From positions 1-64,000 of the forward strand of contig JAJVIK010000016.1 of the NCBI GenBank assembly GCA_022072055.1: DNA of 64,000 bases, written 5' to 3'. The first letter of the stretch is position 1. Each line of letters starts with the position of its first letter. Made by a program: the position numbers and the translations under genes. Positions 1 to 64,000 of the stretch are shown piece after piece. Under the pieces are notes generated by a model. That model did no database searches, was not told where the DNA came from, and was given only the letters and a program-made list of their open reading frames with translations. This DNA is from a bacterium. Lineage in GTDB: Bacteria > Hinthialibacterota > Hinthialibacteria > OLB16.

Positions 1-786
<786 letters not shown>

Positions 787-923
787 CACTTGATCCGGCA
801 ATCCAACGAACCCGAATTTGCGTTCGGTTGGATGTGTTTTTGTAGGGAATACAAACCGTCACAGACGGGCTTTTGCCCTCCATGCGACTTGCATCTCTTA
901 TTGCAGGCTTTACCTCTTGGAGT

Positions 924-934
924 TGTCAAAGAAC
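924..934 (-). promoter_or_regulatory. boxA-like antitermination element in the rRNA leader
   Basis: Minus strand GTTCTTTGACA, similar to rrn boxA (TGCTCTTTAACA), about 140 nt upstream of 16S. Confidence 0.55.
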
Positions 935-967
935 GGCCCGAAGATTTTTCTCACCGGGCAAAAAGGA

Positions 968-995
968 ATCTTAGCAAAGGCAGGCCCCGTGTCAA
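968..995 (-). promoter_or_regulatory. Candidate rRNA promoter
   Basis: Minus strand TTGACA - 16 nt - TAAGAT upstream of the leader. Confidence 0.6.
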
Positions 996-1060
996 CCGGC
1001 ACGCGAGGCCAATCCCCAACTTCCACCTTAAAGCCAATCATATAAGCCACTTAGCCCTTG

Positions 1061-1480
1061 TCATTGGACCAGCGGAAGCTTGGCCCGGCGCGCCGCGTGG
1101 ATCAGTTCCCGGTCAAAGGTGGCCAGCGGGACCTTGAGGCGCAGGGCGAGTTCGAGATACGCGGCGTCGTAACTGGTGAGCGCGTGGGTCCGCGCGAGTG
1201 AAAGGACATCGCCCCAGATGGTCTCCGTGGGCTGAATCTCAATATCAATCGGGTAACGCGAGAGTCTCTTCAGAAAGGCCGACACTTCGGCGCGACCGAC
1301 TCTTCCCCGACGCTCCTGGTTCAAGAGAACGTTGGCGACTTCGAGCGGCCAGATCGACGGGACCACGGCGCGCGTCCCCGGTGACGAGAGAGTATGGAGA
1401 ATCTCCGCGGAGTACGCGCCATGCTCGTCCTCGAAGCACCATGACAAGGTGACCGAGCAATCCAGGACTAAGCGGCTCAT
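1061..1480 (-). CDS. PIN-domain (VapC-like) toxin
   Basis: N-term LVLDCSVTLSW and C-term SYDAAYLELALRLKVPLATFDREL, PIN-domain acidic residues; overlaps the upstream antitoxin by 4 nt. Confidence 0.88.
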   Translation of the reverse strand: MSRLVLDCSVTLSWCFEDEHGAYSAEILHTLSSPGTRAVVPSIWPLEVANVLLNQERRGRVGRAEVSAFLKRLSRYPIDIEIQPTETIWGDVLSLARTHALTSYDAAYLELALRLKVPLATFDRELIHAARRAKLPLVQ

Positions 1481-1719
1481 CTGGCCCTGGCCTGAGCGAC
1501 TGCCTCACGGAGAGTGAGGTCGCCTAATGTCCGGCCTTTCCTGTCCGCGAGCATCTCCGCGGTGACCCTTTGGAGGTCTGTTCCCTGACGCTCACAAACC
1601 GGTCTCAGCTCCGCCACCGGGACTCCACGCTTGGTGATGGTGATGGTTTCTCCCTTGCGCACTCGTTCTATCAGATTGGGGAGCGTTGTCTTGGCCTCAT
1701 GGGATCCCACCGTGGGCAT
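1477..1719 (-). CDS. Phd/YefM-type antitoxin
   Basis: MPTVGSHEAKTTLPNLIERVRKGETITITKRGVPVAEL is the typical Phd/YefM N-terminus; adjacent to PIN toxin. Confidence 0.9.
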   Translation of the reverse strand: MPTVGSHEAKTTLPNLIERVRKGETITITKRGVPVAELRPVCERQGTDLQRVTAEMLADRKGRTLGDLTLREAVAQARAR

Positions 1720-1877
1720 GGTTCTTCTCCGAATTGACGAATATGGACCGGTCTTTTGAGCAGTCTATTCTTGGGGGGGATGAAGGGCAAGGCGAACACT
1801 GAGCATGATACCCCGTGTCCACGCTACTTGCGCACCGATCCTTGACGGCGCGTCAGGGCGTGAATATGGTTTTCCAT

Positions 1878-2105
1878 ATGAAGACCACTCTCAACATTGA
1901 TGACGGGATCATGCGCAGACTCAAACGGGAGGCCGCGCGCAAGGGGTGCACGATGTCTGAGCTTGTGGAGACAGCCCTGCGCGCCCTCCTGCGCCCCAAG
2001 AGAAGTCCCACTCCCCTGCCTCCGCTGCCCACCTTCAAGTGCGGTCATGAGCTTGTGGATGTGGCGAACAGGGAGGCGCTCTACGAGATCATTGAGGACC
2101 GATGA
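1878..2105 (+). CDS. Ribbon-helix-helix (VapB-like) antitoxin
   Basis: MKTTLNIDDGIMRRLKREAARKGCTMSELVETALRALL; start moved from ORF start 1815 to ATG 1878; overlaps the next CDS by 4 nt. Confidence 0.85.
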   Translation: MKTTLNIDDGIMRRLKREAARKGCTMSELVETALRALLRPKRSPTPLPPLPTFKCGHELVDVANREALYEIIEDR

Positions 2106-2545
2106 TGTTCGTGGTCGACACGAATGTCTTGGTCTACGCTATGAACGAGGATTCCCCCCACCACCCTGCCTGCCACGGACTCATCGCCCGTTGGCGCGGG
2201 GAGGTGGGGGCATGGTATTTGACGTGGGGGAACTGCTATGAATTCCTTCGCGTCGTAACCCATCCGCGCGTCTTGAACAGGCCGCGAACACTTAAGGAGG
2301 GTTGGTCCTTCCTCGAATCGATCATGGCATCGCCGGGACTTGGATTCCTGCTCCCCACGGAGCGACATGCCGAGGTGGCGGCAAAGACTTTCCGTGAGTA
2401 TCCACATCTTTCAGGCAACATTCTTCATGATGCAGAAACAGCGATCCTGATGCGCGAAAACGGAATCCGGCGGATCTACACGCGAGATTCCGACCTCCGT
2501 CGATTCGAATTCCTGGAGGTTGTGGATCCGACCTCGATACAGTAG
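2102..2545 (+). CDS. PIN-domain (VapC-like) toxin
   Basis: MMFVVDTNVLVYAMNEDSPHH...; PIN N-terminus; coupled to RHH antitoxin. Confidence 0.9.
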   Translation: MMFVVDTNVLVYAMNEDSPHHPACHGLIARWRGEVGAWYLTWGNCYEFLRVVTHPRVLNRPRTLKEGWSFLESIMASPGLGFLLPTERHAEVAAKTFREYPHLSGNILHDAETAILMRENGIRRIYTRDSDLRRFEFLEVVDPTSIQ

Positions 2546-2554
2546 CCACTCCAT

Positions 2555-4132
2555 TCACCCAAACACCTCAATCCCCGCAAGCTCCGGCGACGCGCCATGC
2601 TCTCCGCAGTGAATACAGGTCTCATGGTCCACCGGACTGGGCTCCCCGCACTTGACGCAACGCTCGCGAAGCGGCCACTTGCGGTGGGCGAGATAACCGA
2701 GCAGGGCGATCACGCCACCGAGATACACAAACGCGGTCCACAGATGCTTTCCTCCCTCCGAGGCGCCATAACGGCACTCCCGTCGCCAGGCGATCGCCGC
2801 CCAAAGCAGCGGGAAGAGAAGAGTAAAGGGAAAGAACACGCGCGCATCCACGAGTCCGTTCTCAGCCATCTCCTCCCACATCCGCTTGAAGCTCTCGGTG
2901 AAGGTTCGATCACCCTGTATCACGGATTCAAGCGGAGCGAGCAGGACCCCAATCGCCATCGCGGGGCATGAAACCAGCCACAGCGGCGCCGCATCCCATG
3001 AGTTCATTCGCTCCACGCGCGGAGCCTCCAAGCGGATTTCTTGTGTCTCGGAAATCTCACCCGATGAATCAAAACGATACACCTTCACCAATCTTTCACT
3101 CGCGCCGGGGCGGCCGAGCCATCCCTCCGTGGTGAGCAGGTTGGTTTCCCCAATCGGCTGGTGAAAAACGAGGTGGTTCGCGTCGCGAAGCGGTTCGGGG
3201 ATCATGGCCTCGCGGAGAAGCGTTCCATCCGGATCGAGGAGGATGACCTTCTCCGTCGTGCGCAGAACCAGGTGCGAAACCGGGCCTTCCTCCTTCGAGC
3301 GCTGCTCCCACAGGCTCTCCACGGCAAGGAGCGGGCCTTCAAAGGTTCGAGCAACCTCATGGGATTTGAGATCCACGCGATAGAGACCATCCTCCGCCGA
3401 GAGGTAGACCAGCCAGGAGGGTAGATGCAGGCCCTGGCTTAAGTCGGGAGCGTGCTTCCCCGAGTAACGTTCGTTGGAGAGAAACCATTGCGTGGTGACC
3501 AGGCGCTGGTAAAAACCCCAGCCGCTCGGAACGACCTGGAAACACTCCTCGCGCGGCGGCTTCCCGGCTAGCGCTTCGCGACTTCCCTGCTTCCCGATGT
3601 AACCAACGCAGCGGTAGGTCTCATCATCGTACCCGACGAAATACGCGCGCCCATCCACCCGGCCATCATGAATAAAGTGCCAATGCACTCCCGGAGAGCC
3701 GCTGACCCAAAAATTGATATTGCGCCCCGGCCAATGGACTTTCCAGGCGTTGCTTCGATCATGACGGTCCAGCCACACGCTGTTCTGGACAGGGACCGCG
3801 CCCCCCTGATTGACCAGGTTTCCTTCGAGGTCCTGATAGCGCACCACCTGGGCCGCCGGGGTCAGATAAAACCGGCCTGTCGGTTGCACCTCGATGAGCG
3901 GCTTGCCATCCGCGCCGATCACCACTCGGTCTTGGGTGTAGCGCGGTTCCTCCTGCCTGCTGGCGGTCTCAAATTGTCGGTCCCGCCGGAGGTCCTGCAC
4001 AATCCCCACGGCAACCATCCAGGTGAAACCGAAGGCCACGGCCAGACTGATCGCCAGGGTGAACGCAAGCAGGAGCGGTTGGAGCTTCTTTTCATTTGAT
4101 GGCATCGGGAAATCCCTCCTGTCAGTAGTCAC
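2555..4132 (-). CDS. Hypothetical membrane protein with C-terminal zinc-ribbon-like motif
   Basis: N-terminal and C-terminal hydrophobic helices; C-term CVKCGEPSPVDHETCIHCGEHG. Overlaps the permease start by 11 nt. Confidence 0.75.
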   Translation of the reverse strand: MTTDRRDFPMPSNEKKLQPLLLAFTLAISLAVAFGFTWMVAVGIVQDLRRDRQFETASRQEEPRYTQDRVVIGADGKPLIEVQPTGRFYLTPAAQVVRYQDLEGNLVNQGGAVPVQNSVWLDRHDRSNAWKVHWPGRNINFWVSGSPGVHWHFIHDGRVDGRAYFVGYDDETYRCVGYIGKQGSREALAGKPPREECFQVVPSGWGFYQRLVTTQWFLSNERYSGKHAPDLSQGLHLPSWLVYLSAEDGLYRVDLKSHEVARTFEGPLLAVESLWEQRSKEEGPVSHLVLRTTEKVILLDPDGTLLREAMIPEPLRDANHLVFHQPIGETNLLTTEGWLGRPGASERLVKVYRFDSSGEISETQEIRLEAPRVERMNSWDAAPLWLVSCPAMAIGVLLAPLESVIQGDRTFTESFKRMWEEMAENGLVDARVFFPFTLLFPLLWAAIAWRRECRYGASEGGKHLWTAFVYLGGVIALLGYLAHRKWPLRERCVKCGEPSPVDHETCIHCGEHGASPELAGIEVFG

Positions 4133-4835
4133 GGGCTTCGGCGACCCAGAGGATGTTGGCCGTGTAGACGGCTTCTGCGAGGATCACGAACAAGAGGCCC
4201 CACGGCCAATACCAATAGAAATCGGGCCCGGCGGCGGTGACAACCACCGCCGGAAGCAGGGGAAGCAGCTTGGTTCCCAACCAATGAGCGGGTCGCAGAA
4301 AGGTCAGGAAGAATCCGAAGTAGAGGATCGGCAGGGTCAAGACCACTTGGCCCGGGAGCGCCAGCATGGACCACTCGAAGGGCCCCGGATGGGTTCCGGG
4401 GGCGCCCGCCCAAAGGGCGTACGCCAGAACCGGGAGCGCGAGGGAAACCACGAAGACCAGCAGTCCCGCGAGCAATTTCGCTCCGAAGATTTCCTTGAGG
4501 CGCGCCGGTAGTGTGAGGAGTTGATGGAAGTTGCGATGGTGTTCCTCAACCAGCACTTGCCGCGCGGCCATCCCGAGGGCCAATACAAACCCCGCCAGCA
4601 GCAGAGGGATGTACATCTTCTTGTCCAGGAGCGGGATACTGGTGACCTCCTTCCGCCAAAAAGAGTGACTCCACACCTCAACGCTCACCCAAGTCAGCGG
4701 TCCGAGGCAGGCTGCGACGCCGAGTGGGGCTGACTCGGTCAATTCTTTCCTAAACAGGGTCCACCACATGGCGCTCCTCCTTGGCAAGCGTCGGCATCGG
4801 CCGGTAGTCGCCGCGCGTGTATTCGATGAAAGCAT
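4122..4835 (-). CDS. ABC transporter permease
   Basis: Multiple hydrophobic helices; between ATPase and membrane gene in one operon. The start may be downstream of 4835. Confidence 0.75.
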   Translation of the reverse strand: MLSSNTRAATTGRCRRLPRRSAMWWTLFRKELTESAPLGVAACLGPLTWVSVEVWSHSFWRKEVTSIPLLDKKMYIPLLLAGFVLALGMAARQVLVEEHHRNFHQLLTLPARLKEIFGAKLLAGLLVFVVSLALPVLAYALWAGAPGTHPGPFEWSMLALPGQVVLTLPILYFGFFLTFLRPAHWLGTKLLPLLPAVVVTAAGPDFYWYWPWGLLFVILAEAVYTANILWVAEARDY

Positions 4836-5685
4836 CCTCCAGGTTCATCTCCACCTCCTCGATGCGTTTCGGGCTCAGGGTTTCGAGGAGGGCATGGTGC
4901 TCTCCGTTGTAGTTGGCGATCACCAGTTCCAGGCGATTCTCAAGCCGACGGCTCCCGACAAGTCCCCGGCAATCCGAAAAAGGAGGCGGTGGTCCCGGAA
5001 ACTCAAGGACCACCTTGCGAAGGCTTTGTTTGAAGCGCTCGGTGGGGCAATCCACGCGCAGGACCCCATCCACCAGGATGCCGATACGGTCCGCCACGCG
5101 CTCCACATCCCCGAGGATGTGCGAGCTGAAGAAGATGGTGCGCCCCTTGCGTTGGATGATTTCTATCAGGGATTCGAGGAACTCGCGTCGCACCACGGTG
5201 TCGAGACCGAGGGTGGGATCATCGAGGATCAGGAGTTCGGGATCGGTGGCCACCGCGAGCGCGAGCGAAACCTGCGCGCGCTGTCCGTGGGAAAGGTGGC
5301 GGACTTTCACATTTCGTGAAAGCGCGAAGTAATCCAGAAGTTGCTCGAAATAGGCCTGGCTCCAGGTGGGATAGAAGTCTTTCTGGAACCGGGCGAGCTG
5401 ACCGACATTCATCCGAGCGATGAGCGGGTGGCCCTCGGCCATGTAGGCCACTCGCGCCTTGGTGGCCGGGGAAAGTTTCGAGGAATCCTCACCCAAGACT
5501 TCCGCTCCGCCGCGGTCGGGATGGACCAAGCCCATCAGCATCTTGATGGTGGTTGATTTCCCAGCGCCGTTCCGTCCCAGGAAGCCATACACACACCCTT
5601 TGGGGACCATGAGGGTGAGCGAATCGACCGCCTTCCGATTGCCGTAATACTTGGTCAGGTTGTGAGTTGAGATGACCGTGTCCAT
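4750..5685 (-). CDS. ABC transporter ATP-binding protein
   Basis: Walker A GRNGAGKSTTIK, signature LSHGQRAQVSLA, Walker B LLILDDPTLGLD. Confidence 0.95.
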   Translation of the reverse strand: MDTVISTHNLTKYYGNRKAVDSLTLMVPKGCVYGFLGRNGAGKSTTIKMLMGLVHPDRGGAEVLGEDSSKLSPATKARVAYMAEGHPLIARMNVGQLARFQKDFYPTWSQAYFEQLLDYFALSRNVKVRHLSHGQRAQVSLALAVATDPELLILDDPTLGLDTVVRREFLESLIEIIQRKGRTIFFSSHILGDVERVADRIGILVDGVLRVDCPTERFKQSLRKVVLEFPGPPPPFSDCRGLVGSRRLENRLELVIANYNGEHHALLETLSPKRIEEVEMNLEDAFIEYTRGDYRPMPTLAKEERHVVDPV

Positions 5686-5688
5686 GAT

Positions 5689-6105
5689 TCAACTCCTTGG
5701 TTTCTTTCCCGCTCCATCCGCGCCGGGCCACTGGAACTCCTGGGAGCGGTCCGCGATGAGCTCCAGGACCTCCTCGGCGGTGAATCCCAGGTGGACCGCC
5801 TCGGTGAGCAAACGGTCCATGGTTTCCACAAGGCGCTTCTGGCGGGACTTCTTGGTGAGTTCCTGGTTGGGTTCGGCGACGAAGACCCCCAGGCCGGGGC
5901 GTGTGATCAGGGTTCCCTCGCGCTCCAGTTCGGTGTAGGCGCGCGCGATGGTGTTGGGATTGACCACCAGGCCGCGCGCGAGTTCGCGGACCGAGGGAAG
6001 TCGCTCTCCGGGGGTGAGGGTCCCTCTCGCCAGCCCCTCGCGGACCTGTCCCACGATCTGCTGGTAGATCGCCTCGCGGCTGGTTGTGTCGATCCGGAAA
6101 TGCAT
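5689..6105 (-). CDS. GntR-family transcriptional regulator (YtrA-like)
   Basis: MHFRIDTTSREAIYQQIVGQVREGLARGTLTPGERLPSVRELARGLVVNPNTIARAYTELEREG; start chosen at 6105. Confidence 0.92.
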   Translation of the reverse strand: MHFRIDTTSREAIYQQIVGQVREGLARGTLTPGERLPSVRELARGLVVNPNTIARAYTELEREGTLITRPGLGVFVAEPNQELTKKSRQKRLVETMDRLLTEAVHLGFTAEEVLELIADRSQEFQWPGADGAGKKPRS

Positions 6106-6119
6106 GCCCGTTGTCCTGT

Positions 6120-6142
6120 CTGTACTAGTAGTATTAGTACAG
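6120..6142. promoter_or_regulatory. Candidate GntR operator palindrome
   Basis: CTGTACTA-gtagtat-TAGTACAG, perfect 8-nt arms directly upstream of the GntR start. Confidence 0.6.
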
Positions 6143-6413
6143 TCGGCAATGGAAGTCAAGCTTTTTCACCAGGAGCGCGCAAGTCCAATCTTTAGAGGCT
6201 TGTCGGATGGAGTGAGGGTGCGCGTGGAAGGGCAGGAAGGATCCGACGAGAAAGCTCCTCTCGGCAAGGGGCTGCTCCGTTTTTCAGGAGTGGTGAAAGA
6301 CCTACCAGAGGATATGGCGATGAACCACGACCACTACCTTAACTCCATGACGGCGAGTCGGACACGATCTCGCCTGGAAGAAGTTTGAAGAAATTGGAGG
6401 CAGGAAGAAACCA

Positions 6414-6611
6414 ATGGCAACACATGTGAGCGAGCTGAGCATTGAGGAGTTCAAAGAGCTGATTTCTGAATCAGTCCGAACGTCATTCGAGGACATGCTG
6501 GAGGATTACACCGCAATGGGAAGCCCCGAATTCCTCCGTTCGATCGCCGAAGCTCGAGAGCAATACAAGAGGGGAGATGTTACTCCGCTGGAGCAATTGA
6601 GCGGTGTATAG
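6414..6611 (+). CDS. Putative antitoxin of a RelE-type locus
   Basis: Small acidic protein immediately upstream of and overlapping a RelE-like reading frame. Confidence 0.6.
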   Translation: MATHVSELSIEEFKELISESVRTSFEDMLEDYTAMGSPEFLRSIAEAREQYKRGDVTPLEQLSGV

Positions 6612-6854
6612 GGTTGTCTTTACCTCCCGGGCGAAGAGAGACTGGGAGACCCTGGATCCAAACATCCGGAACCTTATCTCATCGAAGCTCCTGGAGTACT
6701 CCGACACACACCCCTGAAGCACGCCCGAAAGCTTTCCAATTCGTCAATCGGGACTTACCGGTATCGGATTGGAAACTATCGGGTTATTTTCGATTTAGCC
6801 GACCGAGACGTGGTCGTACTTCGTGTGGGGCACCGGCGCGAAATCTACCGTTGA
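6604..6854 (+). pseudogene. RelE/ParE-superfamily toxin, frame-shifted
   Basis: GTG 6604: VYRVVFTSRAKRDWETLDPNIRNLISSKLLEYSDT then, after a 2-nt shift in gACACACACcccc (6703-6714), PLKHARKLSNSSIGTYRYRIGNYRVIFDLADRDVVVLRVGHRREIYR*. Total length 251 nt = 83 codons + 2. Confidence 0.85.
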
Positions 6855-6910
6855 TGTCCCACTTCTGAAAAGTACTTGACATCGCAAAGTCCAAGCTCCA
6901 CACTCTCCCC

Positions 6911-7522
6911 ATGACCGATGTGGAGAAGGCCCTTTCCCAGATTCACGAAATCCACGGTCACCTGGCTAGGACCGAGGTGTACCGCGGTCTGCGCTCGATT
7001 CCGGTGGCGGCCGCCGGGGTTCTCGGACTGCTCGCCGCCGCGCTTCAGAGTGCTGTCGTTCCCATCGGGTCTTCCTCAGGGTTTGTGTCCTATTGGGTGG
7101 CCGTGGCGGTCCTGGCGTTTGTGATCGCGGCCGGCGGCGGAGTGATCCGTTTCCTCAGGGAATCCGAGCCCTTCCAGCGGCGAAGAAGCCTGCATGTGGT
7201 TGGACAGTTTGTTCCCTGCTTGGTCGCCGGGGCCGCGCTCACCGCGATCCTGGAGCGCTCGGGGGATGCGGCGATCCAGCTCCTGCCCGGTCTCTGGGCG
7301 ATCCTCTTCAGCCTTGGAAACTTCGCCACGCGCCCGTATTTGCCGCACGGCATCGGCTGGGTTGCGCTGGGGTATCTGGTTGCGGGATTGATCCTCTTGG
7401 GGCTTGCGGGGAGTGGCGCGAGCCTATCTCCCTGGGGCATGGGACTGACCTTCGGGGGAGGGCACCTGGCGGGCGCCCTGGTGCTGTACTGGTCGCTGGA
7501 AAGGCAGCCACAAGATGTCTAA
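6911..7522 (+). CDS. Hypothetical integral membrane protein
   Basis: Several TM helices; stop overlaps the start of the winged-helix gene. Confidence 0.75.
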   Translation: MTDVEKALSQIHEIHGHLARTEVYRGLRSIPVAAAGVLGLLAAALQSAVVPIGSSSGFVSYWVAVAVLAFVIAAGGGVIRFLRESEPFQRRRSLHVVGQFVPCLVAGAALTAILERSGDAAIQLLPGLWAILFSLGNFATRPYLPHGIGWVALGYLVAGLILLGLAGSGASLSPWGMGLTFGGGHLAGALVLYWSLERQPQDV

Positions 7523-7916
7523 AGACAGGACCACCCAATCCGGCCGTTACGCCTATGAGGGCCTCGACCGGATCATGCACGAGAAAGCCCGACTGGGGAT
7601 TCTCACCTCGCTGCTCGCGCACCCGGAAGGGATCCTCTTCACCGAGCTCAAGTCGCTGTGCTCGCTCACCGATGGCAATTTGAGCCGCCACCTCCAAGCG
7701 CTTGAAGAGGCGGGTCTGGTGGAGATGTGGAAGGGCTTCAAGAACAAGAAACCGCAGACCCTTTGTCGTCTTTCGACTATGGGACGGAAACGGTTCCTGG
7801 ACTATCTGGCGGAATTGGAGCAGGTGTTGCGGGATGCGGCCAAGGCGCATGAGGGATCGGGGGGAAAAGACCGAGCGGCCAAGCGGCCGCTTAGACAGGA
7901 CCTCGCGCCCGCGTGA
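7515..7916 (+). CDS. Winged-helix transcriptional regulator
   Basis: ARLGILTSLLAHPEGILFTELKSLCSLTDGNLSRHLQALEEAGLVEMWKGFKNKKPQTLCRLSTMGRKRFLDYLAELEQ. Confidence 0.9.
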   Translation: MSKDRTTQSGRYAYEGLDRIMHEKARLGILTSLLAHPEGILFTELKSLCSLTDGNLSRHLQALEEAGLVEMWKGFKNKKPQTLCRLSTMGRKRFLDYLAELEQVLRDAAKAHEGSGGKDRAAKRPLRQDLAPA

Positions 7917-7971
7917 TTTTTTTTAGCGCATGAACTTTGCCATGCACAGTCATTAATTCAGGAGGTCAATC

Positions 7972-9336
7972 ATGGCCAATCTCATGGAATCGGACCTTGT
8001 TCACCGAGTGACCGGTTCGCCGCTGCTCCGTGTCTTGCTGTTGGGGTTTCTGGTCTTGCTCCTGTTGATTCCCACGAGGATGGTGATGGCCATTATCCAG
8101 GAGCGCGGCCATACCCGAGACGAGGCGGTGCGGGAAATCACTTCCAAGTGGGGCGACAGTCAGATTCTGGCGGGCCCCCGAATCCAAGTGCCCTATCTTG
8201 TCCCTCATGTGGAAACCGAGCCGGATGGGACAGAAAAGGTTCGCAAGGAGACTAACTTCGCGCATTTCCTCCCCGAGAAGCTTGAAGTTCGAGCGGCTCT
8301 CGCGGCCGAAGAGCGGTATCGGGGGATCTTTGAGGTTCCGGTTTACGGCATGACGGCGGAATTCACGGGGACCTTTGAAAGGCCGGACTTTTCAGGGTGG
8401 GATGTGGCCCCTGAGGACATCCTGTGGGAGCGAGCCACCCTGACCGTGTCCGTTTCGGATGTCCGTGGAATTGACGGCGGCGCGGTGTTGAGCTGGAATG
8501 GTTCTCCGCTCCATTTCGAGCCCGGTTTGGGAGAAAGCTCCAGCGGAGGCGGAGGCATTCATGTTCCTCTGGACCTCAAGGCTGTAACCGGTGAGGCGTC
8601 TTTCGCCTTTTCCCTTTCCCTCAAGGGGAGCCGCTCGGCCTTTTTCACCGCGCTCGGGAAGGCCACGCGGGTGAAGATCGAGGGGAACTGGGCCGCGCCC
8701 AGCTTCAATGGGAACTGGCTCCCCTCGGAACGGGAATTGGGAGCGGAGGGTTTCAGCGCCGCGTGGGAGACATCGTATCTCGGGAGGAACTTTCCGCAGA
8801 GGTGGCACGGCGGAGGGGGGTGGGATGAGGCTGTGGCCGAATCCAAGGTGGGCGTTGACCTGATCACCCCCGTGGACGAATACCGCATGGCGCTGCGCAG
8901 CGTGGTGTATGCCCCGCTGTTTTTCGTTCTGACCTTTGTGACCCTGTGGCTTTTCGAGGTCCTTGTGGGATTTCGTGTTCACCCGGTGCAGTACCTGCTG
9001 GTGGGATCGGCGATGTGCTTGTTCTATTTGTTGGAGCTCTCACTCGCCGAGCACATCGGGTTCGCGCTCGCCTACACGGTTGCGACCTTGGCGGTGATCG
9101 GAGCGGTGGCGCCATACTGTTATTCGGTGCTCGCGAGCCTGCATCGCGCCTCGGTGATGGGAATCGTGCTGGCGACCCTGTACGGGTACTTGTTCGTGGT
9201 CCTCAAGAACCAGGACTACGCGCTCCTGGCCGGGTCGCTGGGCCTCTTCGCGGCGCTGGCGACTGTGATGTATCTCACGCGCAACGTGGACTGGAACGCG
9301 GGCAGGATGCCGAGAGGGGATGGCAGGGGGGATTAG
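7972..9336 (+). CDS. creD: CreD-family inner membrane protein
   Basis: N-term TM followed by DEAVREITSKWGDSQILAGPRIQVPY; C-term multi-TM LFEVLVGFRVHPVQYLLVGSAMCLFYLLELSLAEHIGFALAY, typical of CreD. Confidence 0.92.
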   Translation: MANLMESDLVHRVTGSPLLRVLLLGFLVLLLLIPTRMVMAIIQERGHTRDEAVREITSKWGDSQILAGPRIQVPYLVPHVETEPDGTEKVRKETNFAHFLPEKLEVRAALAAEERYRGIFEVPVYGMTAEFTGTFERPDFSGWDVAPEDILWERATLTVSVSDVRGIDGGAVLSWNGSPLHFEPGLGESSSGGGGIHVPLDLKAVTGEASFAFSLSLKGSRSAFFTALGKATRVKIEGNWAAPSFNGNWLPSERELGAEGFSAAWETSYLGRNFPQRWHGGGGWDEAVAESKVGVDLITPVDEYRMALRSVVYAPLFFVLTFVTLWLFEVLVGFRVHPVQYLLVGSAMCLFYLLELSLAEHIGFALAYTVATLAVIGAVAPYCYSVLASLHRASVMGIVLATLYGYLFVVLKNQDYALLAGSLGLFAALATVMYLTRNVDWNAGRMPRGDGRGD

Positions 9337-11309
9337 ACGGCGGAAGGCGCGCTCGGCGGGGAGTCCAGGACCTCGCGGACCTTGCCGCTCAGTTCCTCGG
9401 CGGTGAACGGTTTGCCGAGAAAATGGACTCTTTGTTCGAGGACACCGGTCTTGGCGATGATGGCGTCGGTGTAGCCCGACAAAAAGAGGACCTTCGCCCC
9501 GGGGCGCAGGCGCTCGACCTCTTGGGCGAACTCCAAGCCATTCATGTCCGGCATGATCACATCGGTGACCACCAGGTCGATGGAGTCCCCTCGTTCGCGG
9601 TAGAGCCGGAGGGCCTCCTCGACCCGTCCGGCGACAAGGACCGAGTAGCCGAATTGGGTCAGCATTCGTCTCAGGATCTCGCGAATGACCTCCTCGTCCT
9701 CGACCACCAGGATGGTTTCCCGTCCTTGGAGAAGGGAGGAGTCCAAGGATTCCTTATCCACGGTGGAGGGGGGCGCCTCGACGCCGGGGAGTCGCACGCG
9801 AAAGGTGGTTCCGTCCCCAACCTTACTTTCCACGTCGATCAGGCCGGAGCTTTTCCTGATGATCTCGTGGGCCGTGCTCAACCCCAAACCGGTCCCCTTG
9901 CCGACCTCCTTGGTGGTAAAGAACGGCTCGAAAACTCTCGCCAGTGTCGCTGGGTCCATGCCGCATCCCGTGTCGCTGATCGAGAGGAGGGCGCAGGGCC
10001 CGGGCCGGTCTTCGGAGGGGAGAAAGCCGGGCGCATCCTCCATGCGCGCGGTCGCCGTGGCCAGGGTGAGCGTCCCGCCGCGTGGCATGGCGTCCCGCGC
10101 GTTGACCGCGAGGTTCATGATCACCTGTTCGACCTGACTTGGATCCGCCTCGACTCGAGGGAGATCCTCCGCGAGGTCCAGGTGGAGGCGGATATCCTCT
10201 CCGATCAGCCTGCGGAGGAGCTTCTCCATGTTGGCCACGATGACGTTGAGGTCGAGGATTTCGGGCTCGAAGACCTGTTTGCGGCTGAAGGCAAGGAGCT
10301 GTTGAGTCAGGCTCGCGGCGCGCTGCGCGGTTTCCTTCACCTGAAGGATGTCTTTGTGGGCCGGGTGGTCGCTGGGAAGCGCATCGAGGGCAAACCCGCA
10401 ATTCCCCAGGATCGCGGTGAGCAGGTTGTTGAAATCATGCGCCACTCCGCCGGCCAATCGCCCCACGGCCTCCATCTTCTGGGCCTGGAGGAATTGCCCC
10501 TCCAGGCTCTTCTTTTCGGTGATGTCCGTGACCATCAGGAGTCCGCCCACACAGCGTCCCTCTTCCCGCATCGGAGTGGTTGCCACGGTGACCCAGAGCT
10601 CGCTTCCATCCGCGCGCCTGAAACGCAGTTCGAAGACCTCGCGGCGCCCGAGCCGCTGGACCGCGAAATACTGCTCGGCTCTCTCGCGCTCTTGCTCCGA
10701 CACATGGTCGAGGGGATGGGTTCCTACCATTTCCTCCGGGGAGCGCCCGAGCATGGAGGCCATCCTGGGATTGACAAAGACGGTCCCCCCGTCGGCGTCT
10801 ATGCTCCAAATTCCATCCTCGGTGGTTTCGACAATCTGACGGTACTTCGCCTCGCTGCGACGGAGGGCCTCGAGCAGACGCCTCTCTTCACGTTTCTGTT
10901 CCGCCTCGCGGAGGGCGCGCTCCACCGCGGGGCCGAGGCGCGCCAGACGCGACTTGAGGAGATAGTCGGTCGCGCCGGAGAGCAAGGCTTTCACCGCGGA
11001 CTCTTCCCCGATGGTTCCGGACACGAACAGGAACGGAACCTCGGGACACCTCTCACGCGCAATCGCGAGCGCCGCGCCTCCGTCAAAGGACGGGAGCGAG
11101 AAATCGCTGATGATGAGGTCGAATTCCCCTCCGGCCAGGGCGGACTCGTAGCCCTCGCGCGAGTCCACCACGGTCATCCGGCAAGAAAGACCGGCTTCCT
11201 CCAGCCGAGCTTGGAGCAGCTCCGCGTCCAGGACGTTGTCCTCTAGATGGAGGATCCGAACGGAAGGGGTTCCGGAGTCCCCGGTTCGCGTGGCGGGAGG
11301 CGTCGGCAT
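9333..11309 (-). CDS. Hybrid sensor histidine kinase (REC-PAS-HisKA-HATPase-REC)
   Basis: REC motifs at both ends (ILHLEDN...; ILVVEDEEVIREIL...DVIMPDMNGLE), GGVAHDFNNLL H-box, DTGCGMDP and GKGTGLGLSTAHEI. Start set at 11309. Confidence 0.93.
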   Translation of the reverse strand: MPTPPATRTGDSGTPSVRILHLEDNVLDAELLQARLEEAGLSCRMTVVDSREGYESALAGGEFDLIISDFSLPSFDGGAALAIARERCPEVPFLFVSGTIGEESAVKALLSGATDYLLKSRLARLGPAVERALREAEQKREERRLLEALRRSEAKYRQIVETTEDGIWSIDADGGTVFVNPRMASMLGRSPEEMVGTHPLDHVSEQERERAEQYFAVQRLGRREVFELRFRRADGSELWVTVATTPMREEGRCVGGLLMVTDITEKKSLEGQFLQAQKMEAVGRLAGGVAHDFNNLLTAILGNCGFALDALPSDHPAHKDILQVKETAQRAASLTQQLLAFSRKQVFEPEILDLNVIVANMEKLLRRLIGEDIRLHLDLAEDLPRVEADPSQVEQVIMNLAVNARDAMPRGGTLTLATATARMEDAPGFLPSEDRPGPCALLSISDTGCGMDPATLARVFEPFFTTKEVGKGTGLGLSTAHEIIRKSSGLIDVESKVGDGTTFRVRLPGVEAPPSTVDKESLDSSLLQGRETILVVEDEEVIREILRRMLTQFGYSVLVAGRVEEALRLYRERGDSIDLVVTDVIMPDMNGLEFAQEVERLRPGAKVLFLSGYTDAIIAKTGVLEQRVHFLGKPFTAEELSGKVREVLDSPPSAPSAV

Positions 11310-11311
11310 CG

Positions 11312-11767
11312 TTACGCGGTCCCCGTGACGCTCCCCGGCGGGGGTTCGTTGATCAGGGCCCAGAACATGCCAAGCTCCTTGACCGAATCCACGAACTCCT
11401 GGAACTTGACCGGCTTCACCACGTAAGCATTGACCCCCTCCCGGTAGCAATCTTCAAGGTCCTTCGACTCCCTGGAGGAGGTCAGGATGACCACCGGGAT
11501 GGCCTTGAGGTTCGGGTCCGATTTCATGGCCTTGAGAACCTCCAGGCCATCAACCTTGGGCATTTTCAGGTCGAGAAGGACCACGACCGGGTTGCCCGGA
11601 ATCCTCATCGAGAAGTTTCCCCGCCGGTACAGATAGTCCAGCGCCTCGGCGCCGTCGCGGACCACGACCACCTCATTGGCCAGGTTGTGCTCGCCGAGGG
11701 CCGCGAGCGTGAGCTCCACATCCTTGGGATCATCCTCCGCCAGCAGGATTCGTCTGATTCCATTCAT
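11312..11767 (-). CDS. Response regulator (Rcp1/CheY-like receiver)
   Basis: ILLAEDDPKDVELTLAAL...VVLLDLKMPKVDGLEVLKAMKSD...VILTSS...YVVKPV. Confidence 0.95.
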   Translation of the reverse strand: MNGIRRILLAEDDPKDVELTLAALGEHNLANEVVVVRDGAEALDYLYRRGNFSMRIPGNPVVVLLDLKMPKVDGLEVLKAMKSDPNLKAIPVVILTSSRESKDLEDCYREGVNAYVVKPVKFQEFVDSVKELGMFWALINEPPPGSVTGTA

Positions 11768-13800
11768 GTTGTCGCCTCCTCGCGCATGGGTATTGAGAAG
11801 AAGAACGTTGCTCCCGCCCCCACCTCACTTTCCGCCCATACCTCGCCGCCGTGCCGTAGAATGATGCGGCGCACGTTGGCCAGGCCGATGCCGGTCCCTT
11901 CAAAATCCTCCTTTCGGTGGAGCCTTTGGAAGACCCCGAAGAGTTTGGCCTGGTACTGCTTGTCAAAGCCGACCCCATTGTCGCGCACATGGACCACGAT
12001 CTCCCCATAGCGTCCGGGTTCGGTTCCGATTTCGATTCGGGCCTGCTCGCGGGTCCGGGTGAACTTGAGCGCGTTTCCCACCAGATTCTGGAACACGAGT
12101 TTCATCAGCGCGGGATCGCACTCCACGGTGGGAAGGGGGTCGATGCGCCAAGTGATGTTACGCGCCGAGATTTCCGGGGAGAGTTCCTTAAGGACCTCTT
12201 CGAGGAGGATGCCCAACTTGACCTCGGACGTGTTGATCTCGGCGCGCGCCATCCGTGAGAAGGAGAGCAGGGCATCGATCAGATTGGCCATCTGTTTGGC
12301 GGAATCGGCAATGGTGTCCAGGTAGCGGCGGCTCTGAGGATCGAGGGTGTCCGCGATTCGTTTCTGGAGGAGTTCGACGAAACCATCGACATGCCGGAGC
12401 GGCGCGCGCAGGTCGTGCGACACGGAATACGAAAACGCTTCCAGTTCCTGGTTCGCGGCGGCGAGACGTTCGGCCCGAAGGGTTTCGAGTTCAACCCGCT
12501 TTCGGTCGGTCACATCCCGAATCACCACGGTGAGGAGCAGCCGGTCCTCCGCGATCGATTTGGAGATGGCCGCCTCGGCGGGGAACTCCGAGCCGTCCTT
12601 GCGCCGTCCGAAGACCTCTCTTCGCACCCCCATCCGCCGCGCCCCTTCGCCCGAACGAATGAATTCGGCGACATGCTTGCGGTGAATCTCGACAAACCGT
12701 TCAGGCAAGAGGATGTCGATGGGCTTTCCGAGAACCTCCTCGGGAGCATATCCGAAAAGTCGGGCCGCGCGTTCATCAAAGGAAGTGATTCGCTGCGCGG
12801 AATCGATGGTGAGAATGGCCGACTCGGCCAGATCAAGGGCATGCTCCAGGCGTTGGGCGGAAAGCTCCGCGGCCTCTCGCGCCTTGATCTGGACGGCGTC
12901 CAGTCGGTTGAGGGAGGCCGCGGTTTTGAGGGTGAGAGCGGATAGGAAAACCGCCCACACCGTGATCAGGATTCCCAATCCAAATTCGGTGCCGTAGAGG
13001 CCCTGTCGCTCCCCCAAGAGACGGGTCCACCCGATCAAGAGCGGGGCAAGGACCGCCACCGGGAGCATCACGCGCGCCATCGCGCCGCCCAGTCGCGGGC
13101 TGGAGACGATTCCCGCGAGGCCCCGGTCCGGACGCGCCGCAAGGATGCCGATTCCCAGGACCACGAAGCCGAACGAGGTGTGAACCGCCATGCCGATGAA
13201 CGGCAGCGGTTTGTAAAGGCCCGGCGCCCCGACCGTGTACCCCACGAAACCCACGAATGCGGCGAGCACCAGGAGGAGGGCGGGGGCTTGCGAACACACC
13301 CGCCAGGTTCGCGCTGGAGCATCGAGAAAAAGCAGGGCAGAGCCCGCAAGGAGGAAGCTGAAGGCGGTGTGGGGCGCCATTCGGTTCGGAATTTCCCCAT
13401 CCACCAGGTCCAAGCGATCGGTGAACAGCAGGCGGTCCAAGTGGGTTTCGAACCCGAACAGGTATCCCGTCAGGCGCTCCACAGCCACGAGGAGGACCAT
13501 GGCCACGCAGACCCGGACCGTGAGGAGCTTTGTTTCACGAGGGAGTTTTGGCGGTTTGTCGGGGAGAGAAAGCCAGAGCGCGATGCCCAAGAGGATGAAC
13601 GCCACCGCGGTCATTGGGTTCATCGCCACGGAGGCGGGGAGCACGCGCTGCAGACGGTCGATGTTCAGCCACCAACCGAAGAGGACCGAGGCGCTCAGCG
13701 TCCACAACACTGCACAGGCGAGCCCAGGCAAAATCTCCCCGTTGGAGGGTTTAGGTGGGGGGTTTTCTTTCGAGGGAACGAACGACGAGGGCGAGGTCAT
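11764..13800 (-). CDS. Membrane PAS sensor histidine kinase
   Basis: N-terminal multi-TM domain, PAS (ILTIDSAQRITSFDERAARLFGY), H-box YSVSHDLRAPLRHVDGF, HATPase DNGVGFD/GTGIGLA. Overlaps RR by ATGA. Confidence 0.93.
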   Translation of the reverse strand: MTSPSSFVPSKENPPPKPSNGEILPGLACAVLWTLSASVLFGWWLNIDRLQRVLPASVAMNPMTAVAFILLGIALWLSLPDKPPKLPRETKLLTVRVCVAMVLLVAVERLTGYLFGFETHLDRLLFTDRLDLVDGEIPNRMAPHTAFSFLLAGSALLFLDAPARTWRVCSQAPALLLVLAAFVGFVGYTVGAPGLYKPLPFIGMAVHTSFGFVVLGIGILAARPDRGLAGIVSSPRLGGAMARVMLPVAVLAPLLIGWTRLLGERQGLYGTEFGLGILITVWAVFLSALTLKTAASLNRLDAVQIKAREAAELSAQRLEHALDLAESAILTIDSAQRITSFDERAARLFGYAPEEVLGKPIDILLPERFVEIHRKHVAEFIRSGEGARRMGVRREVFGRRKDGSEFPAEAAISKSIAEDRLLLTVVIRDVTDRKRVELETLRAERLAAANQELEAFSYSVSHDLRAPLRHVDGFVELLQKRIADTLDPQSRRYLDTIADSAKQMANLIDALLSFSRMARAEINTSEVKLGILLEEVLKELSPEISARNITWRIDPLPTVECDPALMKLVFQNLVGNALKFTRTREQARIEIGTEPGRYGEIVVHVRDNGVGFDKQYQAKLFGVFQRLHRKEDFEGTGIGLANVRRIILRHGGEVWAESEVGAGATFFFSIPMREEATT

Positions 13801-13993
13801 AGTCCAAGGAAAGGAGGAAGAAAATTATGTCCTTTGGCGTAAAATAGATCATCCGTGCATTAGAAGCAAGCGAAAAACGACAAAAGCTGGATCGATGGAG
13901 ACCCGGAAGCCCATGCACAGAAGAGGCAGGTAAGTCTACCGGCGGGGAAAAGCCTACGGAAGAACTCAAGCGGGCCTTGAATCCTCCCGCCGA

Positions 13994-14016
13994 TGTTATA
14001 ACATTTGTAATAACAG
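13994..14016. promoter_or_regulatory. Candidate operator of the AbrB-like/Doc TA locus
   Basis: TGTTATAACA palindrome followed by a second ATAACA half-site (TGTTATaacatttgtaATAACA) upstream of 14045. Confidence 0.4.
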
Positions 14017-14044
14017 TCAGCGTCAAGGAAGGAGTGATTCGATC

Positions 14045-14269
14045 ATGTATTCCACCAAGGTCCGTCGCATCGGGAACTCGCTGGGGGTGATTTTGCCGGC
14101 GGAGATTTTGGCTCGGTTGAGAGTCACCGAGGGGGACCGTCTCTTCTTCACAGAGGATCAAGACGGTGCTCGGATTTCGCCTTCAGACCCAGATTTCGAA
14201 TCGGTTATGGAATCCTTTGAGGTGATGCGGAAGCAATACCGGAACGCGTTTCGAGAGCTGGCCAAGTGA
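14045..14269 (+). CDS. AbrB/MazE-type antitoxin
   Basis: MYSTKVRRIGNSLGVILPAEILARLRVTEGDRLFF. Confidence 0.9.
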   Translation: MYSTKVRRIGNSLGVILPAEILARLRVTEGDRLFFTEDQDGARISPSDPDFESVMESFEVMRKQYRNAFRELAK

Positions 14270-14315
14270 TGAGTCTTCTCCCGTTTCTCGGAAAGGGTCG
14301 CGAAAGGAGTTTGCG

Positions 14316-14711
14316 ATGCGCTGGGTGAGCGTCAACGCCGCCATCGCCATGCATGATGCGCTCCTGGCGGACCATGGGGGTCTTCCCGGAATTCGGGACC
14401 GGGGGCTTCTTGAGTCCGCCCTCGCGCGACCGAGAAACCTCATGGCCTACGGGACGCCGAGCCTTTTCGAGCTGGCCGCAAGCTACTGTGTCGGAGTGGC
14501 GTGGAACCATCCGTTTGCCGATGGAAACAAGAGGGCCGCGTTTGCGGTGGCATCGTCGTTTCTCCACGCCAACGGGCGCTGGCTGCGCGCCGCGGAGGAG
14601 GAGGCTGTGGTTGTTGTGGAAGGAGTCGCCGCCGGGGAGATCGGGGAGGAGGAGCTCACCGCCTGGTTCGAGAAGAACACCGTACCGACACCCGGTTCGG
14701 AGTCGCGCTGA
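14316..14711 (+). CDS. doc: Doc-like (Fic-fold, death-on-curing) toxin
   Basis: HPFADGNKRAAFAVASSFLHANG Fic/Doc motif; GGLPGIRDRGLLESALARP. Confidence 0.93.
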   Translation: MRWVSVNAAIAMHDALLADHGGLPGIRDRGLLESALARPRNLMAYGTPSLFELAASYCVGVAWNHPFADGNKRAAFAVASSFLHANGRWLRAAEEEAVVVVEGVAAGEIGEEELTAWFEKNTVPTPGSESR

Positions 14712-14785
14712 TTCTCGGACCAGGAGGGACTTCCAGAAGGCAACCCTTCCATTTTGCCCTTGATCGCCCACAATCAATCTTTCCG

Positions 14786-16183
14786 ATGGGCAGAGAGGGG
14801 ACAAGCAAACGTAACAACGGCCCCGCGCGGAGCGAGATGCAGCTCATTCGCGAGGCCCTGCACTGTTCCACGACCGAGGCGGTTTTCGCCACGGTGCACG
14901 TGGCGCTCACCCAGGGGATCTTTCTCACCAACTATGTCCTTGACCTGGGGGCCTCCAACTTCGAGTGCGGAGTGGTCGAATCGCTGCCGTATCTGCTCCA
15001 AGTCGCTCACCTGTTTGCCCCTTGGATGGTCCGGCGCCTGCGCGCGCGCAAGCCGGTGGCCGCGTTTTTCGCCTTCGCGCATCGACTTTCCTGGCTGGTC
15101 CTGATCCTGCTGCTGTATGTCGATTGGTCGCCGTGGTTCAAGCACGGCCTGATGATTCTGACTCTGGCCGGCTCCAACGCCTGCGCGGTGATTGCCCACA
15201 ACGCCTGGTTTTCCTGGATGACCGATCTCATCCCGGCGGCGATTCGCGGGGCCTATTATGGTCTTCGGAACGCCTACATGGGGGTCACCTCGATCGTGAC
15301 CCTGTATGTCGGCTCGCATGTGCTCAGCGTGTTCCGCGAGGCGGGGATGGGGCGCTTCGGGTACACGATCTGCTTCACCGCCGCGATCCTGTCCGCCGCG
15401 CTGGCCGCGCGGATCATCCTCCGTCAGCACGAGCCGATCCCGGATGAGGTCCCCAAGATGTCGCTCCGGGAGATGGGGCAATTCCTGCGCGCGCGCCCGC
15501 TGCTTCGGGATTACATCCGGTTCTTCGCGCTGTGGCAGTTCTCACTGGGGATCGGGGCGGCCTTTTTTGGGGTCCACATGGTCAAGGTCCTGAAGATGTC
15601 GGCGGCGGAGATGGGGCTGTTTTCCACCCTCACCAGTGTCACCGCGCTTGTGGGCAGCCGCCTGTGGGGTTCCGCGCGAGACAAACTGGGGGACCGTGTC
15701 ATCCTCATCGCCAGCGGGTTTCTGGTGTCGGTTCATGTGTGGATCTGGATGCCGGCGCGCGAGGGGTTTTTGCTTCCGGCCTGGACGGTCTGCTTTCTCG
15801 GCGGGTTTTGCTGGGCGGGTTTCAACATTGTGTCCTTCAGTTGGCCGCAAAAGCTCTGTGGCGCGGCGCACAAGCAGCAGGCCTTCGGGCTGATCGGGCT
15901 GTGCTCGGGTCCGGCCTTTGTGCTGGGATCGCTGATGGGGGGAGTGTTGACCACCTTCCTCCCGGATGTGTTGTTCCACATCGGGGATTTCGAGGTGATG
16001 CATTTCCACCTTGTGTTCGCGCTATCGGCGATTGGGCGCAACGCGGCGGTGGTGATGATCGCGCGCTGGTCGCTCAAGTATGACCACAAGAAACGAGGGG
16101 TCGGGCGTTGTGTGCGGGACTCGCTTGCTCAGATGCGTTGGAGGTCGCTGCTCAACCTGTTCCGGGCGGGACGAGTCGCGTGA
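14786..16183 (+). CDS. MFS transporter
   Basis: About 12 hydrophobic segments; start reassigned from 14501 to ATG 14786 to avoid overlap with doc. Confidence 0.85.
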   Translation: MGREGTSKRNNGPARSEMQLIREALHCSTTEAVFATVHVALTQGIFLTNYVLDLGASNFECGVVESLPYLLQVAHLFAPWMVRRLRARKPVAAFFAFAHRLSWLVLILLLYVDWSPWFKHGLMILTLAGSNACAVIAHNAWFSWMTDLIPAAIRGAYYGLRNAYMGVTSIVTLYVGSHVLSVFREAGMGRFGYTICFTAAILSAALAARIILRQHEPIPDEVPKMSLREMGQFLRARPLLRDYIRFFALWQFSLGIGAAFFGVHMVKVLKMSAAEMGLFSTLTSVTALVGSRLWGSARDKLGDRVILIASGFLVSVHVWIWMPAREGFLLPAWTVCFLGGFCWAGFNIVSFSWPQKLCGAAHKQQAFGLIGLCSGPAFVLGSLMGGVLTTFLPDVLFHIGDFEVMHFHLVFALSAIGRNAAVVMIARWSLKYDHKKRGVGRCVRDSLAQMRWRSLLNLFRAGRVA

Positions 16184-16201
16184 GGGAGGGTCGGGCCCAA
16201 G

Positions 16202-16960
16202 CTACAACCCCGAAACCGCGTAGTAGATGATGTTCACCCCCATGTCGAAGGCGTGGATGCGCTGCTGTTGGCCGCCGGGAAGGCACGGGTGCCCCTCCCA
16301 GGCGCAGCCCAGGTCGTTGCGCGTGTAAATCACCGCGGTCCGCCCATTGAGTTCCATCCCCTCGATGAACGGGTCCAGACGCTTGTCACCGCCGAGAATC
16401 TTGTCGATCTTGTTGTAGGAGGAAAACACGGGGTGGTCCATCGGGAGCGGCTCGAGGTTCCTATCGGGAAACATCAGCGCAAGCTGCCCGCGGAAGGAGC
16501 GGTCGAAGCCCACATCCTTGGCCCCGCTGCAGTTGTCGGCCAACAGAAAACCGCCATGCTCCAGGATCTCCTTCACGTTCTTGCGCCCCAAGTCGGTCAA
16601 GTCGCAGTCCCCGTGTCCGGTGATGTATAAGAAGGGGTGCTCGAAGATCTCGTCCGAATCGGCGCGGACCGAATGCTCCCCGGCGAAGGCATCGAACTGA
16701 AGGCTGTCGTTCATCTTGCGGAGCAGATTGACCTCGGAGCCGTTGAGCAGCCCCTCGGTGAGCGAGTCGGTGTTCCAGTCCCCCTTTTCGTAAATGATGC
16801 GGGTAAACACGAACTGCGCGCGCGCTTCCTGCTCCGGAGCCTTGCCGCGCGCGGCGAGCGCGGGAAGCATCGCGGCCACTCCCGCGGCCCCGAGAACTTT
16901 GAGAAAATCCCTGCGCGTCTGAATCGCGCGCTCGAGGCGCTCAGCGGTTGTCATGTCCAT
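16202..16960 (-). CDS. DUF4159-like protein with Tat signal
   Basis: Twin-arginine TRRDFLKVLGAAGVAAMLPALA; FVFTRIIYEKGDWNTDS...FLYITGHGDCDLTDLGRKNVKEILEHGGFLLADNCSG...FDRSFRGQLALMFPDRNLEPLPMDHPVF. Confidence 0.82.
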   Translation of the reverse strand: MDMTTAERLERAIQTRRDFLKVLGAAGVAAMLPALAARGKAPEQEARAQFVFTRIIYEKGDWNTDSLTEGLLNGSEVNLLRKMNDSLQFDAFAGEHSVRADSDEIFEHPFLYITGHGDCDLTDLGRKNVKEILEHGGFLLADNCSGAKDVGFDRSFRGQLALMFPDRNLEPLPMDHPVFSSYNKIDKILGGDKRLDPFIEGMELNGRTAVIYTRNDLGCAWEGHPCLPGGQQQRIHAFDMGVNIIYYAVSGL

Positions 16961-17052
16961 GGAACCTCCCCTATGCTTTCCGGGCGGACCGGGGAGGCAA
17001 CCCGGTCGCTCATCCCAATGACAGCATCCAGCTTAGCTCCGAACGAGGCGTC

Positions 17053-18072
17053 ATGCAAGCGACCCACTTCCCTCTCATCCTCACCCCGCTCCTCTTCCTT
17101 GCCGCGATGATGGGTTTGGCGGAAGGCGACAAGGGCGCGGACCCCGCGCCGGGGATCCTCTTCGACACCGACATGGGCAACGATGTCGATGACGCCCTGG
17201 CGCTCGGCCTGTTGCTCGAGGCCGAGAAACGAGGCGCGGCGCGCGCGCTGCTGGTGGTCTCCAGCAACCCCAATCCCTGGGCGGTTCCCGGCATCCGCGC
17301 GATTCTGCGCTATTACGGGCGCGAGGAGGTCCCGGTTGGGGCGTGCATGGCGGAAACCGGCCTCGCCCACGGCGGCTTCACCGAGGCCATGGCCGGAACC
17401 TCGGGCCTTCAGCCGGGAGGGGCGCCCGGCGCGGTGGCCTTGATGCGCAAGGTTCTCCACGAGCAAGGCGACAGATCCGTCCGGATTGTCCCCACCGGGT
17501 TCAGCACGAACCTCGCCGCGCTGCTCGCCTCCGCTCCCAACCACGGCGGGGATGGCATCCCGCTTTCGGGAAGGGCGCTGGTCGAGAAGAAGGTCGAGTT
17601 CCTCTCGATCATGGCCGGGAACTACCACGATCCCAATCACGCCGAGTTCAATGTGGCTCAGAATGTCCCGGCCTTCAAGCAGGTGATCGAGGAATGGCCG
17701 ACCCCAGTCTACATGAGTGGGTTCGAGATCGGCCTTCAGGTCCATTCGCGCTGGGAAGCGCTCAAGCAGGCCCTCAAACCCGAAAACCCGATTCGTGTCG
17801 GGTATGAGTTCTACTTCCGCAAGGAGCTCAAGGAGGAGAAGTGGGATCGCCCCTCCTGGGACCAGACCGCGATGCTTCAGGCGATATATCCGGAGAGTTC
17901 CCACTTCGACCTCTCCGATCCGGTCCGAATCGAAGTCAGTCCCGAGGGGAAGACCACGCTCAAGTCGGATCCGCCCAAGGACCTCCCCGCACGGCGTTTC
18001 CTTCGTTTCAGCGCCGAACGGACCGCGGAAAAGGTCGGTGTGGTTCTCGATGATTACTACCGTGAACCCTGA
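17053..18072 (+). CDS. Secreted nucleoside hydrolase (inosine-uridine preferring family)
   Basis: Signal peptide then GILFDTDMGNDVDDALALGLL (DTDxGxDxDDA motif). Confidence 0.9.
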   Translation: MQATHFPLILTPLLFLAAMMGLAEGDKGADPAPGILFDTDMGNDVDDALALGLLLEAEKRGAARALLVVSSNPNPWAVPGIRAILRYYGREEVPVGACMAETGLAHGGFTEAMAGTSGLQPGGAPGAVALMRKVLHEQGDRSVRIVPTGFSTNLAALLASAPNHGGDGIPLSGRALVEKKVEFLSIMAGNYHDPNHAEFNVAQNVPAFKQVIEEWPTPVYMSGFEIGLQVHSRWEALKQALKPENPIRVGYEFYFRKELKEEKWDRPSWDQTAMLQAIYPESSHFDLSDPVRIEVSPEGKTTLKSDPPKDLPARRFLRFSAERTAEKVGVVLDDYYREP

Positions 18073-18081
18073 GTTCCGGAA

Positions 18082-19236
18082 ATGAGCGGAGCTCCACAAG
18101 CCGATTGGGGCGAGTATCAGGCCCTGTTCTCACACCTGGAGGTCACTTGGCTCAATCACGCCGGGGTTTCGCCGATCTCCAGCCGGGTGGCCGAGGCCAT
18201 GCGCGCGCGCATCGAGGATGCGCTCCATCATGGCGCGCTGCACACCGCGGAGTGGTACTCGGCCTTTCGACGCATCAAGGCGCTGGCCGGCGTCCTCCTC
18301 GGTTGTTCCGAAAGAGACCTCTCCATCACCCCCAACACCACGCACGGCATCAACCTGATCGCCAACGGCCTGGAGTGGCGGGATGGAGATGAGATTGTCT
18401 TGTGCAATCAGGAGTACCCCGCGAATGTGTATCCTTGGTGGGCGCAACAACGCAAGGGTGTGAAGCTGGTCTGGGTCGAGCCGGACACCGAGGGCCGCTT
18501 TCCGGTCGAGGCTTACGCCGAGAAGGTCACCAAGCGCACCCGGATTGTGGCGGTTTCGCATGTCCAATTCGCCTCGGGGTGTCGTCATGACCTCGCGGCC
18601 ATGGGTCAGCTGTGCCGGGAGGCCGGGGCGAGGTTGGTGGTCGACGCCATCCAATCCTTTTCGGTGTTCCCAATCCGCTGTGAGGAGTGGGGGGTGGACG
18701 CGCTCACCACCGGCTCCCACAAGTGGCTTCTCGGACCCACGGGGATCGCCCTGTTGTATGTCTCTCCCTCTTTGCGTGAGGAAATCCATCCCGATTGGGT
18801 GGGCGCGGACTGCATGGTGGATCCGTTCAATTACCTGGACTATCGCTTTGAACCGCTGCCGGATGGGCGGCGCTTCGAGAACGCCATGCCCAACCATGCC
18901 GGGATCGCCGGGCTGGAGGCGGCGCTCAACGTGGCGACAACCTTTGGGCGCGACAAGATCGAGGCGGAGATCCGGCGCCGGACCGACACGCTCGCCGAGT
19001 TCCTACCGGGGCTGGGGTTCCGAATCCATAGCTCACGTTTGGAGGGGGAATGGTCGGGGATCCTCTCGGTCACTCATCCGAAGAGCTCACCCGAAGACCT
19101 GGCCGCTCGTCTCAAGATGGAAGGGGTTGTCGCCTCGGTGCGCGACCGGCGCCTGCGGCTGGCCCCGCATGCCTACCACACCGAGGAGCAATTTGCGGGA
19201 ATCCTCCGCGCGCTCGAAAGAGCCGCGGGTGCGTGA
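18082..19236 (+). CDS. Aminotransferase class V-fold PLP enzyme
   Basis: VSHVQFASGCRHDLAAMGQLCREAGARLVVDAIQSFSVFP...DALTTGSHKWLLGPTGIALLYVS. Confidence 0.93.
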   Translation: MSGAPQADWGEYQALFSHLEVTWLNHAGVSPISSRVAEAMRARIEDALHHGALHTAEWYSAFRRIKALAGVLLGCSERDLSITPNTTHGINLIANGLEWRDGDEIVLCNQEYPANVYPWWAQQRKGVKLVWVEPDTEGRFPVEAYAEKVTKRTRIVAVSHVQFASGCRHDLAAMGQLCREAGARLVVDAIQSFSVFPIRCEEWGVDALTTGSHKWLLGPTGIALLYVSPSLREEIHPDWVGADCMVDPFNYLDYRFEPLPDGRRFENAMPNHAGIAGLEAALNVATTFGRDKIEAEIRRRTDTLAEFLPGLGFRIHSSRLEGEWSGILSVTHPKSSPEDLAARLKMEGVVASVRDRRLRLAPHAYHTEEQFAGILRALERAAGA

Positions 19237-19238
19237 AC

Positions 19239-19267
19239 AAAAAAAAAGGAACACATGTGCGTGTTCC
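19239..19267 (-). terminator. Rho-independent terminator (minus strand)
   Basis: GGAACAC-atgtgc-GTGTTCC hairpin; the minus-strand 3' side runs into T9. Confidence 0.75.
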
Positions 19268-19301
19268 GAATGGTGTGGAGGTTGTGTTGTACTGAGGTTT
19301 T

Positions 19302-19526
19302 TTAGCGGGTCTTGGCCCTCATTCGGCCTGGCTGGCGGACAGAAGCAAGCCAACCGGCGGCCGCGAGAATTAGAAACCAAATCCCACTGGAAGCCGATGT
19401 CAGGATTGGAATCCGCGCTGGTTCGACGGGCGCTCCTTCCAGGGTGTTCTTCATCGCGTAGGCGATGGCGCCGACCGCAAGGGCGACGGCTACTCCCAGC
19501 CCCATGACAAGTGGTTTGCTTCGCAT
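19302..19526 (-). CDS. Small membrane protein (two predicted TM helices)
   Basis: MRSKPLVMGLGVAVALAVGAIAYAM...IWFLILAAAGWLA; followed by the terminator at 19239-19267. Confidence 0.6.
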   Translation of the reverse strand: MRSKPLVMGLGVAVALAVGAIAYAMKNTLEGAPVEPARIPILTSASSGIWFLILAAAGWLASVRQPGRMRAKTR

Positions 19527-19676
19527 TTCCCCTCGAACCTCCCTTGTCGTCTCAGATTGAGAACAAGTTTCGGGCCAACTTGGGGCGAACTTGAGGAAGG
19601 CCCTCAGAATTGGGACCTGCTTGGCCGAAACAGGGCCGCAATTTAAGTCAATAACATGGGTTTACGCAACTTCGAC

Positions 19677-19911
19677 TGTCCCCATCTCTCTCCCCGAGCT
19701 GGCGCAGGAAGTGGGCCTGCTGGGCGGTCGCCAGCCAGTATGGATTCACTAGTGGGACTGGCATGTCCCAACTCGGACCCTCGTCGGCGCAAACAGAAAC
19801 GGAACGGGATCTTGCGGGGGAAGGGCTATGGTGCTGACATCCCCTTTCGGCGCGCCGGGTCAATTTGGCGCGGTCGGAATTGATTCTTGCCCTGCACAGG
19901 GAATGGGGACA
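19677..19911. repeat. Candidate degenerate REP/MITE-like element
   Basis: Terminal inverted 9-mers TGTCCCCAT (19677-19685) and ATGGGGACA (19903-19911) bracket an otherwise unexplained intergenic segment. Confidence 0.3.
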
Positions 19912-19965
19912 CACTTCTCCCCGTTGGACTCGGACTGACTGGCGTGACGCTCGACGGAGGTTGAG

Positions 19966-22779
19966 ATGGGAAGCCACAAGCTGAAGTTGTCCACATCCCT
20001 TCCAGTTCCCCTCATTCTTGTTTCTCTCTTCCTCCTCCTTTCGCCCACCACCCCGCACTGCGAGGGGGAATCCCTCCACGGCTCGTTTGAGGCGCCGGAA
20101 GGGTGGATCTCGGTCGGTCGGTCCGCCTGGGTGGGGGAATTGGGGCGTCATGGCACCCGCGCATTGGAGGGGAGCTCCACCGAGGCCGCCATGGTCTGGA
20201 AGAGCCAAGCGCTGGAAGATACCGATTGGAGCCAGGCGCAAGTTCTGGAAGGGTGGCTGGAGGTGGATGAGGGCGAAGCGTGGCTGGAAGTGGAAATTCT
20301 CGAGGGGGATTCCCAGAAACCTCTTGCGAAGTGGAGCACTCCGAAGGTCCATGAGGGGGAAGGTTGGCGGTATGTGGCGGTGGAGACAGAGGCCATCCCC
20401 ACATTGAAGAACGGGGTGGCATCCGCCACGGATTCTTGCTGTCAGACCGCCGAAGTGCGCTTTGGGGTGAAAGGCAAGGCGCGCCTGGATGATGCCAACC
20501 TCTTCCCCTTCTCGCCCAAGATTGTGGCGAATGGGGATTTCCAGGCCTCTCTGGACCGCAAGGGAAGAATCCCGATGTGGAGCGAGGAGACGGTAAAGGA
20601 TTTGTTCGAGGGAACAAGTTCCGGGAAGATGATGGTTCCTTTTCAGCTACTTCCATATGAGGTGTCTAAAACTCCGGACAAGGCGCTTGTCCTCTCCCCT
20701 TCCACGGAGTGGCATGCGGTCTCTTCCATAAACTACCCGGTGTTACCCTGGACAGACCGCTTCTCCATTAAAGCGGAATTCCAGTGCCTTGGCGGAATTA
20801 CCGACCCACCTTACACCCTGAAAGGGAACCGTGAACTCCAGAAGTTCTTCTCGAATCTGCCGGTGAATCCAGCCGATACAGTTCCAGCAGGTCAGATCAT
20901 AACTGTCTGGTCCGACGATTACGCTCAGAATGTCATTCGAGTCGACAAGGGAGAAATCGAGCGCACCCCAGCAGTCTCAATGCTGCCTGGGTGGCAAAGA
21001 ACCATCACCTCCGGACCCCTCACTCCCCCAGAAGGCGCGACCTGCTTGCGCGCGGTTTTGGTGGCGCATCGAACCGCGCCGAAGGACCAACCCGGAGGAT
21101 TGGTTTACTTCGACAACGTGGACATCCGGACTCTTCCGCCGCTTGAGAAGAAGGTGAAGGTCTGGATCAATCAAGTCGGCTATGAAACCAAAGGACCCAA
21201 GTCGGCGGTGATCGCCACCAACTTCTTTCCCGCCGATACGACCACGGGCACCCTTCGGATTGTGGCCGAGGATGGAGCGCTCCTGTTTGAAACCGACTTC
21301 GCCTCTTCGGGGCGGATGCGCGGACAGAACAACGCCGATTGGGGTTGGTGGTTCTGGCGCGCGGATTTCACCGACTTGGAATCCGAAGGGGTGTGCCTCG
21401 CCAAGGCCACCATCGGCGGAATCGAAGGCCAGTCGCATGCCTTTGAAATCGGGAAAGACCTCTTGTTTCGCGAGCTCGCGAACCTGATGGTGGACTTTTT
21501 CTTTGTGCAGCGTTGCGGCTATGAGGTTCCCGGCTGGCATGCCGCCTGTCATCTGGATGACGCCAAGCTCCCCGATGGAGCCCACCGGGATCTCACCGGC
21601 GGGTGGCACAGCGCGGGGGACTACAACAAGATTCAGTGGGAATATGGCGATGGCGGAGTGGTCTACTCGCTGCTCAACCTCGCGGAGCGCAATCCGGGCT
21701 TCTTCGCGGCCAAGGACCGCGACTCGGATGGCTTGCCGGACATCCAGGATGAGGCGCGCTGGGGCGCCAAATACCTGGCCAAGGTTCAGAATCCTGAGAC
21801 CGGCGGATTCCTCGGCCACATCGAACAAGGTCCCGACCGCAAGACATGGATGAACTGGGTCGCGCCGGAGAAGACCACGGATAGTGTGGTCGGAACCGCC
21901 GATGACCCGATCGTGCGTCCGGAGCCGGGGTCCTCGCCGCTCGCGCTCTCCGGATGGCTACGTGTCGCCAAAGTCTTGGAGGGGAGGGCCATCGAGAACA
22001 GCTTCAGGGACCACGCGCGCCGTCTCCTCGAAATGTACAAACGCGAGAGCCCGGATGGGGGCGCCGGTCCCCTCGTGCTGCTTTCGGTTCTGGACCTGTA
22101 TGCCCTGGAGCGGGACAGCGACGCGCTGAATTACACCCGGAAGACCGCCGAGGCTCTGCTCACCCAGACCCATCCAAGCGGGCAGCTCAAGGGTGGGTAT
22201 GACGACAGCGGGGACATCCCCGCCGCGGCGCTGGCGACCTTCGCGCTTCGTCTCCCGGAGGATCCGCTCACCCCGAAGATCCGCGAGACGCTGGAAGATC
22301 ACCTCGCGCCCTTCGTTTCGAGGCCGGACAACCCCTTCGGCATCAGCCGCCAAAAGGAGGGACCGGAAGGGTACTACTTCGATCCGACCTCCGCGCTGGG
22401 AGTGAATTACCTGATCGCCTGCCGGGCCTGGTCGGCGCTGCTGCTCCATCGACTCCTCAAGGACCCCCGGGCGCTGGTGTACGCCACGGACCACCTGGAT
22501 TTCATCCTGGGGAAAAACCCCTACGACCTGTGCATGCTCGAAGGGGCGGGTTCGTTCAACCCCCCGCGCTACCACCACCGCTATATCAAGATTCCCGGCC
22601 ATGAAACCGGCGCGGTTCCGGGGGCGATCCCGAACGGCTTTGTTCGGGATGTGGGGGGCCATGACCGGCCGGGCTTTGACCTTTCCACCAAAGGGCGGGA
22701 ATATCCCTCCTATCGGACCAGCGAGCCGTGGCTGGTCCACAATGTGTTCTTCACTCTCGCACTGGCGGAGATGCCATGA
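19966..22779 (+). CDS. Glycoside hydrolase family 9 (cellulase-like) with N-terminal accessory domains
   Basis: CelD_N-like VWINQVGYETKGPKSAVIA..., GGWHSAGDYNKIQWEYGDGGVVYSLLNLAERNPGFF..., DEARWGAKYLAKVQ, C-term FILGKNPYDLCMLEGAGSFNPPRYHHRY; signal peptide. Confidence 0.92.
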   Translation: MGSHKLKLSTSLPVPLILVSLFLLLSPTTPHCEGESLHGSFEAPEGWISVGRSAWVGELGRHGTRALEGSSTEAAMVWKSQALEDTDWSQAQVLEGWLEVDEGEAWLEVEILEGDSQKPLAKWSTPKVHEGEGWRYVAVETEAIPTLKNGVASATDSCCQTAEVRFGVKGKARLDDANLFPFSPKIVANGDFQASLDRKGRIPMWSEETVKDLFEGTSSGKMMVPFQLLPYEVSKTPDKALVLSPSTEWHAVSSINYPVLPWTDRFSIKAEFQCLGGITDPPYTLKGNRELQKFFSNLPVNPADTVPAGQIITVWSDDYAQNVIRVDKGEIERTPAVSMLPGWQRTITSGPLTPPEGATCLRAVLVAHRTAPKDQPGGLVYFDNVDIRTLPPLEKKVKVWINQVGYETKGPKSAVIATNFFPADTTTGTLRIVAEDGALLFETDFASSGRMRGQNNADWGWWFWRADFTDLESEGVCLAKATIGGIEGQSHAFEIGKDLLFRELANLMVDFFFVQRCGYEVPGWHAACHLDDAKLPDGAHRDLTGGWHSAGDYNKIQWEYGDGGVVYSLLNLAERNPGFFAAKDRDSDGLPDIQDEARWGAKYLAKVQNPETGGFLGHIEQGPDRKTWMNWVAPEKTTDSVVGTADDPIVRPEPGSSPLALSGWLRVAKVLEGRAIENSFRDHARRLLEMYKRESPDGGAGPLVLLSVLDLYALERDSDALNYTRKTAEALLTQTHPSGQLKGGYDDSGDIPAAALATFALRLPEDPLTPKIRETLEDHLAPFVSRPDNPFGISRQKEGPEGYYFDPTSALGVNYLIACRAWSALLLHRLLKDPRALVYATDHLDFILGKNPYDLCMLEGAGSFNPPRYHHRYIKIPGHETGAVPGAIPNGFVRDVGGHDRPGFDLSTKGREYPSYRTSEPWLVHNVFFTLALAEMP

Positions 22780-25229
22780 AAACTTCCATATTCTGCCTGA
22801 CTATCGTTTTGCCGCTTACAGCAATCTGTGTTTGCGCCGAGCCGACCCTTCCGGGTCCTTTCGAGGGGGGCTATCTCCTGCCGAATGGGTGGCGGATCAC
22901 TCCGATCGGGAAGACAGTCCACACCGAGGACCTGATCACCAACCTGCTCCCTTCCCCGGACGGCAAGGTGGTGGTCGCGCTCACCTCCGGGTACAACCCG
23001 CATGGACTGGTGGTGATCGACTCCCAGACCGACACTGTCACCCAGCGCATTCCCCAACCGACCTCGTTCTTCGGCATGGCCTGGAGCACGGACGGCAAAG
23101 AACTGTTTGTCTCCGGCGGCAACACCAAGGCGGAGAACAGCCCCTGCGCCCCGATCTATGTCTACGGGTATTCCGAGGGCCGACTCACTGAGCAGCCGCT
23201 GAGGAGACTTCAGGCGGAAATTCCGAGGGAGAAGGTTTACTGGAGCGGAGTGGCGGTCCATCCCAAGGAGCCGTTGCTCTACGCCGCGAATCGGATTCTC
23301 GAGGAGATCACCCTCTTCAACACGGAAAGCGGTAAGATTGTGGGAGCGATCCCGACCGAAAAGACCCCTTATGATCTTGTTTTCAGTCCGGATGGTTCGA
23401 CTCTGTATGGCTCCAACTGGGCCAGCGACTCGGTCAGCGTGATCGACACGGAGAGCGGCAAGACCCGCTCGATCATCGCAGTGGGGGACAACCCCAACGA
23501 CCTCGCGCCGGCGCGGGATGGACGTTTGTTCGTGGCTTGCGCGAACAGCAACTGGGTGGATGTGATCGACACCGAAAAGGGGCGCGCGGTGGGAAGGATT
23601 GTCACCTCGCTGCATCCGCGCGCGCCGGAAGGCTCCACCCCCAACGCGCTCGCGCTTGATCCCGAAGAGAAGACCCTCTATGTGGCCAACGCCGACAACA
23701 ACAATGTCTGTGTGGTGGATATCGAGGAATCCGAGGAGACCGATGTGCTCGGTTTTCTCCCGGCGGGTTGGTATCCCTCGGCGCTCGCGGTGAGTGGAGC
23801 GAGCGGCAAGCTCTATATCGGCAACGCCAAGGGGGTGGCCTCGTATGGGACCCCCAAGGGTCCGCATGTGCCGCTCGCCGAAGGGGAGAAGACGGTGACC
23901 GTGAAATCCGGACAGAAGGGCGCTGTGACCCTTGTCGATATCCGGGCCAATCGCGAGAACCTACCCGCCCTCACCCGTCAGGTCTACGAGAATTGCCCCT
24001 ACACCGATGAGCTCCTCGCCGCGGCGAAACCGCCCAGGCAGGGTCCTTCGGTCGTGCCCTCCGCGGTCGGCGCGGGATCGGCGGTTGAGCATGTGATTTA
24101 CATCATCAAGGAGAACCGGACCTACGATCAGGTGTTCGGGGATTTGCCCCAAGGGAACGGCGATCCGAATCTGTGCCTGTTCGGGCGCGAGGTGACCCCC
24201 AACCACCATGCCCTCGCGGAGCAGTTTGTCCTGTTGGACAACCTCTACTGCGACGCCGAGGTGAGCGCCGACGGGCACCAGTGGTCGAACGCGGCCTACG
24301 CCACCGACTATGTGGAGAAGAACTGGCCCGCCGGCTATGGCGGCAAGAGCGACTCGCCGCGCTCACCCGCGATGATTCCCGCCGCCGGGTATATCTGGGA
24401 CCAGTGCGCGAGAAAGGGGCTGACCTACCGGAGTTACGGCGAGTTCGCCAGCCGCCAGAGCGAGAAAGAGGACATGTCCCCGACCCACCCCGCGCTGGTC
24501 GCGCTGCATGGCCATGTCGCCCCGAAGTATCTCTCCTGGGGAGCGCGCGACACCGAGAACGCCGCCGAGTTCCTACGCGAGTTTGAGGAGTACGAGAAGA
24601 ACTTCGAGGACCCCGACCCCGAGAAGCGTCTCCCGAATTTCATTGTGATGGCGCTACCCGAGGACCACACCCGCGGGACCCGTCCGGGCGAGCCCACCCC
24701 CAAGGCCGCGGTGGCGTGCAACGATTACGCGCTGGGAATGATCATCGACCGCTTGAGCCGGAGTCGCTACTGGCCGACACTCGCGGTTTTCGTGATTGAG
24801 GATGACGCCCAGGATGGACCCGATCATGTGGATGCCCGCCGCACGGTGGGGTTTGTGCTCAGCCCCTATTCGCGCCTGGGGGTTGTGGACAGCACCCTTT
24901 ACACCACCAGCTCCATGCTGCGCACCATCGAACTGTTGCTCGGACTTCAGCCGATGAGCCAGTTTGACGCCGCCGCGACCCCGATGTACGCCGCGCTCGC
25001 CGACACCGCGAACCTTGAACCGTACACCCACATCCCCCCCAAGATCGACATCAATGAGCGCAACGCCAAGACCGCCTGGGGCGCGGAGAAATCGATGGAG
25101 ATCGATCTTTCCGATTATGACCGCGCGCCGATGTATGCCCTCAACGAGATCCTCTGGAAGAGCATCAAGGGGGCGGACTCCGAGATGCCTCCGCCGATTC
25201 ATCGCTTCCGAGGGGCGACCTCGGACTGA
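22776..25229 (+). CDS. YVTN beta-propeller / phosphoesterase-family protein, secreted
   Basis: Propeller repeats (GLVVIDSQTDTVTQRI, SVIDTESGKTRSIIAVGDNPNDLA) followed by VEHVIYIIKENRTYDQVFGDLPQGNGDP...; start ATG 22776 overlaps the GH9 stop (ATGA). Confidence 0.9.
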   Translation: MKTSIFCLTIVLPLTAICVCAEPTLPGPFEGGYLLPNGWRITPIGKTVHTEDLITNLLPSPDGKVVVALTSGYNPHGLVVIDSQTDTVTQRIPQPTSFFGMAWSTDGKELFVSGGNTKAENSPCAPIYVYGYSEGRLTEQPLRRLQAEIPREKVYWSGVAVHPKEPLLYAANRILEEITLFNTESGKIVGAIPTEKTPYDLVFSPDGSTLYGSNWASDSVSVIDTESGKTRSIIAVGDNPNDLAPARDGRLFVACANSNWVDVIDTEKGRAVGRIVTSLHPRAPEGSTPNALALDPEEKTLYVANADNNNVCVVDIEESEETDVLGFLPAGWYPSALAVSGASGKLYIGNAKGVASYGTPKGPHVPLAEGEKTVTVKSGQKGAVTLVDIRANRENLPALTRQVYENCPYTDELLAAAKPPRQGPSVVPSAVGAGSAVEHVIYIIKENRTYDQVFGDLPQGNGDPNLCLFGREVTPNHHALAEQFVLLDNLYCDAEVSADGHQWSNAAYATDYVEKNWPAGYGGKSDSPRSPAMIPAAGYIWDQCARKGLTYRSYGEFASRQSEKEDMSPTHPALVALHGHVAPKYLSWGARDTENAAEFLREFEEYEKNFEDPDPEKRLPNFIVMALPEDHTRGTRPGEPTPKAAVACNDYALGMIIDRLSRSRYWPTLAVFVIEDDAQDGPDHVDARRTVGFVLSPYSRLGVVDSTLYTTSSMLRTIELLLGLQPMSQFDAAATPMYAALADTANLEPYTHIPPKIDINERNAKTAWGAEKSMEIDLSDYDRAPMYALNEILWKSIKGADSEMPPPIHRFRGATSD

Positions 25230-25280
25230 GAGCTCGCGCCGGAATTGCCCGCGCCGGGCTTTTAAACGGTGGGGGGCGAT

Positions 25281-26498
25281 CTAACCGAACGAGCGGAGCC
25301 ACAGCCACCCCGCCGCGATGGCGAGGGTGAGCGCGGTCACCGGCGCGCCGACTCGGGCGTGCTCCCTCCACCCGATCCGCACCCCCATTCGCGCGGCTTG
25401 ATCCACCACAATGATGTTGGCGATGCTGCCGACAATGAACAGGTTTCCAGCCAATGTGCTGGATAGCGCCAGAATCGGTCCCGCGAGCGGGTGGGTGGCC
25501 GCCGGCAGGAGCAGCATGGTCGCGGGAACATTCGAGACCAGGTTGGACAGGACCACGGTTGCCCCAAAGAGCCACGCGGGGTGTTTTAAGTCCGCGCCGG
25601 CATTGGCGAGCTGCTCCATGAGGAGCGCGAGCAGTCCGGAGGTTTCGAGCGCCTTGTTCACGATGAACAGTCCCGCGAAGAGGGTGAGTAGGTGCCAGTC
25701 CACCAACCCCAAGATGCTGCGAGTGGCCATCTTTCGACTGGTGAGAAGCAGACCCGCGGCGGCCAGCGCGAGCACCTCTCTCGGCCAGGGGGCGGCAAAG
25801 AAGGCCACGATCAACGCGGTCAGAACCCCCAACCCCTTTCCGGACTGCCACCGGTCGAAAGGCGGAGCCTCGGCCTCCCGAACCGGCAAGCTCAAGTGCC
25901 ACCGCTCTCGAAACTGGAGCGCGATGACCCACCAGGTGGCCGCCAGACCCAGGATTGTGGGGACCGCCGCCTCCAGCAGGTATCCGCCAAAGGAAAGTCG
26001 GAGGCTCTGCCCGATCAGCATGTTCTGCGGGTTCCCGATCAGCGTGGCGGCCGAGCCGACATTCGAGGCGCACGCTAGGGCGAGCAAGAAGGGGACCGGG
26101 TTGAGCCCGCGACGCTCACATCCCTCGATCAGAACCGGGGCCATGGCCAGGCAGATGATGTCGTTGGCGAGCAGCGCTGAAAGCGGCGCGGAAATGGCGA
26201 TCAGCGCCGCGAGCAAGCTTTCCGGAGAGACCTCCGCCGCCGCCAGCGAGCGAGTCACCTTGGTGTAAAAGCCACCCAAGCGGAATTGCGCTGAAACCAC
26301 CATCAGGCCGAACAGAAGCCCCATAGTGGGAACATCGATGGCGTCGCGCGCCTCTTCCGGGCTGATCCTTCCCGCCGCGAGCAGTCCGATGGCCCCCAGC
26401 AGGGCGATCCCCGTGCGGTCGATCGCGAGCCCGGGAAGTCCCCCCAGAATCATCCCGAGATAAACAAAGAGAAAGACGGCCAGTACCGTGGTGTCCAA
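25281..26498 (-). CDS. SLC13/ArsB-NhaD superfamily permease
   Basis: Polytopic; ALLANDIICLAMAPVLIEGCERRGLNPVPFLLALACASNVGSAATLIGNPQNMLIG. Confidence 0.9.
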   Translation of the reverse strand: MDTTVLAVFLFVYLGMILGGLPGLAIDRTGIALLGAIGLLAAGRISPEEARDAIDVPTMGLLFGLMVVSAQFRLGGFYTKVTRSLAAAEVSPESLLAALIAISAPLSALLANDIICLAMAPVLIEGCERRGLNPVPFLLALACASNVGSAATLIGNPQNMLIGQSLRLSFGGYLLEAAVPTILGLAATWWVIALQFRERWHLSLPVREAEAPPFDRWQSGKGLGVLTALIVAFFAAPWPREVLALAAAGLLLTSRKMATRSILGLVDWHLLTLFAGLFIVNKALETSGLLALLMEQLANAGADLKHPAWLFGATVVLSNLVSNVPATMLLLPAATHPLAGPILALSSTLAGNLFIVGSIANIIVVDQAARMGVRIGWREHARVGAPVTALTLAIAAGWLWLRSFG

Positions 26499-26534
26499 TG
26501 CAATCCAACCCTTGGGTTCAGTGGCAACCGAGCG

Positions 26535-28193
26535 CTAATGAAAACGCGCGTCCTCCGGGCACACCGGGCAATTCACATACCAGACCTCGCCCTCCACCAA
26601 GCGCTCCGGTTTTCCGTTTCCAGCGGGGACAAAGTAGTGAAGGGTTGCTCCCCAATGATAGAGGAACACGGGCCTTCCAGCGTATTTCGCGGCGACTGGG
26701 GAGCAGATTTCGAGCTTTTCCTCCGCCGGGGCGCACACCACCGTGACATCGCCGCGCCGCTCCTCGACATGGAGCGCATACAGGAGGGCGTTGCCGGGTC
26801 CCCACGCGCTCACCACGACAGAATCCACCGGCAGGTTCTTGGCCAGGGCGCGGACCACCTTGTTGTGATAGCGGACCGCCTCGCCGGAGGAAAACTCTCG
26901 GAGGGACCCCCACTGGCGCGCGCTCTCTGTGAAAGGGAACAGGAAGAGGAGCGCCATGCAGAGCGCGCGGACAAAATCAGTCCGCAGCCACTGAATCGCC
27001 TCGATCCCAAGAGATGTCCTTCCAAAGGGGGGGTCTCCGAATAAGTTCAATCGGTGCGGCAAAGGAACGCGCGGCAGTCGCGTCCAACCCACCACGGCCA
27101 GGCAACACAGAAGCCCCCACAGCGGGGGGTAGTAGTACTCTTGCCCCGTGATCGCAAGGTCGACATACGAGTAGAGGTACGCGCCGAAGATCACCCAGGC
27201 CAGGACTTCGGGGAGCCGTTTCTGATCACGCCCTCCACGCAGGCTGTAGAGCGCAAGGAGCAAAACCACCGGGCCGAGCTGTTTGAAAGTGACCCCAACG
27301 AACTTGCGGAGTTCCCCCCAGGAATCCGCCCAGCCCGTCGCCCCATAAAACCACCGCACGCTTTCGCAGCCGTAGAGCCAGCGGAATCGCTCGAACCAGT
27401 TCCCATGGAGCAAGGAATCGGCGTTGTGGCGGGCGTAGAAGCTGTTTCTTTCCGGAAGCCGGTCATACGCCAGTTCGTAGTACGGTCTCAGCAAGTTGTA
27501 GAGACTGGCCGGGTGGTTCCAGCGGACATCGGCGAGGACGAGATAGAGGAGCGAAGGGAGCGCTCCGACAAGGGCGAGCAGGGGAAGCCCAACAAGCTTC
27601 GCGAGCCGATGCTCTCTCCAGGTCTCGATGACCACAAAGGCGAAACAGGGGATGAAGACCAACGCGGAATCGGGCCGATACCCGATGGCCCATCCCGCGA
27701 GAAGCGCTCCGGCCCGCCACCAGGGCCAGGGGTTGGCTTGACCCTCCAGGCGCGGGAGGACAAACAGCGCGAAGGCGCCCAGGACATAAAAGGTCTGCGG
27801 GGCATAGACCTCGGCCACCACCGAGTTCTCCCAGGCGATCCGTGTTGTTCCGAGCGCCAACCCGGCGCACACCCCCGCCGCGAGGGATCCCGACCAGACC
27901 GAGGCCAGATACGCCGCCACGAAGACCGCCGCCGCTCCGAAACAAGCGGTCATCAGGTTCATTGCCTGCGCCGGAGGCAAGCCGGGAAGGAGCAGAAACA
28001 GCTTTCCAATCAACGCCCAGGAGCCATATCCGGGGGAATGCGCGATCCCGTTGATGGTGGGCATGAGCTGGAGCTCGGCGTGATCCCCCTCCGAAAACCC
28101 CTGTCCAAGAGTGGAAAGGTAGAGAACGAAAACCGCGAGGGAGGAGCACGCGGCGGCGAGAAGCCGAGCGGAACAGCGGAGAGTGACTTGCAC
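26535..28193 (-). CDS. DUF2723-like (GT-C fold) membrane protein
   Basis: N-term LYLSTLGQGFSEGDHAELQLMPTINGIAHSPGYGSWALIGKLFLLLPGLPPAQAMNLMTACFGAAAV; multi-TM. Confidence 0.85.
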   Translation of the reverse strand: MQVTLRCSARLLAAACSSLAVFVLYLSTLGQGFSEGDHAELQLMPTINGIAHSPGYGSWALIGKLFLLLPGLPPAQAMNLMTACFGAAAVFVAAYLASVWSGSLAAGVCAGLALGTTRIAWENSVVAEVYAPQTFYVLGAFALFVLPRLEGQANPWPWWRAGALLAGWAIGYRPDSALVFIPCFAFVVIETWREHRLAKLVGLPLLALVGALPSLLYLVLADVRWNHPASLYNLLRPYYELAYDRLPERNSFYARHNADSLLHGNWFERFRWLYGCESVRWFYGATGWADSWGELRKFVGVTFKQLGPVVLLLALYSLRGGRDQKRLPEVLAWVIFGAYLYSYVDLAITGQEYYYPPLWGLLCCLAVVGWTRLPRVPLPHRLNLFGDPPFGRTSLGIEAIQWLRTDFVRALCMALLFLFPFTESARQWGSLREFSSGEAVRYHNKVVRALAKNLPVDSVVVSAWGPGNALLYALHVEERRGDVTVVCAPAEEKLEICSPVAAKYAGRPVFLYHWGATLHYFVPAGNGKPERLVEGEVWYVNCPVCPEDARFH

Positions 28194-28224
28194 CGGACCG
28201 AATCAGCTCGCTCCGGGGAGGATT

Positions 28225-30879
28225 TCACCCTTGTTGGGTGATTTCCCGGATCGAGCTCAGGAGCTCGTCTAGTTGGAATGGCTTTCGGAGGACCTTGTTG
28301 GCCCCGAACTGGATCGCCTGCTCGAGTTCCTCGTGAGTGGCCAAGCCGGTGATGATGAGGGTTGGGATGCCGGGGGTGGTTTCCTGCAACTCTTCCAGGA
28401 CCTCGAGTCCATCCTTCCGCGGCATGCGGATATCCATCACCAGGGCGTCGTAGTTGCGCGTGGACATCAGTTCGAGCGCCTCGACACCATCGATGGCCTG
28501 ATCGATGACATACCCGGCGCTGAGCAAATAATCCCGAATCAAGTCGGAAAGCTGCGCTTCGTCATCCACCAGCAGCAGGCGCTTCTTGGTCGGTTTGCGA
28601 GCCGCGAGAGCCTCCTTGAGCCGAGTGGGAGAGGGCTGCTCCTCGCCTTGGCCGGAGGGGAGTTGGATGAAAAAGGCGGTTCCCTTCCCCAGGTGGCTGG
28701 AGACGCGGATATTGCCGCCGTGGGTTTCGATGATCCGCTGTGAAACAGCCAATCCGAGACCGGTCCCTTCCCCTTCGCGCTTGGTGGTGAAGAAGGGGTC
28801 GAAGATCTTCTGAAGGTCGGCGGAGGGAATTCCGGGGCCGGTGTCCTCCACCTGAATTCCGATCATTCCGGAGGTGTCGATCCGCGCCGCGCGGAGGGTC
28901 ACCTTGCCTTCGCCGCCCATCGCCTGGATCGCGTTGACCACAAGGTTGACCAGCACCTGTTCGACTTGCTTGGCGTCAACCCGCAAGGTGGGGAGATCTT
29001 CGGGAATATCCACCTCAAACAAGGTCCGCGCCTTGGGGAGACGGTGCCTGGCCATCTGCAGGGTGTTCTCGATCAGCGGCGCGAGTTCCACATCGGTGAC
29101 CGAGGGATGCGTGGGCCGGGCAAAGCCCATCAAGTCGCGGATGATTTTCGAGATGCGCTCGGATTGCTCGACGATGTCGTTCAGGGTTTTTAGGCGCTTG
29201 GGCTCCTTTTCATCCATGAGGAGCAGTTGCGCCTTGCCGGAGATCACCGCGAGGGGGTTGTTGATCTCATGCGCGGCGCCCGCCGCGAGCCTTCCAACCG
29301 AGGCCAGGCGCTCGATGTGGAAGAGTTGGCGCAACGCCTCGGATTCGCGCCGCGCGGCTTGCAGGGCGGCCTCCGCCTCGCGTCGGAGGTCGTGGTAGAG
29401 ACGCGCCCGGTCTTGGAGGGTGGCCGCCGCCTCAATGGCGGATTCAAGGGAGGCGCGCGTCTCCGAATCGACTACTTTCGAGTTCGAGGTGTCGACAAAA
29501 CACTCCCCGCGATAGTTCCCGCCGAGCTCCAGGGGGATCGCCATCAGTTGGCCCGATCCGAGGACCTGGAGCACCTCCTCGCGCAAATTGACCCGCTGAC
29601 CATCCGACAGCACGGTGTCCCCGAGCAGGTCGAGGAACACCTTGCGGCCGCCATTCTTGGTGATCGCTCCCACCTCCGCGCCCTCGAAGGACTGGTAGAA
29701 GGTCCGGGGGCGCTGCATCCCCTTGCGGAAGATCACCCCCTCTATGGTCGAAAGAATCGGATCATGGGTGAGGATGACCATCCAGGGGAGCTCGAACCGT
29801 TCGCGGATCAGATCCAGGGCGTGGGCGAGCAGGTCGACCTCCAGTTCCTCCTGAACCGGGAGTCTTGCGATCTCGGAGAGGGTCCTGAGGATGTCCCCGG
29901 TGCGCATGCTGGCGGCGAGTTCCCGTTGGCCCGTGAGTCCGGTCCTGGAAAGGCTCCGGTTGGCCTCCTCCAGCGCCTTGAGATACACCTGCACGGTGGG
30001 GATGGGGAGCTCCAGTTGCTCGCCGAGGGCCTGAACTCGAATCAGGAGTTCGCCCGTGAAGGAATCCAGCTCGTCGCCGGCCAGCCCGAACCTGTCCGAC
30101 AACCAGTGATCGTCATGACCGAAGGCGCGGTTGCCGGCTTCGCCGATCCGCGCCCGGCGTGCGACATGATCGGCCAGATAAACGAGCTTGCCGATTTGTC
30201 CCGGAAGGATCGGCCCCGGCCCGGGGGGTTGGTGGTGCAGCCAGACCGCGTCCCGGAACAGCTCCGGGAAACCCCAACGCTCGGCGATCCACTTTCCGAC
30301 CTCGGTGTGAGTCACTGAAAGGGCGTCGGCCTCATATTCCACCAAGGCGCGATCTCCCGGGGCCGCTTGTCCCACCACCTGGACATATCGGTCGGGGTCG
30401 GTTGAAAGCAGTCCGATCTTTCCGATGTCATGGAGCAGTCCCGCGAGGAAGGCCTCCTCGGGGCTGGCCCAACCGAAGCGTACCGCGAGCATCTCCGCCG
30501 CGACCGCCACCGCCAGCGAATGGCGCCAGAATTCATCCACATCCAGCCGCTCCATCCACTCCGAGCGATGGTCGCTGAAGGATTGGAACACGGTGACCCC
30601 GAGGGTCACACAGCGCAGGGCGTTCATCCCCAGGAGCGCGGCGGCGTGATTGAGCGAGGTGACCTGTTTCTTGAGACCAAAGGTGGGAGAATTGGCGACC
30701 TGGATGACTTTGGCGGCCAGGCTCGGATCCCGCGAGAGAATATCGGTGATCGATCGGATCGAAAGGTCCGGCTCGTTCCAGCGCCGGATGAGCTCCACCG
30801 CCACCGCCGGAAGGGTTGGCAGGTTTTCCAGGGCGGCAATCCTGTGGTGCAGGCTCTCGGCCTGAAGCGAGCGTTTCAT
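28225..30879 (-). CDS. HDOD domain / sensor histidine kinase / receiver fusion protein
   Basis: N-term HDOD (LPTLPAVAVELIRRWNEPDLSIRSITDILSRDPSLAAKVIQVANSPTFGLKKQVTSLNHAAALLGMNALR), GAF-like middle, H-box AAGAAHEINNPLAVISGKAQLL, GEGTGLGLAVSQRII, C-term REC LLLVDDEAQLSDLI. Confidence 0.92.
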   Translation of the reverse strand: MKRSLQAESLHHRIAALENLPTLPAVAVELIRRWNEPDLSIRSITDILSRDPSLAAKVIQVANSPTFGLKKQVTSLNHAAALLGMNALRCVTLGVTVFQSFSDHRSEWMERLDVDEFWRHSLAVAVAAEMLAVRFGWASPEEAFLAGLLHDIGKIGLLSTDPDRYVQVVGQAAPGDRALVEYEADALSVTHTEVGKWIAERWGFPELFRDAVWLHHQPPGPGPILPGQIGKLVYLADHVARRARIGEAGNRAFGHDDHWLSDRFGLAGDELDSFTGELLIRVQALGEQLELPIPTVQVYLKALEEANRSLSRTGLTGQRELAASMRTGDILRTLSEIARLPVQEELEVDLLAHALDLIRERFELPWMVILTHDPILSTIEGVIFRKGMQRPRTFYQSFEGAEVGAITKNGGRKVFLDLLGDTVLSDGQRVNLREEVLQVLGSGQLMAIPLELGGNYRGECFVDTSNSKVVDSETRASLESAIEAAATLQDRARLYHDLRREAEAALQAARRESEALRQLFHIERLASVGRLAAGAAHEINNPLAVISGKAQLLLMDEKEPKRLKTLNDIVEQSERISKIIRDLMGFARPTHPSVTDVELAPLIENTLQMARHRLPKARTLFEVDIPEDLPTLRVDAKQVEQVLVNLVVNAIQAMGGEGKVTLRAARIDTSGMIGIQVEDTGPGIPSADLQKIFDPFFTTKREGEGTGLGLAVSQRIIETHGGNIRVSSHLGKGTAFFIQLPSGQGEEQPSPTRLKEALAARKPTKKRLLLVDDEAQLSDLIRDYLLSAGYVIDQAIDGVEALELMSTRNYDALVMDIRMPRKDGLEVLEELQETTPGIPTLIITGLATHEELEQAIQFGANKVLRKPFQLDELLSSIREITQQG

Positions 30880-30967
30880 TCCCTTGCAGGTGGGGCGGGC
30901 CCGACAAATCGATGGCGTTCAGGCAGGGGCCACTTCCTCCTGGGAGCTTATCGGCCGGAAACCCCCG

Positions 30968-30998
30968 ACCCTGAAGCGGGATCTCCGCGCTTCAGGGT
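30968..30998 (-). terminator. Strong hairpin overlapping the Rrf2 stop codon (terminator/attenuator candidate)
   Basis: Perfect 11-nt inverted repeat ACCCTGAAGCG-ggatctccg-CGCTTCAGGGT; the stop codon lies in one arm; no long T-run. Confidence 0.5.
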
Positions 30999-31444
30999 AG
31001 AACCTTGATCCCCATCGATTTCGGCGCCTTGTGGGTGGCGACCGCCGCGAGGTCGGAAATCCGGACACTTTCCAGGTATCGCTGGATCTCCCCGCGAAGC
31101 CCCAACCACCTGTCATGCAGCGGACACGGGTTCTTGTCCGAGCAGCTGGCCCACCCGATGGCGCATTCATCGAAAACATCCCGCGCGCCCAGGCACGCCA
31201 TCACCTCCCAAAGGGTGATGTTTTCTGGCTTTCTGATCAGCTTGTATCCCCCGCCCGGCCCGCGCAGAGGCTGCACCATTTTGCCTCGCGCCAAGTGGTT
31301 CATGACCTTCGAGAGATGGTGGCTGGAGATCTCCTCGACTTTCGCGATCTCCTGGACACTGACAATCTCCCTTTCCGGACGCGCGGCCAGATATGTCAGG
31401 GCACGAATTGCGTATTCCGTCGGCTTTCCATACAACAGCGCCAT
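30992..31444 (-). CDS. Rrf2-family transcriptional regulator with Cys cluster
   Basis: MALLYGKPTEYAIRALTYLAARPEREIVSVQEIAKVEEISSHHLSKVMNHLARGKMVQPLRGPGGGYKLIRKPENITLWEV; CAIGWASCSDKNPC. Confidence 0.93.
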   Translation of the reverse strand: MALLYGKPTEYAIRALTYLAARPEREIVSVQEIAKVEEISSHHLSKVMNHLARGKMVQPLRGPGGGYKLIRKPENITLWEVMACLGARDVFDECAIGWASCSDKNPCPLHDRWLGLRGEIQRYLESVRISDLAAVATHKAPKSMGIKVLP

Positions 31445-31906
31445 TGCTAAACCCCCATTTCCCAAGCAGTTTTGACCAAACCATTTAGCCTGATTCCGAG
31501 AGGGGAGTCAAGGACCATTTTGGTATTTAATTTCTTTCATCCCCCCCTCCAGACCCGGCTAAACGGTGCGGATCCCTTGATCGCTCCCCGGCAACCACCT
31601 CGGAGGGCCGAGTATTATCGACCAGTTGAACGAGAACTTTAGATCGCAATAGGCTCAAGATACTTGGGATAGATGACGATACATAAAGTTTTTTCTCGTT
31701 TCTGCTTGACTGGAACCCAACTCTATGGTTTCATTCATCTTGTTCGCGGTCATCTAAGACGCTGGCTCAAGTCAGTCATCAGGTGGCAGGCGACTCAAAG
31801 AGGGGCTTTCCCGAGGGGATTGAGGAAGCCCATCGGGGACTTGACGGGTGGCCGAGACCCGAAGGGTTCCCTGGCAACGTGAGAAATCGAGAGAGGGGGA
31901 ATTGCG

Positions 31907-32578
31907 ATGAGGAGAGGTTGGCTGTTGCTGGGGGGGATTGTCTTGGCCGTTCTGGCGCTCCCCGCCCACCAGGTTTTTGGCGAAGTTTACGAAGCTCCGT
32001 ATTACCTGAATCAGGGTCCGGTTGCCATGCAGGCATCTTACGGCCCGGGTTCGGGACCATGCGGTCCGGTCTGTGGCCCGGTCTGTGATCCGTGCTGCGG
32101 GAATTCGCCCGCGACCAAGCTCGGGCGCGGGGTCTCGAATGTCCTGACCGGATGGATGGAAGTTCCGAAACATGTGGTCACTGGGGTCTTCAACTGCAAT
32201 GTGACCCCGCTGGAAGGGCTCGGAGTCGGGTTTTTCCGGGGTTGGGGACGCGCCATCGAACGGACCGGAGTGGGGCTGTTCGAGGTTGTGACCTTCCCGC
32301 TGCCCGGGTATGACCCGCTGCTGTGTCCGGAGTATGTCAGCCTTGAGCCGGCGTGCATGAACTGGCGACGCGGCCAATATCAGGGCTGCTGGATGCCCGG
32401 CTGCGGCTGTTGCCCGCAGCCCTGTGACCCGTGCTGGGGAAATGTCGCCGCGCCCCGTCCGGTGGATAACCGGATGGCCATGGGGGGGAGTAGCCCTTCG
32501 GAGCCTCCCGCCGCCGGGACACCCTCGGGTGACCGTCGGCCAGGGCCGGTGATCTACCCCGACAAATATCTCGAATAA
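31907..32578 (+). CDS. TIGR04073-like (exosortase-system-associated) secreted protein
   Basis: Signal peptide; TKLGRGVSNVLTGWMEVPKHVVTGVFNCNVTPLEGLGVGFFRGWGRAIERTGVGLFEVVTFPLPG, recalled as matching TIGR04073; Cys-rich flanks. Confidence 0.6.
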   Translation: MRRGWLLLGGIVLAVLALPAHQVFGEVYEAPYYLNQGPVAMQASYGPGSGPCGPVCGPVCDPCCGNSPATKLGRGVSNVLTGWMEVPKHVVTGVFNCNVTPLEGLGVGFFRGWGRAIERTGVGLFEVVTFPLPGYDPLLCPEYVSLEPACMNWRRGQYQGCWMPGCGCCPQPCDPCWGNVAAPRPVDNRMAMGGSSPSEPPAAGTPSGDRRPGPVIYPDKYLE

Positions 32579-32695
32579 AGAGCCGGGCTCGAATGGTCCG
32601 GGCCGACTGGGAGCGCGCCCTCCGACTGCGCTCCCCGCTCGACACGGACCGCTACAGCCTCAAGGCAAACGCAACCAAGACCGTTTCATGCTCTC

Positions 32696-32729
32696 GCCCT
32701 CGGTTTGGCCACTGAGGGCATTTTTTTTT
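32696..32729 (+). terminator. Rho-independent terminator
   Basis: GCCCTCgGT-ttggcc-ACtGAGGGC stem followed by CA and T9. Confidence 0.8.
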
Positions 32730-32906
32730 GTTTCGGGAACCCTGCCGACTAAAGCCTCATTTGTATGTGGGCGCCGGAGGGTGCATCCCTGGGAAAGGTC
32801 GGGGAGAATTCGGGAAAATGAGTGGACACCTATATGTGTGGCGAATAGACTACGATTCACAGGGTGGAGTCTGCTGAACCGACTACTCGGAATAGGAGGG
32901 TCAGGG

Positions 32907-33986
32907 ATGGCGCGGCGGGTGAGAGACTTTGTTCTTGCGACGTTTCTGTTCCCGACCCTCACCCTCGTGCAAGCAGTCGAGGGCCAGGGGCTCACACAGA
33001 CGGACATGGACCGGCTTCGAGCCTTGGGACAGCAGATCCGAGAGAACCAAGCGAAAATTGTATCCTGGAAGGGGGAATTCGAGCTCAAGAGTTTCCCAGA
33101 TTCCCCTGAGTCCCCGGCAGCTTTCAATGACATCCTGCAAGGAGAAGCAGGTGCTCCTCGAGGGTTTGGTGGAATCCAGGAGGACCAAGCGGCTCTGAGG
33201 AGGACCTTGGTGAGCTTTGGCCGAGAGCGGCCTTATACGGTTCGTGGAAGGTGCGCCTTTGAAGCGGCGGGCAAAAAAGTCTCCTTGGTCGTTAGGGGAG
33301 ATAACATTCGCATTGAAGGCCTGGCAACTCGTCTATCCACCAATCCTTCACCAAGCTGGGCTCTGTTGTCTACGCAGCAAATCCAAATGAGTCGAACTGA
33401 CGTCGGGGATTTCCCTTCCCAGATTCGCATCCGCCCACGCAAGGAGGAGAACTTCCGGACTGAGGACCGACTGTACCTCTTGACCCCACGCACCCGCTTC
33501 GCCATCCGCGAAGTGACGACAGCCTCGCTGATCGAATCCTTCCTCTCCGATGCGGCGGCCCAACCCGTCTCGCCGAGCGCCACGTACACATTCACAAGCC
33601 AGGGAACGCTGTTGACGCTTCGGATGGAAGGATCGAATGGAGTCATGCGTGAGATCGTTTTGGACTCAGCCCAGGCGGGCAACCTTGCGCGCTACACCTG
33701 CGAAGGCGGGCTGTATGGGTTTGATGAGGAAGTCTCCTTCGAGTACCAGGAGATCTCGGGGTGCTTTGTGCCCTCGCATCGGCGTGGGGTTTCCACCATC
33801 GCCTTTCAACAAGGGATGACCCAAACACGCGAAGAAGAATTCCGGTTCACCTACGACAGTGTCAATCAACCGATTCCGCCCGATGTGTTTTCTGAAGCGT
33901 CTCTCGGCGCCCGAGAGGGGGACTGGGTCCGTGATGCGATCCAAGGTCTGGAGAGGCAATATATCCCACCCGCGAGCGACGATTAA
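32907..33986 (+). CDS. Secreted hypothetical protein
   Basis: RBS AGGAGGG at 32894-32900, ATG 32907, signal peptide MARRVRDFVLATFLFPTLTLVQAVEGQ. Confidence 0.7.
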   Translation: MARRVRDFVLATFLFPTLTLVQAVEGQGLTQTDMDRLRALGQQIRENQAKIVSWKGEFELKSFPDSPESPAAFNDILQGEAGAPRGFGGIQEDQAALRRTLVSFGRERPYTVRGRCAFEAAGKKVSLVVRGDNIRIEGLATRLSTNPSPSWALLSTQQIQMSRTDVGDFPSQIRIRPRKEENFRTEDRLYLLTPRTRFAIREVTTASLIESFLSDAAAQPVSPSATYTFTSQGTLLTLRMEGSNGVMREIVLDSAQAGNLARYTCEGGLYGFDEEVSFEYQEISGCFVPSHRRGVSTIAFQQGMTQTREEEFRFTYDSVNQPIPPDVFSEASLGAREGDWVRDAIQGLERQYIPPASDD

Positions 33987-33998
33987 CTGAAGCGAAGA

Positions 33999-35387
33999 TC
34001 AGTTGCCCTTCAAAAGCGCGAGCCAGTACAACAGGTCCGAAGCCTCGATATGGCCATCCCCGTTCGGCTGCTCGAACATCTCATTTCCTTGGTCCACGCT
34101 CTCCTGGAACTGCATCGCGAATTGGAACAGGAAGTGGTCCACCTGGTTCGGATCGACCGGAGTCCGAGTGGCGGTGGGCGAATGGGTTTCGGTTGCGGTG
34201 GGCTCGCCAAACTGAGTCTCAGTTAGCGTGCTGGTTTCGGTTGGAGACTCGGACTCGGTTGGAGACTCGGTTTCGGTTGACGTGCTCGTGGGAGTCGCGC
34301 TCTCTTGCGGGGATTCCGTGACTGTCGGGATTTCGGATACGGTTTCGGTGGGTGTCCCTGTGGGAGTCTCGGTCTCCGTGGAAGTGTTGCCCTGAGTCGG
34401 GGTTTCGCTCCTGGTGGGGGTTGTGGAGGCGGTCACGCTCGGCGAGGGGGTCCCGGAAGGCGAGGCGGTCTGGGATGCGGTGTGTGTGGCGCTCGGACTC
34501 GCGGTCGAAGTCGCGCTGGGTGTCCGGGTTTGGGTCGGCGCCAGGGTGTTTGTCGAGGTGCGGGAGGGAGTCGCGGTGAAAGAGTCGGTCGAGGTCGGCG
34601 AGGGGCTGGCGCTGGGACTCGCGGTCGGGGTCAGGGAAGAGGTTGGGGTCGGGGTCCGTGTCGCGGTAAAGGAAGGCGACGGTGAGGGTGTGGAGGTGAC
34701 CGTGGGGGTCGGAACGAGAAAGTCCGGGAGGTCTGTCCCGATCACCACGGTGTCCAGGTGACCCGGCGCGCTTTGAGAGGAGTCAATCCGAAGGCCATTG
34801 AGTTGGGTGACCGAGGAGTCCTTGAAACCAAAACCGGAGAAGGTCGGCTGGCCATCCATCCACAAGTCCCAGGTCTGAGTGGTGAAATCGAGACGGATCG
34901 TAAGGCGGTGGAATCCCGCGCCGAGAACGATGCCCGCCTGCGCCCATACTCCGCCACCCGCGCCATCTCCATCCAGGCCGACCAAGCCGTCCTGGGCGTG
35001 AAAAATGAAGAACGCGCTGGCGGGGGAGGCAATCGGGAGCGCGGGGTAATTGTCGCTCAGCGGGGGACTGTATCGACCGTCAACATAAAGGATGCTTTCT
35101 GTCGCGGTGACTGCTCGTTGGACGGCGGCGCCGGCGGCGATCTCCAACGACTGGTCTCCCGCAAAGCTCAGGGTATCCACAATCGCGGAGGCGCCGGTTC
35201 CCTCGGTCTCCCCCCAACCGTTGACACCCCCCGGGCCGAGCTCTCCGAGCGAAAAACCCTCGGACTGCTCGAAGTCGGTGGAGTAGATGTCGAGCGCGAA
35301 AGTGGGTATCCCGAGGCAGAGGGCAACGAGGCAAGATGCCACCCAACAGGCCAGCCTCCCCGTTCCTATCACCCGTGCCCCACTCAT
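33999..35387 (-). CDS. Secreted Thr/Ser/Pro-repeat protein with C-terminal dockerin-like motif
   Basis: Signal peptide MSGARVIGTGRLACWVASCLVALCLGIPTFA; long TPTxT linker; C-term PNGDGHIEASDLLYWLALLKGN. Confidence 0.8.
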   Translation of the reverse strand: MSGARVIGTGRLACWVASCLVALCLGIPTFALDIYSTDFEQSEGFSLGELGPGGVNGWGETEGTGASAIVDTLSFAGDQSLEIAAGAAVQRAVTATESILYVDGRYSPPLSDNYPALPIASPASAFFIFHAQDGLVGLDGDGAGGGVWAQAGIVLGAGFHRLTIRLDFTTQTWDLWMDGQPTFSGFGFKDSSVTQLNGLRIDSSQSAPGHLDTVVIGTDLPDFLVPTPTVTSTPSPSPSFTATRTPTPTSSLTPTASPSASPSPTSTDSFTATPSRTSTNTLAPTQTRTPSATSTASPSATHTASQTASPSGTPSPSVTASTTPTRSETPTQGNTSTETETPTGTPTETVSEIPTVTESPQESATPTSTSTETESPTESESPTETSTLTETQFGEPTATETHSPTATRTPVDPNQVDHFLFQFAMQFQESVDQGNEMFEQPNGDGHIEASDLLYWLALLKGN

Positions 35388-35448
35388 CAGAACCGAATTG
35401 TAGGCATAGGGACCGGAAACTGCCAAGCCGCATTTTCCGACTCGTCGC

Positions 35449-36333
35449 TCATATCCCATCCATCGCCTTCATCTTGCGCATCTCCGCCTCGACATATCGC
35501 CCGCGCAATGTGGGAAACATGGCCAGCCCGATCACAGTGAAGAGGAGTCCTGAGAGCGCGAGCGGGTACCAGACATGATAGGGCTGGGAGAGACCGAGGG
35601 CGATTAGGGTCGCGAGCAGCGAAAAGGCGCCCACGGCCACCATGCTGGCAAGCAGGGCAAAGGCGAACGGACGAGCTTGCCCTTTCGACGCCAGCCACCC
35701 GGCCAGTCCGCCAAGGATCCCATAGAATCCGCCGAGGATCCCGATCAACGCCCCCACATAGCCACCGCGGCGCTCGGTCCACCACTCGCCTGGAGTGGCC
35801 CGAACTTCCTCCATGTTCTCCAGTTCGATCAGATTGAGGGGACTCAGCCAGACTTTGCCGGGTCCTCTCAGGCAGAGATTCAAGGTGATCTTGGTGGGTC
35901 GCGGCGCATCCGCTGTGAGGGTGAAGGGAAGAGAGACCGGTCGCCAATCCGACTCTCCCTCCAGGAGCCCCATCGGACCGCTCGGTGAGAGGGTGCGTGT
36001 GAAGAACTCCCCTTGGCCGGGGATCTCATTCAAGGTCTCCAAGTAGCTCCCGGGCGCGACCCCGATATAGCGAACCTGCCCCACCAGGGCGTATTGGTCC
36101 TTGCGAATCCCTGGGTTCTCGATTCGAGTCAAGGTCAGAGTGGTGGGCGTGGACTCGGAGCTCTCCACAAAGAGCGCCTCGCCCCGCTCCCCATCGGTGA
36201 CCATCACCACCTCGCCCGCCAGGAGCTGTCCCGTGCTCTTAAGCTCGCTCCACTTCAGCTCCCGGAGAGTTTCCTCACCTGAGGCCGAACACACCCAAAG
36301 CAACCCGCTAAGAAAGAGAGAGACGGTTTTCAT
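35449..36333 (-). CDS. Hypothetical membrane protein downstream of DUF2089-like gene
   Basis: Signal peptide MKTVSLFLSGLLWVCSASG; C-terminal four-helix TM region; start overlaps the end of the upstream CDS. Confidence 0.75.
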   Translation of the reverse strand: MKTVSLFLSGLLWVCSASGEETLRELKWSELKSTGQLLAGEVVMVTDGERGEALFVESSESTPTTLTLTRIENPGIRKDQYALVGQVRYIGVAPGSYLETLNEIPGQGEFFTRTLSPSGPMGLLEGESDWRPVSLPFTLTADAPRPTKITLNLCLRGPGKVWLSPLNLIELENMEEVRATPGEWWTERRGGYVGALIGILGGFYGILGGLAGWLASKGQARPFAFALLASMVAVGAFSLLATLIALGLSQPYHVWYPLALSGLLFTVIGLAMFPTLRGRYVEAEMRKMKAMDGI

Positions 36334-36634
36334 GGTGATCCTCCCGTTCCTTCTGATAGGCCGCGAGAAGGGCTCGAGCCGTTTCCGAGTCGATCTTCCC
36401 TTCGGCGAAACGCATCCGCAGGACGCGCTCAAACTCACTGATGTTCCGGGCCCCTTCAAACGCCTTGATCTTTTCAATCAGGCGGTCCAGACGAAGCCGG
36501 ATGGTGGGATAGGAGACCCCGTAGAGCTGGGCCATTTCCTTGAGCGAGCCGGAGGCCAGCACAAAGCGCTTGATGAAACTCAGGTCCTCTTCCTCCAGCG
36601 AATCGATCCAGGTCCGCATGGTTGCTTGCTCCAA
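36308..36634 (-). CDS. DUF2089-like putative regulator
   Basis: WIDSLEEEDLSFIKRFVLASGSLKEMAQLYGVSYPTIRLRLDRLIEKI; HTH-like. Confidence 0.8.
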   Translation of the reverse strand: MEQATMRTWIDSLEEEDLSFIKRFVLASGSLKEMAQLYGVSYPTIRLRLDRLIEKIKAFEGARNISEFERVLRMRFAEGKIDSETARALLAAYQKEREDHHENRLSLS

Positions 36635-36670
36635 CGCTTATTGGCTTTAATAATCATAAAGCCTGAATGA

Positions 36671-36698
36671 ATTATACGATGAACAGAATGAAAGTCAA
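36671..36698 (-). promoter_or_regulatory. Sigma70-type promoter of the DUF2089-like operon
   Basis: Minus strand TTGACT - 16 nt - TATAAT. Confidence 0.65.
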
Positions 36699-36982
36699 GA
36701 TCAATTTCATTGACATTCCAACAGCCGAAAAGTGAGTACCTAGCGTGAGTTGCGCCAGAGTATCCGCGAATTCACGCCTGCGGCTGCCGAGCAGGGCTGA
36801 TCATTCCAGCTGGACCAGGTGGGCTAAGTGGCCCATGGAGAGCCTGTTTGGGGGGAGTGAATTTTCTGAACCAAAACACTCCCCATTCTGGTAGAGTGGA
36901 GACCCGGCTGCCACCGACCTTGCCCCCATCGGTTCAGGAGATTGAACCAAACCCATGCTGTCCCAATGGAGGGTATCCGCCC

Positions 36983-37660
36983 ATGTCCCGACCTTGCTTG
37001 TTGCCAAGTCGCTTACGCCAGAGTGGCTTTACCCTGATCGAACTCCTGATTGTCATCGCCATCATCCTGATCCTGATCGCGATTGCGCTCCCGAATTTTT
37101 TGGAGGCCCAGATCCGGGCGAAGGTGACACGGGTGAAAGCCGATCTCCGGACAGTCGCCACCGCGCTCGAAGCATACTTCGTCGATTTCACCACCTATCC
37201 CCCGGACTCCCGCGACGACTTCAATGGCGCGGAGGGTCTCAAGCAGTTGACCACACCCCTAAAGTATTTGCCGTCCCTGCCGTTCGATGTCTTCGTGGGT
37301 GACACGCCTTCGGTGGATGGGCGAGCCCCTTATTTCGCCTTGGCCTCGACTGGGCTGACCTTCACACAAATCAGGGGAGGACTCAGGCCGCAAGGAAACA
37401 TCCACGCTTTTGTGGTGAACAGCCACGGGCCGGACACGTTCGACTGGTTTCAGGACGAGAACCGGTGGCCGTTCAACGGCCCGGCGCACCCTTGTCCGAC
37501 ACCGACGAGCCTGCAATGTGGCACCACCTCTTACACACCCACCAATGGGACCCTTTCAACCGGGAACATCCACCATTTCGGAGGGGAGTGGAAAGCGGGT
37601 CACTGGTGCCTGGACAGCGTTCTGATCCGTGGGAGCGGATGGAACTTGCTTTCCCTATGA
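36983..37660 (+). CDS. Type II secretion/prepilin-like pseudopilin
   Basis: RQSGFTLIELLIVIAIILILIAIALPNFLEAQIRAKVTRVKADLRTVATALEAYFVDFTTYPPD, class III prepilin signal. Confidence 0.93.
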   Translation: MSRPCLLPSRLRQSGFTLIELLIVIAIILILIAIALPNFLEAQIRAKVTRVKADLRTVATALEAYFVDFTTYPPDSRDDFNGAEGLKQLTTPLKYLPSLPFDVFVGDTPSVDGRAPYFALASTGLTFTQIRGGLRPQGNIHAFVVNSHGPDTFDWFQDENRWPFNGPAHPCPTPTSLQCGTTSYTPTNGTLSTGNIHHFGGEWKAGHWCLDSVLIRGSGWNLLSL

Positions 37661-37769
37661 GGTTGGTGTCACAAATCGATTCATGCCACGTTTGCTGGTG
37701 GCGGAACCGCTAAGACAAAAGGTCGCGGTGTCCCCACTCAGGTCAACGGACTCGACCAGATCGGGGTAG

Positions 37770-38021
37770 TCATTCCGTTCCGACGAGTGTTCGTAGGGCT
37801 TTGTTAACGGCATCTGAGTCCGGAAAATGAGTCTTGAGATCAGGATCCAGCATGACCGCGCCATCCTCCAAGCTGAAGTACGTGGTCTCGACCACGCCAT
37901 TCGCTCGAGTAATTCGCACGGTGTGCCCGGCTCGGTATTCGCGGAAGTGCTTTCCACGAGCCCCGCCTGAAAAATCATATTCTTCCCGCATCTCATCCTT
38001 CTCCGGGCTTGGTTCACTCAT
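37770..38021 (-). CDS. Putative BrnA-position antitoxin
   Basis: Start ATG 38021 with upstream AGGAGG-like RBS; lies immediately downstream of brnT. Confidence 0.6.
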   Translation of the reverse strand: MSEPSPEKDEMREEYDFSGGARGKHFREYRAGHTVRITRANGVVETTYFSLEDGAVMLDPDLKTHFPDSDAVNKALRTLVGTE

Positions 38022-38025
38022 CGTA

Positions 38026-38295
38026 TTACCTCCTGATCTCAGCATTGGTCGCTCTCCGACAGCCAATGATCCGAATCGAATCTCCACGTTCAACATACCA
38101 TACCACCAGGATTCTCCCAGTAGCTGAGAGCCCAATATCGAGCCAGCGCTCCTCGCCAGCCGAATGCCACGGATCCGGAACGGTGAGGGCAAATGGGTCA
38201 TTGAACACGGTCTTTCCTTCCTCGAAAGACAGACCATGCTTGTCTTCATTCTTACGAGCCTTTTCCTCGTCCCACTCAAACAGCAGAGATGACAT
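38026..38295 (-). CDS. brnT: BrnT-family toxin
   Basis: FEWDEEKARKNEDKHGLSFEEGKTVFNDPFALTVPDPWHSAGEERWLDIGLSATGRILVVWYVERGDSIRIIGCRRATNAEIR. Confidence 0.9.
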   Translation of the reverse strand: MSSLLFEWDEEKARKNEDKHGLSFEEGKTVFNDPFALTVPDPWHSAGEERWLDIGLSATGRILVVWYVERGDSIRIIGCRRATNAEIRR

Positions 38296-38336
38296 TCTCA
38301 GAACGCCTTCCGGCGAGAACCTCTCTCAGATCCGGT

Positions 38337-39728
38337 CTAATTCATCCCCCCCTCGATCCTCGCCTCCCCAGTGGCCTCCAGGATCCTCACCGAGCAGTCT
38401 CGCGCGAGCGGGCCAAGCTTCATCCACGCGCCGGTGTCGTTGTTCACCGTGATCACGCCGGACACATCGCGGACCCCGTGAAACTCCTTGTCCTCATCAA
38501 ACTGCAGGGCCGGACGATAGACCGTGTCATGCACCGCGCAATCCACGAACTCCACCCCGCCGGCATCCTGAACCAGGTTCGGGCGACGAGTGTGCAGCAG
38601 CACCGGCGCTCGCGATCCGCCTGAGTCCGCCGCGAGCGAGAGCCAGGGGGTCCGCCAGCTACAATTCACAAAACGAACCTTCACGCTCCCCGCGGACTTG
38701 TCGTACACCTTCGCGCCCTCGCGCCCGGTGTTCTCCGAGGTGCAGTTGATGAACTCGATCAGCCCCTGGGGCCCATCATCCTTGGCCGCGCCGACCGCCA
38801 TTCCGGACCAGCCTTGGAGAGTCTCCCGATCAAAGTCCTCGGGGGCCATTCCCGCGTGATACCCCATGCGCGAGTGGCAATTTTCAAAGCGGACCGAGAC
38901 CGGCTCGCTTTCCTTGGTGAGCGGCTTGAGATACACGAGAATCGCGTGCCCGCTGTTGTTCTCGAACAGACAGTTCCGGATCACGCAGTTCACCAAGCGC
39001 TCATCCGGGCTGTCCGGCTCCAAATCAATCCCCGCCTCCGGCGCGGTCCCATCGGTGCCGGAAAACACACAGTTCTCCACCAGCAGGTTCTCCGCGCTGA
39101 TGACCGAAAGCCCCTGACGGTGATTGTCGTGGCAGACACAGTTCCGAATGGCGACATCCTCGCACCAACGCAGCTTGCCCCCGGAGCCGATGTAGATCCC
39201 GTCCCCGCCGCTGCTCTCGATCCGCAATCCCTCAACATGAACTCGCTTGCAGCCGACAATCGCCACGCCCATGCGCCACTCCGCCTTTTCGTAGGCGGGG
39301 CTTTGATAATCCTTCTTGCGCATTCGCAGGGTCGCGCCATACCCGACGAGGCGGAGGTCCTCCACTGAGGTTGCTCGAAACAGGCTATCCCCCTTACCCT
39401 TGAATTCCCCTTCCTTGGCGAGAATCAGGGCTCCCGGCTCGAAGAAGAGCTCCAGGCCTCCGCGCAAGGTGATCGGACGGATGACCCAGGGATCGCCCAT
39501 GAAGGGCACCACCACCCGATTGGCCCCGGAATCGATCGCGGCCTGAAGAATCTCCGTGGAATCCTCCTTGTTGAAGCCCCACCAGGCGGCGTTGGCCTCG
39601 GTCCGAGTTCCGGCGAGGACCTCGGCGACCGCGAGGGGGTCCGGGATCAGACAGGCCGCTTGGACTCGGGGGGAGAAAAACGAGAGCAGCAAGAAGGAAG
39701 CGGTGGGAAATGAAAAGGAGCGGTTCAT
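38337..39728 (-). CDS. Secreted right-handed parallel beta-helix protein
   Basis: Signal peptide MNRSFSFPTASFLLLSFFSPRVQA; repeated VEGLRIESSGGDGIYIGSGG / VAIRNCVCHDNHRQGLSVI / VENCVFSG pattern. Confidence 0.85.
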   Translation of the reverse strand: MNRSFSFPTASFLLLSFFSPRVQAACLIPDPLAVAEVLAGTRTEANAAWWGFNKEDSTEILQAAIDSGANRVVVPFMGDPWVIRPITLRGGLELFFEPGALILAKEGEFKGKGDSLFRATSVEDLRLVGYGATLRMRKKDYQSPAYEKAEWRMGVAIVGCKRVHVEGLRIESSGGDGIYIGSGGKLRWCEDVAIRNCVCHDNHRQGLSVISAENLLVENCVFSGTDGTAPEAGIDLEPDSPDERLVNCVIRNCLFENNSGHAILVYLKPLTKESEPVSVRFENCHSRMGYHAGMAPEDFDRETLQGWSGMAVGAAKDDGPQGLIEFINCTSENTGREGAKVYDKSAGSVKVRFVNCSWRTPWLSLAADSGGSRAPVLLHTRRPNLVQDAGGVEFVDCAVHDTVYRPALQFDEDKEFHGVRDVSGVITVNNDTGAWMKLGPLARDCSVRILEATGEARIEGGMN

Positions 39729-39928
39729 CGGAGTCTCGACTTGTGCGGAAGGTGCCTGATGAAGGATTTCATGGGGGGGAAGAGCGAGGGCCAGCACCTA
39801 CCCAACCCTGCCTAGAAGCCCAGCAGGATTGAGGTCAGAGAGCAGCAAACACGCGATCGCTTTCAGAGGATGCCGCCGCAGCGGGGAAAGACACGACCAA
39901 ACAGCCTGCTTCAATCCCCACCCTACAG

Positions 39929-40108
39929 CTAAACCTCATCCCCGAGTAAGACTCTGAGTATGGGATGATGAGCAAGAGACTGGCGTCCTTCATTCCAATC
40001 TAGTAGAATTTGGTCAGCCAAGTCTTGAAGTCGCTTTGCACCCTCCTGAATTTCCTCCTCTGGTGCACTCTCGATCATCGGACTCACCAGCTTTTGGTTC
40101 TCCATCAT
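39929..40108 (-). CDS. Small ORF (59 aa), translationally coupled to 40105..41061
   Basis: MMENQKLVSPMIESAPEEEIQEGAKRLQDLADQILLDWNEGRQSLAHHPILRVLLGDEV*; start overlaps the upstream stop (ATGA at 40108-40105). Below the 60-aa ORF-track limit. Confidence 0.55.
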   Translation of the reverse strand: MMENQKLVSPMIESAPEEEIQEGAKRLQDLADQILLDWNEGRQSLAHHPILRVLLGDEV

Positions 40109-41061
40109 CTTGTACCTTCTCTTATCTCTCGGAGGTTCAGCTCAAGCTTTAATCTGGTTACGATGGGGCTCACCACCCGACGGTAAAAACCCTCACGGGA
40201 ACGTTTGAAGTATCGGGGAATACTCACGGTGACGCTGAGACAGTAGTAGCCGGAAGGATGGTTACGAATGGGGTAAACGAGCATAGACCCTTCCCCTAGG
40301 CTTCCGCTTGCTGGGCAGTAGCATCTCGTTTCCGCAGGTTTCTTTAACTCTTCTTCGATATCCTCAACAATCACAAGGTTATCACGTTCTTTGGCTCTTG
40401 AGAACCCACAATCTTCGCGTTGGAACGGGGCGTAATCCACAAGTCCAGTCGGATTGGGGCTTCGAATTACCAGGCTTTCCACGTAAACCTCACCCATCTT
40501 GACGAGCTCAACAAGGACTTCGGGGGACTCTCCAATGAGGCGAAGGAAAAACTGACGCAGATTCTGGACCAACAACTTAATCTGTCCGTCGGGTTGCGTA
40601 ATTGTCTCAAAGGCGCAACCCTTTGCAGGTGGACTCCCTGCCGCCTTTGCCTGCACAACAGTGGTCGCAAATTCTTCAAAGCGGACTGACTTTGCCTGAA
40701 CAACCTCTTCGATAACGGCCAAGAGGAGAGAAAGCTCCTTTTCAGATGGTGAGCTTTCCCCCCGCACAGCCTCACCTGCCTCATAGAGCCACGTAACCAC
40801 TATGGGTATCAATGATGATCCAAGTAACGGAAGCGTGATTAGAAGGAAGTGCGAACGGAGAAGATCGTCGAGACGAGGTGTGTACTTGGCGAGTGCGACA
40901 ACGACCATGCAGCCAGTCACAAAAAGGGGAATCCCAATTTGGCGAAAGTAAGGGTGCCGGCGAATAAATCCGTGCACCCCAAGTAGGGCTGAGTCTAGTG
41001 GTATCCTCATGCTGTCTCCTAGTATCGAGGCAGCGCTAGGGTTCCTGAAGGAAATTCCCAT
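40105..41061 (-). CDS. Hypothetical membrane protein with cytosolic sensor-like domain
   Basis: Two N-terminal TM helices then a soluble region (SVRFEEFATTVVQAKAAG...GEGSMLVYPIRNHPSGYYCLSVTVS). The start may be internal (e.g. near 41010). Confidence 0.65.
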   Translation of the reverse strand: MGISFRNPSAASILGDSMRIPLDSALLGVHGFIRRHPYFRQIGIPLFVTGCMVVVALAKYTPRLDDLLRSHFLLITLPLLGSSLIPIVVTWLYEAGEAVRGESSPSEKELSLLLAVIEEVVQAKSVRFEEFATTVVQAKAAGSPPAKGCAFETITQPDGQIKLLVQNLRQFFLRLIGESPEVLVELVKMGEVYVESLVIRSPNPTGLVDYAPFQREDCGFSRAKERDNLVIVEDIEEELKKPAETRCYCPASGSLGEGSMLVYPIRNHPSGYYCLSVTVSIPRYFKRSREGFYRRVVSPIVTRLKLELNLREIREGTR

Positions 41062-41140
41062 CGCCGGATAGAAACCATACTGACAGCAGTTTTCCCCGAC
41101 ATATGCTCAATCCACACGAGAGTAGAGAACCGCTCCCTTC

Positions 41141-42115
41141 CTAAGGGAAGCTGATGCAAATCACGCGCCCTCCGTAGCGGACATCCGCCCCGCGCGCCTG
41201 GAGCGCCGGGATCAGGGTGTTGACCGAAAGATCATCCAGCTCGTTGTCCCCACCCGCCAGGAAAACTCGATCCCCCGCGCCCAGACCGGCGTTGTCCACG
41301 AGCGGCGCGATGTTGGTGATTGCATTGCAGCCGAGGGCGAGGAACTGGATATTCACCAACTGCGTGAGGGGCGTGATGTTGGAGATGTTGTTCACGCTGA
41401 GATCGAGGTAGCGCAGCTCGATGAGCGCGGCCAAGGGGGCGAGGTTGGTGATCGTGTTCCCATGCACATCCAGGGCAATCAGATGCTCCATGCCCGAGAC
41501 AAACGAAAGGTCGGCGAGCGCGCAATTGCTGACTTCGAGCTCGATCAGGTTGCTCAAGCCGGAGAGCGCCCCCGCACCGGTGATCTCGAACCCGCCCAGG
41601 TTCAAATTGGTCAGATTCTCCAAGGCTCCCAGCGGGGTGAGGTCCACGGTCATCTGCACCGTTCCATCCACCCGGAAGATCTGGAGAGTGGCGAGTTGGG
41701 TGAGCTGCGCGAGTGGAGCGAGATCGAGGGAGGAGTCGTTCGGCTGGGGGTCCTGGATCAGCAGGTTCTTAAGCGCGGGGAAATGCTGGAGGTCCTCCAG
41801 CGAATTGAGGTCAAGCCCCGCGGGGATCTGAAGGGACTCGATGCAGCCGAGCTCGCGCGCGTGGATTTCCCCGCTCACATTCCTGAGAAGCGCGCGGGCG
41901 ACAGTCTCCAGCGCGGGGTCGACAAAGCTCACCGCCGGGTTGCTCCGGCCTTGGTTATACCACTCCTGGGAAAGAACGATCTGGTCCTTGGAATCGACTC
42001 GATTGTCGCCGGTGAGGTCCCCGGGATGGCCATTTCCCGAAAAGCCATGCCTTGAGAAGACCGTGACAAGGAGTAGTAGCGGCAGGATTCGGATTGCGAT
42101 TGGGCGGATTCGCAT
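41141..42115 (-). CDS. Secreted leucine-rich-repeat protein with N-terminal dockerin-like motif
   Basis: Signal peptide; GDLTGDNRVDSKDQIVLSQEW; repeats such as HLIALDVHGNTITNLAPLAALIELRYLDLSVNNISNITPL. Confidence 0.88.
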   Translation of the reverse strand: MRIRPIAIRILPLLLLVTVFSRHGFSGNGHPGDLTGDNRVDSKDQIVLSQEWYNQGRSNPAVSFVDPALETVARALLRNVSGEIHARELGCIESLQIPAGLDLNSLEDLQHFPALKNLLIQDPQPNDSSLDLAPLAQLTQLATLQIFRVDGTVQMTVDLTPLGALENLTNLNLGGFEITGAGALSGLSNLIELEVSNCALADLSFVSGMEHLIALDVHGNTITNLAPLAALIELRYLDLSVNNISNITPLTQLVNIQFLALGCNAITNIAPLVDNAGLGAGDRVFLAGGDNELDDLSVNTLIPALQARGADVRYGGRVICISFP

Positions 42116-42216
42116 GATCAGACCTCCTGAAAGGAAACAGTCCAGCGAAGGGCTTGAACCGGTTGGCCGAGGCAAGGTCAACTTGCCCCGGCCAACCCAG
42201 TCTCCAATCCCTTGAA

Positions 42217-43395
42217 TTACTTCCAGCGCACCAGCTTGCCGCCGGCTTGGCTGCTCTTCACCGCCGCGGCGATGAAGGCCATCCCGACGCGTCCATCCTC
42301 CACGGTGGCGTATTTGGAGCCATCGGCCTTCCAGGCCTTGCCCGCATTGTACGCGCGAACATCAGACTCGAAGCAGCGATGCAGCCGCGCGAAGGCATCA
42401 TGGAACGCCTCCACATGCCCGGAGGGAATGGTCGGCTCGGCCATCAGGTCCGCCGGCAGGTCCTTGAGGAACCCATCGTTGGGTTGGACCTCCTTGCGCC
42501 AATAGATCCGATCCGGCTGGCCCGGAAGACAAATGGTGACTTGCTCGCCATCCTCCTGTCGCCAGATCAGGGTTCCCTTTTCGCACACCACCTCGATCCC
42601 AAGGTCGTTCTTGCGCCCGATGTAGATCTGCGAGGCGCGGACAATCGCCTTGCCGCCGTTGCTGAGCTCGTTGTAGGTGGTGAAATGGTCATCGAGGGCG
42701 CGCCCCTTCAGAAAGGTCTCCAGGAACCCGCGCGTGGCGACCACATCCAGACCGGTCACATAGCGGAGCTGCATGAGGGCATGGGTGCCGATATCCCCGC
42801 CGCAGCAGCTGATCCCGGCTCGTTTGGGGTCCACTCGCCACTCGGCCTGCATGACTCCCATCTTCTCGGTCAGCACCGAAAGCCAGCCTTGGAGGTAATA
42901 GGAGTCCGCCCAACGGACCTTGCCCAAGAGACCGCTGGTGATGATGTGACGGGAGAAGCGGCTGGTCCAATGGCCGATGTAGGTGTGGGCCACACAGAAG
43001 GGGATCTTGCGCTTCTTGACCTCTTTCTCCAAAGCGACCGCCTCCTTCATGTTCAGCGAGAGCGGCTTCTCGCACAGGACCGGAATCCCCGCCTTGAGAC
43101 ATTTCATGGCCGGGTCAAAGTGCACATGGTTCGGGGTGCAGATCAGGACATAATCGAGTTTCTCCCCCTTGGGGAGGTTCTTCTGGTCGGCAATGAGCTT
43201 GTCATAGCTCTCGTAGCCCTTGATCGGATAGGGCCAGCTCTGGGCCTCCCGCATGGCGATCTGGGGATCGGGGTGCAGCGCGCCCGCGACCACGCGACGG
43301 GTGCCATCGAAGTGAATCGCGCGCTGGTGCGGCTGGACAATGAACGCCCCTCCGCCTCCACCGATGAGTCCAACATTCAAGGGTCTTGCCGACAT
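42217..43395 (-). CDS. Gfo/Idh/MocA-family oxidoreductase
   Basis: PLNVGLIGGGGGAFIVQPHQRAIHFDGTRRVVAGALHPDP...DYVLICTPNHVHFDPAMKCLKAGIPVLCEKPLSLNMKEA. Confidence 0.93.
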   Translation of the reverse strand: MSARPLNVGLIGGGGGAFIVQPHQRAIHFDGTRRVVAGALHPDPQIAMREAQSWPYPIKGYESYDKLIADQKNLPKGEKLDYVLICTPNHVHFDPAMKCLKAGIPVLCEKPLSLNMKEAVALEKEVKKRKIPFCVAHTYIGHWTSRFSRHIITSGLLGKVRWADSYYLQGWLSVLTEKMGVMQAEWRVDPKRAGISCCGGDIGTHALMQLRYVTGLDVVATRGFLETFLKGRALDDHFTTYNELSNGGKAIVRASQIYIGRKNDLGIEVVCEKGTLIWRQEDGEQVTICLPGQPDRIYWRKEVQPNDGFLKDLPADLMAEPTIPSGHVEAFHDAFARLHRCFESDVRAYNAGKAWKADGSKYATVEDGRVGMAFIAAAVKSSQAGGKLVRWK

Positions 43396-43577
43396 GATCA
43401 AAAACCTCCGCTGAATCAGGATGGGGACGGGGAATGACATTCCCGGAAGGACCCACGAGACGCCCCGTGAACGAGGGGAAAGGATTGTATCGGGTCCAGG
43501 GTGTGTCAAGGGCGGGGCGATGTCGAGTTTGACTCGCTTCACCCGATTCCCGTAGAATGAGGCGGGAGGTGAGCGCG

Positions 43578-43784
43578 ATGCCCTCGATCACAAGCATCAA
43601 AAAGAGAATTCGCCATTTGGAAGCGGAGTTGGCCTCGATCGCCACGGACCTTGAGGAGTTGGAGAAGAAGGAACGAAAGACCTTCGGGGACTTCCATGGC
43701 GCGATTCAGGGGTTCGCCGACTTGACAGAAGAAGAAATTGAGGAAGCGAAGTACAAGTTTCCAAAGTTCGAACCATCCCCATGA
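43578..43784 (+). CDS. Putative antitoxin paired with a PIN toxin
   Basis: Small coiled-coil protein, overlaps the start of the PIN CDS by 4 nt. Confidence 0.65.
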   Translation: MPSITSIKKRIRHLEAELASIATDLEELEKKERKTFGDFHGAIQGFADLTEEEIEEAKYKFPKFEPSP

Positions 43785-44161
43785 TATGCGTCACCGACAC
43801 TCATGCGCTGATTTGGCATCTTGGTGGAAGCTCCCGCTTGGGGACCCGGGCGAAGGCGGTCCTCGCCGAGGAACGAATCGTGGTGCCCTCAACTCGTCTG
43901 GCGGAGGCATCCTTTCTCCGCGAGCCACGCAGGGTTCAGATTGGCTTTGAGGAGATCGTCTCTTTTATACAGAGCACGCCCCAAGTCTCCGTCCATCCCT
44001 TGGACATCCCGGTCGCGGCCCAGCTTCCACCTCAGTTAAACATTCACGACGGGATCATCGTTGCCACCGCCTTGGTTCTCCGCGAGCGCGGGGAGGAAGT
44101 CGCGGTCATCACCAGGAATGGCGAGATCACTCGGAGTGGCCTTGTACCGGTGATTTGGTAG
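43781..44161 (+). CDS. PIN-domain (VapC-like) toxin
   Basis: MICVTDTHALIWHLGGSSRLGTRAKAVLAEERIVVPSTRLAEA...LNIHDGIIVATALVLRERGEEVAVITRNGEI. Confidence 0.9.
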   Translation: MICVTDTHALIWHLGGSSRLGTRAKAVLAEERIVVPSTRLAEASFLREPRRVQIGFEEIVSFIQSTPQVSVHPLDIPVAAQLPPQLNIHDGIIVATALVLRERGEEVAVITRNGEITRSGLVPVIW

Positions 44162-44183
44162 CATCAGCTCCGGAGGGTCACCG

Positions 44184-46541
44184 ATGTTCGTGGGAAGAAT
44201 CCTGCTTCCAGTCTGCCTCTTGATCACGGCCCTTCCCGCCGGACAAGCCCAACCGGCGGCGGACTCCCCCGCCAAACGACAGCTCGACTTTGCGCTGGGG
44301 CTTTTTCAGCGTGGGGAGTACGAGGGCGCCGCCGAGGAATTTGACCTGTATCTCTCAAGGCCGGAATGGACCGAGAAACGAGACCTTGCGGCGTTCTTCG
44401 CGGGGGAGTCCTTCCGACTCGCCGGGAAACCGGAGGAGTCCGCGAAAGCCTATCGCGCGCTGCTTGCCCGGGATGCCACCGGGGAGTATGTCCAGCGCGG
44501 GCGGTACCGTCTCGGAAAGATCCTCCTCGATCAAGGCGCGGCCGCCGAAGCGCTGACTCTCCTTGAACCACTCGCGGGCGAGGTGCTCCCGAAAGAGTTT
44601 CGGGAAGGGGTGCTCTATAGCCTCGGCGCGGCTTGCAGCGCGACCGGAGACTCCCGCAAGGCGATTGAGTGGTGGACCCGCTACCGCGAGGAGTTTCCCG
44701 CAAGCGAAAGCTCGCGCCGCGCGCTGCTCGGACTGGGGCTGGAGTCGATTCGTCTCCAGGATTGGGAGAAAGCCGCCGCTCATCTCGAGGAATGGCTCAA
44801 GGACCCCAAGGCATCCTCGGATTCCTCCTACCCCACGGTGCTCGCCAATCTCGCGGATGCCGAGGAGCGCTTGGGGAAAAAAACTTCCGCCGCCGAGCGA
44901 CACCTGGCCCTGGCTGATTTCACCGCGGAGGCGACCGTGAAGGACCGCGCGCTCCTCGCGGCGGGCAGGCTCTTTTTCGAGCAGGAAGACTGGACCCGCT
45001 TCGACCGTTTGTCGGCGAGGATGCGCAAAGACCTCGCCGCGCCCCCCAGTCTTTTGGCTTGGTTCATCCTGGAGGGCAATCGGTTCCATCGCGCGCGTGA
45101 ATGGAAGAAGGCGCTCGCGGCCTATTCCGAAGGTTTGCCGCTGGCCGAAGGTTCGGACCCGGTGATGGGCGATCCGATCCGAGTTCGGATCGGGTGGTGC
45201 GCGCGCGCTCTCAGGGATTGGGAGTTGGTTCGTACGCGCGTCGAAGAGGCGGGAATCCCCGGTGGCGCAAGTGATGAAAAAGCATTCCTCTTGGGCGAAG
45301 CCTACCGAGGATTGGGGAAGGATGCCGAGGCCGCCCGAGCCTATGCGAAGGTTCCCGAAGGCTCCCCGCTCAAGGAGCAGGCCCTCTTTGGAGAGTCCGA
45401 GTGCGCCTATCGCGCGGGCGAGTGGGAGCGCGCCTCGGCGCTGTTCGAGCGTCTGCTTGGAGGAGACCCGAAGGGAGCCGAACGAGTCGCGCTGCTACTT
45501 CGGGCTGGGGACAGCAAGCGTCAACTCTCAGAGTGGCTGGCGGGAGCGACCTGTTACGCCACGGCGACGGTGGAGACCGCCAGCCCGGAGGTGCGTGAAC
45601 GGGCGCTCTATCTCGAAGGCTGGTGTCGGGTGCGGGGAGAGGATTACCCAGGGGCGACGAAGGCGCTCCGAACATTCACCGAGGATTTCCCCAAGTCCGC
45701 CCAACGCGCGGAGGCGTTGTATCTCCTGGGTCAAGCAGCGGGGAAGCTCGGAGAGCGAAGCGCACAGATTTCAGCCTATGAAAGTCTCGCCAAGGATTAC
45801 GCAAAGACCGACTGGAACGCTGAAGGGCTGATCCAGCTCGCCGCGGCTTATTCCGCCGAGAGCAATCCCGAGGGGGTGCGTTCAAGCCTTCAGCGCTTTC
45901 AAGACCTTTTCCCTAAACGGAAATTGCACAGGGAATTCGCGCTGTGGCTGGCGGAGGCGCAGGTGCGGGGCGGGAGCCACGCGCTTGCGCTGAAGACCCT
46001 GGAGACCGTTCTTAAGGAAGACTTGCCCGAGGCGGAACGGGAAACCTGTCTCCATCTCCGAGCCTTCGCGCTGGAGCAGCTTGGAAAGGCCGAGGAGGCG
46101 CGCCGGGTGTACCGCGAGGCGCTTGAGAGATTCCCCAACGGGGCCAAGGCGCTGCACAACCATCTGGGGTTGGGACGAACCGCGTTCCGTCTGGGCGAGG
46201 TGGCGGAGGCTTCGAGCGAAGTGGTGGCGGGGCTGGAGCTGATCCGCAAAACCCTGGTCTCCGAGCCATCGGTGGAGGCGCAGTTCTACTTGCTGGAGGG
46301 GGATATCGAGTTTCGCGCGGGTCGATTTCCACTGGCCTATCGGGCGTATGCCCGAACCAGCATCCTGTACCATCATCCCGAGCACACCCCGCGCGCGCTG
46401 TTTCTGTCGGCGCTCTGTAAGGAACGGATGAACGAACCCGAGGCGGCGCTGGCGCTGCGCGCCGAGCTCAATCGAGACTACCCGGACTTCAACGAGGAGA
46501 GTGGACGAAACTTGCTCAAGGATTTGGAGACGATCCGGTGA
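44184..46541 (+). CDS. Secreted tetratricopeptide-repeat protein
   Basis: Signal peptide; repeated A-rich helical pairs, e.g. FALGLFQRGEYEGAAEEFDLYLSR, ALYLLGQAAGKLGERSAQISAYESLAKDY. Confidence 0.88.
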   Translation: MFVGRILLPVCLLITALPAGQAQPAADSPAKRQLDFALGLFQRGEYEGAAEEFDLYLSRPEWTEKRDLAAFFAGESFRLAGKPEESAKAYRALLARDATGEYVQRGRYRLGKILLDQGAAAEALTLLEPLAGEVLPKEFREGVLYSLGAACSATGDSRKAIEWWTRYREEFPASESSRRALLGLGLESIRLQDWEKAAAHLEEWLKDPKASSDSSYPTVLANLADAEERLGKKTSAAERHLALADFTAEATVKDRALLAAGRLFFEQEDWTRFDRLSARMRKDLAAPPSLLAWFILEGNRFHRAREWKKALAAYSEGLPLAEGSDPVMGDPIRVRIGWCARALRDWELVRTRVEEAGIPGGASDEKAFLLGEAYRGLGKDAEAARAYAKVPEGSPLKEQALFGESECAYRAGEWERASALFERLLGGDPKGAERVALLLRAGDSKRQLSEWLAGATCYATATVETASPEVRERALYLEGWCRVRGEDYPGATKALRTFTEDFPKSAQRAEALYLLGQAAGKLGERSAQISAYESLAKDYAKTDWNAEGLIQLAAAYSAESNPEGVRSSLQRFQDLFPKRKLHREFALWLAEAQVRGGSHALALKTLETVLKEDLPEAERETCLHLRAFALEQLGKAEEARRVYREALERFPNGAKALHNHLGLGRTAFRLGEVAEASSEVVAGLELIRKTLVSEPSVEAQFYLLEGDIEFRAGRFPLAYRAYARTSILYHHPEHTPRALFLSALCKERMNEPEAALALRAELNRDYPDFNEESGRNLLKDLETIR

Positions 46542-48268
46542 TCCGTCGTCCTCTGCCGCTCTTCGCGGCGTTCATCCTTTCGCTGTTGATTCACATGGTC
46601 CTTGCGGTGGTGATGGACCGAACACCCTGGGTCTCGGCCGGGATGCTGGAGGCGCGCGGTCGGGAGGCCCTGATGCGGGTCCGATTTGTTCCGGAAACCA
46701 CCGCGCTGATGAATCGCGAGGAGTGGGGCGGGGATCCGGCGGTGCGCGAGGAGGCGCTCCGTCGAACCCTGCAGCAGGAGGTGGATCAGGCCCCCCTGGT
46801 CCCGGAGATCCCCCAGAAGGAATGGTTCGCCCCGGAGCCGTTGGCGGTGGAGGCTCCGGAAGAGGATCTGGTCGCGCGGGCGGATGCGGAGCTTTCGAGC
46901 CTGCCCGGCGACCTCCAGGCCGAAAGCCTTTCGGCGGAAATCATCAAGGTCCCGGAGCCGAAGGTGGAAGCCCCGCTTCCGGACACCCGCATGTGGGCCC
47001 CGGAACCCGCGAGGGCGCTGCCCGAGAGCTCGGGAGCCGCCGCCCCCGTACCGGCGCCCGCGCCGCGCGACTCGGTGGCCTCGCTGGCGCCTCCACCTTT
47101 GCCGCTGCCCCCGGCGCCGGAGGTTTTTGAAAGGCCGATCGCGCCACCGCCGCTCGCGCCCGAACTCGAGCTGCCCAAGGAGATCCTGGCCCCTCCACCC
47201 GAGCCGAAACAGGGGGACCCCACGGCTCCGGCGGACACCCGCGAGGAGTTCCGAGAGTGGGATGACCTCCTGGATGTCCAGGTGGCGACCTATCGCCCCG
47301 AGAAGGGAGCGGGCTTCTTCCGGGTGAGTGTGACCCCCAACGAGAATTCGGTTCGCCTGCTCACCATGGCCAAGGATGTGCTTTTCGCGCTGGATGCCTC
47401 CGGGAGCATGGAGGGACCCACTTTCGAGGGGATCAAGGCGGGGGTAGCGGATTCCCTCAAGGCGATCCTTCGCCCCGGAGATCGGTTCAACATCGTGGCC
47501 TTCCGCGCCGATGTGGTGGCGCTCAACGAGGGGCTTTGGCCGTTCACCGAGGAGACCGAGAAACAGGCGCGCAAATTCGTTCTCGACCTTGAGCCTTCGG
47601 GGAAGACCGACATTTACCGCTCGCTCTCGTCCATCGCGCGGGCGCTGCCGCCTGGGGATCGCCCCTTCCTGATCGTGCTGTGTTCGGACGGGCGCGCCAC
47701 GGTCGGGTTGCAGGACAGCCGGGAAATCATCAACGCCATCTCAGTCGAGAACCGTCTCCGGGCGAGCATCCATGTCTTTGGGGCGGGCGTGGGGTTGAAC
47801 CGTTATCTGCTGCGTCTGCTGGCCTACCGCAACAAGGGGCTTTCGGCTTTCGATGAAGGAGACCGTCCCACGGCCCGCGCGCTCGGGGATTTTCTGAAGC
47901 GGGTGTCGGAACCGATCCTAGTGGATATCCGGGTGGACCTATCCGGGATGGTGGAGGAGCAGACCTTTCCGCTGGCGCTGCCGGATCTCTTCCGGGGCGG
48001 GAGTCTGGAGTTTTCGGGGCGCTATGACCTTGAGAAGGAGATCGCGATTCGCCTCACCGGGAATGTGCGCGGGAATCTCAAGGAGTTGGTTTATCGCGGG
48101 CCGCTTCCGGAGCCGAAGGAGTCGAACGCGGACATCGCCCAGGCATGGGCCTCGGCCAAGGCCTTCAATCTGGTTTCGGACATGCTGCAACTCGGGGAGA
48201 GCGAGGAGCGCCGGCGCGAGATTCGGGAGCTGGCCAAGCGCTATCGGCTGGATATCCCGGCGAATTGA
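46538..48268 (+). CDS. VWA-domain protein with TonB-like N-terminal anchor and Pro-rich linker
   Basis: N-term MIRRPLPLFAAFILSLLIHMVLAVVM (S-x3-H in the TM helix), Pro-rich spacer, VWA MIDAS DVLFALDASGSMEG...GKTDIYRSL...VLCSDGRAT. Overlaps the TPR gene by ATGA. Confidence 0.88.
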   Translation: MIRRPLPLFAAFILSLLIHMVLAVVMDRTPWVSAGMLEARGREALMRVRFVPETTALMNREEWGGDPAVREEALRRTLQQEVDQAPLVPEIPQKEWFAPEPLAVEAPEEDLVARADAELSSLPGDLQAESLSAEIIKVPEPKVEAPLPDTRMWAPEPARALPESSGAAAPVPAPAPRDSVASLAPPPLPLPPAPEVFERPIAPPPLAPELELPKEILAPPPEPKQGDPTAPADTREEFREWDDLLDVQVATYRPEKGAGFFRVSVTPNENSVRLLTMAKDVLFALDASGSMEGPTFEGIKAGVADSLKAILRPGDRFNIVAFRADVVALNEGLWPFTEETEKQARKFVLDLEPSGKTDIYRSLSSIARALPPGDRPFLIVLCSDGRATVGLQDSREIINAISVENRLRASIHVFGAGVGLNRYLLRLLAYRNKGLSAFDEGDRPTARALGDFLKRVSEPILVDIRVDLSGMVEEQTFPLALPDLFRGGSLEFSGRYDLEKEIAIRLTGNVRGNLKELVYRGPLPEPKESNADIAQAWASAKAFNLVSDMLQLGESEERRREIRELAKRYRLDIPAN

Positions 48269-48318
48269 GGCAACGGGCCGGACCGAATGGGTGGCTCCAG
48301 ATCGGCGAGACGCTCCTT

Positions 48319-49242
48319 CTATGTGGATTGCGCGCGCATGAATTCGAGGACTCCGGTCAGGTCCCTCACCGCGCCGCCCGCTCCGACCTCGGTGACCGAG
48401 AGCGCTCCACAGGCGTTCCCGAAGCGCACGCACGGCTCGATATCCCAGCCTTCGGAAAGCCCAAAGAGAAGTCCGGCCACAAAGCTGTCTCCCGCTCCGG
48501 TGGCATCCCGGCAGGGGACCGAGAAGCCGGGCGCGTGCCCCTCCCGGTCCTTGGTTCGATAAAAGGCCCCCTTGGCTCCGAGCTTGATGACCACGTTGCG
48601 GACCCCCTTGGAGAGGAAGAACTCCGCCATCCCCCTTGGATCCTCGCGCCCGGAGATCGCGCGCGCCTCGCCCTCCGAGGGGAGAAAGTAATCGAGGTGC
48701 TCAAGGTACGGCGCGACATTCTCATACCAGCGTCCGGATGTGTCGAAATCCGTGTCGATGGTCAGGATGCGCCCCATTTCGCGCCCCTGGATAAGCAGCG
48801 CTCGGAGGTCGAAGGAGTCCAGCTTGGAAACACCGGGGATATGCCAAAGGTCCCAGCCCGCGAGGTCCTCAAGGTTGAGGTCGGAGAGGGAAAAGCTCTC
48901 CATGCTTCCCTTGGCGTACAGGATGGTGCGCTCGCCATCCTCGCTCACCACAATGATCGAGGTGGTGGTGGGGGTGTCGCCACGAACCTTGACCCCGGCG
49001 GCCTTGATCCCGGTCCAAGCAATCTCATCCAGGAGGAAGCGCCCCTGGGGGTCATCCCCCACCAAGCCGAATAGGCCGACATCGGCGCCCAGTCGATCCA
49101 GCACAACCGCGCAGTTGAGCGCGCATCCGCCGGTCTTGAGGTTCACCGAATCGATCACGCAAACATCTCCCCGGTCGGGGAGGTGAGTGACCCCTTTCAC
49201 AATCACATCCGCGACCAGCTGGCCGACACAGGCAATCCGCAT
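48319..49242 (-). CDS. PfkB-family carbohydrate kinase
   Basis: MRIACVGQLVADVIVKGV...LKTGGCALNCAVVLDRLG...PCRDATGAGDSFVAGLLFGL. Confidence 0.93.
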   Translation of the reverse strand: MRIACVGQLVADVIVKGVTHLPDRGDVCVIDSVNLKTGGCALNCAVVLDRLGADVGLFGLVGDDPQGRFLLDEIAWTGIKAAGVKVRGDTPTTTSIIVVSEDGERTILYAKGSMESFSLSDLNLEDLAGWDLWHIPGVSKLDSFDLRALLIQGREMGRILTIDTDFDTSGRWYENVAPYLEHLDYFLPSEGEARAISGREDPRGMAEFFLSKGVRNVVIKLGAKGAFYRTKDREGHAPGFSVPCRDATGAGDSFVAGLLFGLSEGWDIEPCVRFGNACGALSVTEVGAGGAVRDLTGVLEFMRAQST

Positions 49243-49388
49243 GAACCCCTCCGATGTTCGGGAGCGCGAACCGGAATCATGGCATGGGCCTCTCGCCCAC
49301 GCGAAATGATTACATGCCATTCGAGGATTGCAACAAGAACCGATATCCGACAGGATTCATGGGGACAGTCGGATGTTGGAGGGACCCC

Positions 49389-50513
49389 ATGAGACTTGCC
49401 GCATCCTCGGCGCTGATTCTGGCCTTGTCCATCGCGGGAGCGCGGGCCGCGGATTACACCGTGGGGGTCTACTACTACCCCTGGTACTCCAACGATTTTC
49501 ATGGGGGGAACTATCTCCGCGAGCGCCTCGTTCCGCCGCAGCTTCCCGCGCTCGGGGAGTACAACGACAGGGACTCCGAAGTGATCCGTCAGCACGCCGA
49601 ATGGGCGCGCTTCGCGGGGATCGACCTATGGGTCGCGAGTTGGTGGGGCCCCGGCTCGCGCGAGGACAATACCCTTAAGGATCACACCTTCCAGAGCCCC
49701 GACCTGGGGAGCCTCAAGATCGCGCTGTTCTATGAAACCGCGGGACGCACCAGCGAGTTCACGAACTACACCCGGACCACGGCGGACATCGAGCACATCG
49801 CGGACACTTATTTCAATCATCCCAATTACTACCGGATCGGGGGGCGCCCGGTGTTGTTTGTCTACCTGACCCGCGTGCTGTCGAGCCTGGGAACACTCGA
49901 TGAGGTGGTCGCGGACATGCGCGCCGCCGCGCTTTCCAAGGGACATGACCTCTTCATCATCGGGGATGAGGTGTTCGGGTTTCCGCCCGGCGATCCGGGC
50001 AACATCGGCCTCTTGGACGCGATTACCGAATACGATGTGTATGGGAGCATGGGTCGAACCGGTTACGCCACCCAACAAGGGGTGAATGATTACAAGGCCC
50101 GTCAACTCGGGTGGAAAGCGCTGGCCGACGCGTTGGGAGTCGGTTATGCCCCTTCGGTGACCCCCGGTTTCAACGACAAGGGGGTTCGGGAGGGCCACGC
50201 GCCGGTTTCGCGCAAGCTTTCCGCGGCCTCGGAGTTCGGCGCGCTGTTCCGCGCGCTGTTGCGGGACGCAAAGGACCGAACCGACCCGGACATCGGGAAC
50301 CTGATTCTGGTCACTTCCTGGAACGAGTGGCATGAGGACACTCAGATCGAGCCGGTCGCGCCCGCGCCGCCCACCAGCGCGGACGACAGCCCGCTGGGGA
50401 ATGAATACACCGAGGGGTTGGAGTACGAGGGCTATGGGATGAGGTATCTGGAGATTCTGAGGGAGGAGGCCGGGATCAATGAAAGCGGCGTGGAGGCGTG
50501 GGGGCTGTATTAG
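49389..50513 (+). CDS. Secreted GH99-like (endo-mannosidase family-like) protein
   Basis: Signal peptide; YTVGVYYYPWYSNDFHGGNYLRERLVPPQLPALGEYNDRDSEVIRQHAEWARFAGIDLWVASWWGPGSREDN; ILVTSWNEWHEDTQIEP. Confidence 0.85.
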   Translation: MRLAASSALILALSIAGARAADYTVGVYYYPWYSNDFHGGNYLRERLVPPQLPALGEYNDRDSEVIRQHAEWARFAGIDLWVASWWGPGSREDNTLKDHTFQSPDLGSLKIALFYETAGRTSEFTNYTRTTADIEHIADTYFNHPNYYRIGGRPVLFVYLTRVLSSLGTLDEVVADMRAAALSKGHDLFIIGDEVFGFPPGDPGNIGLLDAITEYDVYGSMGRTGYATQQGVNDYKARQLGWKALADALGVGYAPSVTPGFNDKGVREGHAPVSRKLSAASEFGALFRALLRDAKDRTDPDIGNLILVTSWNEWHEDTQIEPVAPAPPTSADDSPLGNEYTEGLEYEGYGMRYLEILREEAGINESGVEAWGLY

Positions 50514-50589
50514 CGGCGTGTTGGTGTAGGAGTGGACGCGCAGGAGTGGCAAGAGGTTGGTCTGCACCGAAAGGCGGGGTGATTGGCCC

Positions 50590-51642
50590 CTACCGCAACC
50601 TTCCGAGCGACTCGCGGAAGGGCGGGTAGCAGACCCCCTTCTCGCAAATGATCGCGGTGATGTATTCCGCCGGGGTGACATCGAAGGCCGGGTTGTAAAC
50701 CGCGACCCCCTCCGGAGCGGAGGGATGCCCCTGCCAGCCGGTCACCTCGGCGGGGGCGCGCTCCTCAATCGGAATCTGCGCCCCGCTCTCCAGGCTGAAA
50801 TCGATGGTCGAGATCGGCGCGGCGACATACAGAGGCGCGCCATGCGCCTTGGCCAGGACCGCGAGCGAGTAACTCCCGATCTTGTTGGCGGTGTCGCCGT
50901 TGGCGGCGATCCGGTCCGCTCCGAAGATCACCGCATCCACCCCTTGGGTCCGCATCACATGCCCGGCCATGTTGTCGCAGATCAGGGTCGCCTCCACCCC
51001 GGCGCGCAGGAGCTCATAGGCGGTGAGACGGCTCCCCTGCAGAAGTGGGCGGGTTTCATCCACATACACACGGACCCGCTTGCCGGATTCGGCGGCCTTG
51101 AGGATCACCCCCAGCGCGGTGCCGTAATAGTTCCCACAAGCCAGCCCCCCCGCGTTGCAGTGGGTGATCACGCGCGCCTCTTCCGCGAGGAGTTTCGCGC
51201 CATGCGCGGAAAGCTGCTCGCAAACCGCGTTGTTCTCCGCCTCGATGGCGCGCGCCTGCGCGAGCAGAGCCTCTCGTTGAACCGACACCGGCTTTCCACG
51301 CGAGCCTTCCAGGGCGGCGCGCATGCGGTCGAGCGCCCAGAACAGATTGACCGCGGTGGGACGAGAGGTGGCGAGGTAATCGCAGCCTTTGCGGACCTCC
51401 TCGGCGAAGGTTTCCGGGTCCTCGGCCCGGGAGAGTTCCCCGGCGAGGACCACCCCGTAGGCGGCGGCCACCCCGATGGCGGGCGCGCCCCGCACTCGCA
51501 GCGACTTGATCGCCTCCCAAAGGCTCTCCAGGGTGTCGCAAAGGATTTCCTTCTCCTCGCGCGGGAGCAGGGTCTGATCCAGCAGACCCACCGCGTTCCC
51601 CTGCCAGGAGATGATGCGGCTCTCGGCTGTTCCCCGCGCCAC
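50590..51642 (-). CDS. mtnA: S-methyl-5-thioribose-1-phosphate isomerase
   Basis: LRVRGAPAIGVAAAYG, THCNAGGLACGNYYGTALGVI, VDETRPLLQGSRLTAYEL, FGADRIAANGDTANKIGSY. Confidence 0.95.
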   Translation of the reverse strand: MARGTAESRIISWQGNAVGLLDQTLLPREEKEILCDTLESLWEAIKSLRVRGAPAIGVAAAYGVVLAGELSRAEDPETFAEEVRKGCDYLATSRPTAVNLFWALDRMRAALEGSRGKPVSVQREALLAQARAIEAENNAVCEQLSAHGAKLLAEEARVITHCNAGGLACGNYYGTALGVILKAAESGKRVRVYVDETRPLLQGSRLTAYELLRAGVEATLICDNMAGHVMRTQGVDAVIFGADRIAANGDTANKIGSYSLAVLAKAHGAPLYVAAPISTIDFSLESGAQIPIEERAPAEVTGWQGHPSAPEGVAVYNPAFDVTPAEYITAIICEKGVCYPPFRESLGRLR

Positions 51643-51646
51643 CGCC

Positions 51647-52222
51647 TCAGACCTCGCGGTAGCTCTTGTGGGCGTTGAGGAAGCGAAGCGCCTGGTCGGT
51701 GAGCGAGTTGCAGCTCATCTCGCGGATCGCGGCGATTCGCACCGCGGTCTCGCCATCATCGTTCCCGAAACTGTCGACCATCAGGATCCGCACGGACTCC
51801 GAGTCCACCGAATGGACAAAGCCGGTGATAATCTGCTCCTCATCCTCGGTGTCGAGCGAGACCACAAGGCGGTTCTCGCGGGCCTGGCGCAGGGTGGTGA
51901 GGAGGATGCTCTCGTTGTAGGGAACGGGCGGCAGCTCCTTGGGGAGAGCCCATTCCCGAAGATGCGCGCGGAGGAACTCCACCTTACGCTCATAGGCGCC
52001 ATCGACCTCCACCCTCAAGATGTCGTCGATCAGGACCACATCATACCCGGAGTCCTCGCCGTGACGGGACACCGACCGCAGGCGGACCTCCTGACCGTTC
52101 AGGACATCCACATACCCCACCGCGCAACTCTGATAGGGGTCCGGGCTGTTGGTGTAGATGGCCACCAATCGCCCGGTGTCTTGCGCTTGGGCCAGGAGAT
52201 CCTGGAATAAGCTGGTTTCCAT
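51647..52222 (-). CDS. Hypothetical protein with two tandem similar halves
   Basis: METSLFQDLLAQAQDTGRLVAIYT...; both halves share an RLV-x(n)-GxVxxxxxxxVR...GxDxG...IxxI pattern. Confidence 0.7.
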   Translation of the reverse strand: METSLFQDLLAQAQDTGRLVAIYTNSPDPYQSCAVGYVDVLNGQEVRLRSVSRHGEDSGYDVVLIDDILRVEVDGAYERKVEFLRAHLREWALPKELPPVPYNESILLTTLRQARENRLVVSLDTEDEEQIITGFVHSVDSESVRILMVDSFGNDDGETAVRIAAIREMSCNSLTDQALRFLNAHKSYREV

Positions 52223-52233
52223 TGACGCCTCCC

Positions 52234-53328
52234 TCAGTCCTTCCTGGGGTCGAAGGCATCCCGCAAGCCATCCCCGAGGAAGTTGAACGCGAACACGGTA
52301 ACGAAAATGGCGACCCCGGACGAGAGTATCCACCGAAAGTCATCCAAGACCTGCACATCCTGGGCTTCCTTGAGCATCAATCCCCAGGAAGCCTGCGGCT
52401 CCTCGATCCCGACCCCGAGGAAGGAAAGCGAGACCTCGCCCAGGATATATCCCGGCACCATGATCGTTCCGGCCACAATCAGATAGGTGAAGGTTCCGGG
52501 GAGAACATGGCGTAGCAGAACACGCATGCTGGAGGCGCCCAAGGCCCGCGCGGCCAGGACATGCTCGCGCTCCCTTAGGGACAACACCATCCCGCGGATC
52601 ACCCGGCACTGCCCCGCCCAAAAGATGAATCCCAGAATCACCACGATCAGGATGTAGACCTGCACCGAGTTGAGGTGCTTGGGGAAGACTGCGCGCAAAG
52701 CAAGGATCAGGTAGAGGCCGGGGATCGACAGGATGAGTTCCACCCAGCGCATCAGCAGGGTGTCCGGCCAGCCGCCGAAATACCCGGCCAGCCCCCCCAT
52801 GAAGGTTCCCAAGGTGAGGGTCACGGCGATGCCCAAGAGGCCCACGGAAAGGGACACCTGCGCCCCCGCAAGCAGACGCGACCAGACATCCCTGCCGAGG
52901 GCATCGCAACCGAGGGGGTGCAGTTCGCCCGGGCCTTCAATCACCAGGAAATGGCGGGTTGTGGGAAACAGGGTCCAGAGCTTGTAGGGATACCCCTCGG
53001 CGAAGAAGCGGACCTCGTATTTCCGGTCAAATTGCGGCTCATAGCGGAGCTCATCAAGGTCTGCACATTCCATTTTGTAGACAAAAGGGGGCCAGTGGAA
53101 ATTCCCCTCTCGGTCGAACACATGCATCCAATTCGGCGGATGGTATGAAGAATCGAGATTCGAACGAGTCGGCTCGGAGAGGGAAAAGAAACTCCCGAAA
53201 AGGGCCAGAAGATAGAGGACCGCGAGGATCAATAGACCCGCCATGGCCGTGGGGTTGCGGAACAGGCGCCGGACGCTCAGTTGGAAGGGGGAAAGGCTCT
53301 TCGCGCCGGGATGCTGGGGAATGGTCAT
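52234..53328 (-). CDS. ABC transporter permease, OppC/DppC-like
   Basis: Opp N-term (SPFQLSVRRLFRNPTAMAGLLILAVLYLLALF), GCDALGRDVWSRLLAGAQVSLSVGLLG, EHVLAARALGASSMRVLLRHVLPG. Confidence 0.93.
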   Translation of the reverse strand: MTIPQHPGAKSLSPFQLSVRRLFRNPTAMAGLLILAVLYLLALFGSFFSLSEPTRSNLDSSYHPPNWMHVFDREGNFHWPPFVYKMECADLDELRYEPQFDRKYEVRFFAEGYPYKLWTLFPTTRHFLVIEGPGELHPLGCDALGRDVWSRLLAGAQVSLSVGLLGIAVTLTLGTFMGGLAGYFGGWPDTLLMRWVELILSIPGLYLILALRAVFPKHLNSVQVYILIVVILGFIFWAGQCRVIRGMVLSLREREHVLAARALGASSMRVLLRHVLPGTFTYLIVAGTIMVPGYILGEVSLSFLGVGIEEPQASWGLMLKEAQDVQVLDDFRWILSSGVAIFVTVFAFNFLGDGLRDAFDPRKD

Positions 53329-53546
53329 GCCTGGATCCGGTAACAGTCTTGCGCGTGAGATGTCGCTCCGGACTTGATTGTACAGGCAAGCGGCGCTGGG
53401 GGTGTAGCCCTGGGGCCGCCCAGGCGGAGCGGGGTTCGCCTTGTTGAGTTCCCCCCCGATTTATTCCAGAATCGTTCGCGGCATGGTCCGAAACCGCGGC
53501 CCCTGCCCAAGTTCCTGAGTCAATCCTTTTCCTTGGGAGTGGAGCG

Positions 53547-55091
53547 ATGAAACGAATGCTTGGATTTGCGTGGCTGCTGGCGGCCCTGGCGGCCCTACCG
53601 GCGGCGGCGGAGGTGAGGGTCACGCCGCTCTTTGGCGACAACATGGTGGTTCAGCGTGAGGAGCCCATCGCGGTCTGGGGAACCGCCGCCGCGGGCGAAA
53701 CGGTGACTGTCAAACTGGGGACCAGCCAGGCCGGAGTGACAGCCGACGAGCAGGGGAAATGGTCGCTCTCTCTGCCCGAACTCAAGGCCGGCGGACCCCA
53801 TGAACTGACCATCCAGGGCAAGGGCAACTCGCTCACCTTTAAGAATGTCTTTGTCGGCGAAGTCTGGATCTGTTCCGGGCAGTCCAACATGGAATGGTCG
53901 GTGAAGATGTCCAATGACGCCGACAAGGAGATCGCGGAGGCCAACTATCCGAACATCCGACTCTTCACGGTCAAGAAGACGGTCGCCGGAAAGCCGCAAT
54001 CCGGTCTTGAAGGCTCCTGGAGCGAGTGCTCCCCGGAATCGATTCCGACTTTTTCGGCGGTCGGCTATTTCTTCGGGCGCGAGCTGCACAAGGAGCTCGG
54101 TGTTCCGATCGGCCTGATCAACAGCAGTTGGGGCGGCACACCGGCGGAAGCCTGGACCGAGCGCCCGTTTCTCGAAAAGGACCCTATGCTCATCCCCATC
54201 GTTGAGAAGTGGGACAAGAATGTGTTGGGGTTGATCGAGCAGCTCAACAATTATGGCCAGCAACTCCTCACTTGGAGGGCGACCTCGAACTTTGCCGAGG
54301 CCGCGGGCAACCCGGTTCCCGAGCCTCCCAAGTTTCCGGATGACCCCCGTCGCAGCCCGCACCGCGCCTCGGGCCTTTTCAACGGCATGATCGCCCCGCT
54401 GGTTCCCTACTCTGTCCGGGGAGCGATCTGGTATCAGGGGGAATCCAACGCCGGACGCGCCTATCAGTATCGGACCCTGTTCCCGGCCATGATCCAGAGT
54501 TGGCGGGCCGCCTTCAAGCAGGAGGATCTCTCTTTCCACTTCGTGCAGCTCGCCAACTTCACCGAGGTCTTGCCCGAGCCGGCGGAGAGCGACTGGGCGG
54601 AACTGCGCGAGGCCCAAACCATGACCCTCGCGCTGCCACACACCGGAATGGCGGTGATCATCGATATCGGCGAGGCCAAGGACATACACCCCCGCAACAA
54701 ACAGGATGTGGGCAAGCGCCTGGCCCTCAACGCCCTGGCCAAGGACTACGCCAAGAAGGTTCCCTATTCCGGACCGATGTTCGAGAAGCTGGAGGTGAAG
54801 GAGGATCGGGCGGTCGTGACCTTCAAGCACGCGGATGGAGGTCTCCAGACCAAGGGCGAGGGCGGACTCAAGGGCTTCGCCATCGCCGGGGAAGACAAGC
54901 AGTTTGTCTGGGCGGATGCTAAGATCGAGGGGAACACGGTGGTGGTGAGCTCCGAAAAGGTCACGAAACCGGTGGCGGTCCGCTATGCCTGGGCCAACAA
55001 CCCGGTCTGTAACCTCTACAATGGAGCCGGACTCCCCGCCTCTCCGTTCCGAACCGATGACTGGCCCGGAAAGACTTACGAAGCCCGCTGA
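53547..55091 (+). CDS. Sialate O-acetylesterase-like secreted esterase
   Basis: Signal peptide; VTPLFGDNMVVQREEPIAVWGTAAAGETV, VWICSGQSNMEWSV, GVPIGLINSSWGGTPAEAW, AIWYQGESNAGRA. Confidence 0.93.
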   Translation: MKRMLGFAWLLAALAALPAAAEVRVTPLFGDNMVVQREEPIAVWGTAAAGETVTVKLGTSQAGVTADEQGKWSLSLPELKAGGPHELTIQGKGNSLTFKNVFVGEVWICSGQSNMEWSVKMSNDADKEIAEANYPNIRLFTVKKTVAGKPQSGLEGSWSECSPESIPTFSAVGYFFGRELHKELGVPIGLINSSWGGTPAEAWTERPFLEKDPMLIPIVEKWDKNVLGLIEQLNNYGQQLLTWRATSNFAEAAGNPVPEPPKFPDDPRRSPHRASGLFNGMIAPLVPYSVRGAIWYQGESNAGRAYQYRTLFPAMIQSWRAAFKQEDLSFHFVQLANFTEVLPEPAESDWAELREAQTMTLALPHTGMAVIIDIGEAKDIHPRNKQDVGKRLALNALAKDYAKKVPYSGPMFEKLEVKEDRAVVTFKHADGGLQTKGEGGLKGFAIAGEDKQFVWADAKIEGNTVVVSSEKVTKPVAVRYAWANNPVCNLYNGAGLPASPFRTDDWPGKTYEAR

Positions 55092-55944
55092 CGCGAACGA
55101 TCGCGTGGACTCCCTCTCCCGGGAACGGGAGGGGGAGTCCCATTCTCCGCCCCCTTTTTCCCAAAGCTACCGTCTCGATCTCCAGTACCATGGCGCCTGT
55201 TTTCACGGTTGGCAGAAGCAACCCAACGGATTGTCGGTGGAGGAGGCGCTGCGTGTCGCCTATGAGCGGTTCCTTGGAAGTCCGGTGTTCGTGGATGGTT
55301 CAGGTCGGACCGACGCGGGGGTTCACGCCCGCCATCAGGTGGCCCTCCTGAAGACCCCTTTCCGACTCCCGGCGGAGGCAGTCCTCAAGGGTGTGCTCCC
55401 CTATCTCCATCCCGATATTTCCATCTTCAGGACCCAGGAGGTCTCGGCGACCTGGCAGCCGCGCCCGGTGGAAGCCAGACAGTATCGATACTTCCTCTGG
55501 AAAGGCTCGCCGCCACCGCTGTTTTATCGCCCTTTTTCGGCATGGACCCCCTATCCGCTGGATATCCAGCGGATGGCGGAGGCCGCCGCTTTGATTCCGG
55601 GAGAGCGGGATTTTTCCTCTTTTCGAGGGGCGGGCTGCACCGCGCGGCATCCGATCCGACGAGTTGATCGGGTGGTGGTGTTGAACCGAGGCGGCCACTG
55701 GGAGTTCCGGGTCACCGGAAACGCCTTTCTGCGCCAGATGGTTCGGATTCTGGTCGGCACTCTGGTCCAGGTAGGAACCGGAAAGATCGAGCCCGTGGGC
55801 ATCCTGGAAATCCTCGCGGCCAGAGATCGCCGCCTCGCGGGCCCCACCATGCCGCCCGAGGGCTTGTTCCTGTGGAAGATCACCTTCCCCGGCGAAACCG
55901 AGTTTCCGATTCCACCGACCTGTTGGGAAGTTCCCATCGGCTGA
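55057..55944 (+). CDS. truA: tRNA pseudouridine synthase A
   Basis: LDLQYHGACFHGWQKQPNGLSVEEAL, VDGSGRTDAGVHARHQVALLKT, RVTGNAFLRQMVRILVGTLVQVGTGK. Start uncertain; overlaps the previous CDS. Confidence 0.95.
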   Translation: MTGPERLTKPADANDRVDSLSREREGESHSPPPFSQSYRLDLQYHGACFHGWQKQPNGLSVEEALRVAYERFLGSPVFVDGSGRTDAGVHARHQVALLKTPFRLPAEAVLKGVLPYLHPDISIFRTQEVSATWQPRPVEARQYRYFLWKGSPPPLFYRPFSAWTPYPLDIQRMAEAAALIPGERDFSSFRGAGCTARHPIRRVDRVVVLNRGGHWEFRVTGNAFLRQMVRILVGTLVQVGTGKIEPVGILEILAARDRRLAGPTMPPEGLFLWKITFPGETEFPIPPTCWEVPIG

Positions 55945-56077
55945 CCCGGATGACTCCGGATGTTCCGCCTCGCAGCGGCGGCAGCCGGTTTTCTTGACGC
56001 TCCCCGGCGGCCTTCCTATATTCGGGGTGAGCACGGACGTGACCCCATGGCGGCCAAACCCCGTGCTCACTCACTCC

Positions 56078-57211
56078 ATGAGCGGCTCCACTCTCCGACT
56101 CCTTTCCCTGTTGGTTGTGTTGGCCGGACCGCTCGCCGCGCAGTCCCCCACCCCCGATCCGCGCGCGGACTTGGATGGTAACGGCATTGTGGACTTCTGG
56201 GATATCTATGTCTTACAGCGTTTTTGGAAGGGAGTTGTCCTTACTCCCACGCCCTCACCCACGGGTCCCACCCCGACTCGAACGGAAACCGCCACACCGA
56301 CCCCTTCCCCCACCGTGACCGAGACTCCAACCATCACGGAGACCCCAACGGAGACCCCCACACAGGCGTTCAATGGGCGAGTGTTTGGCGTGGTCTCGGT
56401 CCAAGGGACCGGCGCGACAGTCCCCTTTTACCAGCTCTTCCTGGACCTGCCGCCGGAGTTTGTGGACCGCAACACCGCCACGGACGACACCGGATTCTAT
56501 GAAATCCTGGGCCTTCCGGTGGGAGTGGCCGCCACGCTCCGGAACAACACCTCCGCCGGGTACGCGGACTTCGCCATCCAGCTCGCGATTGGCCTGAACA
56601 CCGAGCAGAATATCGCGCTCCTTCCGTTCACTCCCACTCCCTCGGCGACCGACACCGCGACGCCGACTGGGACGCCCACGCCCTCCTCGACCCGCACAGT
56701 GACCGGAACGCCCACCGATACGGGCACCCCCACCATCACCGCCACGCGCACCGACACCGGCACCCCCACCGAGTCGAGGACCCCCACCGGAACCCGCACC
56801 CCCACGGACACTCGCACGCCGACATTCACGCGAACCCCCACGCCTCCGCCGATCACGCGCACGCCGACCCCCACCAACCAGGTCCTGACCGGCACCAATT
56901 GGAGCGGGCAAGCCTTTATCGAGGGGGTCCGGACACTGACCATGGTCAATGATCCCAGCGAACCGGGGTTCCCCGCCAACGCGGTTCGGGTGACCTACAA
57001 GACCACCCGGCGCTTTGTCGCGGTTCCGATCATCGCGGGGTCCAGCTTCAGGTTCACCACCAATTTTGTTAACGAGGAGGGCGCTGGGGACGCCAGCATC
57101 CGTCTCACCGGCGCCTTCACCGGACCGACCACCCTCGAGGGAACCATCGAGTACCGGGATGGAGTCGGCGACCCCCTGCTCACGGGGAACTTCATCCTCA
57201 ACAAGAATTAG
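56078..57211 (+). CDS. Secreted Thr/Pro-repeat protein with N-terminal dockerin-like motif
   Basis: Signal peptide; ADLDGNGIVDFWDIYVLQRFWKG; TPTPTxTxTPT linkers flanking a carboxypeptidase-regulatory-like domain. Confidence 0.8.
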   Translation: MSGSTLRLLSLLVVLAGPLAAQSPTPDPRADLDGNGIVDFWDIYVLQRFWKGVVLTPTPSPTGPTPTRTETATPTPSPTVTETPTITETPTETPTQAFNGRVFGVVSVQGTGATVPFYQLFLDLPPEFVDRNTATDDTGFYEILGLPVGVAATLRNNTSAGYADFAIQLAIGLNTEQNIALLPFTPTPSATDTATPTGTPTPSSTRTVTGTPTDTGTPTITATRTDTGTPTESRTPTGTRTPTDTRTPTFTRTPTPPPITRTPTPTNQVLTGTNWSGQAFIEGVRTLTMVNDPSEPGFPANAVRVTYKTTRRFVAVPIIAGSSFRFTTNFVNEEGAGDASIRLTGAFTGPTTLEGTIEYRDGVGDPLLTGNFILNKN

Positions 57212-57231
57212 ACCGGATTGGCGCGCTCTCC

Positions 57232-57286
57232 CTGCGCTAATCTGAACATAATCCCGGCTCCTTCAGTTCGATCAAGCTCACCTGTC
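57232..57286 (+). promoter_or_regulatory. Conserved 5' element, copy A (upstream of glnK1-amt1)
   Basis: CTGCGCTAATCTGAACATAATCCCGGCTCCTTCAGTTCGATCAAGCTCACCTGTC; near-identical to 59389-59442. Confidence 0.75.
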
Positions 57287-57390
57287 GCGCTTCAAGTTTT
57301 TCTCGACCGGTTTGTTTCAACTTGTGCGGCGTCCCTCGCCAACTCATTCAAATCATAACACTTAAAGATTTCACCGAGTGGTTTGATCCG

Positions 57391-57408
57391 ACTTGGCAAG
57401 GATCATGT
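57391..57408 (+). promoter_or_regulatory. Candidate sigma54-like promoter (copy A)
   Basis: ACTTGGCAAGGATCATGTT: good -24 (TTGGCA) but -12 is TGTT rather than TGCT. Confidence 0.4.
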
Positions 57409-57470
57409 TCATTTGCCGGGTCGCGCCGAAAGGTTGAAATCGAACCATCAACGAAAGGTGAACGGATGTC

Positions 57471-57809
57471 ATGGTCAAGGTCGAGGCAATTGTGAAGCCC
57501 CAGAAGTGGGAGGCGGTTCAGAAAGCGCTTCAGGATCTCGGTGTGGAGGGAATGACGGTCTCCGAGGTGCGCGGTCACGGACGTCAAAAGGGACACACCG
57601 AAATGTACCGCGGAGTGGAGTACCGAGTGGATCTGGTCCCCAAGATCAAGGTCGAAACGGTTGTTAAGGACGACAAGGTCGAGGCGGTGCTGCAGGCCAT
57701 CTCAAAGGCCGCGGCCACCGGACAGGTGGGTGATGGAAAGATCTTTGTCATTCCGGTTCAGGATGCGATGCGCATCCGCACGGGCGAACGAGGCGAGGCC
57801 GGTCTCTAA
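57471..57809 (+). CDS. glnK: P-II family nitrogen regulatory protein (copy 1)
   Basis: MVKVEAIVKPQKWEAVQKALQDLGVEGMTVSEVRGHGRQKGHTEMYRGVEYRVDLVPKIKVE...GKIFVIPVQDAMRIRTGERG. Confidence 0.97.
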   Translation: MVKVEAIVKPQKWEAVQKALQDLGVEGMTVSEVRGHGRQKGHTEMYRGVEYRVDLVPKIKVETVVKDDKVEAVLQAISKAAATGQVGDGKIFVIPVQDAMRIRTGERGEAGL

Positions 57810-57847
57810 CGGCCGCCGGTCATATCTCGAACAGGAGGATTCCCGAA

Positions 57848-59296
57848 ATGGGTTCGTTGTTTCGTAAGATGAACGCAAGCGCGCTCTTAGTTGGCGCGAT
57901 ATTCCTTGCCGCCTGCGCCTGCGCGCAGGAAGCCGCCGAGGCTCCGGTTGATCCGATGGCGGAGATGAAGGACATGATGAGCAGTCACAAGGTGATGCTC
58001 GACACCTTGTGGGTGATGATCACCGGCATGCTGGTGTTCTGGATGAACGCTGGGTTTGGCTTGGTCGAATCCGGATTCTGCCGGTCGAAGAACACGGTCA
58101 ACATCCTGAGCAAGAATTTCATTGTGTTCGCGGTGTCGGTGCTGGCGTTCTGGGTGGTCGGGTTTGGGATCATGTTCGCGGACGGCAATTCGCTTCTTGG
58201 GACGCAAGGCTTCTTCCTGTCCGGGGCCGATAACAGCCCCGCCACGGGGGATGACTATCAAGGTGTGTTCGCTTCGCTGAACTGGACCGGGGTTCCGCTG
58301 CTCGCCAAGTTCTTCTTCCAGTTGGTGTTCGCCGGAACCGCCGCGACCATTGTCTCCGGCGCGGTGGCGGAGCGAATCATTTATCAAACCTTCATTGTGT
58401 TCTCCTTCATCCTTGTCGCCTTCCTGTACCCGATCACGGGTCACTGGATCTGGGGCGGCGGGTGGCTGGCGGGCAGAGGGTTCCTGGATTTCGCGGGATC
58501 GACCGTGGTGCACTCCGTGGGAGGCTGGGCGGCGCTCGCGGGAGTGATCATCCTCGGACCGAGGGCGGGCAAGTACAAGGCGGATGGCGGAATCCAACCG
58601 ATCCCCGGTCACAACATGACCTCCGCCTTTCTGGGTTGCATGATCCTGTGGCTGGGTTGGTATGGGTTCAACCCGGGCAGCACGATGGCGGCGGACCCGG
58701 CGGCGATCACGCTGGTGGCGGGCACCACGACCATCGCGGCGGCCACGGGACTCATCTCCGGAACACTCACCATCTGGCTTTATTCCGGCAAGCCCGATCT
58801 GGGGATGGCGGTCAACGGATGCCTGGCGGGCTTGGTGGCGATCACCGCCCCCTGCGCCTTTGTCGGCCTCGGCTCCGCCGCGATCATCGGAATTGTGGCC
58901 GGAATCCTGGTCGTCTTCGGGGTCCTTTTCTTCGACAAGATCAAGTGCGATGACCCGGTCGGGGCCTTGTCGGTCCACCTCCTCAATGGAATCTGGGGAA
59001 CCCTTGCGCTGGGCTTGTTTGGAACCAAGGAATCCCTCGCGGATGCCGGGCTGGGGGCTGGGGGTCACGGGCTGCTCCTAGGGGGCGGCGCTTCTCAACT
59101 GATCGCCCAGATCATCGGAATCGCCGCTGTCGGGGTCTTTACCTTCGTGATCTCCCTGATTGTCTGGGTGATCATCAAGGGACTCATGGGGCTGCGAGTG
59201 ACTCCGGAGGAAGAAATGCTCGGACTCGATATCACCGAGATGGGCATGGAGGCCTATCCGGGCGACTCGGTCCGCGGCGGTCTCCTGCATGACTGA
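57848..59296 (+). CDS. amtB: Ammonium transporter (copy 1)
   Basis: Signal peptide; FWMNAGFGLVESGFCRSKNTVNILSKN, STVVHSVGGWAALAGVIILGPR, LGWYGFNPGS. Confidence 0.96.
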   Translation: MGSLFRKMNASALLVGAIFLAACACAQEAAEAPVDPMAEMKDMMSSHKVMLDTLWVMITGMLVFWMNAGFGLVESGFCRSKNTVNILSKNFIVFAVSVLAFWVVGFGIMFADGNSLLGTQGFFLSGADNSPATGDDYQGVFASLNWTGVPLLAKFFFQLVFAGTAATIVSGAVAERIIYQTFIVFSFILVAFLYPITGHWIWGGGWLAGRGFLDFAGSTVVHSVGGWAALAGVIILGPRAGKYKADGGIQPIPGHNMTSAFLGCMILWLGWYGFNPGSTMAADPAAITLVAGTTTIAAATGLISGTLTIWLYSGKPDLGMAVNGCLAGLVAITAPCAFVGLGSAAIIGIVAGILVVFGVLFFDKIKCDDPVGALSVHLLNGIWGTLALGLFGTKESLADAGLGAGGHGLLLGGGASQLIAQIIGIAAVGVFTFVISLIVWVIIKGLMGLRVTPEEEMLGLDITEMGMEAYPGDSVRGGLLHD

Positions 59297-59343
59297 ACCC
59301 GGCGAACGGAAACCTCACTGCTGAGCCATCCGCATATCGGACA

Positions 59344-59390
59344 GGGCGGCGTCCCTCTTGAGACCAGGGACGCCGCCCGGCAGTTTTTCT
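59344..59390 (+). terminator. Rho-independent terminator downstream of amt1
   Basis: GGGCGGCGTCCCT-cttgagacc-AGGGACGCCGCCC (13-nt perfect arms) followed by ggcagTTTTTct. Confidence 0.88.
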
Positions 59391-59442
59391 GCGCTAATCT
59401 GAACAGACTCCCACCCCCTCAGTGCGAACAAGCTCAGCTGTC
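59389..59442 (+). promoter_or_regulatory. Conserved 5' element, copy B (upstream of amt2-glnK2)
   Basis: CTGCGCTAATCTGAACAGACTCCCACCCCCTCAGTGCGAACAAGCTCAGCTGTC. Confidence 0.75.
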
Positions 59443-59545
59443 CCCCCACCGGACAGCCCATCTCGGCCCTCGCGCCCCGAGTCGGGGCTCCCATTAACCG
59501 ATTCATTCGCAAGAGCTTAGGAAGGCTCAACCCAGGTTTGCTTCC

Positions 59546-59563
59546 ACTTGGCAAGGAACCTGT
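59546..59563 (+). promoter_or_regulatory. Candidate sigma54-like promoter (copy B)
   Basis: ACTTGGCAAGGAACCTGTA, same ACTTGGCAAGGA core as copy A. Confidence 0.4.
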
Positions 59564-59668
59564 AACGGGGGGTCGGTGTCCGCTTGGTGACCCGGCTGTC
59601 CGGAACAGAAGCCCTCTCCGTGGCGGATGGAAGCAGTCCGAATTGAGATTGATAGGAGGATTCTGCGC

Positions 59669-61021
59669 ATGAGAAGCCGAACAGCTGCCCGAATGCTGAC
59701 CGTCCTTTGCCTTTTCATGGGACTGGGTCTTGTGGGGGTGCACGCACAGGAGGCGGGGAGCGGCGCCGCCAGTCCGGAGCCGCCAGGGCCCACGGTCAAC
59801 GCGGCCGACACCTGCTGGGTGCTGGCCTCCACCGCGTTGGTGCTGTTCATGACCCCGGGTTTGGCGCTCTTCTACGGTGGTTTGGTCCGCGCCAAGAATG
59901 TCCTTTCGACCATGATGCATAGTTTCGCCGCCATGATGGTCGTGTCTCTGGTCTGGGTTCTGTGGGGTTATAGCTTGGCTTTCGGCGAAGATCTCTTCGG
60001 CGGTGTGGTGGGAGGGTTCGACCACCTCTTCCTCAAAGATGTTTCCTGGGACACCCCACGGAGCGATCTGGGGGTCACGATTCCTCACCTGCTGTTCTGC
60101 ATGTATCAGGCGATGTTCGCGATCATCACGCCCGCGCTGATTTCCGGGGCTTTCGCGGAGAGAATGAAATTCAGCAGCTTCGCGGTGTTCCTTGTGCTCT
60201 GGTCCACCCTGGTCTACAGCCCCATCGCGCACTGGGTCTGGCACCCCTCGGGCTGGCTTGCCGGGTTGGGTGTCCAGGACTTCGCGGGCGGCACGGTTGT
60301 GCACATCAGCTCGGGGATCGCCGCGCTCGCCGCTGCCTTGGTCCTCGGCAAGCGCAAGGGCTACCCGCACACCCCGATGATTCCCCACAGCATGCCCTGG
60401 TGCGCGCTGGGGGCGGGAATCCTCTGGTTCGGGTGGTTTGGCTTCAACGGCGGTTCGGCCTTGGCCTCCAACGGCCTTGCGGTGGTGGCGTTCTCCAACA
60501 CCCACATCGCCGCCGCGGCCGCCGCGCTGGCTTGGTTCTCGGCGGAGTGGATCCTTCGCGGGAAAGGCACCATGCTGGGGCTGGCCACCGGCGCGGTCGC
60601 CGGGTTGGTCGGAATCACACCGGCCGCCGGCTTTGTCACCCCGATCTCGGCGATCTTCGTGGGAGGGATCACCAGCTTGGTCTGCTACTTCTTTGTCTCC
60701 AAGAAGGAGTCCTTCGGATATGACGACTCCCTGGACGCCTTCGGTGTCCACGGAGTGGGAGGAACCACCGGGGCGATTCTGACTGGGGTTTTCGCCTACC
60801 AACCCCTGGGACTCGCCCTGTTCCTCAACGGCGAGATCAGCAAGGGAACGCTGATCATGCGCCAGGTGCTCGGCGCGGGGGTAACCATCCTCTACGCCTT
60901 TGTGGCCAGCCTGATTCTGCTCAAGGTGGTGGATGCGCTCATGGGGCTGCGGGTCTCCCCCGACGCGGAGGACTCCGGACTGGATGTGGACCAACACGGA
61001 GAAGGGGGTTACACGTTCTGA
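59669..61021 (+). CDS. amtB: Ammonium transporter (copy 2)
   Basis: Signal peptide; TPGLALFYGGLVRAKNVLSTMMHSFAAM, GGTVVHISSGIAALAAALVLGKRKGY, WFGWFGFNGGSAL. Start ATG 59669 preferred over 59627. Confidence 0.95.
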   Translation: MRSRTAARMLTVLCLFMGLGLVGVHAQEAGSGAASPEPPGPTVNAADTCWVLASTALVLFMTPGLALFYGGLVRAKNVLSTMMHSFAAMMVVSLVWVLWGYSLAFGEDLFGGVVGGFDHLFLKDVSWDTPRSDLGVTIPHLLFCMYQAMFAIITPALISGAFAERMKFSSFAVFLVLWSTLVYSPIAHWVWHPSGWLAGLGVQDFAGGTVVHISSGIAALAAALVLGKRKGYPHTPMIPHSMPWCALGAGILWFGWFGFNGGSALASNGLAVVAFSNTHIAAAAAALAWFSAEWILRGKGTMLGLATGAVAGLVGITPAAGFVTPISAIFVGGITSLVCYFFVSKKESFGYDDSLDAFGVHGVGGTTGAILTGVFAYQPLGLALFLNGEISKGTLIMRQVLGAGVTILYAFVASLILLKVVDALMGLRVSPDAEDSGLDVDQHGEGGYTF

Positions 61022-61038
61022 ACCCCCTTGAGCTTCCC

Positions 61039-61055
61039 ACCCGCGTCTCGCGGGT
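61039..61055 (+). other. Intercistronic hairpin between amt2 and glnK2
   Basis: ACCCGCG-tct-CGCGGGT, 7-nt perfect stem, no T-run. Confidence 0.5.
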
Positions 61056-61085
61056 CGAACCGAACACTCGAAAGGAACCAACTCC

Positions 61086-61424
61086 ATGAAACTGATCGCC
61101 GCCGTGATCCGACCGAACAAGATCGAGGAGCTGAAGGCCGCGCTTTCCGACATTGGAATTCAGGGATTGACTGTCACCGAGGTGCGCGGCCACGGCCGTC
61201 AAAAGGGACACAAGGAGATCTTCCGCGGCAAGGAGTACGCGGTGGATCTGTTGCCCAAGGTCCGCATCGAGCTCGCTCTGCCGGATTCCAAGGTGGATTC
61301 CGTGGTCAGCGCGATCGAGAAGGCCAGCCGAACCGGAGAAGTGGGGGACGGCAAGATCTTCATCATGAACCTGGAGGATTGCATCCGCATTCGGACCGGT
61401 GAACGCGGCGATGAGGCGCTCTGA
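61086..61424 (+). CDS. glnK: P-II family nitrogen regulatory protein (copy 2)
   Basis: MKLIAAVIRPNKIEELKAALSDIGIQGLTVTEVRGHGRQKGHKEIFRGKEYAVDLLPKVRIEL...GKIFIMNLEDCIRIRTGERGDEAL. Confidence 0.97.
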   Translation: MKLIAAVIRPNKIEELKAALSDIGIQGLTVTEVRGHGRQKGHKEIFRGKEYAVDLLPKVRIELALPDSKVDSVVSAIEKASRTGEVGDGKIFIMNLEDCIRIRTGERGDEAL

Positions 61425-61715
61425 TCAGTTCATGCGCTGTAAATAGTCCACGAAGAGCTCCGCGGTGTCCTCGTCCTGACCGGTCACCAAACGGTGATCG
61501 AGGATGAATTGACGCCACTCCTCATCGCTCTTGGACTTGGGTTTTGGGAGCTTGTGGCAGGCCCCGCAGTGGTTGCGATACTCCCAGGCGTCAATCCCGG
61601 GTCCGCTGTCCCTGGCCGCCCACCGGGCGCAGCCGAGCAGGCACGCGAGGGCGACCAGGAGAATGCCCGCAAGGGGGAGAAACTCGCGAAAAAGGACCTG
61701 GAACGGAGTTTTCAC
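61425..61715 (-). CDS. Small lipoprotein with cytochrome c heme motif
   Basis: Lipobox LACLLGC; HCGACHK (CxxCH). Confidence 0.65.
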   Translation of the reverse strand: MKTPFQVLFREFLPLAGILLVALACLLGCARWAARDSGPGIDAWEYRNHCGACHKLPKPKSKSDEEWRQFILDHRLVTGQDEDTAELFVDYLQRMN

Positions 61716-61856
61716 GGGGATACCTTGCGGCGCGGAGGCTCCGAGCGGCTCCTCAAATATCGGCAGCGCCGGTCTTGATTCTAAGTCCTTCCCTCCGGGG
61801 CCGCGCGGGGGGGCTGCTGGATTTCGCCAGGATTACGGCGATAATGGTTCAGGCGC

Positions 61857-62912
61857 ATGACCCCTCCCACCCTCTTGATGGGTTTCCTGATCGCCACCGG
61901 CTTGGTGGTCGTGGCGGGCGTGCAGTTGGTCCGCGCGGGAGAGGAGTTGGGGGACCGTCTCCCGATCGGGCGCACCTGGGTGGGGTTGGTGGTCCTGTCC
62001 TCGATCACTTCCCTGCCGGAGCTGGTCTCTTCGATCTCCGCCTCGGCTTGGATCGGAAAACCCGATTTGGCCGTCGCCAACACCTTCGGAAGCAACTCTT
62101 TCAACATCTTCACGCTGGTGATCCTTGATCTGGTCTATCGAGGCGATCCGCTGGCCACGGTGTACGGGGTCCGGCATGCCCTTGCGGGGGCGCTTGGGGG
62201 GGTGTTGACCTGCGTGGCCTGCGTCGCCCTGTTGGCCAGTCGCACGGGAGTATTCGCGGAGCTTCCGCTCACTTCGCTCGAATGGAGCGTCGTCATCACG
62301 GGCGCCTATTTCGCGGCGATGGCCTTGCTCTATCGCTTCGAGTCCAAACAGCCGCGCGAGAACGCGGGCCCCGGGGAGGGCGAGGGCGTGGTGGAGGCGA
62401 CCCTTGTCGGCGAACAGGTGTGGGCGCCCCTGCTAAGACGGTTGGGAGCCGCGGCTGCTGGGGTGCTGGTCGCCGGAGTGGTCCTGGCTTATCTGGCGGA
62501 TCAATTGGCGGTGTATCCGTTCTCATTCGGGACACTCGGGGAGACTTTTGTCGGCTCGTTGGGGCTCGCGGTTTCCACATCCCTGCCGGAGATGGTGGTC
62601 GGGATCGCCGCGGTTCGCGGCGGAAGTTTCGGCATGGCGGTGGGGAATGTGTTTGGGAGCAACCTGTTCAACATTTGGGTCCTCCCGATCTGCCACATGT
62701 TTTCCGCTCCCTTTCTCGAGACCCCCTTTTACACCGACCTGCAGCTCTCCAACCTTCTTCCCGCGCTGCTTTCGATGATCCTTGGGGGGATCGCGGTGGC
62801 GGGCCTGGTGACACGCAGCCGGAGGCTTTTTTTCGGACTGGGATGGGACACGTTAGCCATCACCATCCTCTATGGACTGGGGTGCTATCTCATCTTTCTG
62901 AGTGGGAGGTAG
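61857..62912 (+). CDS. CaCA-family sodium/calcium exchanger
   Basis: Two repeats: SSITSLPELVSSISASAWIGKPDLAVANTFGSNSFNIF and VSTSLPEMVVGIAAVRGGSFGMAVGNVFGSNLFNIW. Confidence 0.92.
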   Translation: MTPPTLLMGFLIATGLVVVAGVQLVRAGEELGDRLPIGRTWVGLVVLSSITSLPELVSSISASAWIGKPDLAVANTFGSNSFNIFTLVILDLVYRGDPLATVYGVRHALAGALGGVLTCVACVALLASRTGVFAELPLTSLEWSVVITGAYFAAMALLYRFESKQPRENAGPGEGEGVVEATLVGEQVWAPLLRRLGAAAAGVLVAGVVLAYLADQLAVYPFSFGTLGETFVGSLGLAVSTSLPEMVVGIAAVRGGSFGMAVGNVFGSNLFNIWVLPICHMFSAPFLETPFYTDLQLSNLLPALLSMILGGIAVAGLVTRSRRLFFGLGWDTLAITILYGLGCYLIFLSGR

Positions 62913-62921
62913 ACCAACGCC

Positions 62922-63764
62922 ATGAACAATCCATTCCTGAGTTTGCTTGAGGAGGGGATCGAGGACCGAAACACCCACCTGTGCGTGGGATTGGATCCGG
63001 AAGTGGAGAGTCTCCCGGAAGGGATCCCACGCGATCCGGAGGGGGTCTTTCGGTTCCTTTCGGAAATCATCGAGTCCACCTGGGATTTGACCTGCGCCTA
63101 CAAGCCCAACCTGGCCTTCTTCGGGTCTCTCGGGGCCGAGGGCTTGAATGTGCTGGGGCGCCTGATTGAGAAATGCCGCGGAAAGCGAGCGCTCATTCTT
63201 GACGCCAAGTTCGGGGATATCGGCAACACCGCGCGCCACTATGCCCGGATGGCCTTCGACACACTCGGGGCGGATGCGGTGACGGTCAACCCGTATTTGG
63301 GGATTGACTCGCTCGGTCCGTTCCTGTCCCGGGAGGACCGTTTCACCTTTGTCCTCGGGATCACTTCCAACCCGGGATCGTCGGACATCCAGAAGCTGCG
63401 TCTTCACGGCGGGGCGCGGGTTTTCGAGAATTTCGCCATCCGTCTGGAGAAGACCTTTCCCGGCGCTTGCTGGGGTTGGGTGGCCGGAGCCACTCAGATC
63501 GAGGAAATGCGAGTCTTGCGCGCGGCCTCCGCGGAGCGGTGGCTGCTCATCCCCGGGGTCGGGACACAGGGCGGGGAGCTCGCCGGCGCGCTCCGTCTTT
63601 CGCGTGACCCAAGCGGGGTTTCCAAGGCGGTGATCAACGCCTCGCGTTCGATCCTCTATGCCTCAAAGGGCGCGGACTACGCCGAATCGGCGCATCGAGA
63701 GGCGTTGCGGATGGTGGAGGAAACGCGCGCGGCTTTGGCGGGGGCTACAGACCAGCCGGACTGA
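62922..63764 (+). CDS. pyrF: Orotidine 5'-phosphate decarboxylase (type 2)
   Basis: HLCVGLDPEVESLPEG, AYKPNLAFFGSLGAEGLNVL, LILDAKFGDIGNTARHYARMAFDTLGADAVTVNPYLG. Confidence 0.95.
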   Translation: MNNPFLSLLEEGIEDRNTHLCVGLDPEVESLPEGIPRDPEGVFRFLSEIIESTWDLTCAYKPNLAFFGSLGAEGLNVLGRLIEKCRGKRALILDAKFGDIGNTARHYARMAFDTLGADAVTVNPYLGIDSLGPFLSREDRFTFVLGITSNPGSSDIQKLRLHGGARVFENFAIRLEKTFPGACWGWVAGATQIEEMRVLRAASAERWLLIPGVGTQGGELAGALRLSRDPSGVSKAVINASRSILYASKGADYAESAHREALRMVEETRAALAGATDQPD

Positions 63765-64000
63765 AGGCCTCGCGCGGCTCGGTCAGATAGGGGTGTTTGG
63801 GTGTGTCCTTGAGATGCTCCACCAGGGCCTCGCTGAAGAAATGGAAGCGCGGGTCGCCCGGTTGCACATCGCGTCCATAGAAGCAGTTCCGGCACAGCGG
63901 TGGGGCTTGGTCGCCCGGTAGATTCACTCGTCTCCGGAACGCCTGGTAGGCGGGGCTGTCCCAGACCTCCTCCCAACTCATCTCGGGAGGCGGCACAAAC
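63745..64000 (-). CDS. C-terminal part of a probable radical-SAM/SPASM protein (truncated by window end)
   Basis: MSWEEVWDSPAYQAFRRRVNLPGDQAPPLCRNCFYGRDVQPGD: SPASM-like C-terminal Cys pattern. Confidence 0.6.
   Translation of the reverse strand, partial: FVPPPEMSWEEVWDSPAYQAFRRRVNLPGDQAPPLCRNCFYGRDVQPGDPRFHFFSEALVEHLKDTPKHPYLTEPREAFSPAGL

Follow-up and report, generated by a model that had tools for sequence, protein, structure and literature searches.

In Escherichia coli, Ser16 and His20 of TonB contact Ser34 and Trp38 of ExbB, as seen in a cryo-EM structure (PMC12215075). In June 2025, vWA force transducers bearing an SHLS motif were described next to TPR and tolQR-like genes (Mol Biol Evol msaf138; PMC12204202). 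The main text of that paper covers members from Proteobacteria, Planctomycetes, Verrucomicrobia, Bacteroidetes and Rhodothermaota, with tolR-like genes in pairs, gives their function as unknown and predicts the same motor docking for them by AF3 modelling.

Here, we analyse a TPR–VWA gene pair in the window, that is, the whole stretch of 64,000 nucleotides that was studied. The pair had been presented in an earlier note as a candidate new envelope system, but the same kind of system is the one published in June 2025 (PMC12204202): on the features that can be compared with the main text of that paper, the pair belongs to this kind by sequence, its putative motor binding and dependence on the proton-motive force (PMF) resting on covariation. 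As in the first family described there (the Tichowtungia type), we find an SHLS-type TM helix with a conserved His, a disordered Pro-rich linker and a C-terminal vWA, alongside a TPR gene and tolQ/tolR-like genes. The window protein combines a motor-binding Ser/His TM helix, a linker of at least ~100 residues and a vWA without a TonB C-terminal domain, and of the SHLS motif it lacks the L27/S31 portion. A TPR gene adjoins it in the window, and ExbB/ExbD genes adjoin the pair in 9/14 loci of its class and are unlinked in the window genome. We consider it about 80% probable that the VWA protein is a PMF-driven, TonB/TolA-like force transducer with an ExbB5–ExbD2 motor, a VWA hand and a TPR adaptor.

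Table 1 Features of the TPR–VWA gene pair, in window positions
Feature	Position	Strand	Basis and details
TPR gene, 785 aa product	44184..46541	+	TPR Pfam matches and AlphaFold2 model
Gene overlap, 4 bp GTGA (stop TGA / start GTG)	46538..46541	+	Direct reading
Candidate TonB-like vWA force transducer, 576 aa, GTG start	46538..48268	+	Sequence and predicted structure
TM helix, residues 6-28	46553..46621	+	Confident prediction; S15 46580-46582, H19 46592-46594
Pro-rich periplasmic linker, residues 29-238	46622..47251	+	Predicted structure
VWA domain, residues 280-438	47375..47851	+	Pfam; MIDAS D286/S288/S290, T357, D384
ITIH-type hybrid domain (beta-sandwich + helices), residues about 439-574	47852..48259	+	PDB profile matches, AlphaFold2, Foldseek

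The TonB-like S-x3-H that had been read in the TM helix of the VWA protein is indeed there, with both S15 and H19 inside the predicted helix. Among the selected ORFs of the fetched loci, 82 have an N-terminal TM-like stretch and 11 of these carry S-x3-H within it: ten are members of this family (the window protein and nine orthologs) and one is the TonB_C/TolA protein encoded at the genome's Tol locus; the motif in the VWA protein is thus not due to chance. The long Pro-rich spacer is present as well, its ~210 residues containing a single predicted helix (67-83) and being disordered at 84-238 in the predicted structure (pLDDT < 50 at residues 29-66 and 84-238). The folded C-terminal part is predicted to begin at residue 241, and the TM-to-MIDAS spacing is 253-293 aa in those relatives where it is measurable.

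The protein had also been said to end in a VWA domain with intact MIDAS motifs instead of a TonB C-terminal domain. The MIDAS is intact, with the first motif reading D286-x-S288-x-S290, and its residues are identical across 29/29 family members, and a domain search of the window protein and 11 orthologs (12 proteins) found neither TonB_C nor VIT; the VWA is, however, not the end of the protein, as ~135 residues of a hybrid domain lie beyond it. When a profile of the family was compared with PDB, matches to structures of inter-alpha-trypsin inhibitor heavy chains (ITIH; 9c4f and 6fpy; best E 9.8e-41) spanned the VWA together with the next domain, and the top Foldseek match of the AlphaFold2 model was ITIH1 (6fpy, E 1.5e-22). 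On account of these profile and model matches, the tip of the VWA protein is best described as a predicted ITIH-type VWA-hybrid module without a VIT domain. Membership of the VIT-VWA/sortase-target family TIGR03788 was rejected, as the protein has no VIT domain and scores 108 bits against a cut-off of 551.65.

The partner gene encodes, as had been proposed, what is predicted to be a secreted multi-TPR protein: after a signal-peptide-like N-terminus (about residues 1-22), AlphaFold2 models the all-helical remainder as one continuous TPR superhelix of 41 helices, or about 20 repeats (mean pLDDT 88.6). VWA and TPR are the only Pfam matches in the gene pair; in profile searches, YbgF-like stretches of the TPR protein exceed the TIGR02795 cut-off and a match to BatC_Lepto falls below threshold. 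The two genes had been described as coupled through ATGA, which needs correcting to GTGA: the TPR gene terminates with TGA (46539-46541), and the VWA start codon is the GTG at 46538. Separately, a small ORF and a PIN-domain gene (window 43578-44161, + strand; 24.6 bits for the PIN domain against a cut-off of 23.6) end just 5' of the TPR gene, and their ATGA overlap resembles that of a VapBC-type toxin–antitoxin pair. In one relative, G011, the operon carries a PIN-domain gene with a clear match (56.7 bits; L049 10734-11162, - strand) between ExbD and TPR.

Conservation was assessed in a class set of 14 genomes, the window genome (G000) and 13 relatives. All 13 relatives have the TPR–VWA pair, although in G002 and G012 the contig covers just part of the TPR gene. 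The VWA gene of G001 (L039 8968-10726) is frameshifted in the linker region, through either an assembly error or a real break. The position of TonB His20 is His in 14/14 genomes and the Ser position is Ser in 13/14 (Ala in G004), which leaves the transducer idea of the earlier note standing. In nine genomes (G003, G004, G005, G006, G008, G009, G010, G011 and G013), the pair is preceded by ExbB and ExbD genes, giving the order ExbB-ExbD-TPR-VWA, with the PIN-domain gene interposed in G011. An apparent TPR–VWA fusion in G005 (L043, a 1564-aa ORF) was discarded, because the reading frames of ExbD and of the TPR 3' end differ from that of this ORF.

In a tree, the 30 ExbD/TolR rows of the class form three clades: TolR-like proteins adjoining TonB_C, ExbDs adjoining TonB_C, and a third (support 86/80) that contains, besides every operon ExbD, the unlinked copies from G000, G001, G002 and G007 as well as the ExbD of G012, where the contigs break. 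At least one third-clade ExbD is found in each of the 14 genomes, with a second, long-branched row in G005; together with the upstream genes, this means that the lack of an ExbB/ExbD-type motor, which the earlier note gave as refuting, is not seen in the class. The Thr residues critical to the motor (TM2, TM3) and the Asp line up with those of TolQ/ExbB/ExbD proteins whose structures are solved. A comparison with Zorya (ZorA/ZorB) gave only an 18.6-bit ZorA match over 72 ExbB residues, not the whole protein, and a defence context was likewise dismissed, with no defence neighbours recognised and no real PADLOC match.

In the window genome, the third-clade ExbB–ExbD pair lies at G000:C2:140877-142153, unlinked to TPR–VWA and with no TonB_C nearby, and the sole TonB_C protein sits in a Tol-like locus on C12. 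The distance between motor and pair in the window's family (f1) would also fit a lineage in which TPR–VWA works independently of a motor and the third-clade ExbBD drives another transducer; we regard this as improbable, as f1 retains S15/H19 as well as the Ser34 equivalent of ExbB and, because the only TonB_C protein belongs to the Tol locus, the VWA protein is the obvious partner left for the C2 motor. Elsewhere in the class set, a 422-aa open frame at G000:C8:100207-100773 has two weak ExbD-like stretches and no obvious motor partner, and G001 and G002 have single weak ExbD-like stretches in frames of similar length. In five genomes the VWA gene is immediately followed by a prepilin-like gene, and in the window genome such a gene immediately precedes the unlinked ExbB (L041 10158-10847, L044 8593-9282, L045 10624-11325, L047 1128-1802, L049 5497-6234; L052 12211-12885), and both of those tested contain an N_methyl motif. 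As the genome has 56 matches to the FTLIEL-type motif, this link is possibly chance or inherited synteny.

A genome scan recovered the family outside the class, with its four genes in both Candidatus Hydrogenedentota and Verrucomicrobia-like genomes. Within the phylum of G290 (taken as Hydrogenedentota), the protein is encoded in 57/68 genomes and in 37/38 of those of good quality. The fetched Hydrogenedentota-like loci include TPR in 53/56 and all four genes in 42/56, many of the others stopping at contig edges. The system is thus near-universal in two bacterial lineages, the window's class and the Hydrogenedentota-like phylum. The TonB-receptor plug domain is absent from 7/14 class genomes, the window's included, and because these still keep the TPR–VWA system, it is independent of TonB-type import.

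As for function, the near-complete retention of the system in both lineages, which extends to genomes that lack TonB-dependent receptors, makes core envelope maintenance or outer-membrane assembly a more likely job than importing nutrients or serving a particular niche. The same motor-driven transducer could instead serve surface adhesion or gliding, its VWA acting as an adhesin-like hand by analogy with CglB of Myxococcus; VWA–MIDAS domains bind ligands, and the main text of PMC12204202 raises a gliding role for vWA transducers. We find this unlikely, though worth keeping in view: such near-universal retention points to a core role in the envelope, the VWA stays periplasmic on its inner-membrane tether unless it crosses the outer membrane, and neither gliding-type genes nor an Agl–Glt-like context were recognised among the recurrent neighbours.

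The residue that TonB uses to contact ExbB is not fixed across the wider family. Of the 63 members whose TM helix could be read, 39 carry His at the His position, 23 Tyr and one Gln; the Tyr variants are confined to the Hydrogenedentota set. Placing the Ser34 equivalent of the family's ExbB via the genome's own TolQ, we found it to be Ser in 24/29 His-type operons (Gly in four and Leu in one, with one more row gapped) and Gly or Ala in 20/20 Tyr-type operons (Ser in none). When the 211 ExbB columns are ranked by how much normalised mutual information they share with His/Tyr, this one comes first, both in the whole set and in Hydrogenedentota alone, and within Hydrogenedentota it outscores all columns of ExbD and TPR. 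Given that the phylogeny is common to all columns, such covariation in sequence is hard to explain without contact; independent switches are few, and testing the His/Ser covariation with phylogenetic pairs yields at most 3 supported pairs, too few to reach significance. The ExbB Trp38 equivalent is not conserved in the family's motor clade.

As His–Gly intermediates exist, the sequences suggest that ExbB changed from Ser to Gly first and that this then permitted Tyr. We lean slightly towards an interface that has been re-keyed, with Tyr standing in for the His of TonB and TolA in a large part of Hydrogenedentota, and only where its ExbB contact is Gly or Ala in place of Ser; docking would then be a changeable, two-sided lock, and His would be chemically dispensable for PMF coupling. 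Two near-sister genomes differ at this position, with Gln in L286 (G398) and His in L292 (G399), both with ExbB Gly, possibly through a recent switch or a reversal on a Tyr background.

The covariation also bears on whether a motor is involved at all. An ordinary inner-membrane-anchored VWA protein (YfbK-, VIT-VWA- or Bat-like) could partner the TPR protein in chaperoning or assembly that depends on a metal, S-x3-H being incidental. Bat operons contain VWA plus TPR pairs, and the C-terminal half of the window protein is homologous to VIT-VWA/ITIH proteins, even if the BatC_Lepto match is sub-threshold here; there is nevertheless little to recommend this explanation when S and H are so well conserved, all 11 S-x3-H ORFs among the 82 counted are those of transducers, motor operons are linked to the TPR–VWA pair and the top covariation column falls at the TonB contact site.

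TonB-style docking of the VWA protein is thus supported by sequence covariation. In the force-transducer mechanism that we propose, the TM helix would dock via S15/H19 onto TM1 of a dedicated ExbB5–ExbD2 motor, which in the window genome would be the unlinked pair on C2; the Pro-rich linker would span the periplasm, and the distal VWA-hybrid module would grip a partner, its putative cargo, through the MIDAS metal, so that motor activity pulls or remodels it. The periplasmic TPR protein is the likeliest candidate for an adaptor or scaffold of the VWA hand and may contact it directly, in a role like that of CpoB/YbgF in Tol-Pal. The PMF-driven VWA hand with a TPR scaffold envisaged earlier thus gains support from S/H conservation, ExbB/ExbD linkage and the Ser34 covariation, from which we infer force transduction.

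Evolutionary data that are independent of structure prediction therefore support the proposal of ExbBD-type motors driving tips other than those of TonB and TolA, in a system that is near-universal in two uncultured lineages, some members of which have no TonB-dependent receptor. With the natural His-to-Tyr and Ser-to-Gly pairs, matched and mismatched swaps could test what the TonB histidine does.

Compared with TonB–ExbB–ExbD and TolA–TolQ–TolR, the family shares the N-terminal S-x3-H TM helix, the Pro-rich spacer, an ExbB/ExbD-type motor and the Ser contact site in ExbB TM1, whereas the VWA-hybrid replaces the TonB_C/TolA C-terminal domain, absent in the 12 orthologs, and, unlike TonB, the family occurs also in genomes without TonB receptors. 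With ITIH and VIT-VWA (TIGR03788) proteins it has the VWA plus hybrid domain in common, by profile to ITIH4 (E 9.8e-41) and by fold to ITIH1. CpoB/YbgF of Tol-Pal is likewise a secreted protein with TPRs and a link to a TolQR-type motor, but the window protein has its ~20 TPRs over 785 aa where CpoB/YbgF has a short TPR tail. The closest likeness is to the vWA transducers of PMC12204202, and the Verrucomicrobia-like members found here have TPR, ExbB, ExbD and VWA in common with the window family; the likeness to the Tichowtungia protein lies in the features described for it. Relative to the main text of that paper, in which Hydrogenedentota and Omnitrophota go unmentioned, our family differs in having one ExbD per operon, Tyr variants and, in the window's family, an unlinked motor, and the present analysis adds two further lineages, near-universality within them, a predicted ITIH-type tip, a dedicated ExbD clade that includes unlinked motors, and the covariation of His/Tyr with Ser/Gly.
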